Positions 1 through 64,000 of a stretch of 64,000 nt of DNA are shown piece after piece. The stretch is taken from assembly GCF_001243045.1 (NCBI RefSeq), contig NZ_LN849007.1, forward strand, positions 772,989 through 836,988. The letters run 5' to 3'. Positions within the stretch are counted from its first letter, which is position 1. Each line of letters begins with the position of its first letter. Origin of the DNA: Clostridium niameyense (GTDB lineage: Bacteria > Bacillota > Clostridia > Clostridiales > Clostridiaceae). Both the position numbers and the translations under genes were made by a program. The notes under the pieces were generated by a model that saw only the letters and a list, made by a program, of their open reading frames with translations, ran no database searches and was not told where the DNA came from.

Positions 1-1
1 A

Positions 2-787
2 GGTATGATAGCAAGATATGCAAAGGCAGATATAAATGTAATTGCATTAATCGGTGAAAGAGGAAGAGAAGTTAGGGATTTTATAGAAAAGGATTTAGGA
101 GAAGAAGGACTTAAAAAATCTGTAATAGTTTGTGCAACCTCTGATAAACCTGCATTAGTTAGACTAAAAGGAGCTTTTACTGCTACTGCTATAGCAGAAT
201 ATTTTAGAGACCAAGGGAAAAAGGTAATACTTATGATGGATTCTGTAACTAGATTTGCTATGGCCCAAAGGGAAATAGGCCTTGCTATTGGAGAACCACC
301 TGCTACTAAAGGTTATACTCCTTCGGTTTTTGCAAAGCTTCCAAGACTTATGGAGAGAGCAGGTATGTCTCAAGAAGGATCTATTACAGCTTTTTACACA
401 GTGTTAGTAGATGGAGATGATTTTAACGAACCTATTGCAGATGCCGTAAGAGGTATATTAGATGGACATATAGTTTTATCTAGAAGTTTAGCTTCTAAAA
501 ATCATTACCCAGCTATTGATGTTTTAAGTAGTGTAAGCAGACTTATGTCTGAGGTTGCTAGTAAAGAACATAAAAAAATCGCAGGTGTTGCAAGAGACCT
601 TTTAGCTACATATAAAAATTCGGAAGATCTTATAAATATAGGGGCTTACGTGAAAGGAAGCAATAAAAAAGTAGATATGGCTATGCAGTATTATGATAGT
701 ATTATATCTTTTTTAAAGCAGGGAATGAAGGAGCATTATTCCTTTGAGGAAACTGTAAATATACTGGAAAGCATATTTAAATCATAA
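2..787 (+). CDS. fliI: FliI, flagellar export ATPase (C-terminal part, cut by window start)
   Basis: Cytoplasmic ATPase that energises the flagellar type III export apparatus. The reading frame is open to the left edge, so the N-terminal domain and the Walker A loop lie outside the window; what remains begins just after the P-loop helix. Visible are the GERGREV segment, the Walker B strand [17 protein letters not shown] and the [14 protein letters not shown] segment typical of FliI/F1-beta-like ATPases. The next gene is fliJ, its coiled-coil partner, after an 83-base AT-rich gap with no terminator. Assignment as FliI rather than ATP synthase beta follows from the sequence and the surrounding flagellar genes. 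Confidence 0.95.
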
Positions 788-870
788 GTAATGATAAAAA
801 ATAATTTTTTAGTAATAACAAAATGTATAAAATAATTTAATTAAAATCTAAAAAGAAGGGTTCGAGTTTA

Positions 871-1308
871 ATGAAAGCTTATTCCTTTAGGCTTCAAAAG
901 CTTTTAGATATAAGAGAAAAAAAAGAAGATCAAAGTAAAATGCAATTTAAGGAAGCTCAAATGGCTAAAGTAAATGTGGAAGAAAAACTTTTAAATTTGA
1001 AAAATAATTATAAAAAGTATAATAATATTGATTTAAAAGATTCTGTAATAGAAAAGAAAATAAGACATAATTATTTAAATGCATTAAATTTTTGTATAAA
1101 TGAAACATCTAAAGAATTTCAAACTAAATGTGATGAATTAGAAATAAAAAGAGAGGAATTGAAGGCCTCCCAAATAAAAAGAAAGACTGTAGAAATTTTA
1201 AAAGAAAAGGATAAGTTAGCTTTTGAAAAAGAACAGAAATTAATAGAACAAAAATCTAATGATGAGTTTGCTTTGTATGGATTTATAAGGAAATTTGAAA
1301 GGAGGTGA
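871..1308 (+). CDS. fliJ: FliJ, flagellar export chaperone/stalk protein
   Basis: A 145-residue, highly charged, almost wholly helical protein with heptad-like Lys/Glu/Leu spacing, as expected for FliJ, the coiled-coil stalk that sits in the FliI hexamer and helps escort export substrates. The N-terminus (SFRLQKLLDIREKKEDQ) matches the usual FliJ opening. It starts at ATG after AGAAGGG and its stop codon lies inside the ribosome binding site of fliK, so the two are translationally coupled. FliJ sequences diverge quickly, so part of the call rests on position between fliI and fliK. Confidence 0.85.
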   Translation: MKAYSFRLQKLLDIREKKEDQSKMQFKEAQMAKVNVEEKLLNLKNNYKKYNNIDLKDSVIEKKIRHNYLNALNFCINETSKEFQTKCDELEIKREELKASQIKRKTVEILKEKDKLAFEKEQKLIEQKSNDEFALYGFIRKFERR

Positions 1309-1313
1309 AAAGT

Positions 1314-2651
1314 ATGGACATAAAATCAATAAATACTATAATAAATGCTAATAGAATTAATAAGTCTAATGAGAAGATAACTAATAAAGAATGTAGAAAC
1401 ACTTCTTTTAATTATTTATTAAATTCGAGGAAAGAAAATAGTATTAAGAATGAAATTCCTAAAGAAAAATTAAAGGAAATAAAAAATAAGTTACAGGATA
1501 TGGGTTTTTCTAAAGAAGATGTAGAATCTATTAAAAACTTAGATGATTTAAAAAAATTAGTAAAAAAATCATTAGATGATAGGGAAAGTAAAGATACTGA
1601 AGATATACTTTTAAAAATGATAGAACTAATTTTAAAATCTATGAATAATAAATTAGATATTTCAAAGGAAAAATTAAGAGGTAATAAGGATATAAATGAT
1701 TTATTAAAAATTATGGATAAAGATTCTTCTAATAAAACTTATGATTTGCTAAATAAGTTAGAAAGTTTACTAAATAAATTTGCTGAAAATCAAGGAAATG
1801 ATGAATTAAGTAAAAGTATATTAGAAGCTATACAAAATAAATTAGACAAGCTATCTTTAGAAGATGTGACTAAAGATGATAAATCTACGTCTATTTTAGA
1901 AAACATAAAAAATAAATTAAATAAGGCTTTATCTGAAGTGGATAAAAGTTCTAAAACTCAAGAAAATTCATTAAATTCTTTAGGTGATAAGTTAAATAAA
2001 ACTGTGAAATTAGATAATGTAAGCTCTGGAGATAGCAATTTTAAAGAATTTAATAACAATCCTGAGAATGGAGAAAAGGATTTTTTAGAAGGACTACTAA
2101 AAAATGGAGAAGAAAATAAAGACAAAATAGATAAAACCATTAATTTTATGGCTAATATTAGACAAGATAATAAAATGAATCCCTCATTATCAAAAGATGC
2201 ATCAACTAATATAGTTCTAAATAAGGATACCTTAAATAATGATTTAATTAAAGCTATTAAGTTTATGAATATTAATGATATAAAGGATTTAACTGTAAAA
2301 ATAATGCCTAAAGAATTAGGTGAAGTAGTTATAAAACTTACTATGGAATCTGGAATTATGAAGGCTAATATAGCAGCTACTAGCAAAGAAACTTATAATT
2401 TATTAAATGCTAATTTAAATCATATAGAGGATCAACTTCAACAAAATAATATAAAAGTTCAAGATGTTTCTCTTAATATTTATGATGAAGATACTACTTT
2501 CTTTAAAGACGGATTTAATCAGAATGAAGGTTCTTTTAACGAAAAACAAAATTCTAAAAATAATAGAAATTCAATAAATTCTATAGATAGAGAAGACGAT
2601 TTGAAAGATAATATAAGTAATTTAGAAAGTAATGTAAATATGTTAGCATAG
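1314..2651 (+). CDS. fliK: FliK, flagellar hook-length control protein
   Basis: Secreted molecular ruler that sets hook length and switches export specificity. The 445-residue protein is a long, polar, Asn/Lys/Ser-rich N-terminal region followed by a compact C-terminal domain (about residues 320-395) with MPKELGEVVIKL and LNANLNHIEDQLQQNNI, typical of the FliK hook-length domain. An in-frame GTG at 1305 lies inside the SD GGAGGTG (1301-1307), so I place the start at ATG 1314. The Asn/Lys-rich ruler part is low complexity and its length is species specific. Confidence 0.85.
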   Translation: MDIKSINTIINANRINKSNEKITNKECRNTSFNYLLNSRKENSIKNEIPKEKLKEIKNKLQDMGFSKEDVESIKNLDDLKKLVKKSLDDRESKDTEDILLKMIELILKSMNNKLDISKEKLRGNKDINDLLKIMDKDSSNKTYDLLNKLESLLNKFAENQGNDELSKSILEAIQNKLDKLSLEDVTKDDKSTSILENIKNKLNKALSEVDKSSKTQENSLNSLGDKLNKTVKLDNVSSGDSNFKEFNNNPENGEKDFLEGLLKNGEENKDKIDKTINFMANIRQDNKMNPSLSKDASTNIVLNKDTLNNDLIKAIKFMNINDIKDLTVKIMPKELGEVVIKLTMESGIMKANIAATSKETYNLLNANLNHIEDQLQQNNIKVQDVSLNIYDEDTTFFKDGFNQNEGSFNEKQNSKNNRNSINSIDREDDLKDNISNLESNVNMLA

Positions 2652-2684
2652 TTATCCTTAAATAATATAGAGAGGAGTGAAATA

Positions 2685-3413
2685 ATGCCTAAAGAAATTA
2701 ATAATTTATATAATACAAGTTTTTTTAAAGATAATGTTAAGAAAGATAGCAAGAAAGGAATTATAGAAAGATCTACAGAAGCTACTTCAACTAAAACTGC
2801 AAAAGGTACTAGGATAGTTAAAAAAGGTCAAGATTTAGATAAAAATGCCTTCTTTAAAATATTAGCAGCAGAACTTGCTCATCAAAATCCAATGGATGCT
2901 AAAGATGGTACAGAGTATGTATCCCAAATGGCTCAATTTACAACTTTAGAGCAAATGTCTAATTTAAATAGTATGATGAAATTAACAGGAGCTTCAGGAT
3001 TTATTGGAAAGGCAGTTTTATTAAGAAAATTTGACGATTTCGGTAATCAATATGCAGGTATTGTAAAAAATGTAATTAAAGATGGAGACAATATTGTTTT
3101 ATCAGTAGAATATGGCCCAGGAAAAACAGAAGAATTTGCTATGGAAGATGTAATAAATATAACAGATGATTTAAATGAAAATATAAAATATAACAATAAT
3201 TTATTAAATGCAGTGGCTTTAATAGGTAAAAAAATAGAATTTTATAATGAGCAAGAAAGTGGAAAAGATAAACTTACAGAAGGTACGGTTAAATCTGTAA
3301 GTAGAAATGGAATAGGTGTAGCTCTTAAAGTTATTGTAAATAAAGATGGAAAAGAAAAAGAATTAGATATACCATTTGAATATGTGTCTAAAGTAGAACA
3401 ACCTGAAAAGTAG
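2685..3413 (+). CDS. flgD: FlgD, hook-capping protein
   Basis: Scaffold that caps the growing hook so that FlgE subunits can polymerise. The 242-residue protein carries the diagnostic FlgD segment near residues 60-95 (FFKILAAELAHQNPMD, then TEYVSQMAQFTTLEQM), followed by a beta-rich C-terminal half. The N-terminal 55 residues are polar and disordered-looking. It starts at ATG with GAGAGGAG upstream and lies directly before a small flagellar-operon protein and flgE, the usual Firmicute order. Confidence 0.93.
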   Translation: MPKEINNLYNTSFFKDNVKKDSKKGIIERSTEATSTKTAKGTRIVKKGQDLDKNAFFKILAAELAHQNPMDAKDGTEYVSQMAQFTTLEQMSNLNSMMKLTGASGFIGKAVLLRKFDDFGNQYAGIVKNVIKDGDNIVLSVEYGPGKTEEFAMEDVINITDDLNENIKYNNNLLNAVALIGKKIEFYNEQESGKDKLTEGTVKSVSRNGIGVALKVIVNKDGKEKELDIPFEYVSKVEQPEK

Positions 3414-3424
3414 GATGTGGTATT

Positions 3425-3829
3425 ATGGGATTTAAAGTTATAAATGGAAAACTTCAATTTTATAGCGACTATAATGTAACACCCTCTAGAAATAATACAA
3501 AAGATAAAAAAGTAAATAATAATTTTGAGAATTTATTAGAAAAAAAGATAAATAATAAATACTCTTCAAATAAAGATAGTTTTACTATTTCAAAACATGC
3601 AGCGGAAAGATTAAGATTAAGAGATATAAACTTAAATGAAGAAGATATGAATAACATAAATAAAGCTATAAACGAGGCTGAGTTAAAGGGATGTAAGGAA
3701 GGACTAATACTTTTAAAGGATACAGCATTAGTAACCTCTATTAAAAACAGAACTATAATTACAGCTATGACTAAAGATGAAAGTAAAGGAAATGTATTTA
3801 CTAATATAGACAGTGTAGTAATACTATAG
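3425..3829 (+). CDS. Small flagellar-operon protein (TIGR02530-like)
   Basis: A 134-residue protein of the family often labelled flagellar operon protein in Bacillus and Clostridium, found between flgD and flgE. Its recognisable part is FTISKHAAERLRLRDINL at about residues 50-70, followed by an alpha/beta region ending in VFTNIDSVVIL. Function is not established; the position suggests a role in hook assembly. It starts 12 bases after flgD at ATG with GGATGTGG upstream. Confidence 0.75.
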   Translation: MGFKVINGKLQFYSDYNVTPSRNNTKDKKVNNNFENLLEKKINNKYSSNKDSFTISKHAAERLRLRDINLNEEDMNNINKAINEAELKGCKEGLILLKDTALVTSIKNRTIITAMTKDESKGNVFTNIDSVVIL

Positions 3830-3914
3830 GCTGGACCTGTTTGGAGGCCTCTTTGTGGAAGGATGGAAACAAAATTTTAGTATTCTACAGATTAAGTACA
3901 GGGGGAGTAAAAAT

Positions 3915-4931
3915 ATGTTAAGATCAATGTATTCAGGTATAAGTGGACTTAAAGCTCAACAAAGTAAATTAGACGTAGTAGGAAATAACATAGCTAATGC
4001 TACAACTACATCTTTCAAATCTCAAAGCATGAGATTTCAAGATTCTTTAAGCCAAAGTATGACTCAAGCATCAGGACCTAGTGCTAATATAGGTGGAACT
4101 AATCCAAGACAAGTAGGATTAGGGGTACAAGTAGCAGGTATATATACAAAAACTTCAGTAGGTAATATGCAAACTACATCAAGAAATCTAGATGCAGCTA
4201 TAGATGGACCAGGATATTTTATGGTAGCAAGAGGACTTTTAACAGATGGAGATGGACCCAAAGTTGAGATTGAAGCAGATAAGCATACAATAGATAAAAC
4301 TGGTGGCATGGATATATCTTTTACAAGAGATGGATCTTTTACATTGGATTCAAAAGGAAATCTATTGAATGCAGATGGATTAAGAGTTTTAGGATATCAA
4401 AATAATAAATGCAAAATAAGTTATAAAGTTACAGATGATAAGGAACAACATGCTATAAAGCAGGAAGATGATGATATTGAGTTTGACAAAGATTTAAAAC
4501 CTTTAGTAATTCCAGACTCAATAAAAGATACAGATGATAAAGATGTGAGAATTCAATCTTTTTCCATTGGTAAAGATGGTGTAATTACGGCATCTTTAGC
4601 TAGTGGAAAAACCGCTGTTATAGGACAAATAGGTATGGCGTCTTTTAAGAATGATGGTGGTTTAACTAAAATGGGAAAAAATCTTTATCAAACATCAGCA
4701 AACTCAGGGGAGGCTATTATAAGATGTAATGCAACTGATGCAAAGGATGATACTAAAAATAACAGTAATGGATATGGAGACATGCTTCAAGGAATGATTG
4801 AAATGTCTAATGTTGATTTAGCGGAAGAATTTACAGAAATGATTGTAGCAAGTAGAGCTTTTCAAGCTAGTGGTAAGATGATTACTACTGGTGATGAAAT
4901 TCTTCAAGAATTAGTTAATTTAAAGAGATAG
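3915..4931 (+). CDS. flgE: FlgE, flagellar hook protein
   Basis: Structural subunit of the extracellular hook, exported by the flagellar type III system. The N-terminus MLRSMYSGISGLKAQQSKLD and the motif NNIANATTTSFK are typical of the rod/hook family, as is the C-terminal helix (SNVDLAEEFTEMIVASRAFQASGKMI). At 338 residues it is short for FlgE but larger than the rod proteins, and its place after flgD supports hook rather than rod. The open frame extends to 3855, but the strong SD GGGGGAG at 3901-3906 and the family N-terminus fix the start at ATG 3915. Confidence 0.9.
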   Translation: MLRSMYSGISGLKAQQSKLDVVGNNIANATTTSFKSQSMRFQDSLSQSMTQASGPSANIGGTNPRQVGLGVQVAGIYTKTSVGNMQTTSRNLDAAIDGPGYFMVARGLLTDGDGPKVEIEADKHTIDKTGGMDISFTRDGSFTLDSKGNLLNADGLRVLGYQNNKCKISYKVTDDKEQHAIKQEDDDIEFDKDLKPLVIPDSIKDTDDKDVRIQSFSIGKDGVITASLASGKTAVIGQIGMASFKNDGGLTKMGKNLYQTSANSGEAIIRCNATDAKDDTKNNSNGYGDMLQGMIEMSNVDLAEEFTEMIVASRAFQASGKMITTGDEILQELVNLKR

Positions 4932-4945
4932 TAAAATAAAATATG

Positions 4946-4983
4946 GGGACTAGTTTTTAGGCTCTTGCGTAATTTCTAGTCCC
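4946..4983 (+). other. Intra-operon stem-loop between flgE and flbD
   Basis: GGGACTAG (4946-4953) and CTAGTCCC (4976-4983) form a perfect 8-bp stem with a 22-base loop in the flgE-flbD gap. No T-run follows, so it does not look like an intrinsic terminator; an RNA processing or stability element is more likely. Confidence 0.55.
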
Positions 4984-5033
4984 TATTTAAAAATATTAAT
5001 CTTTTTTATTTACAACTGGAAGGGTGTGTTACT

Positions 5034-5243
5034 ATGATAAAAGTTACAGGTATGAATAAAGAACAATTTATACTAAATGCAGAACACATAGAAAAAATAG
5101 AACAGGTACCAGAGAGCTTAATTACCTTAGTTAATGGTAAAAAGTACATAGTTATGGAAACACCAGTGGAAATTATAGACAGAGTAAAAAAATACAAAAG
5201 TGGCATAATCACTTTAGGCTTACAGGGGGAAAATAGGAAATGA
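5034..5243 (+). CDS. flbD: FlbD, small flagellar protein
   Basis: A 69-residue protein of the FlbD family, found between flgE and motA or fliL in many Firmicutes and spirochaetes. The sequence MIKVTGMNKEQFILNAEHIE and the central GKKYIVMETP segment are typical. Its biochemical role is poorly defined, though it is needed for motility in some species. It starts at ATG with GGAAGGGTG upstream and overlaps motA by 4 bases. Confidence 0.85.
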   Translation: MIKVTGMNKEQFILNAEHIEKIEQVPESLITLVNGKKYIVMETPVEIIDRVKKYKSGIITLGLQGENRK

Positions 5244-6052
5244 AAAGAAAGGATATTTTAACATCAATAGGATTAGTTCTTGGATTTGGATTAACTTTAT
5301 GGGGAATGGCTATGGGCGGCGCCAAGCTTGGCATATTTTGGGATCCAGCGTCTGTCGCTATAACTTTGGGTGGTTCTTTTGCAGCAATGCTTGTTAACTA
5401 TCCTCTTTCAGAGTTTAAAAGACTTATTGTAGTTATAAAACAATCCTTTAAAGAAAATGGTATGTCTAATATGGAGGTAATAGAAAGTTTTATTGATTTA
5501 TCAAGAAAAGCTAGAAGAGAAGGATTACTTTCTTTAGAAGATGCCATAAATGAGTTGAATGATGACTATATGAAAAAAGGATTGAGAATGGTAGTAGATG
5601 GTATTGAACCTGAAACTATAAGAGATATTATGGAGCTTGAAATAGATGAAATGGAAAAAAGACATAAAACTGGTTCAGAAATGCTTAGAGCTTGGGGTGG
5701 ATATGCACCAGCTTTTGGTATGATAGGAACCTTAATAGGACTTGTACAGATGCTTGCAAATCTTAGTGATTCAAGTAAGATTGCAGGAGGAATGGCAAAG
5801 GCTTTAATTACTACCTTCTATGGTTCAGTTTTAGCAAATATAGTATTTAATCCTATGGCAGCTAACTTAACATATAAAAGCTCTATAGAGATTAGTACAA
5901 GAGAAATGATTTTAGAAGGTGTATTAGCTATTCAATCAGGAGTTAACCCAAGAATAGTAGAAGAAAAACTTGTAACATATCTTTCTCCAGATGAAAGAAA
6001 AGCTTATAGCAAAACACAAGTATCTCAGGAAGGAGTAGCTGGAAATGTCTAG
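5240..6052 (+). CDS. motA: MotA, flagellar motor stator protein
   Basis: Membrane subunit of the stator that, with MotB, couples ion flow to torque. The 270 residues include four predicted membrane segments (about 6-26, 35-53, 155-175 and 185-205) and a large cytoplasmic loop with the charged torque residues. The conserved segment AWGGYAPAFGMIGTLIGL (from about 151) contains Pro157, equivalent to the functional proline of MotA. It overlaps flbD at the start and motB at the end, indicating translational coupling. Whether H+ or Na+ is used cannot be told from MotA. Confidence 0.95.
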   Translation: MKRKDILTSIGLVLGFGLTLWGMAMGGAKLGIFWDPASVAITLGGSFAAMLVNYPLSEFKRLIVVIKQSFKENGMSNMEVIESFIDLSRKARREGLLSLEDAINELNDDYMKKGLRMVVDGIEPETIRDIMELEIDEMEKRHKTGSEMLRAWGGYAPAFGMIGTLIGLVQMLANLSDSSKIAGGMAKALITTFYGSVLANIVFNPMAANLTYKSSIEISTREMILEGVLAIQSGVNPRIVEEKLVTYLSPDERKAYSKTQVSQEGVAGNV

Positions 6053-6779
6053 AAGAAAAAAGAAGGGTGGAGATGGTCCACAGCTTACAGGTGATGAATG
6101 GATTCAGACCTATTCAGATACTATAACCCTGCTTTTAACTTTCTTTATATTATTATATTCTTTTTCTAGTGTAGATGCTCAAAAATTTAAGCAAGTAGCT
6201 ACAGCTATGCAAAGTGTTCTATCTGGTCAAGCGGGTGATGGAATTATGGATTATAGCGGTGAAGTGCCTTTAGTAGGGGAAACTTCACAAACTGTACAGG
6301 GAAGTGGTACCGAGTCAAAAGAAACTTATGAAAAGGTAAAGAATTTTTTAGATAAAAATGATCTTAAATCTTCTGTAGAAGTTACACAAGATTCAAGAGG
6401 AGTTGTATTGCAACTTAGGGATAATGTTTTATTTGAAACAGGTCAAGCAGACATTAAACATGAAAGTAAACCTATATTAGAAAAGTTAAATGATCTTATA
6501 AGTAAATTTCCCAATAATATAATTGTAGAAGGACATACGGATAATATACCCATTAAAAATTATAAATACGAATCTAACTGGGAATTATCAACAGAAAGAG
6601 CAGTTAATGTGTTAAGGTACTTTGTCCAAGCTAAAAATCAAAGTCCTAAAAGGTTTGCTGCGGCTGGATATGGAGAATATAGGCCTATAGCTCCTAATGA
6701 TTCAGATAGTAATAGAGCAAAAAATAGGCGTGTAAGTATATTAATAGTGTCAATGGAAAAGGAGAAGAATAAGAAATGA
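6045..6779 (+). CDS. motB: MotB, stator protein with OmpA-like domain
   Basis: Stator subunit anchored to peptidoglycan. A short basic N-terminus precedes one membrane helix with YSDTITLLLTFFILLYS, where Asp25 is the expected ion-binding residue, then a linker and an OmpA-type peptidoglycan-binding domain (about 125-240) with VEGHTDN and NWELSTERA. It overlaps motA by 8 bases and fliL by 4. Its length of 244 residues is normal for MotB. Confidence 0.95.
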   Translation: MSRRKKKGGDGPQLTGDEWIQTYSDTITLLLTFFILLYSFSSVDAQKFKQVATAMQSVLSGQAGDGIMDYSGEVPLVGETSQTVQGSGTESKETYEKVKNFLDKNDLKSSVEVTQDSRGVVLQLRDNVLFETGQADIKHESKPILEKLNDLISKFPNNIIVEGHTDNIPIKNYKYESNWELSTERAVNVLRYFVQAKNQSPKRFAAAGYGEYRPIAPNDSDSNRAKNRRVSILIVSMEKEKNKK

Positions 6780-7291
6780 GCGAAAAATATGTAGAGAAAC
6801 AAAGCGGAAAATCAACAAAAATTATTGTAATAATATTAGCTATTTTAGTTATTGCAGCAGGAGGTTTTGGAGGCTACATGATATTTCAAAAGAAAAAGGC
6901 ACCTAAAAGACCACTAGCTGTTCCACAACAAAATACTCAAATAGCTTCACAACAAACTTCTAATGGAGTATATCCTCCACAAGTTATAGTATCTTCTAAA
7001 AATTATTCTTTAGATGAATTTTTAGTTAATTTATCTGATGAAGATGGTAAAAGATATTTAAAAGCTAAAGTTTTTGTAGGATATAATGAAAAAAAATTAG
7101 ATAAAGAGTTAGAAGAAAAAAAACCTATATTAAGAGATATAGTAATAACTGTATTAAGATCTAAAAAGGCAAAGGATATTAGTCCTAAAGGTGTAGACCA
7201 AATAAAGAGTGAAATAATCACAAAAGTAAATCCAATGCTTCAAAAGGGCCAAATAACAAGTGTTTATTTTGATGATTTATTAGTTCAATAA
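6776..7291 (+). CDS. fliL: FliL, basal-body associated membrane protein
   Basis: Single-pass membrane protein that supports stator function. The 171 residues show a basic N-terminus, one membrane helix at about 14-36 (IIVIILAILVIAAGGFGGYM), a Gln/Pro-rich linker and a C-terminal FliL domain including DEFLVNLSDEDGKRYLK and a final FDDLLVQ. It overlaps motB by 4 bases and is followed by fliO. Confidence 0.9.
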   Translation: MSEKYVEKQSGKSTKIIVIILAILVIAAGGFGGYMIFQKKKAPKRPLAVPQQNTQIASQQTSNGVYPPQVIVSSKNYSLDEFLVNLSDEDGKRYLKAKVFVGYNEKKLDKELEEKKPILRDIVITVLRSKKAKDISPKGVDQIKSEIITKVNPMLQKGQITSVYFDDLLVQ

Positions 7292-7325
7292 TGAGCCACA
7301 TTTATTTTTAGTAAGAGGTATATGT

Positions 7326-7733
7326 ATGTATTTACAAATTTTGGGAATGTTTTTAAAAATAATAGTCCTTCTACCCTTTATAATACTTATTTTATATATG
7401 TCTTTAAAGTATGGTGGAGATAAACTTCAAAAAATACAAGATGGTAAATATATAAAAGTAATTGAGCGAGTTTCTATTACAAAAGAAAATTTTATTTTAA
7501 TAGTTATGTTAGGAGATAAAGGATATGTTATGTCTTCTACACCTAATAATATAGAAATTTTAAAGGAACTCTCTGAAGAAGAAATAAAAAGAATACAGAA
7601 GTTAAAGTCAGAATCTATGGTAAACTGTGTTGATATTAAAAAAATATGCAAAAACAACAATTTATCTACATTATATGATAAACTTAAGTTAAATAAGTTA
7701 AAAAAGGAAGATAAAAATGAAGAAAAAAAATAG
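7326..7733 (+). CDS. fliO: FliO, flagellar export assembly factor
   Basis: Small membrane protein that helps assemble the FliP-FliR export gate. The 135 residues have one N-terminal membrane helix (about 7-28), a FliO-type cytoplasmic domain ([30 protein letters not shown]) and a very basic tail. The end overlaps fliP by 17 bases. Sequence conservation in this family is low; position immediately before fliP supports the call. Confidence 0.82.
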
Positions 7734-8493
7734 GAAATGGATTGTAATGGCTACAGTATTTTTAGCAGCAATATGCTTTTTTTCGGTAAAAGCTTATGCA
7801 GCACCAGATAATACTATGCCTATACCTAAAATAAATATTTCAGTAGATAATGCTAATAGTCCTAAAGAATATGTAGATAATATAAAATTATTAATTTTAT
7901 TAACAGTCTTAACTCTATTACCTTCTTTTATAGTAATGATGACAAGCTTTGTAAGGATAATAGTAGTATTTGGATTCTTAAGAAATGCTATGGGAACTCA
8001 ACAATCACCACCTAATCAGGTGCTTATAGGACTTGCATTGTTTTTAACTTTATTTATAATGACACCAATATATAATAAAGTTAATACTACAGCTATACAA
8101 CCTTATGTACAAAATAAAATAACTCAGCAACAGGCTATAGAAGAAGGGGCCAAGCCTCTTAGAGAGTTTATGCTTAAACAAACAAGACAAAAGGATTTAA
8201 AATTATTTGTAGATATGGCTAAGCCTAAGTTTAAAGTAACAAAGAATAATGTTCCATTATATATTGTAGTTCCAGCCTATATAATAAGTGAACTTAAAAC
8301 TGCATTCCAAATAGGATTCCTATTATTTATACCATTTTTAATAATAGATTTAGTAGTAGCAAGTGTGCTTATGTCTATGGGAATGTTTATGTTACCACCG
8401 GTTATGGTGTCATTACCTTTTAAGTTATTATTGTTTGTAATGGTAGATGGATGGCACTTGTTGGTGAAGTCCTTAGTGATGAGTTTTAGTTAG
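7717..8493 (+). CDS. fliP: FliP, flagellar export gate protein
   Basis: Core membrane component of the flagellar type III export gate. The protein starts with a cleavable-looking signal peptide (about residues 1-28, ending AYAA), as known for FliP, followed by a membrane helix pair with [38 protein letters not shown], a periplasmic loop and two further helices ([20 protein letters not shown]). The 258-residue length is usual. It overlaps the end of fliO and precedes fliQ by 12 bases. Confidence 0.96.
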
Positions 8494-8505
8494 GGGTGAC
8501 TTTTA

Positions 8506-8775
8506 ATGAGTGAAAATATGGTAATAGGGATTATTAAGGATGCTATACAAACAGGACTTATGGTATCTGCACCTATTTTAGGAATCTCTATAATAGTAGG
8601 ACTTTTAATAAGTATATTTCAAGCCACTACTCAAATACAGGAACAAACGTTAACTTTTGTTCCTAAGCTTATAGCAGTAGCTGCAGTAGGACTTTTAACT
8701 GGAAGTTGGATGCTTCACGAAGTTATAGCATTCACGCAGAGAATATTTGGACTTATAGCTCATATAATTCAGTAG
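8506..8775 (+). CDS. fliQ: FliQ, flagellar export gate protein
   Basis: An 89-residue protein with two membrane helices (about 17-40 and 52-75) and the conserved stretch PILGISIIVGLLISIFQATT, then IQEQTLTFVPKL. FliQ packs around the FliP-FliR gate. Start ATG follows AGGGGTGAC. Length and placement between fliP and fliR are canonical. Confidence 0.96.
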   Translation: MSENMVIGIIKDAIQTGLMVSAPILGISIIVGLLISIFQATTQIQEQTLTFVPKLIAVAAVGLLTGSWMLHEVIAFTQRIFGLIAHIIQ

Positions 8776-8797
8776 ACAGGGTAGGAGAGGATTAATT

Positions 8798-10621
8798 TTG
8801 ATAAGTGCAGCATATGCTACAGCAATAGTTCTTATTTCTTTTAGAATGTTTGCTTTTTTTAAAGCAGTGCCTATATTTTTCCCGAAAGGTACACCTAACA
8901 TACTTAAGGTTTTTATGTCTTTAGTTATGGCATATATATTAATACCAGGTATAGATATATCTAAAATCAATAATATTTCTAGTTATACAATGCTTGTATT
9001 AAGTTGTGTAAGTGAAATATTGACAGGATATATGTTGGGTTATATTACTAATGCTGCTTTTTTTGTAGCAAGATATGCAGGAAATGTAATGGATTTGCAG
9101 GTAGGATTTGCCATGATGAGTATGTTTGATCCTAATACAAATAGTAATGCTACTTTACTAGAAAGAGTTCTATATTGGTTTAGTGTTATCCTATTTTTTA
9201 TAATAGATGGTCATCATATGCTTATAAGAGCTCTAGTAGAAAGTTTTAATGCTATAAATTTAGGGAAATTCTTTTTAACACAGGGAGGCATAAAGGTAAC
9301 TATAGATGTTTTTATACAGTATTTTTACATAAGCTTAAAAATATCTATACCTATTATGCTTATAATTCTTATAACAGATTTAGTTTTAGGATTGGTAGCA
9401 AGAACGGTACCACAGCTTAATGTAATGATATTAGGCTTGCCTGTCAAAATCCTTATAGGACTTATAGCTTTTTGTTTTGCATTACCCTTATTTTTGAAAA
9501 TATTAGAGCAAGCTTTTTATAGTTTACCAGATGCCATAAAAAGCTTTTATAGAACAATACCTATTTTAATAGTTTTTGCGTCGGAAGATAAGACAGAAGA
9601 GGCAACGCCTAGAAAGAAAAGTGAGGCTAAAAAGAAGGGACAAATTGCAAAAAGTAAAGAAGTAGGACTTGCTCTTACTTTATTAGCATCGACTATTATT
9701 ATAGTAACTTTAGGAGAATTTACAGTAACTTCGCTAAAAGATACTATGGTAGGGTTTTTATCTCATTACTTAAATGTAGAATTAAATTATAATACTTTAA
9801 CTAATATTACTTTGATAACTTTGGGAAGACTAGCACAAATTATATTACCTATAGCAGTACCTATTATGATAGTAGGAGTTTTTGCAAATTTTCTACAAAG
9901 TGGTTTTATTTTTACTAAAGAACCTTTAAAACCAGATTTTAAAAAGTTAAATCCTATAAATGGTTTTAAAAGAATGTTTTCCTTAAGAAGCATTGTGGAA
10001 CTTTTAAAGGATATAGCAATAATTACCGTAGTAGGTTTCGTTGGTTATAAGTATGTTAAGGATAATTTTATTAGCATATTAAATTTGGGTACTTTAAAGC
10101 CTTGGGCTATGATACAAACTATGATAGATTTATCTGTGGGTATATTTTTTAGGATAACTTTGATCATGATATTTATATCTGTAGCAGATTATATGTATCA
10201 AAGGTATCAATATAACAAGGACCTAAAAATGACAAAACAAGAAGTAAAAGAAGAGTACAAACAAGATGAGGGGGATCCTCAAATTAAATCTAAAATAAAA
10301 CAAAAACAAAGAGAGATGGCTATGAGAAGGATGATGCAGGAAGTACCTAAAGCTACAGTGGTTGTTACAAACCCAACTCATATAGCTGTAGCTTTAAAAT
10401 ATGAAAAAGGAGATAATGCCCCTTTAGTTGTGGCAAAAGGTGCAGATAATGTAGCTATAAGAATAAAAGGTATAGCTAAGGATAATGAAATTCCTATAAT
10501 GGAAAATAAACCCTTAGCACGACTTATTTTTAATGAAGTGGAAATAAATGAAGAAATACCTATGGAAATGTATGAGGCTGTAGCAGAAATATTAGCTTTG
10601 GTTTATAAAATAAAAAAATAA
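8798..10621 (+). CDS. fliR-flhB: FliR-FlhB fusion, flagellar export gate and specificity switch
   Basis: One uninterrupted 607-residue reading frame encodes FliR (about 1-255) followed by FlhB (about 256-607). The FliR part has the expected six membrane helices. The FlhB part opens with the family signature EDKTEEATPRKKSEAKKKGQ, has four membrane helices and ends with the autocleavage motif Asn525-Pro-Thr-His528, equivalent to N269-PTH of Salmonella FlhB, so the substrate switch should work. The start is TTG 8798 after TAGGAGAGG. FliR-FlhB fusion is known in some clostridia, where it fixes the 1:1 stoichiometry of the two gate proteins. Confidence 0.95.
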   Translation: MISAAYATAIVLISFRMFAFFKAVPIFFPKGTPNILKVFMSLVMAYILIPGIDISKINNISSYTMLVLSCVSEILTGYMLGYITNAAFFVARYAGNVMDLQVGFAMMSMFDPNTNSNATLLERVLYWFSVILFFIIDGHHMLIRALVESFNAINLGKFFLTQGGIKVTIDVFIQYFYISLKISIPIMLIILITDLVLGLVARTVPQLNVMILGLPVKILIGLIAFCFALPLFLKILEQAFYSLPDAIKSFYRTIPILIVFASEDKTEEATPRKKSEAKKKGQIAKSKEVGLALTLLASTIIIVTLGEFTVTSLKDTMVGFLSHYLNVELNYNTLTNITLITLGRLAQIILPIAVPIMIVGVFANFLQSGFIFTKEPLKPDFKKLNPINGFKRMFSLRSIVELLKDIAIITVVGFVGYKYVKDNFISILNLGTLKPWAMIQTMIDLSVGIFFRITLIMIFISVADYMYQRYQYNKDLKMTKQEVKEEYKQDEGDPQIKSKIKQKQREMAMRRMMQEVPKATVVVTNPTHIAVALKYEKGDNAPLVVAKGADNVAIRIKGIAKDNEIPIMENKPLARLIFNEVEINEEIPMEMYEAVAEILALVYKIKK

Positions 10622-10659
10622 TATACATATAGAGTTTGTATAGTAAACGAGGTGATTTT

Positions 10660-12726
10660 GTGGAAGGAACTAAAAAGAAAATTAGTTTAAAAAATAATAT
10701 AGATGTTATTGTAGCGTTTGGGGTTATAGGAATTATACTTATGATTATAATACCTCTTCCTCCAACAGTTTTAGATATACTTTTGGCTCTTAATATAACC
10801 TTATCTGTAGTTATAATTTTAATCACTATGTTTACTACGGAGGTACTACAGTTTTCAGTATTTCCTACTTTACTTTTAATAACTACACTTTTTAGATTGG
10901 GGCTTAACGTTTCGTCTACAAGACTTATTTTAAAGGATGCTTATGCAGGAAAGATTATAGAAACCTTTGGAAATCTAGTAACAGGAGGAAATTATGTAAT
11001 AGGTATAATTATATTTCTTATTATAGTAATAATACAGTTTGTAGTTATAACCAGTGGTGCTACTAGAGTATCAGAGGTTTCAGCTAGATTTACATTAGAT
11101 GCTATGCCTGGAAAGCAAATGAGTATAGATGCAGATTTAAATGCAGGTCTTATAGATGAACAAGGAGCTAAAGAAAAAAGAAAAAAGCTTCAAATGGAAG
11201 CAGATTTTTATGGAGCAATGGATGGTGCGTCTAAGTTTGTAAAAGGTGATGCTGTAGCAGGACTGATTATAACATTTATAAATATAATAGGTGGTATAAT
11301 AATAGGTGCTGTAATGCTTAAAATGGATTTAAAAGTATCAGCTCAAACTTATACACGACTTACTATAGGTGATGGGTTAGTAGGTCAAATACCGGCTCTT
11401 TTAATTTCTACATCTTCTGGTATATTAGTTACAAGATCAGCCAATGAACAAAGCTTTGGTTCGTTACTAGGAAAACAATTAACAGGTTTCCCTAAAGTTT
11501 TAGCTATAGCTTCTGTAGTACTTTTATTTTTAGCTATGATACCAGGACTTCCACATTTAGCTTTCATAATTTTATCTATAGCATGTGGTTTTGCAGCTTA
11601 TCTTTTATATAAAGAGGATAGAGAAAATATTGAGTTAGAAATGGAAGCTCAGCAAATGGAAATTAGTGAAATAGAAAGTAAAGAACCAGAAAATGTTATG
11701 AATTTAATATCTGTAGAGCCTATGGAAGTGGAAATAGGTTATGGACTTATTCCTCTTGCAGATGAATCATCAGGTGGAGATTTACTTCAAAGAATAACCT
11801 CTGTTAGAAGACAGTGCGCAATAGAAATGGGAGTTGTGGTACAACCTATAAGAATAAGGGATAATTTGCAACTTAAAACTAATGAATATGTAATTAAAAT
11901 AAGAGGTACTGTTATAGCAAAAGGAGAACTTATGCCAAGCATGCTTCTTTGCATGGATCCCTCAGGAGAAGTTGAAATACCTGGCATAAAAGGCATAGAA
12001 CCAGCTTTTGGATTACCAGCAATTTGGATAAATAAGGATCAAAGGGAAGATGCAGAGATAAAAGGACTTACGGTAGTAGATCCTACTACAGTTATGGTAA
12101 CTCATTTAACTGAAACTATAAAGAATCATTCTTATGAGTTATTAGGAAGACAAGAGGTAAAACTTATTATAGATTCTATGAAGGATAAATTTAGTGCTGT
12201 GGTTGAAGAACTTATACCAGATTTAATGACTATAGGGGAAATACAAAAGGTACTTCAAAATTTATTAAAAGAAAGAGTTTCTATAAAGGATATGGTAACT
12301 ATATTAGAGTCTTTAGCAGATAATTCTAGAAATACAAAAGATATTGAAGTACTAACGGAGTATGTAAGATTTTCTTTAGCTAGGAGCATATGTAATCCAT
12401 TGATAGATGAAAATGGTGTTTTATCTGTTATTACATTAGATGGTTCTATAGAAGAAACAATAGGCAGCAATATACAAAAATCTATGCAAGGCTCTTTTCC
12501 TGCTTTAGATCCAGATACTACAAGTAGGATACTAAATAGTTTAAAGATAAAGTTAGATGAAGTATATTTTTATAATAATCAACCAGTGGTTTTAGTATCA
12601 CCCAATATAAGGCCAGCTTTTAGAAGGCTTATAGAAATGGTATTCCCTGCAGTTAATGTACTTTCTTTAAATGAAGTTCCAAATGATGTAGAGATTAAAA
12701 CTGAAGGAGTTGTTACCTTACAATGA
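10660..12726 (+). CDS. flhA: FlhA, flagellar export gate protein
   Basis: Large export-gate membrane protein with an N-terminal membrane region of about eight helices (to about residue 325) and a C-terminal cytoplasmic domain that docks export substrates and chaperones. Conserved pieces include FRLGLNVSSTRLIL, PGKQMSIDADLNAGLI and the FHIPEP-type loop around it. The frame is open from TTG 10636, but the SD CGAGGTG (10648-10654) points to GTG 10660, giving 688 residues, the usual FlhA length. It overlaps flhF by 4 bases. Confidence 0.95.
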   Translation: MEGTKKKISLKNNIDVIVAFGVIGIILMIIIPLPPTVLDILLALNITLSVVIILITMFTTEVLQFSVFPTLLLITTLFRLGLNVSSTRLILKDAYAGKIIETFGNLVTGGNYVIGIIIFLIIVIIQFVVITSGATRVSEVSARFTLDAMPGKQMSIDADLNAGLIDEQGAKEKRKKLQMEADFYGAMDGASKFVKGDAVAGLIITFINIIGGIIIGAVMLKMDLKVSAQTYTRLTIGDGLVGQIPALLISTSSGILVTRSANEQSFGSLLGKQLTGFPKVLAIASVVLLFLAMIPGLPHLAFIILSIACGFAAYLLYKEDRENIELEMEAQQMEISEIESKEPENVMNLISVEPMEVEIGYGLIPLADESSGGDLLQRITSVRRQCAIEMGVVVQPIRIRDNLQLKTNEYVIKIRGTVIAKGELMPSMLLCMDPSGEVEIPGIKGIEPAFGLPAIWINKDQREDAEIKGLTVVDPTTVMVTHLTETIKNHSYELLGRQEVKLIIDSMKDKFSAVVEELIPDLMTIGEIQKVLQNLLKERVSIKDMVTILESLADNSRNTKDIEVLTEYVRFSLARSICNPLIDENGVLSVITLDGSIEETIGSNIQKSMQGSFPALDPDTTSRILNSLKIKLDEVYFYNNQPVVLVSPNIRPAFRRLIEMVFPAVNVLSLNEVPNDVEIKTEGVVTLQ

Positions 12727-13853
12727 TTATAAAAAAATATGTGGTAAATGATATGAATGAAGCTATGAGTAAAATTCGTTGTGAGCTTGGATCAGATGCC
12801 ATAATATTAAGTGAAAGAAAAATTAAAAAGGGTGGATTTTTAGGAATATTTTCTAAGAAAATGATAGAGGTAACGGCTACAACAGGAGGTCCACCGGAAT
12901 ATAATAAGGAAGATAGTAATATTGAAAAATTAAAAAGATTAATAGAAAATAAAAATATTGCAATGCAAGAAGAAAAAAAAGTTATGAAGAAGGACTTAAA
13001 AAAAGAGAGTCCTTCTTTAAATAAAGATGAAAATTTGGCTTGTGAAGTTAGAGAAATGAAAAAAATGTTAGAAAAATTTACTTTAAATAGTTTAGAAGAA
13101 GAAAATACTTTAAAGAGAAGATTATGTTCAAGGGATATAGAAGAGAAAATATTAGAAAAAATAATAGAAAATGTAGAAAACTTGAAGGAAAATATAGAGG
13201 AAAAAGAGAAATTAAGAAAAGTATTAAAAAGTATGATAGAGGTTTCTACAAATACTTTAAATAAGGTAACAGTATTAGTAGGGTCTACTGGAGTAGGAAA
13301 AACTACAACTATTGCAAAGTTAGCTGGAAGGATTTCTTTAATAGAAAAAAGAAAAGTAGGACTTATTACTATAGATACTTATAGGATAGGTGCAGTGGAA
13401 CAATTGAGAACTTATGCGGATATTATGAATATACCCTTTAAAGTTGTATTTTCAATAAAAGAAATGGAAAAAGCAGTAAAAGAACTTGATTATTGCGATG
13501 CAATATTAATTGATACTACAGGAAGAAGTAGTAAAAAGCTAATGCAAATTTCTGAGCTTAGGGCTTTTATAGAAAAAGTAAATGCAAATAATATACATCT
13601 TGTAATAAGTGCTACTACTAAGAATAGGGATATAGAAACTATTATGGATGGATATAAACAATTAAATTATAATAATATAATAATAACTAAGTTAGATGAA
13701 ACTAGTACTTACGGTTCTATATTAAATATATGTGAAAAAGGAAAAAAACCAATAAGTTTTGTAACCACAGGGCAAGACGTACCGGATGATATAAAAGAAG
13801 CAAATAAAGATGAAATTGTAGAGCTTATTTTAGGAGAGGATAGTATATGCTAG
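12723..13853 (+). CDS. flhF: FlhF, SRP-like GTPase for flagellar placement
   Basis: Signal-recognition-particle-type GTPase that directs where flagella are built. The 376 residues comprise a FlhF-specific N-terminal region (MIIKKYVVNDMNEAMSKI; ELGSDAIILSERKIKKGG), a helical N domain and the G domain from about residue 180 with the P-loop GSTGVGKTTT beginning at Gly187, the DTYRIGAVEQL segment and DTTGR. It overlaps flhA and flhG by a few bases. FlhF normally works as a pair with the FlhG ATPase encoded next. Confidence 0.94.
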   Translation: MIIKKYVVNDMNEAMSKIRCELGSDAIILSERKIKKGGFLGIFSKKMIEVTATTGGPPEYNKEDSNIEKLKRLIENKNIAMQEEKKVMKKDLKKESPSLNKDENLACEVREMKKMLEKFTLNSLEEENTLKRRLCSRDIEEKILEKIIENVENLKENIEEKEKLRKVLKSMIEVSTNTLNKVTVLVGSTGVGKTTTIAKLAGRISLIEKRKVGLITIDTYRIGAVEQLRTYADIMNIPFKVVFSIKEMEKAVKELDYCDAILIDTTGRSSKKLMQISELRAFIEKVNANNIHLVISATTKNRDIETIMDGYKQLNYNNIIITKLDETSTYGSILNICEKGKKPISFVTTGQDVPDDIKEANKDEIVELILGEDSIC

Positions 13854-14707
13854 ATCAGGCAGAGAAGTTAAGGCAGCTAGTAAATAATAAAAATATTAAA
13901 AGATGTAACTCTCCTAAAGTAATTACAGTAACTTCTGGAAAAGGCGGAGTAGGGAAAAGCAATTTTGTAGTAAATTTATCTATAATGCTTCATAAATTAG
14001 GGAGAAAGGTACTTATAATGGATGCAGATGTGGGTATGGGCAATGATGATGTACTTATGGGGTTTATGCCTAAATATAGTATATATGATGTTATATTTAA
14101 AGAGAAGGAAATAAGGGATGTTATAATTGAAGGTCCTTTAGGTGTTAAACTTCTACCTGCAGGTACAGGGATTATGGATATGGAAGGTATAACAGAAAAT
14201 CAAATAGATAGGTTTATGTATAAATTATCATTTTTAAAGGATATAGATTATATAATAATGGATACAGGGGCAGGAGTTAATAGAAGTGTTTTAGGGTTTG
14301 TAGCTTGTTGTGAAGAATTGATAGTTTTGACTACTCCAGAGCCAACCTCTATTACAGATGCATATAGTCTTTTAAAAGCAGTATCGCATTTTAAATTAAA
14401 AAAACAAGTTAGCTTAGTAGTAAATAAAACTCTGGATAAGTATGAAGGTGAGAAGACTTATAGAAAATTTAAAGCTGCTGCAGATAGATTTTTAGATATA
14501 GATTTGAAGTATTTAGGCTTTATATCAGAGGATAGAAAAGTTATACAGTCTGTTAGAAATCAACAACCTTTTGTAATAAATTATCCTGATTGTGAAAGTA
14601 CTAAAGACATTTATGCTATTGCAAATAAGATAATAGGAAATGTTGCAGAAAAAAAGGAAGTTACACTGGAAGGATTTTTTAAAAAGCTATTTAACATATT
14701 TTCATAG
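13847..14707 (+). CDS. flhG: FlhG (YlxH/FleN), MinD-like ATPase controlling flagellar number
   Basis: MinD/ParA-family ATPase of 286 residues. The deviant Walker A KGGVGKS occupies residues 32-38, followed by VLIMDADVGMGN and DYIIMDTGAG. The N-terminus (LDQAEKLRQLVNNK) resembles the DQAxxLR activator helix of FlhG that stimulates the FlhF GTPase, and the C-terminus has an amphipathic helix (FFKKLFNIFS) suited to membrane binding. Overlap with flhF supports coupled synthesis. Confidence 0.92.
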   Translation: MLDQAEKLRQLVNNKNIKRCNSPKVITVTSGKGGVGKSNFVVNLSIMLHKLGRKVLIMDADVGMGNDDVLMGFMPKYSIYDVIFKEKEIRDVIIEGPLGVKLLPAGTGIMDMEGITENQIDRFMYKLSFLKDIDYIIMDTGAGVNRSVLGFVACCEELIVLTTPEPTSITDAYSLLKAVSHFKLKKQVSLVVNKTLDKYEGEKTYRKFKAAADRFLDIDLKYLGFISEDRKVIQSVRNQQPFVINYPDCESTKDIYAIANKIIGNVAEKKEVTLEGFFKKLFNIFS

Positions 14708-14721
14708 GGGAGTTGAAATTT

Positions 14722-15384
14722 GTGAATGATAACGTAGAATTTCATGTGAATAAAAAGGTAGAAATAGAGTGGGAGGATGGATATTATATATGTACTATTC
14801 AAGATGTTACAGAAGATAATATTTATGTAAATATACCTGTTAAAGACGGGAAATACTTACCACTTCATGCTAGAGAAAAAGTTACAGCACTATATTTTGT
14901 TAAAAATTATATATTTAGATTCCATACTATAGTAGTAGGAAGAAAAGTAGATAAGATTTTACTAATAGCTCTTAAAAAACCACAAAAGTTGGTTAGAGTT
15001 CAAAGGAGAAATTTTGTAAGAATAAGTGTTGTTTTGAAAACTTCTGGTGCATTGATCAAAGAAATTGATGATATTCACAATATAAAAGAAGGAATTTTAC
15101 CTAATCCGCAGTTTGACTTTTTTAATATGACTATATTGGATTTAAGCGGTGGTGGAGCAAGGATTTCCACAGAGAAAGATTTAGAGTTAAAGCAGGAAAT
15201 TATATTAAATATTCCTTTTAAGGAGGAAACTATAACTGTAAAAGGAAGAATAGTAAGAAAATGTAGGGATAAAGGAAGAAGTAACATATATGGTATTAAA
15301 TTTTTAGAACTGGAAGATAAAAACCGAGAGACTATTATAAGATTTATATTTTCAACTATGCGCAAACAGGTAAAAAGAACTTAA
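14722..15384 (+). CDS. PilZ-domain c-di-GMP receptor (YcgR/MotI-like)
   Basis: A two-domain protein: an N-terminal YcgR-type domain (about 1-95) and a C-terminal PilZ domain. The PilZ c-di-GMP motifs are visible as RVQRRNFVRISV and, further on, DLSGGGARIS. Proteins of this kind slow or stop the motor when c-di-GMP is bound. Its place between flhG and the flagellar sigma gene fits a motility brake. TTG 14713 sits too close to the SD AGGGGAG (14706-14712); GTG 14722 is the better start, giving 220 residues. Confidence 0.88.
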   Translation: MNDNVEFHVNKKVEIEWEDGYYICTIQDVTEDNIYVNIPVKDGKYLPLHAREKVTALYFVKNYIFRFHTIVVGRKVDKILLIALKKPQKLVRVQRRNFVRISVVLKTSGALIKEIDDIHNIKEGILPNPQFDFFNMTILDLSGGGARISTEKDLELKQEIILNIPFKEETITVKGRIVRKCRDKGRSNIYGIKFLELEDKNRETIIRFIFSTMRKQVKRT

Positions 15385-15397
15385 AGGAGGATAAACC

Positions 15398-16144
15398 ATG
15401 GTAGCATTACCTAGTGGAGATGATAAATTAGATGTGCGAGAAGAAGTAGTAAAAAAGTATATACCACTTGTAAAATATATAGCCTCCAGAGTTATTATAG
15501 GAAAAACTAAGTATATAGAGTATGAAGATTTAGTTAGTTATGGAATGATTGGACTTATGGATGCATTAAATAAATTTGATGTAAGTAAAGGAATGAAATT
15601 TTCTACCTATGCATCTATAAGGATAAAAGGTTCTATGATAGACGAACTAAGACGAAATAGTCCTATATCTAAAGGGGCTATGGATAAATTAACTAGATAT
15701 AATCATGCTGTGGAACAGCTACAAAAAAATTTCAAAAGAGAGCCTAAAATGTTGGAAGTAGCAGAATACTTAAATATTACATTAAAAGAAGTAAGTGATA
15801 TAGAAAATTATATAAACTATATATCTGTAGTATCTCTTGAAGATTTGATATTTTCTCAAGAGGATGAGGTTCCGCTTATAGGAACTATAGAGGATCAAAA
15901 AAGTCCAAGTCCTGAAAAGTATGTAGAGGAACAAGAAAAATTAGAATATTTAACTAAAGCTATTGATATGTTAAATGAAAAGGATAGACTGGTTTTAACA
16001 CTGTACTATTATGAAGAACTTACATTAAAGGAAATAGGAAAAATATTAGGAGTTTCTGAATCAAGGGTCTGTCAGCTTCATAGTAGAGCTATAGTACATT
16101 TGAAAAAGTCTATGGAAAAATTAAAGTATTCTGCAAAAATATGA
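15398..16144 (+). CDS. fliA: Flagellar sigma factor (sigma-28 / SigD / FliA)
   Basis: Alternative sigma factor for late flagellar genes. The 248 residues include region 2 (KYIEYEDLVSYGMIGLMDAL, KFSTYASIRIKGSMIDELR), region 3 (AEYLNITLKEVSDIE) and region 4 (LKEIGKILGVSESRVCQLH), a standard FliA/SigD layout. It starts at ATG after a strong AAAGGAGG. As in Bacillus it sits near the 3' end of the large fla operon, which makes its level depend on read-through of the whole unit. Confidence 0.96.
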   Translation: MVALPSGDDKLDVREEVVKKYIPLVKYIASRVIIGKTKYIEYEDLVSYGMIGLMDALNKFDVSKGMKFSTYASIRIKGSMIDELRRNSPISKGAMDKLTRYNHAVEQLQKNFKREPKMLEVAEYLNITLKEVSDIENYINYISVVSLEDLIFSQEDEVPLIGTIEDQKSPSPEKYVEEQEKLEYLTKAIDMLNEKDRLVLTLYYYEELTLKEIGKILGVSESRVCQLHSRAIVHLKKSMEKLKYSAKI

Positions 16145-16167
16145 TTTGATATTAGGAGTAAGATTAT

Positions 16168-16623
16168 ATGATTGCATTAAGTTTGGTTATTATTGGAATA
16201 GTTCTTATAATTTTGAATGTTAAAGCCATAAAAAAGGATGAGGGTTCTTTTAAAAAAGAACTTAATAATAGTATGGAAAATTTAGATGATTATAAAGAAG
16301 AAATTGGACTTTTAAGAAAGGAATTTGCAGAAACTTTATTAGATGTACAGAAGGAAGTTGAAGATTTAAAAAAAGAAATAAACTTATTAAAGAAAAATAA
16401 TATAAATAGAGATAACTTAGATGAAAAAGTAAAGGTTTCTTATAAAACTTCCGATTATAAGAAAGAAGAACCTATTATAAAGGAAAATATCAATGAAAAT
16501 AATATTAAAATTGAAGAAGTAAATAGTTTATTAAAAAAAGGACATACCATAGATGAAGTAGCAGAAAAGTTAGGCATGGGCAAGGGGGAAGTAATATTAA
16601 TAAAAGAATTATACTCAAAATAA
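16168..16623 (+). CDS. SwrB-like membrane coiled-coil protein (DUF6115-type)
   Basis: A 151-residue protein with an N-terminal membrane helix (about 1-19), a long Lys/Glu-rich coiled coil (about 30-90), and a C-terminal helix-turn-helix-like segment (KGHTIDEVAEKLGMGKGE VIL region, residues about 120-148). Architecture and position directly after the flagellar sigma gene match Bacillus SwrB, which activates the export apparatus. Sequence similarity cannot be measured here, so SwrB equivalence is an inference. Confidence 0.65.
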   Translation: MIALSLVIIGIVLIILNVKAIKKDEGSFKKELNNSMENLDDYKEEIGLLRKEFAETLLDVQKEVEDLKKEINLLKKNNINRDNLDEKVKVSYKTSDYKKEEPIIKENINENNIKIEEVNSLLKKGHTIDEVAEKLGMGKGEVILIKELYSK

Positions 16624-16628
16624 AACAA

Positions 16629-16817
16629 GTGTTTAATTTTCTTTGTGATAGAAAAATATTAATAGGCATAGGCATAGGTATAATTTTATCTACTGGAATA
16701 ATGACTTCAGTTAAAATAAATTATAATCTAAGCAGAAGTGAAATAGAAAAAAAAGCTATGGATTTAGGTATGAAATATCCTGAAGAGATGAAAGTTATAA
16801 ATAAAAAAGTTAAATAA
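16629..16817 (+). CDS. Small single-pass membrane protein (possible MltG-like remnant)
   Basis: A 62-residue protein with one membrane helix (about 9-28, ILIGIGIGIILSTGIMTSV) and a short outer part, LSRSEIEKKAMDLGMKYPEE. The latter looks like the small fragments that automatic pipelines call endolytic transglycosylase MltG, but no catalytic domain is present. It begins at GTG six bases after the SwrB-like gene with a poor ribosome binding site, so translation probably depends on coupling. Function unknown. Confidence 0.55.
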   Translation: MFNFLCDRKILIGIGIGIILSTGIMTSVKINYNLSRSEIEKKAMDLGMKYPEEMKVINKKVK

Positions 16818-16828
16818 GGAGCGGTATT

Positions 16829-17593
16829 ATGATAAGAAGTTTGTATACAACTGTTTCAGGTATGATTTCACTAGAAGCAAAGCAAGATACTATAAGTGCT
16901 AATTTATCTAATGCTAATACAGTAGGTTATAAAGGAGATAATTTAGCTTTTAAAAAGTTTGATGATGTATTAATAGAAAATTACGATAAAAAGTTAGGTA
17001 ATAAGAATGTGCAAAATATTATTGGGTCATTAAGTATGGGAAATAAAATAGATGAAGTGAATACTACGTTTACTCAAGGCATGATTAAAGATACAGAAAA
17101 ACCTGCGGACTTTGCTATAGAAGGTAGAGGTTTTTTTACTATAGAGAATAATGGTAGAAGATATTATACAAGAGATGGTCATTTTCATGTAAATACAAGA
17201 GGATTTTTAGTAAATGATAGTGGATATAATGTGCTTGGTGCATCAAGAAATGGTAATGTAGAACCTATATATGTAGGTAATAGAAAAATGGTCTGTGATG
17301 CAAATGGTAATATTTCTTTAGATGGCAATCCTTCTTATAGAATGTATACAGTGGATTTTAATAACTATAATAATTTAAGAAAAATAGGCGGAAATCTATT
17401 TGAAGGGGGTAATCCTCAGCAAAGTAATGCTACAATAAGACAGGGTGCTCTTGAAAAATCTAATGTAAATATAACTAATGAAATGATAGATATGTTAACT
17501 ACTATGAGATCTTTTGAAACAAATCAAAAAATAATACAATCCATAGATGAAACTTTAGGTAAAACAGTAAATGAAGTGGGTGCTGTTAGATAG
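16829..17593 (+). CDS. flgF: FlgF/FlhO-type flagellar rod protein
   Basis: Rod/hook-family protein of 254 residues with the typical N-terminus (MIRSLYTTVSGMISLEAKQD, SANLSNANTVGYKG) and C-terminal helix (SNVNITNEMIDMLTTMRSFETNQK). Two such genes in tandem at the end of an operon match flhO-flhP of Bacillus and flgF-flgG of other bacteria. Start ATG follows AAGGAGCGG. I cannot separate FlgF from FlhO by eye; both are distal/proximal rod subunits. Confidence 0.85.
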   Translation: MIRSLYTTVSGMISLEAKQDTISANLSNANTVGYKGDNLAFKKFDDVLIENYDKKLGNKNVQNIIGSLSMGNKIDEVNTTFTQGMIKDTEKPADFAIEGRGFFTIENNGRRYYTRDGHFHVNTRGFLVNDSGYNVLGASRNGNVEPIYVGNRKMVCDANGNISLDGNPSYRMYTVDFNNYNNLRKIGGNLFEGGNPQQSNATIRQGALEKSNVNITNEMIDMLTTMRSFETNQKIIQSIDETLGKTVNEVGAVR

Positions 17594-17615
17594 AGATTAA
17601 AAAGGAGTGGTATTT

Positions 17616-18398
17616 TTGTTAAGAGCTTTATGGAATAGTAGAGCAGGACTTATGGCGGAGCAAAATAAATTAGATTGTATATCTAATAACTTAGCTAATG
17701 TAACTACAGATGGATATAAAAGGGAAGATGTAAGCTTTCAAGACTTAGTTTATGAAACTTTAAAAAGACAAGGATACCCTACATCTGATAGAGAGGTTAT
17801 ACAAACTGGTACAGGTGTTAAGCCAACTAATTGGATAAGAGACCAAAAGCAGGGTACACTAAAAAATACAGGAAATAATACAGATTTCGCCATAGATGGA
17901 GAAGGATATTTTTGTGTTATAACACCACAAGGTACTAGAGCATATGAAAGGGCTGGAAGTTTTAATATTGATAGCTCAGGAGATGTAGTAGATGAAAATG
18001 GTAATAGATTAGATATAACCTTCACTAATGAGGGTAGACAAATATTAAATGAAACTAATGGATTTAATAAAAATAATTTTATAGTAAATGAGGATGGAAC
18101 TGTTTCTGTAAAGGATAGAAATACTATAAAAAGAGTTGGTAAAATAAATATATATAATGCAGTTGGAGAAGATGCTCTTTTGTCTATTGGCAGAAATTTA
18201 TATGAAGCCAAGCCAGGAGTTAATATGTATGTAGTAAATGATTCTTCTATAAGACAAGGGTTCTTAGAAAATTCTAATGTAGATATAGGGGATGAAATGA
18301 CAGAAATGATTTTAACTCAAAGGGCTTTTGAACTAAGTTCTAGGGGAGTAAAAACTGCAGATGAAATGTGGAGTATGATAAACAATATGAAAAAATAA
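17616..18398 (+). CDS. flgG: FlgG/FlhP-type flagellar distal rod protein
   Basis: Rod protein of 260 residues beginning LLRALWNSRAGLMAEQNKLD with NNLANVTTDGYKRED, and ending in a long C-terminal helix (SNVDIGDEMTEMILTQRAFE). The open frame begins at GTG 17607, but that codon overlaps the SD AAAGGAG; TTG 17616 has correct spacing and gives the usual FlgG start. It is the last gene of the flagellar block; the long inverted repeat at 18437-18614 lies downstream. Confidence 0.9.
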   Translation: MLRALWNSRAGLMAEQNKLDCISNNLANVTTDGYKREDVSFQDLVYETLKRQGYPTSDREVIQTGTGVKPTNWIRDQKQGTLKNTGNNTDFAIDGEGYFCVITPQGTRAYERAGSFNIDSSGDVVDENGNRLDITFTNEGRQILNETNGFNKNNFIVNEDGTVSVKDRNTIKRVGKINIYNAVGEDALLSIGRNLYEAKPGVNMYVVNDSSIRQGFLENSNVDIGDEMTEMILTQRAFELSSRGVKTADEMWSMINNMKK

Positions 18399-18814
18399 AT
18401 ATATATTATTTAAATCTAAAAATATATAAATATATAAATAATATGTGTAATATAAAAGATATTAAATTTATTAAGATCTACTAATTTGAATTTTTATGTA
18501 TAGCCTAAAAAGTAAATTTACTAAAATTGAAATAGTATATTTTTTGTCGACTATATTTAAAAATTCAAATAATTAGCTTCAAAGCTTTTAATATCTTTTA
18601 TTGCACATATTATTTTTTATATATTAAATTTAATTTACTCCCTTAAGAATCAATAATAATTTTGTATATTTTATTTATAAGGGTTAATCTACTTTAAGGC
18701 ATAATTATATTATTTTTGTAAACATATAATAAAACTTCTCATATACTAATATATAAATACTAATAAGGTTTAGAAAAAATTAATTTGATATGAATATTAA
18801 TAGGAGGAGTTTGA
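18399..18814. other. 416-base gene-free, very AT-rich region after the flagellar operon
   Basis: No credible reading frame on either strand. It contains the long imperfect inverted repeat listed separately. There is no simple GC-rich terminator for the flagellar operon; the big hairpin may serve that role. The next gene has its SD (AGGAGGAG) at 18802-18809. Confidence 0.6.
18437..18614. repeat. Long imperfect inverted repeat (MITE-like or large RNA hairpin)
   Basis: The outer arms 18437-18466 and 18587-18614 are reverse complements over about 28 bases, with one mismatch and a 2-base bulge. An inner pair (18481-18503 and 18551-18576, sharing the TTTGAATTTTTA core) nests inside, leaving a loop at about 18504-18550. 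Complementarity weakens but continues a little outside the outer arms. There is no coding content. It could be a degenerate miniature element or a transcribed structured RNA. Confidence 0.7.
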
Positions 18815-19177
18815 ATGAATAGAATGCCTTATTATTGTCCTTTAACTAATATGTGGATAAATCCGTATTATCCATATTATTCACCAATGTATAGGTTTTG
18901 TGAGATGTGCCCTTATAAGAATAAACATTCTGAAGTTAGCATGAACTATGATGAAAATATGACAAGGAATGCTTTAGAAAATGAGGAACATATAAATTTT
19001 CCAGAGGAAGAACCTAAAGAAAGTAATAATGTAGAGTGTGACATGCAAGCTGATATTCCAGAAGTAATTGATTTAAGCAGTATAGGTAATGATACTAGGG
19101 GAGCACAAAATAACATAGAAAATGAATTGGGGCACATTAAAATGAAAACTATAGGATTAAACGAAATAATGGACTAG
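18815..19177 (+). CDS. Hypothetical small acidic protein with Cys/Tyr-rich N-terminus
   Basis: A 120-residue protein I do not recognise. The first 40 residues are rich in Tyr, Pro and Cys (MNRMPYYCPLTNMWINPYY, then CEMCPYKNK), which resembles spore-coat-like small proteins and could bind metal through C-x2-C. The rest is acidic and probably disordered. It has a strong SD (TAGGAGGAG) and a shared terminator with the oppositely oriented ppaC. No further function is assigned. Confidence 0.7.
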   Translation: MNRMPYYCPLTNMWINPYYPYYSPMYRFCEMCPYKNKHSEVSMNYDENMTRNALENEEHINFPEEEPKESNNVECDMQADIPEVIDLSSIGNDTRGAQNNIENELGHIKMKTIGLNEIMD

Positions 19178-19200
19178 TTTTTTATGTATTATTTGAATTT

Positions 19201-19241
19201 AAAAATAGTGGTAGATCTTATAAAAATCTACCACTATTTTT
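19201..19241. terminator. Bidirectional intrinsic terminator between convergent genes
   Basis: AAAAATAGTGGTAGAT (19201-19216) pairs perfectly with ATCTACCACTATTTTT (19226-19241) around a 9-base loop. A/T tracts on both flanks make it work for both the 18815 gene and ppaC. Confidence 0.92.
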
Positions 19242-19245
19242 AATA

Positions 19246-20184
19246 TTATTTATTTGTCATAGATTCTGTTATTGGTGGGATTACCTGTTTTTTTCTTGAT
19301 AGAACACCTTCTGCATATAGGGAATAACCATTTTCTAATGGTTTATTAAAGGCAGAAGCTATAGTATCTTTATGTTCTCCTACAACATAAATAAAAGAAC
19401 CCTCTTTTAAAAGATCTGTAAGTATTAATACTAAATCTTTATAATTACCTTTTTGTTTTTTTTCTTCCATATATTTAATCATTTTTTCCTTTAGTGGATC
19501 AAAGCTTGTAGCATCCATAGTAGATACTTGGCCTACTCCCATTTTATGACCTGCTATGTTAAAATCTTTAAAATCACTATTGTAAAGTTCTTCTACAGTT
19601 TTTCCCTTTAGAGAGGTACCTGCTTTAAACATTTCTAGTGAATAAGTTTTAGGATTTATTTCTGCAACTTTGGCAAGTTTTGCTAAAGTATTTCTATCTA
19701 AATCAGTAGATGTAGGTGATTTAAATAGTAATGTATCTGAAATAATTGCAGAACTTAATAATCCAGCTATTTCTTTAGCTGGAGTTATTCCTTTTTCAAA
19801 GTACATGTTGGCAACTATAGTGGAAGAACTTCCAACGGGTTCATTTCTAAAGTAAATAGGGGAAGCAGTGCTTATTCCACCTATTCTATGGTGATCTATT
19901 ATTTCTAATAATTCAGCTTCGTCTAATCCATCTATAGATTGATTTTTTTCGTTGTGATCTACAAGAATAATTTTTGTATTAGGCTCTATAGATTTCATAA
20001 GCTTTGGAGCATCTACATTAAAATAATCTAATACAAATTGTGTTTCATTATTTATATCGCCTAATCTAATAGCCTCTGCGTTTTTAAATCCAAGTTCTCT
20101 TTTTAAATTAGCATAACATAGGGCAGCACAGATAGAGTCTGTGTCTGGATTTTTATGTCCTGTTATATAAATAAAATCGTTCAT
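19246..20184 (-). CDS. ppaC: Manganese-dependent inorganic pyrophosphatase (family II)
   Basis: Hydrolyses pyrophosphate to phosphate in the cytoplasm. The 312-residue protein is a DHH-family phosphoesterase: GHKNPDTDS (His10, Asp14, Asp16), VDHNE (Asp76, His77) and the DHH motif IIDHHRIGG (Asp97-His98-His99), followed by the DHHA2 domain containing SRKKQVIPP near the end. The length is right for the short form without CBS domains. ATG start follows GGGAGGATATT on the minus strand. Confidence 0.95.
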   Translation of the reverse strand: MNDFIYITGHKNPDTDSICAALCYANLKRELGFKNAEAIRLGDINNETQFVLDYFNVDAPKLMKSIEPNTKIILVDHNEKNQSIDGLDEAELLEIIDHHRIGGISTASPIYFRNEPVGSSSTIVANMYFEKGITPAKEIAGLLSSAIISDTLLFKSPTSTDLDRNTLAKLAKVAEINPKTYSLEMFKAGTSLKGKTVEELYNSDFKDFNIAGHKMGVGQVSTMDATSFDPLKEKMIKYMEEKKQKGNYKDLVLILTDLLKEGSFIYVVGEHKDTIASAFNKPLENGYSLYAEGVLSRKKQVIPPITESMTNK

Positions 20185-20502
20185 TGTAATATCCTCCCGT
20201 TTAACTTTATATTAAATATTAATAATAACTATTTTACCATAAAAACTCAGTAATAACTCTAAGTTTTAATATTTATTAAAAATATTTTAATGTGTTACTT
20301 TCTTTCATACCTTAGAAAGTATTAACATATATTATTATATAAAAATATATAATTTTGTCCAAGTAATATAGGTTAGTTATGATCATATTTACGGACAAAT
20401 TTATACTGAAGTTAAGATTAATTTTATAAAAATCATATTATGTATAAATAATCCTATATTAATTATACATAATATAAGAAATTTAAGTAAGGGGGAATTA
20501 AG
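20185..20502. other. Divergent promoter region between ppaC and the Ca2+-ATPase gene
   Basis: No gene is visible in this 318-base AT-rich stretch. Two inverted repeats are present: TACTTTC (20296-20302) with GAAAGTA (20315-20321), and the 13-bp pair at 20435-20475 listed separately. Both look more like regulatory sites than terminators because no T-run follows. Confidence 0.5.
20435..20475. promoter_or_regulatory. 13-bp inverted repeat upstream of the P-type ATPase gene
   Basis: ATATTATGTATAA (20435-20447) and TTATACATAATAT (20463-20475) are perfect reverse complements with a 15-base spacer. The right arm ends 27 bases before the GTG start, just upstream of the SD. It could be an operator or a leader hairpin. 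Confidence 0.5.
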
Positions 20503-23052
20503 GTGGTACATGAAGTTAAGGAGGAATTTACAAGTGGTTTGTCTAGTAGGGAAGCTAAAAAAAGGCTAAAGCAGTATGGACCTAATGTGCTTAAAAAGAA
20601 AAAGAAAATATCTCCTTTTAAAATATTTTTAGAACAATTTAATGATTTTATTACTTGGGTTTTAATAGGAGCTACCATAATATCAGGACTCATGGGGCAA
20701 AAAGCTGACGCTATAACTATACTTATAATAGTTGTTATGAATGCAATTTTGGGGTTTATACAAGAATTCAAAACGGAAAAGTCCTTGGAAGCGTTAAAGG
20801 AGTTGTCTTCACCTACAGCTAAAGTAGTAAGAGATGGTAGTGTAAAGGTAATTAATGCAGAAGAATTAGTTATGGGAGATTTACTCATACTAGAAAGTGG
20901 TGACAGGATACCCGCAGATTGCATATTAAAAGAAAACAGTAATATTATGGTAGACGAATCCTTGTTAACAGGTGAATCTATAGGCGTTGAAAAAAATACT
21001 AACTCTAAAAATAATATGCTTTATATGGGAACTATTATATTAAAGGGCAGAGGAAAAGCTAAAGTTATAGAAACTGGCATGAAAACAGAAATGGGTAAAA
21101 TTGCAGAAATGCTTGAAGATATTGAGGAGGATAGATCTCCTTTAAAAGAAAAGTTAGATTCTTTAGGAAAGGTTTTAGTTGTATTGTGTCTTATAATATG
21201 TGCTGTAGTAACATTTACAGGTATATTGAGAGGGCAAAATAAATATGATATGTTCCTTTTAGGAGTAAGTTTAGCTGTAGCTGCAATACCAGAAGGATTA
21301 CCTGCCATAGTAACTGTAGCTTTAGCATTAGGTGTATCTAGGATGCTTAAAAGAAATGCTTTAGTTAGAAAACTACCAGCAGTAGAAACATTGGGATGTA
21401 CATCAATTATATGCTCAGATAAAACAGGAACCTTAACAGAAAATAATATGACTGTAAAAAAAGTATATTATGATGGAAAGTTTTACGATATAGGTAAAAA
21501 TGTTTCTATTGATAATTTAATTTTAAAAAAGGCTTTTACATACTGTAATGACTTTAATTTAGATTTACAAGCTAAAAATTTTAATGACAGTATATTAGGA
21601 GATCCTACTGAAACAGCCCTGGTAAAGGCTTCTTTTAAAAATAAAACAGATGTTAAAAAGTTTTTAGATAAAGGTAATAGAGTTTATGATATTCCCTTTG
21701 ATTCAGATAGAAAGATGATGTCTGTCATAGTTAGGGAAAATGGAAAAGAGACTTGTTATGTAAAAGGTGCACCAGAAAGAATTATAAGAAGATGCAACTA
21801 TATAAATATAAGGGGGCGTGTACAGGAATTTACTCCTTATCACAAAGACTCTGTATTAAAGGCTATTGAAAAGATGTCTTATGAGGCTTTAAGATGTATA
21901 GCTGCAGCTTATAAAGAAAATAATATTTCAAAAAATTCATCTATGGAAAGGGATTTAATATTTTTAGGGGTGGCAGGTATTATAGATCCTCCAAGACGAG
22001 AAGTTAAAAATGCAGTTTTAGAATGTAAGATGGCAGGAATAAAACCTATAATGATAACGGGAGATCATCAAAATACAGCTTATGCTATAGGACATGAATT
22101 AGATATTTGCAAGTCACAAAAAGAGGTTTGTACAGGAGATTATATAGATAAACTTAACGATAAAGAACTTGGTAAATTTATAGAAAATACTACAGTTTTT
22201 GCAAGGGTTAGTCCTAATCATAAATTGAAGATAGTAAAAGCCTTTAAAAATAAAAATAAAGTAGTAGCTATGACTGGAGATGGTGTAAATGACGCACCAG
22301 CAGTAAAAGAGGCAGATATAGGAATATCTATGGGAATAACAGGAACTGATGTTACAAAAGAAGCTTCTTCTATGATATTGTTAGATGATAATTTTAAAAC
22401 CATTGTAGCCTCTGTGGAGGAAGGTAGAGTTATATATGATAATATAAGAAAATTTATAAGATATCTTTTATCCTGTAATTTAGGGGAGGTTTTAACCATG
22501 TTTTTATCCTCTTTACTATATTTACCTACTCCACTTTTGCCTATACAAATTTTGTTTGTTAATTTAGCAACAGATGGATTACCTGCTATAGCTTTAGGTG
22601 TAGATCCTGCGGATAGAGATATAATGCAGCAAAGGCCTAGGCCTAAAAATGAAAGTATATTTGCAAGGGGCCTTAAAGAAAAGATAATTATAAGAGGTTC
22701 CCTAATAGGAATTTGTACAGTACTTTCTTTTATAGTAGGTAAACATTATGGAATGACTCTGGAAACTTGTAGAACTTTAGCTTTAAGTACACTTATAATG
22801 TCACAACTTATTCATGTTTTTGAATGTAGATCTGAAAAACATTCTATTTTTGAGATAAACTTATTCACTAATATGAAACTTGTAATGGCAGTGCTTATTT
22901 CTATAATAATGCTTATATCTATTATATATATGCCATTTATGCAAGGAGTGTTCCACACTGTAGCTTTAACCTTTGGACAATGGTTTATAGTTTTGTTTTT
23001 CTCTGGAACTATAGCTTTCATAAATAGCTTATATTTATATATTAAAAGATAA
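20503..23052 (+). CDS. Ca2+-transporting P-type ATPase (type IIA, SERCA-like)
   Basis: Pump of 849 residues with an N-terminal cation-ATPase domain (SSREAKKRLKQYGPN), actuator loop (VDESLLTGES), phosphorylation site SDKTGTLT with Asp306, and hinge MTGDGVNDAPA. Membrane segment M4 has AAIPEGLPA, and M6 has NLATDGLPAIALG, the same pattern as the Asn/Thr/Asp Ca2+ ligands of SERCA, so Ca2+ export is the likely activity. It begins with GTG after GGGGGAA. No regulator sits beside it; the upstream inverted repeat may control it. Confidence 0.93.
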   Translation: MVHEVKEEFTSGLSSREAKKRLKQYGPNVLKKKKKISPFKIFLEQFNDFITWVLIGATIISGLMGQKADAITILIIVVMNAILGFIQEFKTEKSLEALKELSSPTAKVVRDGSVKVINAEELVMGDLLILESGDRIPADCILKENSNIMVDESLLTGESIGVEKNTNSKNNMLYMGTIILKGRGKAKVIETGMKTEMGKIAEMLEDIEEDRSPLKEKLDSLGKVLVVLCLIICAVVTFTGILRGQNKYDMFLLGVSLAVAAIPEGLPAIVTVALALGVSRMLKRNALVRKLPAVETLGCTSIICSDKTGTLTENNMTVKKVYYDGKFYDIGKNVSIDNLILKKAFTYCNDFNLDLQAKNFNDSILGDPTETALVKASFKNKTDVKKFLDKGNRVYDIPFDSDRKMMSVIVRENGKETCYVKGAPERIIRRCNYINIRGRVQEFTPYHKDSVLKAIEKMSYEALRCIAAAYKENNISKNSSMERDLIFLGVAGIIDPPRREVKNAVLECKMAGIKPIMITGDHQNTAYAIGHELDICKSQKEVCTGDYIDKLNDKELGKFIENTTVFARVSPNHKLKIVKAFKNKNKVVAMTGDGVNDAPAVKEADIGISMGITGTDVTKEASSMILLDDNFKTIVASVEEGRVIYDNIRKFIRYLLSCNLGEVLTMFLSSLLYLPTPLLPIQILFVNLATDGLPAIALGVDPADRDIMQQRPRPKNESIFARGLKEKIIIRGSLIGICTVLSFIVGKHYGMTLETCRTLALSTLIMSQLIHVFECRSEKHSIFEINLFTNMKLVMAVLISIIMLISIIYMPFMQGVFHTVALTFGQWFIVLFFSGTIAFINSLYLYIKR

Positions 23053-23098
23053 AATTTAATAGAATTTCTTTTGTTTAGTATTCCTTTTGGAGGGTATT

Positions 23099-24298
23099 AT
23101 GAAAAATATAATAAAAAGTATACTTTCAATTGGTATAATTGTAGTGATAAGTTTTTTAGTAACCAAAAGTTATTATAAAAATACAGAAGTTAATATATTA
23201 AATGAAAATATTAATTGTAAACTTAAATATAAAGGGCTTAAAAATGCAAGAGATTTTACTGTGGATTCTAGAGGAAACTACTATATAGCATATAAAAATA
23301 CCATACAGGTTATAGAAAATAGCGGAAAAAGTTACGATGTGTTAAAGAAAAAAGACCTAAACATAAGTAGTATTGAGTATTATAAAGATTACTTATATAT
23401 TGCATCTTCAGATAAAATTTATTCTTATAATTTAAGGAACAAAAGAATAAAAGTTATAGTAGAAGATATTCCGAATTTAGGGGATTATCCTCATAGTTTA
23501 ATTAAGATAAAAAATGATTATTTATTTGTAACTATAGGATCCGCTACTAACTCTTCTGTAGTAGGTTCAGACAATTTATGGCTCAAGAAAACGCCTTTTT
23601 TCTGCGATGTTTCTCCTAAAAGATTAGTTTTATCTGGTCTTAATTTTGGGGATAAAAAAACAGCTCCATTTAGTAGCTATGGTACAAGAAATATAAGAGG
23701 TCAAGTAGTACCAGAGCATTTCCCAGGAAACTCCTCCATAGTTATTTATAATTTAAAGACAGGTAATACTGAGACCTTTGCTTATGGAATAAGAAATTTT
23801 AAGGGTATAGATTTTAATAGTAAGGGAAAAGTAATAGTATCTATAGGCGGTATGGAAGATAGAGGGGATAGACCTGTAAAAGGTGATACAGATTATATAT
23901 ATGAAATAAGTAAAGATAGATGGTATGGCTTTCCAGACTATTCTGGAGGTGATCCCGTAACATCTCCAAGATTTAAAGGTAAAAACAATAAACCTTTAAG
24001 TTTTGTATTAGATAAACATCCATCTACTAATCCTCCAGCACCTTTATATCAGCATAAAAAAATTAATAATCTTGGAACTCTAGCTGTGGATAAAAAAGGT
24101 GCTATATTAAGTAAGGATACTATATTTTTCTATGACAAATGTAAAAATAGTCTATATTCTTTAGATTTGTCTGGTGTATTAAAAGAAGAAATTAATTTTA
24201 ATAAGGGAAATATAAAAAATGTTAAAATTGTTGGAAAAAATTTAATAGTACTAGACAACAACCAAGGATATTTATATATTATAAATAGAAGAATTTAA
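23099..24298 (+). CDS. Membrane-anchored quinoprotein-glucose-dehydrogenase-like beta-propeller protein
   Basis: The 399-residue protein starts with a membrane anchor or uncleaved signal (about 5-24), then a beta-propeller-like domain. AYGIRNFKGIDFN and WYGFPDYSGGDPV resemble the soluble PQQ-dependent sugar dehydrogenase family (GSDH fold). Clostridia are not known to make PQQ, so it may use the fold for something else; no substrate can be named. The frame extends to 23087, but GGAGG at 23089-23093 sets ATG 23099 as start. The zinc phospholipase homologue follows 21 bases downstream, probably co-transcribed. Confidence 0.72.
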   Translation: MKNIIKSILSIGIIVVISFLVTKSYYKNTEVNILNENINCKLKYKGLKNARDFTVDSRGNYYIAYKNTIQVIENSGKSYDVLKKKDLNISSIEYYKDYLYIASSDKIYSYNLRNKRIKVIVEDIPNLGDYPHSLIKIKNDYLFVTIGSATNSSVVGSDNLWLKKTPFFCDVSPKRLVLSGLNFGDKKTAPFSSYGTRNIRGQVVPEHFPGNSSIVIYNLKTGNTETFAYGIRNFKGIDFNSKGKVIVSIGGMEDRGDRPVKGDTDYIYEISKDRWYGFPDYSGGDPVTSPRFKGKNNKPLSFVLDKHPSTNPPAPLYQHKKINNLGTLAVDKKGAILSKDTIFFYDKCKNSLYSLDLSGVLKEEINFNKGNIKNVKIVGKNLIVLDNNQGYLYIINRRI

Positions 24299-24319
24299 TT
24301 TTTAGAAAGAGGGTCTCAA

Positions 24320-25036
24320 ATGGTAAAAGCATTTGAAAAAACTTATGGTGGAGCTTTAAAGGGTATATTTTTCGCAGTTAATCCTTTAAAGAAAAGGATA
24401 CTTAAGACTAATTGTACTGTACACAAGTATATAAATATGAAGGCTTTAGATCTTTTGAAAATTCAGGGATATAATGAAGAATATGAATTTTTTAAAAAAT
24501 ATATAAAAGAATTAAACGAAGGAGTTACTTGGGCAGATCAAGATTTTAAGAGCTCTAATCACTTTTTTCATGTTACTAAAGGAAGAGGGCTTTACGGATT
24601 TTCTAATGCATTAATTGAATGTACTAAGTATTCTAATATAGCAGCTAAAAGTTTTTCGTTAAATAGGACAAAAAAAGGTGTGTTTTATCTTGGGGCAGCT
24701 TGTCATTTGATTCAAGATGTTACAGTCCCTCAACATGTTAATAATAAGCTTTTAAGAAGTCATAGGAAATTCGAACTTTGGATAATAAGCAAACTTTTGT
24801 CAGATTTTTCTTTTGAAGCAAAGGATGGAATAGTTAAGTACAAAACTATAGAAGAATTTATAAAAAATAATGCTACTATGGCCAATAATACTTATTTAAA
24901 AAATATGAATATAAAAAATAAAGAACAGAGATATTACTCTATTGCTTCTACTATTATAAAGGAAGCTGAAAGAACTACAGCAGGATTTTTAATATTATTT
25001 TATAATAGTATGAAAATAAAAAAAATTCTTCCTTAA
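24320..25036 (+). CDS. Zinc-dependent phospholipase C family protein without signal peptide
   Basis: A 238-residue homologue of the zinc phospholipase C / alpha-toxin catalytic domain. The metal ligand pattern is complete apart from the N-terminal Trp: His35, Asp73 (WADQD), His81, His119-x3-Asp123 (ACHLIQD), His129 and His138-x3-Glu142. Secreted members lose a signal peptide to expose Trp1 as a zinc ligand; here there is no signal peptide and about 34 residues precede the first His, so the third zinc site must differ. A cytoplasmic or non-classically exported enzyme is likely. A terminator overlaps the stop codon. Confidence 0.8.
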   Translation: MVKAFEKTYGGALKGIFFAVNPLKKRILKTNCTVHKYINMKALDLLKIQGYNEEYEFFKKYIKELNEGVTWADQDFKSSNHFFHVTKGRGLYGFSNALIECTKYSNIAAKSFSLNRTKKGVFYLGAACHLIQDVTVPQHVNNKLLRSHRKFELWIISKLLSDFSFEAKDGIVKYKTIEEFIKNNATMANNTYLKNMNIKNKEQRYYSIASTIIKEAERTTAGFLILFYNSMKIKKILP

Positions 25037-25055
25037 TAAGGAGGAATTTTTTTTG
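25024..25055 (+). terminator. Intrinsic terminator after the phospholipase-like gene
   Basis: AATTCTTCCTT (25024-25034) pairs with AAGGAGGAATT (25038-25048), with one G-U pair, followed by a T-run. The stop codon of the preceding gene lies within the hairpin. Confidence 0.88.
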
Positions 25056-25114
25056 AATTGTAGAATTTTTTTAAGTAGGGAATTATAATTTATTGTTATA
25101 CAGAGGTGATAGAT

Positions 25115-25675
25115 ATTAAAGAAATTTTTATAAATATGGAAAAGGAAATTTTTAGGGGAAATTTGTTAGATATAGGTAGGGATAACTACGGTATAATATA
25201 TAATATATACAAAAAATATAATGATGATATAAATTTAGAATATGTAACAGGAGAACAAGAAAAAGAAAATATAAAAGAAAACTATTATGATAATTGTATT
25301 TTACTCTTTTCTTTTAGCAATATTTTTCTAAAAAAGAATAAGACAAAAATTTTAGAAGATATTTATAAGTTTTTAAAGAAAGATGGATGTATTTATATTT
25401 GGGATATAGATAAAGGTATTAATAAAACTTTTAATTCTAAAGTAAAAATAGTAATACCAGATGGAAAAATTAAAGAAATCTTTATAAAAGATTTAAATTT
25501 ATTTAAGGATAGTTCTAGTGATACTTGTGTTAAATTATTAGAAACTTATTTTAAAATAGAAGAATTTAAGAAATCTGATGGTATATATTACATAAAAGCA
25601 AGAAAAATAAACAACAATAAAGATATGACAGTAAGAAAGGAAGAAAAACATGAAAATAATTTTAGCTGCAATTAA
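25115..25675 (+). CDS. Degenerate SAM-methyltransferase-like protein
   Basis: About 186 residues with a weak Rossmann methyltransferase look: LLDIG near the N-terminus, a YDNCILLFSFSNIF strand, and ILEDIYKFLKKDGCIYIWDI like motif post-I/II. The glycine-rich SAM loop is reduced (DIGRDNYG), so activity is uncertain. Start choice is open: GTG 25106 lies inside the SD GAGGTGAT; ATT 25115 has ideal spacing; ATG 25136 would cut ten residues. The end overlaps the radical SAM gene by 26 bases, so the two are coupled. Confidence 0.6.
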   Translation: MKEIFINMEKEIFRGNLLDIGRDNYGIIYNIYKKYNDDINLEYVTGEQEKENIKENYYDNCILLFSFSNIFLKKNKTKILEDIYKFLKKDGCIYIWDIDKGINKTFNSKVKIVIPDGKIKEIFIKDLNLFKDSSSDTCVKLLETYFKIEEFKKSDGIYYIKARKINNNKDMTVRKEEKHENNFSCN

Positions 25676-27326
25676 TTCTAAGTTTATTCATAGTAATTTA
25701 GCTGTAAGGTATTTAAAATCTTATACAGAGGATTTAAATTGTGTATCTGTTATAAAGGAATTTACTATAAATGATAGGGTAGATAATATATTAGAACAAA
25801 TTATAGAAGAAAAAGCTCAAATAGTAGCTTTTTCTTGTTATATATGGAATATAGAATATGTAGTGGCCTTATCTAACTTAATAAAGCTTGTAGATCCATC
25901 TATAGAAATATTATATGGTGGTCCAGAAGTTACCTATGATTCTATAGAATTTCTAAAAAGCAATAAAGGAGAATATGTTATAGAAGGTGAGGGGGAAGAG
26001 ACCTATAGAGAATTTGTTCAATGTAAGTTAAATAATTTAGATTTAACAAATGTAAAAGGTTTATATATTAAGACTTCTGAAGGTATATTATATGGAGGAA
26101 AAAGAAATAATATGGATATGGAAAAAATAGTTTTTCCATATACTAAAGGTGAGAGTCTTAAGAATAAGATAGTGTATTATGAGGCTTCAAGAGGATGTCC
26201 TTTTAATTGTAAGTATTGTCTATCTTCTACTTTGCATGGTGTTAGATTTCAAAATATAGATAGAGTAAAAAAAGAACTACAATTTTTAGTAGATAAAGGT
26301 GTAAAACTTATTAAATTTGTTGATAGAACTTTTAATTGTAGTCATAACTTTGCTATGGAGATATGGAGTTTTATTATAAATCTTAATACAGATGCTACCT
26401 TTCACTTTGAAATATCAGCAGATCTTTTAAAAAAGGAAGAAATTGAACTTTTAAAAAGGTCTCCTAAAGGAAGAATTCAATTTGAAGTAGGGGTACAAAC
26501 TACTAATGATGAAGTTTTACAAAATATTAACAGATTCGTAAATTTTGAAGATATAAAACAAAAGGTTTTAGAGCTTAAAAGTATAAAAAATATAAAACAG
26601 CATTTAGATTTAATAGCAGGACTTCCTGGTGAAGATTATAACTCCTTTAAAAATTCTTTCAATGATGTGTATAGTATAGAACCAGAAGAAATTCAACTAG
26701 GATTTCTAAAGCTTTTAAAAGGCTCATCTATGAGGTATGAAGCACCTAAGTGGGGAATGGTGTATTCACCTTATCCACCATATGAAATTTTAAAAACGAA
26801 AGATATAAGTTATGATAAACTCTTAATCTTAAAAAAAGTAGAAGCTATGGTGGATAAATATTATAATTCAGGAAAGTTTAATAATATATTAAAATATTTT
26901 ATAGATAAATTTCCTACTCCTTATGATTTTTATTACAAATTGGCTATGTTTGTTGATAGTAAGGGATATTTTAAGAGAAGTATATCTTCTTCTGAATATT
27001 ATAAAATATTTTTAGACTTTCAGGAGGAATTCCTAAATAAAAATAGTAAATTTTTAAAGGAAATAATTAAATTTGATTATTTAAAATTTAATAAGAGACA
27101 ATGGCTACCACCTTTTTTAAAAAGAGATATGGATAAAAAGGCTAAAAGAAAGTTAAAAGAAAATTTATTAGATAATAATTTTAATATATCTAATAATAGT
27201 CATATAGAGAAATTTTATGTGGATATAGAAGGGTTTATTAAGAATGGAGAAGAAAAAGAAAAAATATGTTATGCGATATTTGATGAAAAAGAGAGGGAAC
27301 ATATAGTTTTCTTAGAAAATGAATAA
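25650..27326 (+). CDS. B12-binding radical SAM protein (DUF4080 type)
   Basis: A 558-residue protein with an N-terminal cobalamin-binding Rossmann domain (about 1-140, ILYGGPEVTYDS), a radical SAM domain whose cluster cysteines are Cys183, Cys187 and Cys190 (RGCPFNCKYCLSS), and a C-terminal DUF4080 domain (from about 370). Such proteins are widespread in clostridia and usually annotated as radical SAM enzymes of unknown substrate; methyl transfer from B12 is a reasonable guess. It overlaps the upstream methyltransferase-like gene. Start ATG follows GGAAGAAAA. Confidence 0.88.
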   Translation: MKIILAAINSKFIHSNLAVRYLKSYTEDLNCVSVIKEFTINDRVDNILEQIIEEKAQIVAFSCYIWNIEYVVALSNLIKLVDPSIEILYGGPEVTYDSIEFLKSNKGEYVIEGEGEETYREFVQCKLNNLDLTNVKGLYIKTSEGILYGGKRNNMDMEKIVFPYTKGESLKNKIVYYEASRGCPFNCKYCLSSTLHGVRFQNIDRVKKELQFLVDKGVKLIKFVDRTFNCSHNFAMEIWSFIINLNTDATFHFEISADLLKKEEIELLKRSPKGRIQFEVGVQTTNDEVLQNINRFVNFEDIKQKVLELKSIKNIKQHLDLIAGLPGEDYNSFKNSFNDVYSIEPEEIQLGFLKLLKGSSMRYEAPKWGMVYSPYPPYEILKTKDISYDKLLILKKVEAMVDKYYNSGKFNNILKYFIDKFPTPYDFYYKLAMFVDSKGYFKRSISSSEYYKIFLDFQEEFLNKNSKFLKEIIKFDYLKFNKRQWLPPFLKRDMDKKAKRKLKENLLDNNFNISNNSHIEKFYVDIEGFIKNGEEKEKICYAIFDEKEREHIVFLENE

Positions 27327-27376
27327 TAACTACTATTTTTAAATATAAATTGTTTATAATAGCCAAATAATAACCA

Positions 27377-27451
27377 TTGATATTTTGGTATAAATAATAT
27401 TATACTTAAATAACAGTAAATATTGTATTTAATACTATATTAAATAGTATT
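27377..27451 (+). promoter_or_regulatory. Putative promoter and palindrome of the V-type ATPase operon
   Basis: TTGATA (27377-27382), an 18-base spacer and TATACT (27401-27406) form a plausible sigma-A promoter. Downstream lies a perfect inverted repeat, AATACTAT (27431-27438) and ATAGTATT (27444-27451), placed in the leader where a repressor could act. Confidence 0.5.
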
Positions 27452-27478
27452 AGAGATAAATGAATAGGGGGTGATTTT

Positions 27479-27805
27479 TTGGCAATAGAAGCTATAGAAA
27501 GTATAAGAATAGCAGAAAATAGGGCTAGCACTATTTTAAAACAGGCTAAAGACAAAAGTAAGGATATAGTTAAGAATTCTAATGAAGAAGCTAGGAAAAA
27601 ATATGAAAAAATAATTAAAGATGCAGAAAAAGAAGCTAAGGATATCATTGAGAAAAGTATAGAAACAGCTAAAAAAGATTCAATACCTATATTAGATAAA
27701 GGTATTGAATCTGTAAAAAACATTCGTAATGTTTCACAGGATAATTTAAACAAAGCAATAAATATAGTGATTGAGAGGATAGTGAAGGTTAATGGGAATA
27801 GCTAA
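27479..27805 (+). CDS. ntpF: V-type ATPase subunit G/H (NtpF-like peripheral stalk)
   Basis: A 108-residue, almost fully helical and charged protein that opens the V-type ATPase operon, where NtpF sits in Enterococcus hirae. The Lys/Glu/Ala heptads (AENRASTILKQAKDKSKDIV) suit the peripheral stalk that pairs with subunit E. It starts at TTG 27479 after the strong SD GGGGGTGAT and overlaps subunit I by 14 bases. Call rests on size, coiled coil and position. Confidence 0.82.
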   Translation: MAIEAIESIRIAENRASTILKQAKDKSKDIVKNSNEEARKKYEKIIKDAEKEAKDIIEKSIETAKKDSIPILDKGIESVKNIRNVSQDNLNKAINIVIERIVKVNGNS

Positions 27806-29753
27806 AATGAAAAAATTTACTTTATTAACCCTTGAATCACATAAGGAATCTCTTCTTGAAAATATTCAAAGTTTTCAGGAGGTACAGTTTGTTAGCCTTC
27901 AAGAAAAAAAGTCTGAAAATTTGGAATTTATGGAAAAGGATACTCAGTCTAATTTGGTATCAGATTTAGAAGGTAAACAAGCTAAGCTTAAATTTGCTTT
28001 AGAAGTTTTAGACAATCATATGGAAAAGGAAAAAGGATTAAAGGCCCTTATGAAGGGTAAAAAATCTATGAGCTATAATGAGTTAAAAAGATTAAGTAGT
28101 GATATAGATTGGAGTAGCATATATACGTATTTAAAAGAAAAGGATATGAAATTAAATTCTTTAAAAAATGATGTATCTAAACCTAAAGCAGAAATAAAAG
28201 CTTTAGAATCTTGGGTGAATTTTGACGCTAAACTTAGTGAAATGAAATTTAATAGTTCTGTTGCTTATTTAGGAATAATACCTTTAAATTTAAAAGATGA
28301 TTTTAGAGAGGATTTTGATTCAAATATAAAAGCTTCTTATGTAGAGACTATTGGTGAATCTAAAGATGGTGTTAATCTATTTATAGTATTTCATAAAGAT
28401 TATTTTGATGAGGCTACAGAAATTCTTAAAAAGTATGGATTCTCTAAAGTGGAATTTTTATATAACAATTCTCCGAAAGAATCCATAGAAAGTTTAAATA
28501 AAAATATAATCAATATAAAAAATCAACAAGAAAAAACAATAGAAAAAATAAAAGAATATATAAATAGGGTTGAAGATTTACAGATAGTATATGAATATAT
28601 TAGCTTACAATTAAATAAAGCTAAAGCATCAGAAAATTTTTTAAGAAGCAATAAAATATTAGCTATAGAAGGATGGGTACCAGAGTATTCTATGGAGGAT
28701 CTTGAAAAAGTAATTAGATCTTCAGAAGGGAATTATTATTACTTAGAATTTAATGATCCTATAGATGATGAGGAGGAAGAAGTGCCTATACTTTTAAAAA
28801 ATAATGCTTTAGTAACACCATTTGAATCTATTACTTCAATGTACAGTCTTCCTAAATATAAGGAAATAGATCCTACACCAGCATTAGTACCTTTTTACTT
28901 AATATTTTTTGGTATGATGTTATCTGATGTTGGATATGGATTAATGATGCTCGTAGCAACGGGTTTGGCTTTAATAATTATTCCTTTGGATGAGGATAAA
29001 CGTCAATTTGTTAAACTTTTATTTTATTTGAGTTTTCCGACTATATTTTGGGGAGTTATGTATGGTAGTTTCTTTACAGGGGCTATAGATATATCTCCTA
29101 TATGGATGAAACCAGAAAATAGTGTAACAACGATATTAATTACATCTATGATTTTTGGTATAATACATCTTTATGTAGGATTAGGGGTAAAAGCTTATAT
29201 TCTTATAAAACATAAGAAGTATTTAGAAGCTTTTTATGATGTAGGATTGTGGTATATAACTTTAACTACAGCAATGATATTATTAACAGCATCCTTTGCT
29301 CATATAAGTGCTTTAGAACCATATATATCTGTAAGCAAGTATTTAATGATTGCAGGCATGATAGGACTTGTATTAACACAAGGCAGAGAGAATAAATCTA
29401 TAGGTGCAAAACTTGCAGCAGGATTATATGGATTATATGGTATAACAGGTTATGTTGGTGATATAGTATCGTATTCTAGACTTATGGCTTTAGGTCTTGC
29501 TACAGGATTTATTGGAGGAGCCTTTAATAAAATGATAGGTCTTTTGGGTAGTGGAGCTAAGGTGTGGATTTTTGGAACCCTAATATTCGTTATAGGTCAT
29601 GTATTTAACTTACTTATAAATGCATTAGGTGCATATGTTCATACTTGTAGATTACAATATGTAGAATATTTTGGTAAGTTTTATGAAGGAGGAGGGAAAC
29701 CATTTACTCCTTTCAAACCAGAAAATAAATATATAAACATCATAAAGGATTAG
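27792..29753 (+). CDS. ntpI: V-type ATPase subunit I (membrane subunit a)
   Basis: The 653-residue stator membrane subunit that forms the ion half-channels against the K ring. The N-terminal half is cytosolic and helical, the C-terminal half (from about 360) has seven or eight membrane helices with PALVPFYLIFFGMMLSDVGYG and SYSRLMALGLATGFIGG, the latter carrying the essential Arg. It starts at ATG 27792, overlapping ntpF. An alternative start at ATG 27807 would lose five residues. Confidence 0.95.
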   Translation: MGIAKMKKFTLLTLESHKESLLENIQSFQEVQFVSLQEKKSENLEFMEKDTQSNLVSDLEGKQAKLKFALEVLDNHMEKEKGLKALMKGKKSMSYNELKRLSSDIDWSSIYTYLKEKDMKLNSLKNDVSKPKAEIKALESWVNFDAKLSEMKFNSSVAYLGIIPLNLKDDFREDFDSNIKASYVETIGESKDGVNLFIVFHKDYFDEATEILKKYGFSKVEFLYNNSPKESIESLNKNIINIKNQQEKTIEKIKEYINRVEDLQIVYEYISLQLNKAKASENFLRSNKILAIEGWVPEYSMEDLEKVIRSSEGNYYYLEFNDPIDDEEEEVPILLKNNALVTPFESITSMYSLPKYKEIDPTPALVPFYLIFFGMMLSDVGYGLMMLVATGLALIIIPLDEDKRQFVKLLFYLSFPTIFWGVMYGSFFTGAIDISPIWMKPENSVTTILITSMIFGIIHLYVGLGVKAYILIKHKKYLEAFYDVGLWYITLTTAMILLTASFAHISALEPYISVSKYLMIAGMIGLVLTQGRENKSIGAKLAAGLYGLYGITGYVGDIVSYSRLMALGLATGFIGGAFNKMIGLLGSGAKVWIFGTLIFVIGHVFNLLINALGAYVHTCRLQYVEYFGKFYEGGGKPFTPFKPENKYINIIKD

Positions 29754-30239
<486 letters not shown>

Positions 30240-30276
30240 TATCCCTATAAGATTATTACTAAGGGAGTGGTATATT

Positions 30277-30873
30277 GTGTCTAATTTAGATAATTTGACT
30301 TCGAAAATAATAGATGATGCTAATAAGAGAGCAGAAACTATAATTAAAGAAGCAAAACAAGAACAAGATAAAATTATAGGAAAACAAATAGAAAAGGCAA
30401 ATAATGAAAAAATAAATATAATAGAAAGGGCTAAGTTAACTGCTAGGAGTAAGGCTGATAGAGTTATTTCTAATGCTCATTTAACTGTCAGAAATAAAAA
30501 CTTAGAGGCTAAGCAAGAAGTTATGGATAAAGTTTTTACAGAAGCGTTATTAAAACTTGAAAGCCTTACAAAGGAACAATATTTAGAGTTTGTAAAGAAT
30601 TCTATAATGAATATGAAAATAGATGGAGATGAGGAAATAATAGTTCCATCAAATGAAGAAAGAATAAATGAAGATTTTATAAATTCTTTAAATAAAGAGT
30701 TAAAAAGTTTAGGGAGAAGGGGAGAGTTAAAGTTATCATCAGAAAAAAGAGATATAAAAACTGGTTTTATAATTTATAAAAATGGTATAGAAATAAACAA
30801 TTCTTTTGAAGCTTTAGTATCTTCCTTAAGGGATGAACTAGAACAAGATATTATAGGAGCTTTATTTGGGTAA
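30277..30873 (+). CDS. ntpE: V-type ATPase subunit E (peripheral stalk)
   Basis: A 198-residue protein with a long N-terminal coiled coil (about 1-95, ANKRAETIIKEAKQEQDKI) and a small C-terminal alpha/beta domain (about 110-198), the normal subunit E layout. With NtpF it forms the stalk linking the catalytic head to subunit I. Start GTG 30277 follows AAGGGAGTGG. Confidence 0.9.
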   Translation: MSNLDNLTSKIIDDANKRAETIIKEAKQEQDKIIGKQIEKANNEKINIIERAKLTARSKADRVISNAHLTVRNKNLEAKQEVMDKVFTEALLKLESLTKEQYLEFVKNSIMNMKIDGDEEIIVPSNEERINEDFINSLNKELKSLGRRGELKLSSEKRDIKTGFIIYKNGIEINNSFEALVSSLRDELEQDIIGALFG

Positions 30874-30888
30874 ACAAGGAGGATAGGT

Positions 30889-31890
30889 ATGGATAATTTA
30901 AATTATGCTCATGCTGTAGGAAGACTTAGAGTACTTGAAACAAGACTCCTTGATAAAACAAAAATAGATAGGATGATAGATAGTTCATCTTCAAAAGATG
31001 TATTAAAGGTATTAGAAGAGACTGAGTATTCTAATTTTATGGCACATGTTAATAGACCGGAAGATTATGAAATTATGTTAAAACAGGCTTTAAATAATTT
31101 ATATAAACTTATGTATGAAATAACTCCAGAAAAATTAGTAGTAGATGTTATGAGCGTGAGATATGATTATCATAATATAAAGGTGCTTATGAAGGCCAAG
31201 ATTTTGGAGAAAAATTTAGATAGTTTATTAATACCTTTAGGAACTGTAAGTATAGGTGAAATCAAGGAGTACTTGTCTTCAAAGAAGGGTAATTATATAA
31301 ATCCTATAATGGAAGAAGGAATAACAAAGGCACTAGGAGGTTTTGAGAAAGATAAGGATCCTCAAAAAATTGATATAGTATTGGATGCTTATATGTATAA
31401 AGATATGCTTTCAAAATGTATGAAATTAGATTATCAATTCTTGAAAGATTATATAACTATACAAATAGATCTTACTAATATTAAAACCTTAATTCGTGCT
31501 AAAAAACAAGAAAAGCAAAGAAGTTTTCTATATGACATAATTATAGATGGAGGAAATATAGATAAAGAAAAATATGTTCAATTATTAAATGAGCCTTATG
31601 AAAATGTTTGGAAAAAGTTAACGGGAAATCCTTATGAAGAAATCTTAAAAGAAGGTATTGAGGATTATATAAATACGGGCAAACTAAGTTATTTAGAAAA
31701 ACTTTCAGATAACTTCCTTATGGAATATGTTAAGAAATCTAAATATGTAGCCTTTGGATTAGAACCTATTATAGGGTTTATTCTTGCAAAAGAAACCGAG
31801 ATAAAAATATTAAGAATAATAATGGTAGGAAAACTAAATAAAGTATCACCGGAAGTTATAAGAGAAAGGCTGCGTGATATATATGTATAA
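30889..31890 (+). CDS. ntpC: V-type ATPase subunit C (subunit d, rotor adaptor)
   Basis: The 333-residue, mainly helical socket that joins the central stalk to the K ring. [17 protein letters not shown] near the start, and [12 protein letters not shown] and [12 protein letters not shown] repeats in the middle, are typical. ATG follows ACAAGGAGG. The end overlaps the next subunit gene by 8 bases. Confidence 0.93.
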
Positions 31891-32191
31891 AATAGGAGTT
31901 GTAGGAGATAAGGATTCTATTTTGGCATTTAAAGCTTTAGGCATAGATGTATATCCAGTAGTTGGTCCAGAAGAGGGAAGAAAATCTATAGATAAAATGG
32001 CTGCTAATCATTATGCGGTAATATTTGTTACAGAACAAATAGCGAAGGATTTAGATGAAACTATTGAAAGATATAATAAGGAAATACTTCCTGCCGTTAT
32101 ACTTATTCCAAGTAATCAAGGCTCTCTAAATATAGGCTTAAAGAGGATAAATGATAACGTGGAAAAAGCAGTTGGTGTTAATATTTTATAA
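31883..32191 (+). CDS. ntpG: V-type ATPase subunit F (NtpG, central stalk)
   Basis: A 102-residue Rossmann-like protein, [20 protein letters not shown], with the usual ending that includes ILIPSNQGS. The frame is open from GTG 31874, but family members start MYKIGV, so ATG 31883 is chosen, overlapping ntpC by 8 bases. The subunit sits on the central shaft beside subunit D. Confidence 0.92.
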
Positions 32192-32204
32192 GGAAGGTAG
32201 GTAG

Positions 32205-33983
32205 GTGAACTTGAAGACAGGACGTGTATTAAAAATATCTGGACCTTTAGTTGTAGCTGAAGGAATGGATGAAGCTAATATATATGACGTTGTAAAAGTT
32301 GGTGAAAAACGATTAATAGGTGAAATAATAGAAATGAGGGAAGATAGAGCTTCAATTCAGGTTTATGAAGAGACATCAGGACTTGCTCCAGGAGATCCGG
32401 TAGTAACTACAGGAGAACCTTTAAGTGTTGAGCTAGGTCCAGGGTTAATTGAGGCTATGTTCGATGGAATACAAAGACCTTTAAATGCTATAAAAGCTAA
32501 AGCTGGAGCTTTTATTACAAAGGGTGTAGAAGTCTTTTCTTTAGATAGAGAGAAAATTTGGCATTTTACTCCAACAAAAAAGGTTGGGGATGAAGTAAAA
32601 CCAGGAGATACTATAGGTATAGTACAAGAAACTTCCATAGTAGAACACAAGATCATGGTGCCTTATGGAATAAAAGGTATAATAACATCTATTACAGAAG
32701 GAGATTATACCATAGTAGATAAAATTGGTGAAATTAAAGATGGAAATAAAACTCATGATTTAATTATGATGCAAAAATGGCCAGTAAGAAAAGGAAGACC
32801 TTATAGTAGAAAACTTAATCCAATAGAGCCTATGATAACAGGTCAAAGAGTTATAGATACATTTTTCCCAGTAGCTAAAGGTGGTACAGCTTGTGTTCCA
32901 GGCCCTTTTGGAAGTGGAAAAACTGTTGTTCAACACCAGCTTGCAAAATGGGCAGATGCAGAAATTGTTGTTTATATAGGTTGCGGGGAACGTGGTAATG
33001 AGATGACAGATGTTTTAAATGAATTCCCAGAACTTAAAGATCCTAAAACAGGAGAACCTTTAATGAAAAGAACAGTACTTATTGCTAATACATCTAATAT
33101 GCCTGTTGCGGCAAGAGAAGCATCTATATATACTGGAATAAGTATAGGTGAATACTTTAGAGATATGGGATATTCAGTAGCTTTAATGGCAGATTCCACT
33201 TCTCGTTGGGCAGAAGCACTTCGTGAAATGTCTGGAAGACTTGAGGAAATGCCGGGTGATGAAGGTTATCCAGCTTACTTAGGTTCTAGGGCTGCAGACT
33301 TTTATGAAAGGGCAGGTAAGGTTATTTGTCTAGGGGATGAAGAAAGACAAGGAGCTTTAACTGTTATAGGTGCAGTATCTCCTCCAGGTGGAGATTTGTC
33401 AGAACCTGTAACACAAGCTACTTTAAGAATAGTTAAGGTGTTTTGGGGATTAGATGCTCAGCTTGCGTATAGAAGACATTTCCCAGCCATCAATTGGTTA
33501 AATTCCTATTCACTATATTTAGATAAAATAGGCACTTGGATGGATGAAAATGTGTCTAGAGATTGGACTAAACTTAGAACAAGGGCTATGTCCATTCTTC
33601 AAGAAGAAGCTAACTTACAAGAAATAGTAAGACTTGTAGGTATAGATGCTTTATCTGAAAATGACAGGTTAAAACTAGAAGTTGCAAAGTCTATAAGAGA
33701 AGATTATCTTCAACAAAATGCCTTCCATGATGTGGATACTTATGCATCTTTAAATAAACAATACAAAATGTTAAAGCTAGTTTTATACTTTTATGATGAA
33801 GGTATAAGAGCATTGGATGCGGGTGTATATTTAAAAGATATATTAAATTTGGAAGTTAGAGATAAAATTGCAAGATCTAAATATATAAATGAAAAAGAAA
33901 TAGAAAAAGTTGATAGTATATTTAAAGAATTAGAAGAAGATATAGATAAGTTAATCAGCAAGGGAGGTATAATAGATGCTTAA
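32205..33983 (+). CDS. ntpA: V-type ATPase catalytic subunit A
   Basis: Catalytic subunit of 592 residues. The P-loop GPFGSGKT begins at Gly233, and the non-homologous insert region (about 120-190), GERGNEM and [20 protein letters not shown] are all present. The predicted start is GTG 32205 with AGGAAGG upstream; TTG 32211 is an alternative two codons on. The end overlaps ntpB by 8 bases. Direction (Na+ pumping or ATP synthesis) cannot be told from this subunit. Confidence 0.97.
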
Positions 33984-35364
33984 AGAATATAGAACTGTTA
34001 AAGAAGTAGTAGGCCCACTTATGCTGGTTGATCAAGTTGAAGACATTAGTTTCGATGAATTAGTTGAAATAGAACTTCATAATGGAGAAAAAAGACGTGG
34101 AAGAGTGCTTGAAATTAATAAAGATAAAGCTTTAGTTCAATTATTTGAAGGTTCTTCTGGTATAAACATTAAAGGAGCTAAGGTTAAATTTTTAGGAAAA
34201 CCTCTAGAGTTAGGGGTATCTGAAGATATGTTAGGAAGGGTATTTGATGGCCTTGGAAATCCTAAAGATGGAGGCCCTAAGATTATACCAGATAGAAAAT
34301 TAGATATAAATGGTGTTCCTATAAATCCTGTAGCTAGAAATTATCCAGAGGAATTTATACAAACAGGAATTTCGGCTATAGATGGACTTAATACATTAGT
34401 TAGAGGACAAAAGCTACCTGTGTTTTCAGGATCAGGTCTTCCACATGCAGAGCTTGCAGCGCAAATTGCAAGGCAGGCAAAGGTCTTAAATTCTGATTCT
34501 AAGTTTGCTGTTGTATTTGCAGCTATAGGAACTACTTTCGAAGAAGCCCAATATTTTATTGATGACTTTACAAAAACTGGTGCTATAGATAGAGCTGTTT
34601 TATTTATAAATTTAGCCAATGATCCTGCAATAGAGAGAATTGCAACACCTAGAATGGCTCTTACAGCTGCTGAATATTTAGCTTTTCAAAAGGGAATGCA
34701 CGTACTTGTTATAATGACAGATATGACTAACTATGCAGAAGCGCTTCGTGAGGTATCAGCAGCAAGAAAAGAAGTTCCAGGAAGACGTGGATACCCAGGA
34801 TATTTATATACAGATCTTTCAACTATATATGAAAGAGCTGGAAGAATATTAGGAAGAGAGGGTTCTATAACTCAAATTCCTATACTTACAATGCCAGAGG
34901 ATGATAAAACTCATCCAATTCCAGACTTAACAGGATATATTACAGAAGGTCAGATAATATTAAGTAGAGAATTATATAAAAAGGGTATAATGCCCCCAAT
35001 AGACGTACTACCTTCATTATCAAGACTTAAAGATAAGGGTATTGGTAAGGATAAAACAAGAGAAGACCATGCAGACACTATGAATCAGTTGTTTTCAGCT
35101 TATGCTCAAGGTAAGCAGGCGAAAGAATTAGCTGTAATTCTTGGAGAATCTGCATTATCCGATACTGATAAATTATACGCAAAATTTGCAGAAGCTTTTG
35201 AGAATAAATATATAGCTCAAGGTTTTACTACAAATAGAAGTATAGAGGAAACTTTAAACCTTGGATGGGAATTGTTAACTATATTACCTAAAACAGAGCT
35301 CAAGAGAATTAGAGATGAGTATTTAGAAAAGTATTTGACCAAATTTAAAGAAAGTGAACAATAA
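33976..35364 (+). CDS. ntpB: V-type ATPase subunit B (regulatory, non-catalytic)
   Basis: The 462-residue nucleotide-binding partner of subunit A. It lacks a full P-loop ([16 protein letters not shown] replaces it), as usual for subunit B, and has [20 protein letters not shown] and [20 protein letters not shown] start follows AAGGGAGGT and overlaps ntpA. Confidence 0.97.
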
Positions 35365-35391
35365 GGTATTAAAAAGGATGAGTGATTCTTT

Positions 35392-36039
35392 ATGAGATTA
35401 AATGTAAATCCTACTAGAATGGAGCTCACTAAATTAAAAAAGAGGTTAACAACAGCCACCAGGGGTCATAAGCTTTTAAAAGATAAGCAAGATGAGCTCA
35501 TGAGAAGATTCATAGAACTTATCAAAGAGAATAATGAACTTAGAAAAGAAGTAGAGAAGGAACTAGAAGGTTCTTTTAAAGACTTTCTTATGGCAAGTGC
35601 TGTTATGTCACCAGAGTTTTTAGAAGAAGCAGTAGCTTATCCAAAAGAAAGTATATCTGTAGATGTAAAAAAGAAGAATATAATGAGTGTTAATGTTCCT
35701 ATATTTGATTTTAAAAGAGAACTAGGAGGGGATAAAGGTAGTATATTTCCTTATGGTTTTGCCAATACATCTGCAGAATTAGATGAAGCTATAGAAAAGT
35801 TATATGGTATACTTCCAAAACTTTTAGAACTTGCTAAGGTGGAGAAGTCCTGCCAACTTATGGCTGATGAAATTGAAAAGACAAGAAGGAGAGTTAATGC
35901 TCTTGAATATATGACTATACCTCAATTACAAGAAACTATAAAATATATTCAAATGAAGTTAGACGAAAATGAAAGAGGTACAGTAACAAGACTTATGAAA
36001 ATAAAGAGCATTATGAAAGAAAAAGAAAACATGGACTAA
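35392..36039 (+). CDS. ntpD: V-type ATPase subunit D (central shaft)
   Basis: A 215-residue coiled-coil protein forming the rotating shaft. The N-terminal helix [18 protein letters not shown] and the C-terminal [18 protein letters not shown] with [17 protein letters not shown] are typical. It is the last gene of the operon; neither NtpH nor the K+ transporter NtpJ follows. A terminator lies just downstream. Confidence 0.95.
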
Positions 36040-36047
36040 ATGAAGAT

Positions 36048-36081
36048 AAGGAGTAGTAGTGTCTACTCCTTTCTTTATTTT
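36048..36081 (+). terminator. Intrinsic terminator of the V-type ATPase operon
   Basis: AAGGAGTAG (36048-36056) pairs with CTACTCCTT (36063-36071) around a 6-base loop, followed by a T-rich tail. Confidence 0.9.
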
Positions 36082-36231
36082 GAAAAGTTATTTATAAATA
36101 AATAATAAGGCTTATACATATTAATTATAGTATAGTAGAATGAAATTGAAGTATGTTATTATATTATGTATAATTTAGTTATACTATAATAAAGGAGGGA
36201 CATTTAAAGTCTTTAGGCTTTAATAAGAAAT

Positions 36232-36702
36232 ATGGCAGTTAGAAGAATATTACAAGTAGGAGAAAAAGATTTAAAAAAGGTTAGCAAAAGAGTAGTTTCA
36301 ATAGACGAAAATATTAGAAATTTAATTCAAGATTTAAAAGATACTTTATATGCTGGTTCAGGTATAGGACTTGCAGCACCTCAAATTGGAGTGTTAAAAA
36401 GAATTTTTATAATAGATTTTAAAGAAAATGAAAAAAAGAATCCTATAATTCTTATAAATCCTAAAATAATAAAAAAGGTAGGTAGAGATAAAAGTGTAGA
36501 AGGTTGTTTAAGCTACCCCGGTTATGAGGGAATAGTAATAAGACCAAGGAGAATAATAATAAGAGGATTAAATGAAAATGGAGAGGAAGTTACATACGAA
36601 GCCTCGGGACTTTTAAAAAATGCCTTTTGTCATGAAAATGATCATTTGGATGGGGTAGTTTATATAGATAAGGCTAAGAAAATCTATAAGGTAGATGAAT
36701 AA
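36232..36702 (+). CDS. def: Peptide deformylase
   Basis: Removes the formyl group from nascent proteins. The 156-residue metalloenzyme has all three motifs: GIGLAAPQ (44-51), EGCLS (Cys92 as metal ligand) and HENDH (His134, Glu135, His138). The strong SD AAAGGAGG (36191-36198) is 33 bases before the ATG, with a short TTAAAG/CTTTAA stem between; a stop at 36214 excludes any earlier start except ATA. Genomes of this group usually carry another deformylase near fmt, so this may be a second copy. Confidence 0.95.
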   Translation: MAVRRILQVGEKDLKKVSKRVVSIDENIRNLIQDLKDTLYAGSGIGLAAPQIGVLKRIFIIDFKENEKKNPIILINPKIIKKVGRDKSVEGCLSYPGYEGIVIRPRRIIIRGLNENGEEVTYEASGLLKNAFCHENDHLDGVVYIDKAKKIYKVDE

Positions 36703-36749
36703 TATAAATGAATGATATAGTATTTTAATTAAAAAGGGGGAATTTGTCT

Positions 36750-37619
36750 ATGTATAAGGTTCTATATGATTGTGATAATACTATGGGAATGTTAAATAAA
36801 GATGTAGACGACGGTTTAACGCTTATGTATCTTTTAGGCAGTAAGGAAGTAGAACTTATGGGTGTTACTTCTACTCATGGTAATAGTTCAGTAGAAAAAA
36901 CTCATAGCAATACTTTAAAAATGATGAGCTATTTAGGTTTTGAAAATAGGCCTATTTTTAAAGGAGGAGACCTTAAAGTAGGCAGAGTTAGTGAGGCATC
37001 AAAGTTTTTAGCACTTACTACCAGCAGGTATCCTAAAGAAGTAACAGTTATAGCTACAGGTTCACTTACTAATTTATATGGAGCATATTTATGCGACGAA
37101 AATTTTTATGATAATATAGGTAAAATCATCATTATGGGAGGTATAACAAAACCATTAATTATAAATGGAGTTAAAATAAATGAACTTAATCTCTCTTGTG
37201 ATTTTGAAGCATCTTATAGTGTTTTGACTTCGAACGCAGATATAACTATATTTAATGGTCATACTTCTCTACAAGCTTTATTTACGGAAAAAGAAATTAA
37301 TAAATTAAAAAATAATAATGAAAAGATATACAGATATATTAATGAAAAAATTAAACCTTGGTATGAATTAATGGAAAAGGATATAGGGATAAAAGGATTT
37401 TGCAATTGGGATGCAACTACAGCCTTATATTTAACTCATAAAGAACTTTTTGAAGATGATTATATAAATATATGTCCTAACATAGAAAATTTAAAAAATG
37501 GTATAATAGATTTATGTGATGATAATAAAGGATATAAAGTGAATATGCCGACAAAAATAAAAGATTTAAATAGATTTAATGATATACTTATTAGTACTTG
37601 GGGAAATCTTTTTAGCTAA
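36750..37619 (+). CDS. Nucleoside hydrolase (IUNH family) with extended metal motif
   Basis: Cleaves ribonucleosides to ribose and base. The 289-residue protein matches the IUNH fold: TSTHGNSSVEKTHSNT, VIATGSLTNLYGA, and FCNWDATTALYL near the end. The N-terminal calcium motif is stretched: Asp7-Cys-Asp9 and Asp20-Asp21 are separated by ten residues instead of the usual three of DxDPGxDD, which suggests a separate subfamily. The frame is open from TTG 36744; SD AAGGGGG (36734-36740) favours ATG 36750. Confidence 0.85.
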   Translation: MYKVLYDCDNTMGMLNKDVDDGLTLMYLLGSKEVELMGVTSTHGNSSVEKTHSNTLKMMSYLGFENRPIFKGGDLKVGRVSEASKFLALTTSRYPKEVTVIATGSLTNLYGAYLCDENFYDNIGKIIIMGGITKPLIINGVKINELNLSCDFEASYSVLTSNADITIFNGHTSLQALFTEKEINKLKNNNEKIYRYINEKIKPWYELMEKDIGIKGFCNWDATTALYLTHKELFEDDYINICPNIENLKNGIIDLCDDNKGYKVNMPTKIKDLNRFNDILISTWGNLFS

Positions 37620-37620
37620 T

Positions 37621-37654
37621 AAAAAACTGTCTTATAAATATAAGGCAGTTTTTT
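37621..37654. terminator. Bidirectional terminator between nucleoside hydrolase and the minus-strand selenoprotein candidate
   Basis: AAAAAACTGTCTTA (37621-37634) pairs with TAAGGCAGTTTTTT (37641-37654) with one G-U/mismatch and A/T tracts on both flanks. It can end transcription of the plus-strand hydrolase and of the minus-strand gene ending at 37671. Confidence 0.9.
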
Positions 37655-37670
37655 ATTATGCAATTTAAGG

Positions 37671-37970
37671 TTAAATAAGAATGCCTTTTGATCCATAGAT
37701 AGGACCTATAAAAGGTATTCTTAATTTTTGATATATAAGTATATCTTCTTTTAGTTTTAAGGATTTACTTATATATGCTTTTACACCATTATATTCAAGG
37801 AGTATAAAGTTTTTTTCATTAGGAACTTTATTTGAAATCTCAATACTAAGATTTTGAACTTCTTTGCTCCCGCCAACTCACCCACCACAGGTTGTTGTTA
37901 AAATGCTAACTATAAAATTTGAATTTCTTTTTTTACATTCTTTTAATGCTTTTTCTTCAATTTTAAAAAT
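37671..37970 (-). CDS. Candidate selenoprotein with Cys-Gly-Gly-Sec motif (in-frame TGA)
   Basis: The minus strand has one continuous frame if the TGA at 37880-37878 is read as selenocysteine: about 99 residues with SILTTTCGGUVGGSKEV. Without read-through it splits into two fragments, neither with a normal length. The TGA sits in a Cys-x-x-Sec redox motif, and a bSECIS-like hairpin (37854-37835) lies 23 bases downstream. Codons on both sides keep the genome's usage and end at a clean TAA before a terminator. The start is unusual: GGAGG at 37983-37979 best fits ATT 37970 (MFKIEEKALKE); GTG 37979 and ATG 37985 are alternatives. A later segment (EYNGVKAYISKSL, IPFIG) vaguely resembles HesB/IscA-like proteins; function unknown. 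Confidence 0.8.
37835..37854 (-). promoter_or_regulatory. Putative bacterial SECIS hairpin
   Basis: On the minus-strand RNA, AAAUCUU pairs with GAGAUUU (one U-G pair) around a 6-base loop AGUAUU, with a G at loop position 2. The loop begins 31 bases after the UGA. This fits the published loose bSECIS model (a short stem, 3-14-base loop with early G, about 16-37 bases from UGA). Confidence 0.5.
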
Positions 37971-37984
37971 TTGAAACACCTCCA

Positions 37985-38036
37985 TATACCCATATGGGGT
38001 ATAATTTATATTAATATATTTTATAGGTTATGTCAA
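37985..38036 (-). promoter_or_regulatory. Promoter and TATACCC-N5-GGGTATA operator of the selenoprotein candidate
   Basis: Minus-strand TTGACA (38036-38031), 17 bases, TAATAT (38013-38008) is a near-consensus sigma-A promoter. The perfect inverted repeat TATACCC (37985-37991) / GGGTATA (37997-38003) covers the predicted start site. Its shape (ATACCC...GGGTAT) resembles operators of CsoR/CstR-family repressors. Confidence 0.65.
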
Positions 38037-38072
38037 TAAATATTAATTATAAATATAAAAATAATTTCTGTA

Positions 38073-38126
38073 TTTACAAATAAAAAAAAGTTATATATAC
38101 TAGTGTATATACACTAGTATATATAA
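38073..38126 (+). promoter_or_regulatory. Promoter with 36-bp perfect palindrome upstream of the ECF S component
   Basis: TTTACA (38073-38078), 17 bases and TATACT (38096-38101) form the promoter. A perfect 36-bp palindrome, TTATATATACTAGTGTAT and its complement (38091-38126), covers the -10 and start site, the normal place for a repressor. The TAGTGTA/TACACTA half-sites are reminiscent of NiaR-type niacin operators, but I cannot confirm that. Confidence 0.65.
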
Positions 38127-38138
38127 GGGGATGTTTAT

Positions 38139-38645
38139 ATGAATAATTTAAAAAAATTAACCTATACAGGATTGTTAATTGCATTATCTATTACAATACC
38201 TTTAGTTTTTGGATTTTTAAAAATACAAATAGGACCTTTTAGTGCTACTTTAGCTTCTCATGTACCGCTATTTGTATCTATGTTTTTAAGCCCAGTATGT
38301 GCAGCTATGGTAGGATTAGGATCTGCTCTAGGATTTTTAATATCAACTCCACTAGTGGTAGCTTCAAGGGCTTTCATGCACACTTTTGTAGGTTTTATAG
38401 GTGGGTATTTAATAAAAAAAGGAGTTAGCTTTAAAAAAGTTATAATTGTAACTGCACCAGTACATGGACTTTTAGAAGCTATAGCTGTGATACCTTTTGG
38501 ATTTACAGTATATAAAATACTTATAGTAGTGGGATTAGGTTCTATACTTCATCATATAACTGATGGAGTTATTACCTTAGTATTAATAAAAGCCCTGTCT
38601 AAAAATTCAAATAAAAATTTTAATAAATTATTTTTTCCAAAATAA
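38139..38645 (+). CDS. ECF transporter S component, likely vitamin (niacin?) specific
   Basis: A 168-residue integral membrane protein with five or six helices, beginning KKLTYTGLLIALSITIPLVF, typical of substrate-binding S components of energy-coupling-factor transporters. ASHVPLFVSMFLSP and the HHITDGVITLVL ending resemble the NiaX-type niacin family, which would fit the palindromic operator upstream. S components work with a shared EcfAAT module encoded elsewhere. Substrate remains uncertain. ATG after AAGGGGATG. Confidence 0.75.
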   Translation: MNNLKKLTYTGLLIALSITIPLVFGFLKIQIGPFSATLASHVPLFVSMFLSPVCAAMVGLGSALGFLISTPLVVASRAFMHTFVGFIGGYLIKKGVSFKKVIIVTAPVHGLLEAIAVIPFGFTVYKILIVVGLGSILHHITDGVITLVLIKALSKNSNKNFNKLFFPK

Positions 38646-38790
38646 TTATGAATTTTTAATTAAGGATATCAAAGTTGGTAATAATAATGATAAAAATCAT
38701 TTAAGATGGAAATTAAGTATGATAGAATAATTTAATAGAGAGTTTTTATTTTATAAAAATAAAAATTAATAAAGAGTAGGAGGGTGTTTT

Positions 38791-39963
38791 ATGGGAAGTG
38801 TTAAGTTAAAAAATAATGTATATTGGGTAGGAGTAAAAGATTCAGAGTTAGAAGTTTTTGATATAATAATGAGAACAAAAAAAGGTACTACGTATAATGC
38901 ATACCTTATAGATGATGAGAAGATAGCACTTATAGATTGTGTTAAAGATGGATTTTTTGAAGAATATATATCAAATATACAGGAAATAATTGGTGATAGA
39001 AAAGTTGACTATATAATAGTACAGCATACAGAACTTGATCATAGTGGTTCCCTGAAAAAATTATTAGAAATTTATCCAGAGGCTACAGTTATAGGTTCAA
39101 AAGCAGCTATTATATATAGCAGAGAAATAGTTAACAAAGACTTTAAAAATAAAACAGTAACTACAAGTTTAAGTCTTGGAAAGACTCAGCTTAAATTTAT
39201 ATCTGCTCCTAATCTACATTGGCCAGATACTATGTTCACTTATGTAGAAACAGAAAAAATATTATTTACTTGTGATTTTTTAGGATGTCACTATTGTCCC
39301 AAAGAATGTATTACAGATAGTTGTGGTGATGATTATTTAGAAGAAATGAAGTATTATTTTGATGTAATTATGGGACCTTTTAAAAAGTTTGTAATTATGG
39401 GATTAGACAAAATAAAGGATTTAGATATTGATATGATAGGTACTAGTCATGGACCTATTCATGTGAATGATATAGATAAGTATTTAAATTTATATAGAAA
39501 GTGGTCTAGTGTAGAAAGTGCAAAACAGAAGAATGTTCAGATATTTTACGTGTCTGCTTATGGAAATACAGAAAAAATGGCCAAATATTTAGAAGCAAAA
39601 ATAAACCAGCAAGGTATTAAGGCAGAAAGTCATGAGATTACTTCTATGAATATAGATAATATTTTAGATTTGGTAGAGAATTGTAGTGGATTAATTATGG
39701 GATCGCCAACCATAAATCAAGATGCAGTTAAACCAGTTTGGGATGTTATGTCACAGGTATGTGTTATTACAAATAGAGGAAAAGCAGGAGCAGCTTTTGG
39801 ATCTTATGGTTGGAGTGGGGAAGGTGTACCACTTATGACAGAAAGATTAAAGGGATTAAAGTTTAAAGTTCTTGAAAAGGGATTAAGGTTTAAATTTGTA
39901 CCTAATGAAGAGAATTTTAAAATTGCTGATAATTTTATAGATGAATTTATTAAAATTATTTAA
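38791..39963 (+). CDS. Flavodiiron protein (FprA-type O2/NO reductase)
   Basis: A 390-residue flavodiiron protein: metallo-beta-lactamase-like domain (about 1-245) with diiron ligands His79, Glu81, Asp83, His84 (HTELDH), His143, Asp162 and His220, and a flavodoxin domain (about 250-390, [16 protein letters not shown]). It reduces O2 to water or NO to N2O with electrons from rubredoxin, protecting this anaerobe. A Cys-rich stretch around Asp162 (Cys161, 166, 169, 173, 178) is present. ATG follows GTAGGAGGG; monocistronic by context. Confidence 0.94.
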
Positions 39964-40063
39964 AAAGTTAATAAGTATTTCTATCCATTAAGTTCTTTAT
40001 TGTATAATTTGCAGGTAAAAATAAATAATATATATAAAATATTAAAGTTATGGGAGGATAAAA

Positions 40064-40387
40064 GTGGATAGAGAAGAAATAATTAATTACTTAAATGATA
40101 ATGGAATAGAACATATAGATGCTATACAGTATGATGAGGAAGTAGTATGTTTAAAGTTATATTACTATTTTAATGAAGAAGGTGAAGATAAACCATATTC
40201 TATTGATAAGGCAAGAGAGAGTATGGAAGAAATTATACAAGATATAAAGGAAGAATTCAATTTGGAGGCACAGTATATGTGCTATGATGATAAAATTTGT
40301 GAAGAAGGATTTGTTGAATTTATTATAGCTTTTTATGAGAAAGGAATTATATTAGATTTAGATCATATAATAAGTAGTGTAATGTAA
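40064..40387 (+). CDS. Conserved hypothetical acidic protein
   Basis: A 107-residue acidic protein with alternating strands and helices (EEIINYLNDNGIEHIDAIQY, CLKLYYYFNEEGEDK). I do not recognise a named family. It starts at GTG 40064 behind a strong GGGAGGATAAAA and ends before a clear terminator, so it is very likely a real, independently transcribed gene. Confidence 0.75.
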   Translation: MDREEIINYLNDNGIEHIDAIQYDEEVVCLKLYYYFNEEGEDKPYSIDKARESMEEIIQDIKEEFNLEAQYMCYDDKICEEGFVEFIIAFYEKGIILDLDHIISSVM

Positions 40388-40392
40388 AAATG

Positions 40393-40424
40393 AGCCACAG
40401 CAAAATTAATGCTGTGGCTTTATA
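40393..40424. terminator. Intrinsic terminator between the 107-aa gene and the Spo0E-like gene
   Basis: AGCCACAGC (40393-40401) pairs perfectly with GCTGTGGCT (40411-40419) around a 9-base loop, with T-rich sequence after it and A-rich sequence before it, usable on both strands. Confidence 0.9.
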
Positions 40425-40427
40425 AAA

Positions 40428-40610
40428 TTATAAATAATAAATATTTTTTTCATTATGTTGATATTCATATTCTACAATAAGTTTATCTAATTCTTTACTA
40501 CAGTTGACTACTTTAATATTTGTTAAATCATAATAGTCCATTAACCTATATAAATATTCTTTCATATAATAAATTTTAGTGTTTAATTTTTTTAAATTTT
40601 TGTTTTCCAT
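40428..40610 (-). CDS. Spo0E-like aspartyl-phosphate phosphatase
   Basis: A 60-residue protein with the Spo0E signature in CSKELDKLIVEY (about residues 37-48), preceded by a helical hairpin (YYMKEYLYRLMDYYDL). Small Spo0E proteins dephosphorylate Spo0A-P and delay sporulation. It is transcribed away from glpX on the minus strand, with SD TTGGAGTTGAT before the ATG. Specific target not testable here. Confidence 0.82.
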   Translation of the reverse strand: MENKNLKKLNTKIYYMKEYLYRLMDYYDLTNIKVVNCSKELDKLIVEYEYQHNEKNIYYL

Positions 40611-40745
40611 TTTATCAACTCCAAATGTAGTTAAAATATTTAGTAAGGACTAATCACTTACTTTATTTTAACAAATTATAGAAAAAATATCATATTTTTC
40701 GTAAGTCAACTTTATACATGTATTAACATAAATAATCAAAAGAAC

Positions 40746-40810
40746 TGTTGATAAGTTGTGCACTACTTTGTGGACAATGTGTGTAAAGTGTGTGGAGGGA
40801 ATGTGGAAAA
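40746..40810 (+). promoter_or_regulatory. Cluster of DnaA-box-like 9-mers
   Basis: TGTTGATAA (40746), TGTGGACAA (40769) and TGTGGAAAA (40802) each differ from TGTGGATAA by one base, and TGTGGAGGG (40791) by three. All lie on the same strand, spaced 23, 22 and 11 bases, near multiples of a helical turn. Confidence 0.4.
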
Positions 40811-40926
40811 ACATGGCAAATGTTGACATATAAAGGCTATAAGTAGATGGTAAAAATTGTATTTTAAGAAAAAAATGTCGTAAAGTTTTTAATTTTTTAT
40901 TTAAAATGACAAAATCATTATAGTAC

Positions 40927-40954
40927 TTGTCATATTTTTTTCATATGATATAAT
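40927..40954 (+). promoter_or_regulatory. Putative glpX promoter
   Basis: TTGTCA (40927-40932), 16-base spacer and perfect TATAAT (40949-40954), about 107 bases before the glpX start. Confidence 0.5.
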
Positions 40955-41060
40955 ATTTATTATTAAAATATATAATATACTATATATATATATGTACTAT
41001 TTAAATTCTATATTAAATACAAGTTATACATATTAATTAATATTTTAGGGGGAATAATAT

Positions 41061-42035
41061 ATGCTAAATACAGATATTGCTATGGGACTTACAAGAGTAA
41101 CAGAAGCAGCAGCTTTAACTTCTGCAAAACTTATGGGTAGAGGAGATAAGATGGCCGCAGATCAAGCTGCAGTAGATGGTATGCATAAAGCTTTCGAGAT
41201 GCTACCTATAAAGGGAAAGGTTGTTATTGGAGAAGGCGAATTGGATGAAGCCCCAATGCTTTATATAGGAGAAGAATTAGGAATAAGACAAGACAACATG
41301 CAAGAGATGGACATAGCAGTAGATCCATTGGATGGTACTAAGCTAATAGCTAAGGGATTGGATAATGCTATATCTGTAATAGCTATGGGACCTAAAGGAA
41401 GTTTATTTCATGCACCAGACATGTATATGAAAAAAATAGCAGTAGGTAAAGAAGCTAAAGGAGCTATAGACATAAATAAATCTCCAGAAGAGAACATATT
41501 AAATGTAGCTAAGGCTCTAAATAAAGACATATCAGAACTTACAGTTATAGTACAAGAAAGAGAGAGACATGATTACATAGTACAAGCGGCTATAAAAGTG
41601 GGAGCAAGGGTAAAACTTTTTGGCGAAGGAGATGTTGCTGCAGTGCTTGCTTGTGGTTTTGAAGATACTGGTGTAGATATAATGATGGGAATAGGTGGAG
41701 CACCAGAAGGAGTAATAGCTGCAGCAGCTATAAAATGTATGGGAGGAGAAATGCAAGGACAGCTTATACCTCATACAAAAGAGGAAAAAGAAAGATGTAA
41801 GTCTATGGGAATAGAAGATGTAAATAAAATTTTAACTATAGATGATTTAGTAAAAGGTGATGACGTATATTTTGCAGCTACTGCAGTAACAGATTGTGAT
41901 TTACTAAAAGGAGTACTTTATAAGAAAAACGATAAGGCTATAACTAATTCTGTAGTTATGAGATCTAAAACAGAAACTATAAGATTTGTTAATACATATC
42001 ACGATTTAAAAAAGAGTAGTCTAGTTATTAAATAA
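41061..42035 (+). CDS. glpX: Fructose-1,6-bisphosphatase class II (GlpX)
   Basis: Gluconeogenic phosphatase of 324 residues. The metal-binding motif DPLDGT (in MDIAVDPLDGTKLIAKG), the early GEGELDEAPM and the GIGGAPEGVIAAAA segment identify the class II (GlpX) family. The Thr/Asp-Gly-Thr phosphate site is intact. ATG follows AGGGGGAAT. It is monocistronic, with a terminator directly downstream. Confidence 0.95.
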   Translation: MLNTDIAMGLTRVTEAAALTSAKLMGRGDKMAADQAAVDGMHKAFEMLPIKGKVVIGEGELDEAPMLYIGEELGIRQDNMQEMDIAVDPLDGTKLIAKGLDNAISVIAMGPKGSLFHAPDMYMKKIAVGKEAKGAIDINKSPEENILNVAKALNKDISELTVIVQERERHDYIVQAAIKVGARVKLFGEGDVAAVLACGFEDTGVDIMMGIGGAPEGVIAAAAIKCMGGEMQGQLIPHTKEEKERCKSMGIEDVNKILTIDDLVKGDDVYFAATAVTDCDLLKGVLYKKNDKAITNSVVMRSKTETIRFVNTYHDLKKSSLVIK

Positions 42036-42049
42036 TAATTTAAAATATA

Positions 42050-42083
42050 AAATAAAGACCTCAGGTATATGAGGTCTTTATTT
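42050..42083. terminator. Intrinsic terminator after glpX
   Basis: AAATAAAGACCTCA (42050-42063) pairs perfectly with TGAGGTCTTTATTT (42070-42083) around a 6-base loop, followed by T-rich sequence. Confidence 0.93.
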
Positions 42084-42261
42084 TATATTTTTTATATTTA
42101 ATCTATTATATAATTTATTTCTATAATAAATCAAAATAACTAAAAATTATAGGTTAAATTATATCTATAATAAATAATTATACATATGAAATTATTTATT
42201 ATCATGTATTATAATAAAATAGAATTCTTATATAACATTATAAATAAATTGGAGAAATGAA

Positions 42262-42936
42262 ATGGTATCTATAATTATTCCAGTATTAAATGAAGAAAAA
42301 ACTATAGAAAATTTATTGAAAAATCTACAAAGATTAAAGGGAAATAAGGAAATAATAATAGTAGATGGGGGAAGCATAGATAATACCTTTTTTATTTGCC
42401 AAAAATATGGCAAACTTTTAAAAAGTAAAAAAGGAAGATCAAATCAGATGAATGTAGGAGCTAAAGTTGCTAAAGGAGATATTTTATGGTTTGTACATTC
42501 AGATTCCATAGTTAATAAAAATAGTATAGATATTATAGAGAAAACTATAAAATTAGGTTATATAGGAGGGGGATTTAATTTATACTTTTACGATTTAGGT
42601 AGCAAATTTATGGACTATATAAGAAAAACATCTAATTTAAGGGCTAAAAAATTAAAAATTTTTTATGGAGATCAAGGGATTTTTATAAAAAAGGAAGTTT
42701 TTCAAAGAATTGAAGGATATTCTAATTTAGAAATAATGGAGGATTTAGACTTATCAATAAGACTTAGAAAGATAGGAAATATGAAATTAGTATCGTGTAC
42801 TATAGGCACATCAGCTAGAAGATTTAAAAACTATGGTGAATTTAAAACTCATATTTTAATGCATAAGTTAAGAATTCTATATTTTTTAGGAGTTTCTACA
42901 AAAAAATTGAGTAGAATTTACAGGGAGGCACGATGA
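42262..42936 (+). CDS. Family 2 glycosyltransferase (TIGR04283-like)
   Basis: A 224-residue GT-A glycosyltransferase. SIIIPVLNEEKTIENLLKNL, IIIVDGGSIDNT, ILWFVHSDSIV (the DxD-type HSD) and GDQGIFIKKEVFQRIEGY are typical of the TIGR04283 group, which often travels with a TIGR04282 protein, as here. Acceptor unknown. It starts at ATG 42262 and overlaps the next gene by 4 bases, opening a six-gene operon to 47211. Confidence 0.88.
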   Translation: MVSIIIPVLNEEKTIENLLKNLQRLKGNKEIIIVDGGSIDNTFFICQKYGKLLKSKKGRSNQMNVGAKVAKGDILWFVHSDSIVNKNSIDIIEKTIKLGYIGGGFNLYFYDLGSKFMDYIRKTSNLRAKKLKIFYGDQGIFIKKEVFQRIEGYSNLEIMEDLDLSIRLRKIGNMKLVSCTIGTSARRFKNYGEFKTHILMHKLRILYFLGVSTKKLSRIYREAR

Positions 42937-43631
42937 TGAATGCGCTAATAATTATGACTAGAATTCCTGTGGCTGGAAAAACAAAAACAAGACTTATGAA
43001 GATATTAACGGGAGAACAATGTGCATCTATACATAAAAGTTTTTTAATGGATATATTAAATACTACAAATTTTATGAAAAAAAATATGGATATATATTTA
43101 ACCTATAGTGATGAAGGTCCTTTTTCTATTATAGAATCACTAATTCCAGAGTATATTAAGGCGTTTCCTCAAAGTGGTAAAATCCTTGGAGAAAAAATGA
43201 GAAATGCTATAGAAAATCTATTAGATAATGGATATGATAAGGTTGTTCTTATAGGTTCTGATATACCTGAAGTTCAGCCTAATAATATAGAAAAGGCATT
43301 TGAAATATTGGATGAAAAAGATGTATGTTTTGGTCCTACTATGGATGGAGGATATTATTTGGTAGGTATGAAAAAAATGCATCCAATAGTTTTTGAAAGT
43401 GATATAAAGTGGGGAAGTAAATATGTCTTTGATAATACCATGGGAATTTTAAATAAAGCTAATTTACAAGTAGGGTTTGTAGATAAATACGAAGATATAG
43501 ACACAGAAGAAGATTTAAAAAAATTAATTAATAGAATTAATAATAAAAATTATACTGTAGAACCCGAAAGAACTAAAGATTTTTTAAATAATTGGTGGAG
43601 GAAGGTCTATGTTGAAAGATACACTAAGTAA
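42933..43631 (+). CDS. TIGR04282 / DUF2064 nucleotidyltransferase-fold glycosyltransferase
   Basis: A 232-residue protein with ALIIMTRIPVAGKTKTRLM near the start, VVLIGSDIPEVQPNNIEKAF and FGPTMDGGYYLVGMKK, the hallmarks of the DUF2064/TIGR04282 family. Some members are found beside arsenosugar genes, but no arsenic gene is seen here, so that name should not be taken as function. Coupled to the upstream GT2 gene and overlapping the kinase-like gene by 23 bases. Confidence 0.86.
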   Translation: MMNALIIMTRIPVAGKTKTRLMKILTGEQCASIHKSFLMDILNTTNFMKKNMDIYLTYSDEGPFSIIESLIPEYIKAFPQSGKILGEKMRNAIENLLDNGYDKVVLIGSDIPEVQPNNIEKAFEILDEKDVCFGPTMDGGYYLVGMKKMHPIVFESDIKWGSKYVFDNTMGILNKANLQVGFVDKYEDIDTEEDLKKLINRINNKNYTVEPERTKDFLNNWWRKVYVERYTK

Positions 43632-44607
43632 ACAAATAAAGAATTATATAAGTGAAACTGATGTACGTAAACATATTTCTTTAAATAAGGATTTTAAGAT
43701 TAGTTTTTTAGCACAAGGAGAATATAATATAAATTTTATAGTAGAAGATTTTGAAAATAAGTATGTATTTAGGGTTAATACTAAAAGTCAGTTGGGACTT
43801 CAAAAACAAATAGAATATGAATACAATGCTTTAAGAAGATTAGAAAAAAGTGGAGTAACATCTAAGGTTTATTATGTGGATGGTAGCAAAAAGAATTTAG
43901 AATATGGTGTTCTTATAATGCAATACCTAAAGGGAAATCCATTAAATTATAGTAAGGATTTATATAAAGCTGCAAATATATTTGGGAAAATACATTCTAT
44001 AGAAACTACGAAAGAAGATTTAAAAAATTTTATAGTAGAAGATAAATTATTTTCTTCAAGAATAGAAGAAGCATCTAAGTTACTAAGTAATTTCTGGGAA
44101 AATCCATTAATAGATAAACCAACAAAAGATTTTTTCTATAAGTTTATGAATTGGTGTAAAAAAAATTCCTATAAGGAGAAATATTTCATTGAAAATCCTT
44201 TAATGGTTATAAACAACACAGAGGTTAATTCTCATAATTTTATAATTGGAGAAAAAGATTACTATTTAATAGATTGGGAAAAGCCTGTGATAAGTGATCC
44301 TTGTCAGGATCTTACTCAATTTTTAGTACCTACTACTACATTATGGAAGACGGATTACGTATTAAATCAGGAAGAAATAAACAAGTTTTTTCATACTTAT
44401 GAGAAGGTATTTCCAGGGAAAAATGTACGAGAAAGAGTAGATATGTATACACCTTATATATATTTAAGGGCATTAGGATGGTGTGCATATGCTTATTTAG
44501 AATATCAAAATCCTAATAAAGAAATTAAAAATGAAGATACTTATAAAAAAATAAAGCAGTATTTAGATATAGATTTTATGAAGAAATTATTAAATAGGTG
44601 GTTTTAA
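43609..44607 (+). CDS. Aminoglycoside-phosphotransferase-fold kinase
   Basis: A 332-residue protein of the APH/choline-kinase fold: FRVNTKSQLGLQKQIEYEYN (ATP-binding Lys region), VLIMQYLKGNPL (hinge) and YYLIDWEKPVISDPCQDL (metal-binding Asp in IDWE). The usual catalytic HxDxxxxN loop appears as TEVNSHNF, without the Asp, so the enzyme may be atypical or inactive. In this operon it could phosphorylate a sugar or alcohol headgroup; substrate unknown. Confidence 0.75.
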   Translation: MLKDTLSKQIKNYISETDVRKHISLNKDFKISFLAQGEYNINFIVEDFENKYVFRVNTKSQLGLQKQIEYEYNALRRLEKSGVTSKVYYVDGSKKNLEYGVLIMQYLKGNPLNYSKDLYKAANIFGKIHSIETTKEDLKNFIVEDKLFSSRIEEASKLLSNFWENPLIDKPTKDFFYKFMNWCKKNSYKEKYFIENPLMVINNTEVNSHNFIIGEKDYYLIDWEKPVISDPCQDLTQFLVPTTTLWKTDYVLNQEEINKFFHTYEKVFPGKNVRERVDMYTPYIYLRALGWCAYAYLEYQNPNKEIKNEDTYKKIKQYLDIDFMKKLLNRWF

Positions 44608-45746
44608 TGAAGAATAAAAGTTTTTTAATAAATAATAAAGTTACTAAAGAAAAGATGGAATATATAATAAACAATTGTATAGAATGTAATTTATGTGTTA
44701 AGAATTGTGAAATGCTAAAATATTTTAAGGGGAATCCAAAAAGAATTTTTACAAGTATATTGGAAGAAGGAAAAGTAAACCCTATACTTCCTTATTCATG
44801 TACTTTATGCAAAAAATGTACAGAAGTTTGTCCTAAAAATTTAAAAACAGAAGAAGTTTTTATGGATATGAGGTGTGATATAGCAAGGGAAAATAATGGA
44901 CAATCTCCTTTAAAAGGACATAATGCTATTCATATACATCAAAAATGGGGATTTTCTAAGTTGTTTACTAAATATGTTAAAAATCAAGACATTACTAAGG
45001 TTAAAAGGATATTTTTCCCAGGATGTAATGTTGCAGCCTATAGTCCAGAACTAGTTATAAAAACTTATGAGCATTTAAAAAATAATTTAGATGGTACAGC
45101 AATTCTTTTAGAGTGTTGTGGTAAGCCTACAGAATCTTTAGGGGAGAAAGAAAAGTTTAACAAATTATTTTCTAAGGTGGAAAATGATATAAAAGGTACT
45201 GGAGCTATTGAGGTAATAACAGCCTGCCAAAATTGTTATACTACCATGAAAAAATATAGCAGTAATTTAAAAGTTAGGTCTTTATGGGAGGTTTTAAGGG
45301 AAATAGGATTACCTAAAGAAGCTATAGGTATAGGAAATGATAGTGATGTAGTATTTTCTATACATGATTCTTGTCCAACACGATATGAAAAAGAAATACA
45401 AGAAAGCGTTAGATGGATAGTAGATGAGCTTGGCTATAAGATTGAAGAAAAGGATGAAATAATGGATAAAACCAATTGTTGCGGTACTGGTGGAATGATA
45501 CATGTTGTAAATTCAGAGATTTCTAATAAATTTATAAGGAAAGCTACAAGTGCTATTAAAGGAGATTATATTATAACTTATTGTGCAGGATGTAGAGAGT
45601 CTATGATAAAAGGTGGAGTAAAATCACTACATATATTGGAACTTATATTTGGTGAAAAAATTATGGATAAGAATAAAGCTACTAATATAAATTCTTCTTT
45701 AAAATCTTGGGGAAATAGGTTTAAGCTTAAAGGTTTAATAAAATAG
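44607..45746 (+). CDS. Iron-sulfur (Fe-S)-binding reductase subunit, HdrD/GlpC-like
   Basis: A 379-residue soluble protein with two ferredoxin-like clusters near the N-terminus (CIECNLCVKNC and CTLCKKCTEVCPK) and two CCG-type domains (LECCGKP near 160 and TNCCGTGG near 290, with CAGCRES after). This is the HdrD/GlpC/LutA plan, handling electrons for an unknown partner. The frame is open from GTG 44598, but ATG 44607, overlapping the previous stop, follows the SD AGGTGG. Confidence 0.85.
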   Translation: MKNKSFLINNKVTKEKMEYIINNCIECNLCVKNCEMLKYFKGNPKRIFTSILEEGKVNPILPYSCTLCKKCTEVCPKNLKTEEVFMDMRCDIARENNGQSPLKGHNAIHIHQKWGFSKLFTKYVKNQDITKVKRIFFPGCNVAAYSPELVIKTYEHLKNNLDGTAILLECCGKPTESLGEKEKFNKLFSKVENDIKGTGAIEVITACQNCYTTMKKYSSNLKVRSLWEVLREIGLPKEAIGIGNDSDVVFSIHDSCPTRYEKEIQESVRWIVDELGYKIEEKDEIMDKTNCCGTGGMIHVVNSEISNKFIRKATSAIKGDYIITYCAGCRESMIKGGVKSLHILELIFGEKIMDKNKATNINSSLKSWGNRFKLKGLIK

Positions 45747-45770
45747 TTTAAGTTAAGTGGAGGAAAATCA

Positions 45771-46463
45771 TTGAATAAATCTAAAAAGAAATTATTAAAA
45801 AATATGTTATTGATATTTGGATTATTGTGTTTAATTATAATTTTTAAAAAATCTTCAATATTTAAAAATTATAGTGCAACTTATATCAAAGATTACATCA
45901 ATAGTTATGGTGCTATAGCGCCTATTGTTTATATAATAATATTTACTTTGGTAGCCCTTGTTATAATACCTAATTCTGTGGTAGCTATAGCAGGAGGAAT
46001 GGCATTTGGTATTGTAAAAGGAACATTTTATACTGTTTTAGGAGCTTTAGGAGCTGCATCTTTGGCTTTTTTTGTAGCTAGATTTTTAGGAAGGTCTGTA
46101 GTAGAAAAATTAATGAAAGGTAAAGGAAAGTTATTTGAAGATGGTATAGAAAAAAACGGATTCTTAGTTATATTAATTCTAAGACTTATACCGTTAATTC
46201 CTTTTGACATTATAAGCTATGGAGCAGGACTTTCTAAAATTAAGTTCAAAGATCTTGTATTAGGTACACTTATAGGTGTAATTCCAGGTGTGTTGGTTTT
46301 TGTGAATATAGGTGATAAATCTTTAAATATAAAATCTAAAGGATTTATTATTTCTATATTACTTTTAATTGTTTTAATAATAGTTTCATGCATATTGAAG
46401 AAAAATATATCTTTTGATAAACTTCAAAAGGATATGATAAGGAATGGGGATAATAATGGATAA
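45771..46463 (+). CDS. TVP38/TMEM64 (DedA-superfamily) membrane protein
   Basis: A 230-residue integral membrane protein with the VTT-domain features FGIVKGTFYTVLGALGAASL, RFLGRS and LRLIPLIPFDIISYGAGLS. The family is linked to lipid scrambling or flippase functions. TTG 45771 starts after GTGGAGGAAAATCA. It is followed, with overlap, by a second paralogue. Confidence 0.88.
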   Translation: MNKSKKKLLKNMLLIFGLLCLIIIFKKSSIFKNYSATYIKDYINSYGAIAPIVYIIIFTLVALVIIPNSVVAIAGGMAFGIVKGTFYTVLGALGAASLAFFVARFLGRSVVEKLMKGKGKLFEDGIEKNGFLVILILRLIPLIPFDIISYGAGLSKIKFKDLVLGTLIGVIPGVLVFVNIGDKSLNIKSKGFIISILLLIVLIIVSCILKKNISFDKLQKDMIRNGDNNG

Positions 46464-47211
46464 TAAGAAAAAGAAAAGTTTGTTAATTAAATTAGGGGTA
46501 CTTCTTGGATTTATACTATTATATTTTTCATTACCGGGATTTAGAAAAAGTATAAATAATATAGCATCTATGCTAGCAAGACTTGATATTGAAGAAGTGA
46601 AAAATTACATAAAGTCTTTTGGAGGATGGGCGCCTATAATTTCAATATTGCTTATGATGTTTCAGTCTATTGCGGCTCCGCTTCCAGCCTTTGTAATTAC
46701 TTTTGCTAATGCGTGGATATTTGGTTGGGCTTTTGGTGCTTTTATATCTTGGACTGGCGCTATGTTTGGTGCAGCTATGTGCTTTTATATAAGCAAGTTT
46801 TATGGAAGACCAGTAGCAGAAAAAATAATTGGTAAGAAAGCATTGAATATGACAGATAAATTTTTTAAAAAATACGGAAACTACGCTATTTTAATTGCAA
46901 GATTATTACCATTTATATCTTTTGATGCTATAAGTTATGCTGCAGGTCTTACGGAAATGTCATTTTGGTCATTTTTTTGGGCTACAGGAATAGGACAATT
47001 GCCTGCAACTATAGTATATTCAATTCTAGGGCAAAATATAGGAAAGGTAGCTAAGTTAGGATTATGGGTAGTATGTGGAGTAGCAGCTTTAATTGTTTTA
47101 GCTATAGCTGTTAAAAAGTATGTTATAGATAAAAAGAAAAAAGAAGAAAATAATATTAAGGAATCTTTAAAGGAAGAAATTATGAAAGAAACTAGTATAG
47201 AGAATAAATAG
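46444..47211 (+). CDS. TVP38/TMEM64 (DedA-superfamily) membrane protein, second copy
   Basis: A 255-residue paralogue of the preceding gene with FGWAFGAFISWTGAMFGAAM, KFYGRPVAEKI and ARLLPFISFDAISYAAGLT. It overlaps the upstream gene by 20 bases; ATG 46456 is an alternative start four codons on. The C-terminal tail is highly charged. Two tandem VTT proteins in one operon suggest a heteromeric lipid transporter, which is inference. Confidence 0.87.
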   Translation: MGIIMDNKKKKSLLIKLGVLLGFILLYFSLPGFRKSINNIASMLARLDIEEVKNYIKSFGGWAPIISILLMMFQSIAAPLPAFVITFANAWIFGWAFGAFISWTGAMFGAAMCFYISKFYGRPVAEKIIGKKALNMTDKFFKKYGNYAILIARLLPFISFDAISYAAGLTEMSFWSFFWATGIGQLPATIVYSILGQNIGKVAKLGLWVVCGVAALIVLAIAVKKYVIDKKKKEENNIKESLKEEIMKETSIENK

Positions 47212-47230
47212 ATAAATACTAAAATAATAA

Positions 47231-47270
47231 ATTAAAATGTATATTATATTAAAATGTATATTATATTAAA
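47231..47270. repeat. 2.3 tandem copies of a 17-bp AT-rich unit
   Basis: ATTAAAATGTATATTAT occurs at 47231-47247 and again at 47248-47264, followed by ATTAAA. It sits between the last operon gene and its terminator. Confidence 0.8.
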
Positions 47271-47310
47271 ATAGGGTATTACAAAATTTTATTTTGCAAT
47301 ACCCTATTTT
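47268..47310. terminator. Intrinsic terminator of the glycosyltransferase/TVP38 operon
   Basis: AAAATAGGGTATT (47268-47280) pairs perfectly with AATACCCTATTTT (47298-47310) around a 17-base AT-rich loop. Confidence 0.85.
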
Positions 47311-47447
47311 AAAAGGCATGAAGAGAATAAAAATAGGCAATATTTTTATTTATTGTTTTAATTTTTATAAATATAATGTAAAATAAAATATAAAATATAT
47401 ATAGAAAAAATACAGCAAAAAGTAGTAAAGAGGAGTTGTAGATTTAT

Positions 47448-47636
47448 ATGGATATGAAGAAATTAATAGAAAGAATAAATGCTTTATATAAGAAAAGTAA
47501 AGAAGAGGGACTTACTGAAAAAGAAAAATTAGAACAAGATAAATTAAGAAAAGAATATATAGATATAATAAAAGGTAATGTAAAAACTCAACTTAAGGGT
47601 GTCAAATATGAAGGAAATAAAAATATAAAACATTAG
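47448..47636 (+). CDS. DUF896 family protein (YnzC-like)
   Basis: A 62-residue basic protein (MKKLIERINALYKKSKEEG, LTEKEKLEQDKLRKEYID) of the DUF896/UPF0291 family, a small helical hairpin of unknown function; Bacillus YnzC lies in the SOS-induced yneA operon. ATG follows AGAGGAGTTG. It lies just upstream of hprK with a 29-base gap. Confidence 0.87.
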   Translation: MDMKKLIERINALYKKSKEEGLTEKEKLEQDKLRKEYIDIIKGNVKTQLKGVKYEGNKNIKH

Positions 47637-47665
47637 TATTTTAAATAATAGTTAAGGAGGGCTAT

Positions 47666-48580
47666 ATGCATAAAGTGGTTACTGTAGGGGATTTAATAAA
47701 AGATATGAATTTAGAAGTTCTAGTTGAGGGGATGGAAAATAATAAAATAGAATTAAGTGATATAAATAGACCAGGGCTTCAGTTTTCAGGATTTTATAAT
47801 TATTTTGCAAATGAAAGAGTGCAGGTAGTTGGAAAGACTGAATGGAGTTTCTTAGATGTAATGAAAAGAGAAATTAGACTTAAAAGACTTAAAAAATTTT
47901 TTGAGTTTAAAACTCCTTGTATTATAGTAACCAGAAATCTTAACCCACATAAAGAATTTATAGAATGTGCCAAGGAAAAAGGTAGATGGATTCTTAGAAC
48001 CGATGAAATATCTACAAGGTTTATAAGTTCTTTAATGAGTTATTTAGATGGGAAGTTAGCACCAGAGACAAGACTTCATGGCGTGCTTTTAGATGTATAT
48101 GGTATTGGTATACTGATTACAGGAGAAAGTGGTATAGGTAAGACAGAAACAGCTTTAGAGCTTATAAAAAGAGGGCACAGATTAGTAGCAGATGATGCAG
48201 TGGATATAAAAGAAATAAATAGAGTGCTTAAAGGTTCCTCACCTTACATAACTTCAGGTATGATGGAAGTTAGAGGAATGGGCATAATAAATGTGGCTGC
48301 TTTATATGGATTAAGTTCTATATTGTGTGAGAAAAATATAGATTTAGTGGTTTATTTAGAGCAGTGGAGGCCAGATAAAAATTATGATAGGTTAGGAACA
48401 GATAAACAATATATAGATATATTAAATATTCCTGTACGAAAGATAGTACTTCCTATAAGACCTGGAAGAAATTTAGCTGTTATAATAGAAGCTGCTGCAG
48501 CAAATTATAGATATAATTTAAATTCAGATCATACAGCAGTAGATATAATAAATGAAAGAATTAGTAAGGGAGATATGTAA
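47666..48580 (+). CDS. hprK: HPr kinase/phosphorylase
   Basis: Bifunctional enzyme that phosphorylates Ser46 of HPr and so controls carbon catabolite repression. The 304 residues have an N-terminal domain (about 1-130) and a kinase domain with Walker A GESGIGKT (153-160), VADDAVD and the HprK/P signature VRGMGIINVAALYG. Conserved His138 is in RLHGVLLD. ATG follows AAGGAGGGC. Confidence 0.95.
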   Translation: MHKVVTVGDLIKDMNLEVLVEGMENNKIELSDINRPGLQFSGFYNYFANERVQVVGKTEWSFLDVMKREIRLKRLKKFFEFKTPCIIVTRNLNPHKEFIECAKEKGRWILRTDEISTRFISSLMSYLDGKLAPETRLHGVLLDVYGIGILITGESGIGKTETALELIKRGHRLVADDAVDIKEINRVLKGSSPYITSGMMEVRGMGIINVAALYGLSSILCEKNIDLVVYLEQWRPDKNYDRLGTDKQYIDILNIPVRKIVLPIRPGRNLAVIIEAAAANYRYNLNSDHTAVDIINERISKGDM

Positions 48581-48585
48581 TAGAA

Positions 48586-49137
48586 ATGGATGTTAAAAAA
48601 GCTTTAAGAAAGAAAATGAAAGGAAAAAGGGCTTTTTTAAATGAATTAGATAAATTAAATAAGGATAATATAATAAAAGATAAATTTTTAAGTAGTGATT
48701 TTTATAAAAATTCTATAGGTATATTTATATATGTAAGTTTACAAAAAGAAGTTGATACACACAGCATAATAAAACAAGCTTTAAAGGATGAAAAAAGAGT
48801 TTTTGTTCCTAAAGTTATATCTTTAAATCAGGGAATGGTGGCAGTTGAGATAAAAGATTTTTCATGTCTTAAACAGTGTGGAACATATAAAATATTAGAA
48901 CCTGTAGATTTTAATAAAAAGATAAACAAAGAGGATATAGATCTAGCTGTAGTTCCAGGAATTGCTTTTGACAGAAAAGGTGGTAGGCTTGGATATGGTG
49001 GTGGTTTTTATGATAGATTTTTTGTAGGATTAAATAAAAATGTACCTAAAATAGCTCTGGCCTATGATTTTCAAATAGTAGATGATGTACCTAAAAATAA
49101 TCATGATATATGCGTACACAAAATTATAACAGACTAA
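48586..49137 (+). CDS. 5-formyltetrahydrofolate cyclo-ligase
   Basis: Converts 5-formyl-THF to 5,10-methenyl-THF using ATP. The 183-residue protein has a basic N-terminus, the VDTHSIIKQAL region and the diagnostic C-terminal VPGIAFDRKGGRLGYGGGFY. It starts at ATG six bases after hprK, so the two probably share a transcript. Confidence 0.93.
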   Translation: MDVKKALRKKMKGKRAFLNELDKLNKDNIIKDKFLSSDFYKNSIGIFIYVSLQKEVDTHSIIKQALKDEKRVFVPKVISLNQGMVAVEIKDFSCLKQCGTYKILEPVDFNKKINKEDIDLAVVPGIAFDRKGGRLGYGGGFYDRFFVGLNKNVPKIALAYDFQIVDDVPKNNHDICVHKIITD

Positions 49138-49227
49138 AATAATATATAAACACAAACTATTATGACTAATTATACATGAAGTGTGATACTATATAATATA
49201 TATAATAAGACTTGTTGGGAGGTGAAT

Positions 49228-49255
49228 AAACTTAAGTTTTTAAGTGCTTAAGTTT
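49228..49255 (+). promoter_or_regulatory. Hairpin separating SD from start codon of the M18 aminopeptidase
   Basis: AAACTTAAG (49228-49236) and CTTAAGTTT (49247-49255) form a perfect 9-bp stem. The SD GGGAGGTGA (49217-49225) lies before and the ATG at 49262 after it; folding would reduce the effective SD-ATG distance from 39 to about 11 bases. Confidence 0.55.
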
Positions 49256-49261
49256 TGTATT

Positions 49262-50665
49262 ATGGGAAAAGATTTAGTAAAAAAATATGAATCAGCTTGG
49301 GAGAAATATTCTAAAGATGATTTAAAGGCGGTTTTTGATTTATCAGAAAGATATAAGAAATTTATTTCTAAATGTAAAACGGAAAGACAATGTGTAAATG
49401 AATTTATAAAGCTAGCAGAAGAAAATGGTTATAGAGATTTAGAAGAAATTATAAAAAACAATGAAAAATTAAAACCAGGTGAAAAAGTTTATGCAAACAA
49501 TATGGGTAAAACTTTAGCTTTATTTATTATAGGAAAAGAATCAATGGATAAAGGCTTAAAAATCTTAGGAGCTCATATAGATTCACCAAGATTAGATTTA
49601 AAACAAAACCCATTATATGAAGATACAGATCTAGCTTTATTAGATACTCATTATTATGGAGGAATAAAAAAATATCAATGGGTTACTATTCCCTTAGCTA
49701 TTCATGGGGTTATAGTTAAAAAGAATGGAATTAAAATTAATATATCCATAGGAGATGAAAAGGATGATCCTGTATTTGGTATATCTGATTTATTAATTCA
49801 TCTAGCAGGAAATCAAATGGATAAAAAACTATCTAAGGGTATAGAAGGAGAAGACTTAAATATACTAGTAGGCAGTATTCCTATAGAGGATAAAGATGCT
49901 AAAGATAGAGTTAAGAGAAATATATTAAAGATTTTAAATGAAAAATATAATATAAAAGAAGAAGATTTTGTATCTGCTGAACTAGAAGTAGTTCCAGCAG
50001 GAGATGCAAGGGATTATGGTTTTGATAGGAGTATGGTTATGGCTTATGGACAAGATGATAGGGTTTGTTCATATACATCTTTTGAAGCTATGATGCAATT
50101 AAAAGAGTGCGATAAAACTTGTGTTACACTTCTTGTGGATAAAGAAGAAATAGGTAGTGTAGGAGCTACTGGAATGCAGTCAAAATTCTTTGAAAATACA
50201 GTAGCTGAAATTATAAATTTATCAGAGGATAGTTATAATGACTTAAAATTAAGAAGATGTCTTACAAATTCAAAAATGTTATCATCTGATGTATCGGCAG
50301 CTTTTGATCCTAATTACCCATCTGTTATGGAAAAGAAAAATTCAGCATATTTTGGGCATGGAATTGTATTTAATAAATACACAGGTTCAAGAGGAAAAGG
50401 TGGATCCAATGATGCTAGTGCAGAGTACATGGCAGAAATAAGAGCTATTATGGATAAACATAATGTAACTTGGCAAACAGCAGAGCTTGGTAAAGTAGAC
50501 CAAGGTGGTGGAGGTACTATAGCATATATACTTGCTGAATATGGTATGAATGTTATAGATTGTGGAGTGGCTCTTCTAAATATGCATGCACCATGGGAAA
50601 TAGCTAGTAAAGCAGATATTTATGAAACTATGAAAGGTTACTATGCTTTTTTACAAGAAGCTTAA
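49262..50665 (+). CDS. M18 family metalloaminopeptidase
   Basis: Cytosolic zinc aminopeptidase of 467 residues in the M18 family. Seen are GAHIDSPRLDL (His/Asp metal ligands), DKEEIGSVGATGMQS (Glu pair), and the C-terminal GKVDQGGGGTIAYILA with NMHAPWE (His ligand). The frame opens at GTG 49244, but that lies in a hairpin loop; ATG 49262 gives the family-like start GKDLVKKYESAW. The SD is separated by the stem-loop described above. Confidence 0.92.
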   Translation: MGKDLVKKYESAWEKYSKDDLKAVFDLSERYKKFISKCKTERQCVNEFIKLAEENGYRDLEEIIKNNEKLKPGEKVYANNMGKTLALFIIGKESMDKGLKILGAHIDSPRLDLKQNPLYEDTDLALLDTHYYGGIKKYQWVTIPLAIHGVIVKKNGIKINISIGDEKDDPVFGISDLLIHLAGNQMDKKLSKGIEGEDLNILVGSIPIEDKDAKDRVKRNILKILNEKYNIKEEDFVSAELEVVPAGDARDYGFDRSMVMAYGQDDRVCSYTSFEAMMQLKECDKTCVTLLVDKEEIGSVGATGMQSKFFENTVAEIINLSEDSYNDLKLRRCLTNSKMLSSDVSAAFDPNYPSVMEKKNSAYFGHGIVFNKYTGSRGKGGSNDASAEYMAEIRAIMDKHNVTWQTAELGKVDQGGGGTIAYILAEYGMNVIDCGVALLNMHAPWEIASKADIYETMKGYYAFLQEA

Positions 50666-50687
50666 ATTTGAAAAAATATAATTAAAA

Positions 50688-50741
50688 GGGAATTTAGAAT
50701 CAAAGATGATTGAGTAAATTTGATTCTAAATTCCTCTTTTT
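50688..50741. terminator. Intrinsic terminator between the aminopeptidase and PHP genes
   Basis: GGGAATTTAGAATCAAA (50688-50704) pairs with TTTGATTCTAAATTCCT (50719-50735), 16 of 17 positions, then a T-run. It lies between convergent genes. Confidence 0.9.
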
Positions 50742-50760
50742 ATTAGCTCATGAAGTTTAT

Positions 50761-51600
50761 TTAAAGTGAATTTATTTTTTGTAATAGTATGTTTATATTT
50801 TCTCTATCTAATGTGGTTGCACCTATTTTTAGGGGATGACTTCCATCGGTTTTAGTGATGCCATGAAAATCTGAACCACCTGTTATAATTTTATTGTATT
50901 TTGAGGCTAACTTTTTAAATTTTAAAGTATCTTCTTTCTTGTTCATATAATAAACTGCTTCTATTCCTTTAAAGGGAAGCTTTAATAGTTTTTCTATATT
51001 TATATTCTTTATTAATATAGGATGGGCAAGAACAGGTAGGGCACCGGAATGTTCTAATAGTTTTATACCATCTTCTGTAGTTAATTTTTTATTAGGAACA
51101 TAGGCTTTGCAATTTGATCCTATAAGGTTTTTAAATATATATTCCCAACTATAATTATATCCGGAATCTATTATAGCCTTAGCTATATGAGGTCTTGATA
51201 TAATTCCCTTAGATTCTTTAACTATTTTGTCAAAGCTTATATGTATATTGTGTATATTATACAGGTTTTTTACTATTTTTTTTGCTCTTTCTAGTCTGCA
51301 TTCTTTTTTTTCCTTTTCAAATATCTTTAGTTCTTTGTTGTTATAGTTTTTATCTTTAAAGTAACCTAATACATGGACATTGCTATCATTATATACTGTA
51401 GATAATTCTATGCCAGGAATTACTTTTACATTATATTGTTCTCCATAATGTATGGCTTCTTCTAGGGACTTAGTAGTATCATGATCAGTTATAGATATTA
51501 TGGGTAAATTTTCGGATTTTGCTAATTTTATGATTTCTTTTGGAGAATATTTTCCATCAGAAGCATTGGTATGAACATGAAAGTCTCCTTTTATATAAAT
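50761..51600 (-). CDS. PHP-domain phosphoesterase (TrpH-like), ATT start
   Basis: The full 279-residue PHP protein is uninterrupted on the minus strand: HVHTNASDG (first HxH), SITDHDTT, IPGIELS, SRPHIAKAI, LAHP and GGSDFHG contain all expected metal ligands of the nucleoside-3',5'-bisphosphate/oligoribonucleotide phosphatase-type PHP family. The first ATG, GTG or TTG in frame comes only at residue 219, so the gene must start elsewhere; SD GAGGAGGTGA and a spacing of 7 bases point to ATT 51600, giving MYIKGDFHVHT, the family's usual start. Standard ORF callers would return only a 61-residue fragment. Confidence 0.9.
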   Translation of the reverse strand: MYIKGDFHVHTNASDGKYSPKEIIKLAKSENLPIISITDHDTTKSLEEAIHYGEQYNVKVIPGIELSTVYNDSNVHVLGYFKDKNYNNKELKIFEKEKKECRLERAKKIVKNLYNIHNIHISFDKIVKESKGIISRPHIAKAIIDSGYNYSWEYIFKNLIGSNCKAYVPNKKLTTEDGIKLLEHSGALPVLAHPILIKNINIEKLLKLPFKGIEAVYYMNKKEDTLKFKKLASKYNKIITGGSDFHGITKTDGSHPLKIGATTLDRENINILLQKINSL

Positions 51601-51681
51601 AAAATCACCTCCTCTATTTATAGGGTTGTTTTAAGTATATTTTACAGTACATTGTAAAAAAATAAAATATTAATGTTGATT

Positions 51682-52161
51682 TTAATAATTTTTGAATATA
51701 TAGTTACAAAGGTTAAGTAAATTGTAAGCTGCAGGTATATCATATATATATATATAATCCATAGGATACTTTCCATCAAAGGGATATATAGATATATATT
51801 TTTCATTATATATGTTTATTATGTATTTATTATCTTTAAATTTAAAAAATATTTTATAAATAGGGTTTTTAGGTAAATCTTTTGGTTTATTTATAAAGTT
51901 TTTTTTGTTTAAGAGTTTTAAAAATTTTTCTATAATTATTTTATTTTCGTTTGAAAGCTCCTTTTCTTTGAAAAAATTACTCTCCATTGCAATACATTTA
52001 TAATTTTTCTCTAATGTTATATTTTTTGCTAAAATATTGGTATAATAAAAATTATTAGGTTTATTTTTATTTAATAGCTCTAAAGGTATTTGTTTAACAC
52101 ATCCTATTAACATAAAACAACATATTAATATAATAAAAAATGAGCTTAATAGTTTTCTCAT
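51682..52161 (-). CDS. Putative lipoprotein of unknown function
   Basis: A 159-residue protein with a lipoprotein signal peptide: basic KLL start, hydrophobic core and lipobox LIGC (Cys at about residue 21). The mature part is Lys/Asn/Ile-rich with no recognised domain. It starts at ATG on the minus strand after AAGGGTGGTT. It could be cotranscribed with the PHP gene, since there is only a weak AT hairpin (51638-51658) between them. Confidence 0.72.
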   Translation of the reverse strand: MRKLLSSFFIILICCFMLIGCVKQIPLELLNKNKPNNFYYTNILAKNITLEKNYKCIAMESNFFKEKELSNENKIIIEKFLKLLNKKNFINKPKDLPKNPIYKIFFKFKDNKYIINIYNEKYISIYPFDGKYPMDYIYIYDIPAAYNLLNLCNYIFKNY

Positions 52162-52248
52162 TTAACCACCCTTATTAAAATTATTATTTATAACTAAGAT
52201 TATGATTTTAACATATGATTTATTACAATATTTATTGGAGGTTTTTAT

Positions 52249-53073
52249 ATGAAATATAAATTGATAGCAATAGACATGGATGGAACTTTGTTAAATGATG
52301 AAAAGGCTATTACAGATAAAAATTTATTTATGATAAATAAGGCAAAAGAGAATAATGTAAAAATAGTAATAGCTTCAGGTAGAGTTCCTGGAGGATTAAA
52401 ATTTTATGAAAATACTATAGCCAAAGGGGAATCTATGATTTGCTCTAATGGTGGCATAGTACTTGATGATAATAAGAAAACCATTTTTAACAATGGAATT
52501 CCTAAAGATAAGCTTTTTAAAATTATAGATATTTTAAGAGAAAAGAAAGATACATATTATCATTTTTATCATAATGATATAATGTGTACTGAAAAATTAG
52601 AATTTGGTTCTTGTAAGTTTTATAATTTTAATAAAAATATAGATAGAAAATATAGAATGGAAATTAGAATAGTTCCTAATAGTAAGGAATATGTAAAAAA
52701 AATAGAGGAACCTATAAGTAAGATAGTTATAATGGATGAAGATTTTAATTATTTAAAAGAGCTAGAAGAAATGATAAATAGAGTATGCTCTGTAAGTATT
52801 ACAAGATCTGATTTAAATAATTTAGAAATTACTAATGAAGGTATAGATAAGGGTCAGGGTCTTAGTATATTATCAGATTATTATAAAATTCCATTAAGTG
52901 AGTGTATAGCTATTGGTAATGATGAAAATGATATAAGTATGATTAAAAAAGCAGGTATAGGAGTAGTTATGAAAAATGCTAGGGATTATGTTAAGTCTTT
53001 TGGGGATTATACAACATTAAGGGATAATAATGAAGATGGTATAGCGGAAGTAATAGAAAAGTTTATATTTTAA
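52249..53073 (+). CDS. Cof-type HAD-superfamily phosphatase
   Basis: A 274-residue HAD hydrolase of the Cof (IIB) subfamily. Motif I is IDMDGTLLND, motif II VIASGR, and motif IV AIGNDENDISMIKKAG; the C2 cap lies in between. Such enzymes dephosphorylate small metabolites such as sugar phosphates; substrate not predictable. ATG follows TTGGAGGTT. Confidence 0.9.
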   Translation: MKYKLIAIDMDGTLLNDEKAITDKNLFMINKAKENNVKIVIASGRVPGGLKFYENTIAKGESMICSNGGIVLDDNKKTIFNNGIPKDKLFKIIDILREKKDTYYHFYHNDIMCTEKLEFGSCKFYNFNKNIDRKYRMEIRIVPNSKEYVKKIEEPISKIVIMDEDFNYLKELEEMINRVCSVSITRSDLNNLEITNEGIDKGQGLSILSDYYKIPLSECIAIGNDENDISMIKKAGIGVVMKNARDYVKSFGDYTTLRDNNEDGIAEVIEKFIF

Positions 53074-53147
53074 GGTTCGTTGAATGCAATTTAAAAGGAT
53101 GTTATAATATCTTGGATGAGTATTAAATAATTTAAGGAGCTTAATCT

Positions 53148-53420
53148 ATGAAGAAAGATAAAGAAAAAGTCAAAAGGGATATACAAACAAGATTAAGAAA
53201 AATTGAAGGACAAGTAAAAGGTATAGAAAAGATGGTAGAAGGTGAATCCTGTTGTAGGGATATACTTATACAAATAGCAGCTATACGTTCAGCTACAAGT
53301 AAAGTAGGGGGAATTATTTTAGAGAACTATGCTAAAGAATGCCTTTTAAAAAATAAAGAAGAGTTAGATGATGAATCTATTGAAAAATTAGTTTCTACTT
53401 TTACTATGTTTATGAAATAA
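53148..53420 (+). CDS. CsoR-family (CstR-like) transcriptional regulator
   Basis: A 90-residue all-helical DUF156 protein. RLRKIEGQVKGIEKMVEGESCC carries Cys35/Cys36, and ENYAKEC carries Asn60 and Cys65. Copper sensors of this family have His at the Asn60 position; CstR persulfide sensors have Cys-Cys without that His. The pattern therefore points to persulfide or other thiol sensing rather than copper. No target gene adjoins it; a matching operator-like palindrome lies at 37985-38003. Confidence 0.87.
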   Translation: MKKDKEKVKRDIQTRLRKIEGQVKGIEKMVEGESCCRDILIQIAAIRSATSKVGGIILENYAKECLLKNKEELDDESIEKLVSTFTMFMK

Positions 53421-53423
53421 ACT

Positions 53424-53452
53424 AAAAGCAGCTTTTTAAGCTGCTTTTTATT
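53424..53452. terminator. Intrinsic terminator after the CsoR-family gene
   Basis: AAAAGCAGCT (53424-53433) pairs perfectly with AGCTGCTTTT (53439-53448) around a 5-base loop with T-run following; serves convergent genes. Confidence 0.92.
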
Positions 53453-53618
53453 TAAATAATACATTTCCAAGGGAATTTCCCAATTCATATCCACAATTAA
53501 ATATAGAGTTAACTATATTTCCTCCAGTATTTAATAGTAATAAAATAAATAATGCCGTAGTTAAAAAAATAAGAGTTTTTAGTAATTTATTCTGATCTAA
53601 TATTTTTTTCCATTGCAT
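53448..53618 (-). CDS. Small single-pass membrane protein
   Basis: About 56 residues with a central hydrophobic helix (LLKTLIFLTTALFILLLL) and a C-terminal GYELGNSLGNVLF; function unknown. The frame opens at TTG 53636 within the SD TTGGAGGAG, so ATG 53618 (or TTG 53624) is the likely start. It is short, but the SD and terminator support it. Confidence 0.55.
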   Translation of the reverse strand: MQWKKILDQNKLLKTLIFLTTALFILLLLNTGGNIVNSIFNCGYELGNSLGNVLFK

Positions 53619-53699
53619 ATACAATATCTCCTCCAAGTTGAAAATTTTATTAAATGATTTACTTTTATTTAAATATTTAACTAAAAAATTTTGTATTAA

Positions 53700-54143
53700 T
53701 TAGATTTTGATAAAAAGTTTTTCTTTAAATTTAAATATAATTTTAGTTATAGAAGATATGATAACTATACCTAAGGCTATGGAACCTGCTATAGATAGTG
53801 TATTTATACCCATATTTAAAGCACCATTTACATCACCTTCTATGCATTTTTGCATAGTGTAATACATTCCTCCACCAGGCACTAATGGGATTAATCCACA
53901 TATAACAAAAGTTGTTACTGGGGTTTTTAAAAGTCTAGCTAAAATTTCTGAATAAATTCCTATAGCCAAAGATGCTGCAAAAAAACTAAGTACATTGGAA
54001 TAGTTTAAGTGTAAAAATATTAAATAAACAGTCCAACTTAAACTTCCACACAAAGAGGCGTAGAAAAATTTTTTCCCTCTTATGTTAAAGATTCCTGCAA
54101 ATCCAAGAGTGGCTATAAAAGCATATATAGAATTTAATATCAT
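53700..54143 (-). CDS. Threonine/serine exporter, ThrE C-terminal-half subunit (DUF3815)
   Basis: A 147-residue membrane protein with four or five helices (SIYAFIATLGFAGIFNI; VICGLIPLVPGGGMYYTM), matching the ThrE_2/DUF3815 half of split threonine/serine exporters. The frame is open to 54176, but TAGGAGGT just ahead of ATG 54143 sets the start. It follows the partner half in one transcript. Confidence 0.88.
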   Translation of the reverse strand: MILNSIYAFIATLGFAGIFNIRGKKFFYASLCGSLSWTVYLIFLHLNYSNVLSFFAASLAIGIYSEILARLLKTPVTTFVICGLIPLVPGGGMYYTMQKCIEGDVNGALNMGINTLSIAGSIALGIVIISSITKIIFKFKEKLFIKI

Positions 54144-54157
54144 AAATCTTATACCTC

Positions 54158-54916
54158 CTATAAATGAGGAAACCATAATTTAAGAATTAAGCCAGTACCA
54201 ACAGCTATAGCAATCGCAATTAGGAAAGCTTCTACTGCTCGCACTGTACCTGAAATTAAATCTCCTGCTATAGTATCACGTATAGCATTTACTATTGCTA
54301 TACCAGGAACTAAAATCATGATAGAACCTATTATGATTTTGTCAATATTAATATTTTTTACAAATAAAGAGCTTAATATAGTTAGGGAGGCTACTGTAAC
54401 TCCTCCTAACAAATTAGTGAAAAATGTATTAACACTTAAATAATTAGAAAAATTTAATACTAATTTTAAAGCGGCACCTATAACAAAAGCAATTAAGAAA
54501 TCATTGAAGTTACCACCAAATAATAAGGTGAAAAAGGATGAAATAAAGCAAGAAAATAATATTCCTAGTTTATCATTATAATTTTCTCCTTTTTTAATTA
54601 AAGCTATTTCTTCTTCCACTTCATTAATAGATAAATTATAGGCTTTTATACTTCTAGATAAATTATTGATTTTATCAATTTTATCAAGATCTACAGTTCT
54701 ATATTTAATTCTTCTGGACAAAGAAACAGGTTTTCCTGAATCATCGGTGGCAGATATCATTATTACAGTAGGAGTTACGTAATTATCCGAATCCTTAATA
54801 TTATAAGTACTACAAATTTTAGACATGGTTTCTTCTGCTCTATAGGTTTCCCCGCCATTTTCTAGTATTACTTTTCCTGCCTCTAGGGCTACTCGTATAA
54901 TTTTATTAACTTCCAT
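54158..54916 (-). CDS. Threonine/serine exporter, ThrE N-terminal-half subunit (DUF1212)
   Basis: A 252-residue ThrE/DUF1212 protein: an N-terminal soluble segment (VILENGGETYRAEETMSKI) and five or so membrane helices (about 115-245, IMILVPGIAIVNAIRDTIAGD). Together with the downstream small subunit it forms a split Thr/Ser exporter. It is divergent from glyA, which consumes or makes serine; a shared 32-bp inverted repeat sits between them. Confidence 0.9.
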   Translation of the reverse strand: MEVNKIIRVALEAGKVILENGGETYRAEETMSKICSTYNIKDSDNYVTPTVIMISATDDSGKPVSLSRRIKYRTVDLDKIDKINNLSRSIKAYNLSINEVEEEIALIKKGENYNDKLGILFSCFISSFFTLLFGGNFNDFLIAFVIGAALKLVLNFSNYLSVNTFFTNLLGGVTVASLTILSSLFVKNINIDKIIIGSIMILVPGIAIVNAIRDTIAGDLISGTVRAVEAFLIAIAIAVGTGLILKLWFPHL

Positions 54917-54983
54917 ATTATCACCGCTACTTTAAATTTTAAATAACCAAAAGTATTATAACATTAAATTTACCAATATTAAA

Positions 54984-55015
54984 TATAAATTTGTTATGTT
55001 TATAACAGATTTATA
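54984..55015. promoter_or_regulatory. 32-bp inverted repeat between the ThrE genes and glyA
   Basis: TATAAATTTGTTAT (54984-54997) and ATAACAGATTTATA (55002-55015) match as inverted repeats at 13 of 14 positions around a 4-base centre. It lies just upstream of a glyA promoter TTGAAT (55023-55028)-N17-TATAAT (55046-55051) and in the divergent leader of the exporter. Confidence 0.55.
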
Positions 55016-55081
55016 TTTGATATTGAATAATTATATTTTTAAACGTATAATTTATTATAAGATTTTTTTAGGAGTGATGAT

Positions 55082-56323
55082 ATGGATTTTAAAAGCTTAA
55101 GAAAAAACGATGAATCTGTATTTAATATCATTAAGAGAGAAGAGGAAAGACAAGAAAATAATATAGAACTTATTGCATCAGAAAACTTTACTAGCGAGTC
55201 AGTTATGGAGGCTATGGGTTCACTACTAACTAATAAATATGCAGAGGGATATCCTTCTAAAAGATATTATGGCGGATGTTATATAGTAGATGAAATAGAA
55301 AATCTAGCAATAGAAAGATTAAAAAAATTATTTAAAGCAGAACATGCAAATGTTCAACCTCATTCAGGATCACAAGCTAATATGGCAGTTTATATGTCAG
55401 TGTTAGAACCAGGTGATACTATACTCGGAATGGATTTGTCACATGGAGGACACTTAACACATGGAAGTCCTGTTAATTTCTCTGGTAAGCTGTATAAATT
55501 TCAGTCTTATGGTATAGATAAGAAAACAGAAAAAATTGACTATGAAATATTAAGAAACATAGCTTTAAGTGTAAAACCTAAAATGATAGTTTCTGGAGCT
55601 AGTGCCTATCCAAGAATAATAGATTTTAAAACTATAAGAGAAATATGTGATGAAGTAGGAGCTTATATGATGGTAGATATGGCACATATTGCAGGAATTG
55701 TAGCTGTTGGATCTCATCCATCACCAGTACCTTATGCAGACTTTGTAACAACTACTACTCATAAAACTTTAAGAGGTCCTAGGGGCGGTGCTATATTGTG
55801 TAAAGAAAAGTATAAAAAAGCAATAGATAAGAGTGTATTTCCCGGAATGCAAGGTGGTCCACTTATGCACATAATAGCTGCTAAGGCAGTATGTTTTGGA
55901 GAGGCACTTAAAGATGATTTTAAAGAATATATAAAACAAGTATTAATCAATGCTAAAGTGTTATCAGAAGAATTAATGAAATATAATTTTAAACTAATAT
56001 CAAATGGTACAGATACTCACTTGATATTAATAGATTTAACTAACAAAAATATAACAGGAAAAGATGCAGAAAAACTTTTAGATTCTGTAGGTATTACTGT
56101 AAATAAAAATACTATACCATTTGAAACTTTAAGTCCTTTTATAACTAGTGGAATAAGAATAGGAACTCCTGCCGTAACTACTAGAGGATTTAAAACAGAA
56201 GAAATGAAGAAGATAGCATACTTCATAAATTATGTTATAGATCATAGAGAAGAGGACCTTTCAAAAATAAAAGAAGAAGTAATTAATTTATGCAGAAAAT
56301 ATAGCCTTTACAATGAGATATAA
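55082..56323 (+). CDS. glyA: Serine hydroxymethyltransferase
   Basis: PLP enzyme interconverting serine and glycine with one-carbon transfer to THF. The 413 residues include [25 protein letters not shown], and the PLP lysine motif [17 protein letters not shown] follows AGGAGTGAT. The downstream stem-loop at 56371-56412 may serve as its 3' end. Confidence 0.97.
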
Positions 56324-56915
56324 TTTTTATTTAAAGTAAATAGCTAAGTTAAAAATGCAATAAAAATTCTAATGCGATCTTATAAGGAAAAAAACAAGTA
56401 TAAGCTCGCATTGTTATAATATATGCAAAGAAAGCAAAAAAAAGTAGGAAAATCGTACTTTTATGGGGAAATAATAGGTAGACAAATTTCAAATTATTAT
56501 GTAAAATAATAATGATGTTGTGAAAACGTTTTTAAAACATTTGTAAGATAAAATGTTGACAATTAAAATTAAATGGTGGATATTATTGTTATTTTTAAAA
56601 AAATAATAATATTTTGCATCTTTTAGAAGGAATTTTAAATAAAATATAGAATAGTAAAATATAGGTCAGTGTACACTTAAAAATTACTTATAATTTTTTA
56701 TTATATTATTAATATTAAGGCTATTTAAATTTTTAAATAGCGTTTTATTATGAATGTGTTTGTTACAAGTTTAACTAATATTTTACATTAATAATGGATA
56801 ATAAGTAACTATTTACCTTAAGATAAATGAGTATAAATTATTGTAAATAAACTAAGCTAAGTATAATAGGAAAAATATTTTAATATAAATTATAATAATT
56901 TCTGGAGGTGCTTTT
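56324..56915. other. 592-base gene-free region between glyA and arcC
   Basis: No convincing ORF was found. A stem-loop pairs AATGCGATCTTATA (56371-56384) with TATAAGCTCGCATT (56399-56412), one mismatch, without T-run. A second, shorter one pairs GCTATTTAAA (56720-56729) and TTTAAATAGC (56732-56741), followed by GTTTTATT, terminator-like. A TTGACA at 56554 lacks a well-spaced -10. The leader of arcC could be long. Confidence 0.5.
56371..56412 (+). other. 14-bp stem-loop downstream of glyA
   Basis: Arms 56371-56384 and 56399-56412 with one mismatch and a 14-base loop. Comparatively GC-rich (GCGA/TCGC) for the region, but no T-run follows. Confidence 0.55.
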
Positions 56916-57860
56916 ATGAAAATAGTATTAGCTTTAGGAGGAAATGCCCTACAATCAGATCCAAAGGACAAAACACCAGAAAGCCAACTTAAAACTTGTA
57001 AAGAAACAGCAAAATCTATTGTAGATTTAATACAAGAAGGTCATACAGTTTCAATAGTTCATGGTAATGGACCACAAGTAGGCCAAATATTGGCTTCAGT
57101 TGAAGCAGGATATAAAGCAAACCCATCAAATGTATTATTTCCATTTGATGTTTGTGGAGCATTTTCACAAGGATACATAGGATATCATCTTCAAAATGCT
57201 ATAGAAGAAGAATTAAAAAATAGAAATATAACTAAAACAGTAGGAACAGTAGTTACACAAGTTTTAGTTAATAAAGATGATGAAGGATTTAAAAATCCTA
57301 CAAAACCAATAGGGTCTTTCTATAGTGAAGAAGAAGCTAAAAAGTTAGAAGAAGAAAAAGGTTATGTAATGAAAGAGGATGCAGGAAGAGGATATAGAAG
57401 AGTGGTTGCATCACCAAAGCCAATAGATGTTATAGAAAAAGATATGATAAAACAATTAGTTGACTCAGGTGCTATAGTAATTTCTTGTGGTGGTGGAGGA
57501 ATACCAGTTATCAATGAAAATGGAATGGTAAAAGGTGTTCCAGCAGTTATAGACAAAGATTTTGCTGCTGAAAAATTAGCTGAAATAATAGATGCAGATA
57601 TGCTTTTAATTCTTACAGCTGTAGATAAGGTTGCTATAAACTTTAATAAACCAGATCAAAAAGAATTAGATAAAGTTACTTTAGAAGAAGTTGATAAATA
57701 CATAGCAGAAGGTCAATTTGCTCCAGGTAGTATGCTTCCAAAAGTTGAAGCTTGCAAAAAATTTGTTATGAACAATAACGACAAAACTGCTTTAATAGCT
57801 TCTCTTAAAAAAGCTAAAGAAGCTATAGCTGGAACTTCAGGTACTAGAATAGTTAAATAA
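56916..57860 (+). CDS. arcC: Carbamate kinase
   Basis: Transfers phosphate from carbamoyl phosphate to ADP, yielding ATP in arginine/citrulline fermentation. The 314 residues include LALGGNALQ at the start, HGNGPQVGQI, and VISCGGGGIPV, all typical of ArcC. ATG follows a strong TCTGGAGGTGC. It precedes arcB by 76 bases, most likely in one operon; arcA is not in the window. Confidence 0.96.
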   Translation: MKIVLALGGNALQSDPKDKTPESQLKTCKETAKSIVDLIQEGHTVSIVHGNGPQVGQILASVEAGYKANPSNVLFPFDVCGAFSQGYIGYHLQNAIEEELKNRNITKTVGTVVTQVLVNKDDEGFKNPTKPIGSFYSEEEAKKLEEEKGYVMKEDAGRGYRRVVASPKPIDVIEKDMIKQLVDSGAIVISCGGGGIPVINENGMVKGVPAVIDKDFAAEKLAEIIDADMLLILTAVDKVAINFNKPDQKELDKVTLEEVDKYIAEGQFAPGSMLPKVEACKKFVMNNNDKTALIASLKKAKEAIAGTSGTRIVK

Positions 57861-57936
57861 TTATTCAATAGCTTGATATGATTACAATAAATGTAATCTT
57901 AAATATAAAATAAGATGCACAATAGGAGGAATACTT

Positions 57937-58938
57937 ATGTTTAACTTAAAAAACAGAAACTTTTTAACTTTAATGGATTTTTCACCAAAGGAAATTAATT
58001 ATTTCTTAGATTTAGCTAGAGATTTAAAGAGAGCTAAATATACAGGAACAGAAGTTCAAAGATTAAAAGGAAAGAATATAGCATTAATATTTGAAAAAGC
58101 ATCAACTAGAACAAGATGCGCATTTGAAGTAGGAGCAAAAGATCAAGGTGCTCATGTAACATACTTAGGACCTACAGGAAGCCATATTGGTAAGAAAGAA
58201 TCAGCTGCTGATACAGCTAGAGTTTTAGGAAGAATGTATGATGGTATAGAATATAGAGGATTCTCACAAAAGATAGTTGAAACATTAGCTGAATATTCAG
58301 GAGTACCAGTTTGGAACGGATTAACTGATGAAGATCATCCAACTCAAATATTAGCTGACTTTTTAACAATAAGAGAACATTTCAATAAGCCATTAAATGA
58401 AATAAAATTTGCATATGTTGGAGACGGTGCTAACAATATGGCTAATGCTCTTATGATAGGTGCTGCTAAAATGGGAATGGACTTTAGAATAGTTTCTCCA
58501 AAAGAAATACCAACTGATGCTGCATTAGTTGAAAAATGCAAGGAAATAGCAAAATCTACAGGCGCTAAAATAACTATAACTGATAATATAGATGAAGGCG
58601 TTAAAGGTTGTGACGTTTTATATACAGATGTTTGGGTATCTATGGGAGAACCAGATGAAGTATGGGCAAGCAGAATAAAATTATTAGCTCCATATCAAGT
58701 AAACATGGATATGATAAAGAAGACTGGAAATCCAGATGTTAAATTCATGCACTGCTTACCAGCATTCCATGATGAAGAAACTAAAGTAGGCAAAGAAATA
58801 AAGGAAAAATTCGGAATAGGGGAAATGGAAGTTTCTCATGAATTATTCGAAAGCGAATATTCAATAGTATTTGATGAAGCTGAAAACAGAATGCATACTA
58901 TAAAAGCTGTTATGGTTGCTACATTAGGAGATCAATAA
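57937..58938 (+). CDS. arcB: Ornithine carbamoyltransferase (catabolic type)
   Basis: Interconverts citrulline and ornithine plus carbamoyl phosphate. The 333 residues carry STRTR (carbamoyl-phosphate loop), [11 protein letters not shown] and [10 protein letters not shown], the last being the catalytic Cys/ornithine loop. Neighbouring arcC shows catabolic use. ATG follows AGGAGGAAT. The sequence is less AT-rich at third positions than its neighbours, as expected of a highly expressed gene. Confidence 0.95.
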
Positions 58939-58949
58939 AATTTAAAAAA

Positions 58950-58977
58950 AGAGCGCTATTTAAGCGCTCTTTTTATT
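58950..58977 (+). terminator. Intrinsic terminator after arcB
   Basis: AGAGCGCT (58950-58957) pairs perfectly with AGCGCTCT (58963-58970) followed by TTTTATTTT. Confidence 0.95.
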
Positions 58978-59077
58978 TTGCTTTAGTTTCCCTATAAATT
59001 TTTTAAATATTATGTTATAATATAAATACGAATTATATTTATAAATTAAATAAAAATATTCGGAAAGAGGGATAATA

Positions 59078-62000
59078 GTGGGGAAAAATATAAAAAGAAT
59101 ATTCGTTGAAAAAAAAGGGGAATTTGCAGTAGAAAGAAAAAAATTATTGCAAGATTTAAAGTTAAGTTTAAATATTAAGAACATAGAAGATTTAAGACTT
59201 ATAAATAGGTATGACATAGAAGGATTAACAGAAGAAGAACTTAATAGAGCAAAATATACTATATTTTCTGAACCAACAGTAGATAATTTATATGAAAATG
59301 AATTATCTATAGATACAGGGGATATAGTTTTTGCTGTTGAATATTTGCCAGGACAATACGATCAAAGAGCAGATTCTGCCAAACAATGTATAGAAATACT
59401 TACAGGAAAAGAAAATTGCTTTATTAATTTTTCAAAGGTATTTGTGATAAAAGGTAATGTTTCAAAAGAGGAAATAAATAAAATAAAGAATTATTGTATT
59501 AATAAGGTGGATTCAAGAGAAGCATTACTTGAAAAACCTACTACTTTATTAAAGTCTCAATTAAATCCTGAAAATGTAGAGGAAATAAAAGATTTTATAA
59601 ACTTTAAAGATAGGGAGCTAAAAGAATTTTTAAGTTATAGAAATTTAGCTATGACTTTAGAAGATTTAAAGTTTTGTAGAGATTATTTTAAAAATGAAGA
59701 AAAAAGAAATCCTACTATAACAGAAATAAAGGTTATAGATACTTATTGGTCAGATCATTGTAGACATACTACTTTTATGACAGAAATTACAGATGTTATT
59801 ATAGAAAAAGGAAAGTATTCAAAAGCTATTGAAGAAACTTATAAGGATTACATAGATTTAAAGAAATTTGTTTATGCAAAGGAAAGAGCAACTTGTCTTA
59901 TGGATTTAGCTACCATTGCATCTAAAGAATTAAGAAAGAAGGGATTGTTGCAAGATTTAGATATATCTAAGGAGATAAATGCTTGTAGTATTGTAGTTGA
60001 TGTAGATATAAATGGAACATTAGAGAAATGGTTAGTAATGTTTAAAAATGAAACGCATAATCATCCCACTGAAATAGAACCTTTTGGAGGAGCGGCAACT
60101 TGTCTTGGAGGAGCTATAAGGGATCCTCTATCTGGAAGAGTATATGTATACCAAGCAATGAGAGTTACGGGTAGTGCAGATCCAAGAAGAAAAATAGAGG
60201 ATACCTTAGAAGGAAAACTTTCTCAAAAGAAAATTACAAAGAAGGCAGCATTAGGTTATAGTTCTTATGGAAATCAAATAGGATTAGCTACAGGTCAAGT
60301 AGCGGAGATATATGACGAAGGTTATATGGCAAAAAGACTGGAAATAGGAGCAGTTGTAGGTGCAGCTCCTATGGAAAATGTAATAAGGGATGAACCTAAG
60401 GCATCAGATGTTATTATATTATTAGGTGGTAGAACTGGAAGAGACGGTATAGGTGGAGCTACAGGGTCTTCTAAAAAACACACTGAAAATTCCATAGAAG
60501 ATTGTGGTTCAGAAGTTCAAAAGGGCAATCCTCCCATAGAAAGAAAAATGCAAAGATTATTTAGAAATAAAGAAGTTACTACTATGATAAAAAGATGTAA
60601 TGATTTTGGGGCTGGTGGAGTTTCTGTAGCTATAGGTGAGCTTACACAAGGTCTTTTTATAGACTTAAATAAAGTTCCTAAAAAATATGAGGGATTAGAT
60701 GGAACAGAGATTGCCATTTCGGAATCTCAAGAAAGAATGGCAGTAGTTTTATCAAAGGAAAATGCAGAAAAATTTATAAGGTTATCTAAAGAAGAAAATT
60801 TAGAAGCTACAATTGTGGCGGAAGTTACAGAAGAAAAAAGACTTAAAATGTTTTGGAAAGACAAAATCATTGTAGACTTAAGCAGAGATTTTTTAAATAC
60901 CAATGGAGTTGTACAAAAAAATAAAGTTTATATAAATGCACCTAAAGAAAAAAGTTATTTTGATATTAATAACAGTTGTGAAAATATTAGGGAAGGGTGG
61001 GTAAATAATTTAAAGGATTTAAATATATGCAGTCAAAAAGGACTTATAGAAATGTTTGACAGTACTGTAGGAGCTGGTACTGTAATTATGCCTTTAGGTG
61101 GTAAATACCAAAGTTCACCACAAGAAGGGATGGCCGCTAAATTGCCGGTTATGACTCAAAACACTAAAACAGCTACAGTTATGACTTATGGATTTAATCC
61201 TAATATATCTAAATGGAGTCCATATCATGGAGCTTTATATGCAGTATTAGAATCTGTTACAAAGGCTGTAGCTATGGGGGTAGACTATAGAAAAATCAGA
61301 TTAACTTTTCAAGAATATTTTGAAAGGTTAGAAAAAAATCCAGAAAAGTGGGGAAAACCTTTTTCAGCATTATTAGGAGCTTTAAAAGTTCAAAAAGAAT
61401 TTAATATTGCAGCTATTGGAGGAAAAGATAGCATGTCTGGAACTTTTAAAGATATGAATGTACCTCCAACTCTAGTATCTTTTGCTTTAGGTGTTACAGA
61501 TGTAGATAGAATAATAAGTGCAGAGTTTAAAAAATATAATAGTCATATAGTATATATAAAGGCTTTAAAGGATCAAAATAATATACCATGTTTTAATAAA
61601 ATAAAAGAGAATTTTGCAAGAATCTATGAAGCTATAAGTACGGGAGAAGTTTTATCATCTTCTACAGTAAAACAAGGCGGACTAGCTGAAAGTATAAGTA
61701 AGATGTGTTTTGGAAATAGAGTAGGTGTTACTTTAGATAATATAAAAAGAGAAGAGATTTTTTCCAAAGATTATGGTTCTGTAATATTAGAAGTTTCTCC
61801 TGATTTTGATTTTAGTATATTAAAGGGAATAGATTATAAAATAATAGGTAAGACTAAAAAAGATTATTATGTAGATGTATTAGGAGAAACTATAAGTATT
61901 CAAGAATGTTTTGAAGTTTTTGAAAAGCCCCTAGAGGATACATTTGAAACAAAATTAAAGGTTGATGATAAAAAGCATATAGATATACCTTATTATAATG

Positions 62001-62833
62001 GGAAAAAAAGAAAATCCCTATCCGTAAAATTACCAAAACCAAGAGTGCTTATACCAGTTTTCCCTGGTACTAACTGTGAATATGATTCTAAAAGAGCTTT
62101 TGAAAGAGCAGGGGCTTTAGTAGATCTTATGGTGTTTAATAATATGTCATCTAATAATATAAAAGATTCTATTAATTTGTTAGAAAAAAAAATAAAGGAT
62201 TCTAATATAGTTATGCTTCCAGGTGGTTTTAGTGCAGGAGATGAACCAGAAGGTTCTGGAAAATTTATAGCTACTATATTTAGGAATGATAAAATTAAAG
62301 AATCAGTAATGGAATTTTTAAAGAATGAAGATGGATTAATGCTAGGCATATGCAATGGATTCCAGGCTTTGATAAAATTAGGACTTGTTCCTTTTGGAGA
62401 AATAATAAATATAAATGAAAATTGTCCAACACTTACTTATAATGATATAGGAAGACATCAATCTAAAATAGTATATACAAAAGTTGTATCTAATTTATCT
62501 CCATGGTTTAATAATGTAAGTTTAGGGGATATTCATGCAATTCCAATATCTCATGGAGAAGGTAAGTTTTATGCATCTAATAAAATTATGGATGATCTAA
62601 TTAAAAATGGTCAAATAGCTACCCAATATGTAGATGAAGTGGGAAAAGCAACTTTGGACATAAATTATAACCCTAATGGTTCAATCTGGGCAGTAGAATC
62701 TATATGCAGTAAAGACGGAAGAATACTTGGAAAAATGGCTCATTCAGAAAGAATAGGAGAGGGAACTTTAAAAAATATTCCAGGATGTAAGGATCAAAAA
62801 ATATTTGAAGCAGGAGTTAAATACTTTAAATAA
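59078..62833 (+). CDS. purL: Phosphoribosylformylglycinamidine (FGAM) synthase, single-chain PurL
   Basis: Large single-chain enzyme (1251 residues) that makes FGAM in purine synthesis. It joins a PurS-like N-terminal domain, two FGAM synthase half-repeats (DTYWSDHCRHTTFM; FKNETHNHPTEIEPFGGAATC) and a C-terminal class I glutamine amidotransferase with GICNGFQAL (Cys1092) and SHGEGK (His1159, Glu1161). This form replaces the three-gene PurS/PurQ/PurL set of bacilli. Start GTG follows AAAGAGGG. No neighbouring pur gene is seen. Confidence 0.96.
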   Translation: MGKNIKRIFVEKKGEFAVERKKLLQDLKLSLNIKNIEDLRLINRYDIEGLTEEELNRAKYTIFSEPTVDNLYENELSIDTGDIVFAVEYLPGQYDQRADSAKQCIEILTGKENCFINFSKVFVIKGNVSKEEINKIKNYCINKVDSREALLEKPTTLLKSQLNPENVEEIKDFINFKDRELKEFLSYRNLAMTLEDLKFCRDYFKNEEKRNPTITEIKVIDTYWSDHCRHTTFMTEITDVIIEKGKYSKAIEETYKDYIDLKKFVYAKERATCLMDLATIASKELRKKGLLQDLDISKEINACSIVVDVDINGTLEKWLVMFKNETHNHPTEIEPFGGAATCLGGAIRDPLSGRVYVYQAMRVTGSADPRRKIEDTLEGKLSQKKITKKAALGYSSYGNQIGLATGQVAEIYDEGYMAKRLEIGAVVGAAPMENVIRDEPKASDVIILLGGRTGRDGIGGATGSSKKHTENSIEDCGSEVQKGNPPIERKMQRLFRNKEVTTMIKRCNDFGAGGVSVAIGELTQGLFIDLNKVPKKYEGLDGTEIAISESQERMAVVLSKENAEKFIRLSKEENLEATIVAEVTEEKRLKMFWKDKIIVDLSRDFLNTNGVVQKNKVYINAPKEKSYFDINNSCENIREGWVNNLKDLNICSQKGLIEMFDSTVGAGTVIMPLGGKYQSSPQEGMAAKLPVMTQNTKTATVMTYGFNPNISKWSPYHGALYAVLESVTKAVAMGVDYRKIRLTFQEYFERLEKNPEKWGKPFSALLGALKVQKEFNIAAIGGKDSMSGTFKDMNVPPTLVSFALGVTDVDRIISAEFKKYNSHIVYIKALKDQNNIPCFNKIKENFARIYEAISTGEVLSSSTVKQGGLAESISKMCFGNRVGVTLDNIKREEIFSKDYGSVILEVSPDFDFSILKGIDYKIIGKTKKDYYVDVLGETISIQECFEVFEKPLEDTFETKLKVDDKKHIDIPYYNGKKRKSLSVKLPKPRVLIPVFPGTNCEYDSKRAFERAGALVDLMVFNNMSSNNIKDSINLLEKKIKDSNIVMLPGGFSAGDEPEGSGKFIATIFRNDKIKESVMEFLKNEDGLMLGICNGFQALIKLGLVPFGEIININENCPTLTYNDIGRHQSKIVYTKVVSNLSPWFNNVSLGDIHAIPISHGEGKFYASNKIMDDLIKNGQIATQYVDEVGKATLDINYNPNGSIWAVESICSKDGRILGKMAHSERIGEGTLKNIPGCKDQKIFEAGVKYFK

Positions 62834-62887
62834 ATATATTTTAAAATTGTAAATTTTCTTAAAATATAAAATTTTTTTGCTTTAAGA

Positions 62888-62917
62888 TTGACAAAACAAT
62901 AACTAAAATATTATAAT
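62888..62917 (+). promoter_or_regulatory. Putative promoter upstream of the stalk-domain gene
   Basis: TTGACA (62888-62893), 18-base spacer, TATAAT (62912-62917), about 70 bases before the GTG at 62988. Confidence 0.6.
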
Positions 62918-62987
62918 TAATATATGGAGAAATAGTTTTTAATACTATTTTATGAGTTATATTTCATTATAATTATGAGGTGATAGG

Positions 62988-63467
62988 GTGAAAATATTGA
63001 TTCATATATTAATGTTATTTATAGTATTTGCTATAGTAACTTTTTCTGTCACTGTAATAAAGTTTATATATCATCATAGGTATGGAAAAGCAGTTTTTAA
63101 GATAAGTTCTAATAAATTTAGAAAAAGCAGTATATCAAAGAAAGAATATAATATGAATGTAGAGCCTTTTAAAGATCAGTTTGAAAATATATACTTACCT
63201 TTAAAATATGTGGTTTATTCTTTGGGCGGAAATTTTTATTCTAGTGAAGGTTATAAATTAGCAATAAAAATTTTAGATAAAGACATAAAAATAAATAATA
63301 AAAATTCTATATTAGTTAAAAGTAAATCTTTAGGAAGTTTTTATAGACTGGAAAATAAAATTAAAATAGTTAATGATGAAATTATGCTATCTCATAAATA
63401 TATAAAAGATATCTTTGAGGTAGCAGTGGATTGGAATAAAGATACTGGAGAAATTATATTAAGATAG
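62988..63467 (+). CDS. Membrane-anchored protein with copper-amine-oxidase-like stalk domain
   Basis: A 159-residue protein with an N-terminal membrane helix (about 5-27) and a C-terminal domain resembling the PF07833 amine-oxidase N-terminal (stalk) repeat: IYLPLKYVVYSLGGNF, and VAVDWNKDTGEIIL at the end. Such domains are common cell-surface modules in clostridia; no enzymatic activity is implied. GTG 62988 follows GAGGTGAT. Confidence 0.75.
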   Translation: MKILIHILMLFIVFAIVTFSVTVIKFIYHHRYGKAVFKISSNKFRKSSISKKEYNMNVEPFKDQFENIYLPLKYVVYSLGGNFYSSEGYKLAIKILDKDIKINNKNSILVKSKSLGSFYRLENKIKIVNDEIMLSHKYIKDIFEVAVDWNKDTGEIILR

Positions 63468-63487
63468 AGTTATTTATAAAATTTAAC

Positions 63488-63530
63488 AAAGCAAAAGAGT
63501 GATAAAAGTTATTTATCACTCTTTTGCTTT
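63488..63530. terminator. Bidirectional terminator between the stalk-domain and DUF4397 genes
   Basis: AAAGCAAAAGAGTGATA (63488-63504) pairs perfectly with TATCACTCTTTTGCTTT (63514-63530) around a 9-base loop. Confidence 0.93.
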
Positions 63531-63531
63531 A

Positions 63532-64000
63532 TTAAAATTTTATATATGAGTTTCCATCTAATGGAATTAATAACTGAAGACCGGGATTTCTATTTGCAAA
63601 ACCTACTAGATAAACAGAATAGTATCTATTAGGAGTTAGGTTTGCATTTGGCACTGTAAGTATTGTTTTATTAGTACCAGCTAATTTTAAGTCTATAGTG
63701 TAGTTATTAGGAGGTATTGATAAATATTGTGTAATATTTTCATAACTTATATTTCTAAAAGCTATTTGATCATTAAAGTAAACATCTATTGTTGGGGTAT
63801 TGGGGGATAAATGAATAACTTTAACATAAACCTTTGTAGGATTAGTATAGTCAAGTCTCTTATCTAATATAGGCATTAAGCCAATGTCTTCTAAAAGTCC
63901 ATATATAGCTATTGTATATATACCTTTTGGTGGAAAAAATAAATTTTCATTTATAACTGGAGTTGTAGTATTACCAGTAGGAAATACTTTTAGGTTATAA
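63532..64000 (-). CDS. DUF4397-domain surface protein (C-terminal part, cut by window end)
   Basis: The minus-strand frame is open to the right edge, so ATG 63876 is internal, not the start. Two repeat-like units are visible: one ending near PKGIYTIAIYGLLEDIG and one with VIHLSPNTPTIDVYF, YLSIPPNNYTIDLKLAGT and NRYYSVYLVGF, typical of DUF4397 (beta-sandwich, secreted or surface). The N-terminal repeats and signal peptide must be outside the window. Confidence 0.82.
   Translation of the reverse strand, partial: YNLKVFPTGNTTTPVINENLFFPPKGIYTIAIYGLLEDIGLMPILDKRLDYTNPTKVYVKVIHLSPNTPTIDVYFNDQIAFRNISYENITQYLSIPPNNYTIDLKLAGTNKTILTVPNANLTPNRYYSVYLVGFANRNPGLQLLIPLDGNSYIKF

Follow-up and report, generated by a model that had tools for sequence, protein, structure and literature searches.

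A minus-strand frame with a single in-frame TGA

The window analysed here is a stretch of 64,000 nucleotides from Clostridium niameyense. Between a converging gene (36744-37619, plus strand) and a divergent gene (38139-38645, plus strand), its minus strand holds a single frame of 104 residues (37985-37671) that opens with ATG, ends at TAA (37673-37671) and is broken only by a TGA at residue 36 (37880-37878). Apart from this codon, we found zero disruptions. With the TGA read as selenocysteine (Sec, U), its context is TTTCGGUVGGS and the motif C-G-G-U. Translation thus confirms the initial annotation, which had described a continuous minus-strand frame with one TGA at the second redox position of a CGGU motif. 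The reading of the codon as Sec draws on this frame and on the tRNA-Sec and hairpin comparisons given below.

The Shine-Dalgarno sequence, stop codon and terminator that had been claimed for this gene were all recovered, the promoter in part. A GGAGG lies at 37983-37979, and GGAGGTG precedes many of the relatives as well. The start of the gene is uncertain because the ATG at 37985 overlaps this Shine-Dalgarno sequence and because the start Met of the relatives aligns with an ATT codon (37970-37968), which stands 8 nt behind the GGAGG. This rare start codon may be the real one, in which case the product would have 99 amino acids and a mass of 11.1 kDa. Downstream, the stretch at 37665-37613 (minus strand) holds the terminator hairpin and its U tail; the hairpin folds at −18 kcal/mol with a z score of −6.58, and 0 of 200 shuffles were as good; it could serve the converging gene too. 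Our terminator scan did not report this hairpin, probably owing to an internal mismatch. Upstream, the promoter-like sequence TTGACA-17 nt-TAATAT (38036-38008, minus strand) exists as claimed, with 10 of 12 matches, but shuffled sequence holds such sites equally often (5 in the window versus 6.3 expected), and the promoter scan by itself is no evidence. Between the −10 element and the Shine-Dalgarno sequence lies an exact palindrome, ATACCCCATATGGGTAT (38002-37986, minus strand), a putative repressor operator.

Coding bias on both sides of the TGA, also claimed beforehand, is clear after the codon and less so before it. GC contents by codon position are 0.41/0.25/0.13 after the TGA and 0.23/0.37/0.10 before it, with 0.49/0.35/0.17 for four neighbouring genes. 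Among close pairs of TGA-containing homologues, dN was below dS on both sides in six of six. For comparisons that include the window gene, dN was below dS after the TGA in four of four; before the TGA, the two were about equal in three, and dS was not computable in the fourth. The closest relative (genome G093) shares 47% identity spanning both sides of the TGA and also has a CGGU motif.

To the left of the gene lie a V-type ATPase operon and a peptide deformylase gene, and to the right an FprA-type flavoprotein gene (38791-39963, plus strand), all named by eye. The divergent gene at 38139-38645 had been labelled an ECF transporter by eye; we rejected this label, as a Pfam match was absent at 0.001. 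In several genomes, including some with a Cys form, the family gene adjoins the deformylase gene on the opposite strand, and the opposite flank is FprA or a homologue of the 38139 gene wherever the fetched stretch reaches that far.

Relatives, tRNA-Sec and a hairpin behind the TGA

A direct scan of genomes with the window protein returned zero relatives, and plasmids likewise gave zero. Relatives were instead reached through the neighbouring FprA gene, which led to 13 genomes, among which a search found homologues containing a single TGA or none, and then by whole-genome searches. The sample comprised 206 related genomes of one family, 53 of which had a match at E 0.01. Genes were read from 45 of these 53; six genomes with weak matches (G025, G037, G052, G071, G111 and G147) were not extracted, and those from G009 and G145 were read but failed the profile. 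We read 65 distinct genes and left one contig-edge fragment (L087) out of every count. The remaining 64 comprise 32 TGA forms (31 relatives and the window gene) and 32 Cys forms. The motif decided the class of L071, a Cys form that carries a further TGA, its second, close to the end of the gene.

The initial annotation had named homologues with Cys at the TGA position, or a TGA conserved in several species, as what would confirm a selenoprotein, and we find both. The window's Sec column holds C or U in 63 of 64 rows, although the spacing of the motif varies within the family (CGGU, CGU, CU and UC). The tree implies eight changes between Sec and Cys, at least five of them forced by its starred branches. 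It places the window gene, without starred support, beside those of G178 and G179 and the Cys form of G148, a genome in which no tRNA-Sec scored over the cut-off. By V-ATPase DNA, the nearest genome available for comparison is G005 (80% identity), where a convincing homologue is absent (best E 0.2) and, again, no tRNA-Sec scored over the cut-off. Two tandem pairs, each with a TGA copy followed by a Cys copy, were also seen (L036, 1101-1397 and 1501-1797; L035, 1498-1785 and 1859-2155).

The TGA form travels with tRNA-Sec. Wherever a TGA form was read, the genome carried a tRNA-Sec above the Rfam cut-off (28 of 28), as against 4 of 17 genomes with Cys forms only (Fisher P = 3 × 10−8), and 55 of 161 from which no family gene was read.

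Behind the window's TGA lies a SECIS-type hairpin (37854-37835, minus strand); its sequence is AAAUCUUA-GUAU-UGAGAUUU, with a stem of 8 bp and a loop 31 nt after the TGA. The bSECIS constraints given in PMC13188914 are a loop of 3 to 9 nt, a stem of 4 to 16 bp, a G in the first two loop positions, a spacing of 16 to 37 nt and a minimum free energy of at most −7.5. The window hairpin (GUAU, 8 bp, 31 nt and −7.8 kcal/mol over 54 nt from the TGA) agrees with all of those listed there. In most TGA genes, the hairpin begins about 18 to 24 nt behind the TGA. At −4 kcal/mol or better, 25 of 32 TGA genes form it at the corresponding position, against 2 of 32 Cys genes; the seven TGA forms that lack it there include the syntenic gene of Hathewaya massiliensis. 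Two Cys-form genes carry SECIS-like hairpins that appear to be relics of Sec-to-Cys change (L031, 1615-1638; L032, 1657-1680).

Several comparisons attach this structure to the TGA. Mean folding z scores were −1.89 for the 32 TGA forms versus −0.30 for the 32 Cys forms, with the window hairpin itself at only −1.23 in this 54-nt test. Helix cells were paired in 81.3% of cases in TGA genes, above 500 of 500 shuffles, and in 59.1% in Cys genes, no better than shuffles. Among TGA genes, doubly changed cells exceeded shuffles (4 of 500 reached the count), as did the covariation score; pairs changed on both sides were not above shuffles (157 of 500 reached the count). The window hairpin was equalled by 3 of 1000 synonymous shuffles. 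A hairpin model built without the window, from 19 of the 24 hairpin-bearing relatives after near-copies were left out, ranked the window hairpin first in 64 kb (E 0.011, a rough value), followed by a match at 49558 (E 0.099). Because the 19 were picked among hairpin-bearing TGA genes, this search tests the window and not the family. An Rfam search of the window gave zero matches.

The reading of 37985-37671 as a selenoprotein gene is therefore strongly supported by these sequence comparisons, and the gene is very probably genuine, encoding a divergent selenoprotein whose kind is known but not yet characterised, in which SelB and tRNA-Sec would decode the TGA as Sec. That it is instead a pseudogene, a former Cys-coding gene with a nonsense TGA, is highly improbable (the initial annotation had called a random nonsense mutation possible but less likely): the change from TGC or TGT needs only one step and the nearest genome has no convincing homologue, but 31 relatives share a single TGA, the same motif and conserved protein beyond it, every one of the 28 genomes concerned has a tRNA-Sec, the hairpin accompanies the TGA but has disappeared from most Cys forms, and the frame is otherwise undisrupted.

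Family and predicted fold

By sequence, the window protein is related, though divergently, to NF041239, the 'CC/Se motif family'. PMC13188914 enters this family (Moor_selen_rel) among the CxxU selenoproteins and gives Moorella thermoacetica as the species in which the hypothetical protein was predicted; the window protein resembles that entry in its small size and in its CGGU motif, which has the CxxU form. It differs in scoring only 19.2 bits (E 0.00098) against a cut-off of 40, and in the variable motif spacing among its relatives. In alignment A1, 35 of 38 members match NF041239 at E 0.1, and two relatives pass its cut-off (L086, 61.2 bits; L083, 46.1 bits). Homology, by search and alignment, links the window protein to both, although the direct search tie to L086 is weak (E 0.0066) and the two are long branches in the tree. 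When ten relatives were scanned singly, eight stayed under the cut-off, including one that did not match at all. Many short selenoproteins of this clade thus lie below the NCBI threshold, and because of such scores, gene callers may well miss their genes, treating the DNA as intergenic or the frames as truncated.

Searches by sequence gave little indication of a fold. Pfam returned nothing usable for the window protein, and no match to PF01521; a PDB sequence search found only TM1634 (E 0.55). The AlphaFold2 model has a pLDDT of 88.9 and a pTM of 0.77, and its nine best Foldseek matches in the PDB are to SufA, IscA, AQ_1857, HI1723 and one ODPA-YNER model chain, with TM scores of 0.43 to 0.58 by query length and E values of 0.0032 to 0.063; none was under E 0.001, and the tenth match had a probability of 0.06. 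In a profile comparison, seven HesB-like selenoproteins from these genomes were matched with 92.3% probability and with Sec aligned on Sec, against 0.8% for a thioredoxin control profile. Most likely, then, the protein folds like an A-type carrier (IscA/HesB-like), as the model and the profiles predict, which lends substance to the faint HesB/IscA-like look noted initially. This predicted assignment is new for the clade.

The likeness to known A-type proteins has limits. The A-type carriers of the IscA type have three conserved Cys, including a C-terminal CxC. The window protein resembles the IscA/SufA/ErpA carriers (PF01521) in its predicted fold, but it has no Pfam match to them and lacks the C-terminal Cys pair, terminating in GSKGILI with no C-terminal Cys at all. 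With the HesB-like selenoproteins of TIGR01911, it shares the alignment of Sec to Sec and a palindrome that also precedes four such genes in related genomes. It differs from them in its UVGGS sequence and, again, in its C terminus. The TIGR01911 model did not match the window protein at E 1, and the motif is not the UxGP listed for that family in PMC13188914.

A shared palindrome, the genes beside it and a candidate regulator

Within the window, the palindrome at 38002-37986 is the only match in 64 kb allowing up to two mismatches (shuffles lead one to expect 1.37 at two mismatches). The window gene and 11 relatives, each of the latter a TGA form too, carry the core TACCC-N5-GGGTA directly ahead of their start; it is missing in exact form before 20 of the 32 TGA forms. 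Degenerate copies were seen by eye before L015, L031, L032, L053 and L054.

The palindrome extends well beyond this family. The exact sequence ATACCC-N5-GGGTAT occurs at 39 sites in 17 of 18 genomes, with one to four per genome, as against two sites for the reversed control. Thirteen of these sites lie at thioredoxin genes, 10 at CC/Se-type family genes, four at HesB-like TGA genes and five at genes of Fe-S ferredoxin type (four polyferredoxin-type genes and one ferredoxin). One is near a glutaredoxin gene, 58 nt away, and one at a thioredoxin-like TGA gene (SSDSUGAC). The five elsewhere comprise one at a TSCPD protein gene and four with a doubtful target or none: L115 (a DUF302 gene at 242 nt), L118 (inside a gene), L123 (a methyltransferase gene at 71 nt) and L132. 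Pfam backs one or two examples of each type of target name. Our new observation is that the ATACCC-N5-GGGTAT palindrome ahead of the window gene is found, in relatives, ahead of thioredoxin, HesB-like selenoprotein and Fe-S genes as well. In the open-access literature searched, we found no report of a palindrome-linked thioredoxin and selenoprotein regulon; a single paper there names NF041239.

Four of the sites had been taken for carbamate-kinase operators, a label that we rejected when HesB-like selenoprotein genes were found to sit there; these had been hidden because the ORF finder stops at TGA. The four genes (L116 at 3058, L128 at 1667, L131 at 3061 and L134 at 3036) begin 14 to 15 nt behind the palindrome; their products have FGUGGP or FGUAGP motifs and score under the TIGR01911 cut-off. 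In Hathewaya massiliensis, the TGA of the thioredoxin-like gene behind the palindrome (L137, 3046-2600, minus strand) occupies the first redox position (SSDSUGACGWMEP).

For the function of the protein, we prefer a thiol/selenol redox role over Fe-S cluster delivery, given that the protein lacks the Cys pair found at the C terminus of IscA. The Cys-Gly-Gly-Sec loop would form a reversible selenylsulfide, and the Cys-Sec pair may reduce a disulfide, persulfide or polysulfide; the oxidised protein could then be recycled by thioredoxin, whose gene has the same palindrome in relatives. The likeliest rival, though we think it rather unlikely, is that the selenoprotein is an Fe-S or metal carrier with a true A-type function and not a thiol redox protein. 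The predicted fold and the homology to HesB-like proteins would suit a carrier, as would the five palindrome sites before Fe-S ferredoxin-type genes. The missing CxC at a C terminus that reads GSKGILI speaks against this, as does the presence of the palindrome at thioredoxin and glutaredoxin genes; across the family, moreover, the second Cys or Sec sits at varying distances, which would suit redox chemistry better than a fixed cluster site.

We looked for a regulator among proteins of the CsoR family (PF02583), which gave 35 matches in 13 genomes; 30 loci were read and five were not fetched. Each genome had at least two matches, and by eye these include copper-CsoR-like proteins and, in some genomes, FrmR-like ones. 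Only 2 of the 30 loci have the palindrome just upstream, as TACCC-N5-GGGTA in G148 and TACCT-N5-AGGTA in G166. The 15-mer of G166 recurs before CC/Se genes, identical in G165 and with one change in G166 itself. In both regulators, Cys occupies the two ligand places and His neither, which we take to be the CstR-like pattern. The palindrome is missing before about 8 of the 10 CstR-like genes read. These sequence features suggest that a CstR-like protein is the repressor at the palindrome. A CsoR-family repressor, most likely of CstR-like type, would bind ATACCC-N5-GGGTAT and silence the gene, with thiol or reactive-sulfur stress lifting the repression. The regulon of CstR, the persulfide sensor of Staphylococcus, is similar in its presumed two-Cys repressor type and its upstream palindrome. 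The targets differ, being thioredoxin and selenoprotein genes here and the cst operon there, which PMC5480029 describes as likely the only direct target of CstR.

Also unlikely is a reading in which the link to stress would be wrong because a classical copper or formaldehyde sensor, or a regulator that does not belong to the CsoR family, uses the palindrome as its operator. Copper-CsoR-like and some FrmR-like paralogues are indeed present, and CsoR-RcnR proteins generally recognise pseudo-palindromic sites that contain G or C runs, according to PMC10318464. However, both PF02583 loci that bear the palindrome are CstR-like, and a copper gene was not recognised as the first gene behind any of the 29 other sites.

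As a whole, we consider it probable that the window encodes a selenoprotein of about 11 kDa with an IscA/HesB fold and a thiol/selenol redox role, repressed by a CstR-like protein through the palindrome. More tentatively, and with somewhat less than even confidence, one CstR-like repressor might govern a selenium-thiol regulon across Clostridiaceae, comprising thioredoxin/thioredoxin reductase and three selenoprotein families (CC/Se-type A-fold, HesB-like and UxxC thioredoxin-like). If true, the regulon would make up a Sec-dependent pathway that counters reactive sulfur or disulfide stress, and it would give these A-type selenoproteins a testable function. The IscA/HesB link and the common palindrome would together turn proteins without known function into a testable redox regulon.

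Elsewhere in the window, one plus-strand frame of 607 amino acids (8798-10621) resembles a FliR-FlhB fusion by eye. Another plus-strand region (42262-46463) holds, also by eye, two glycosyltransferase-like genes, a kinase-like gene, an Fe-S protein gene and a membrane gene, and this order is kept in L001 and, without the membrane gene, in L002.
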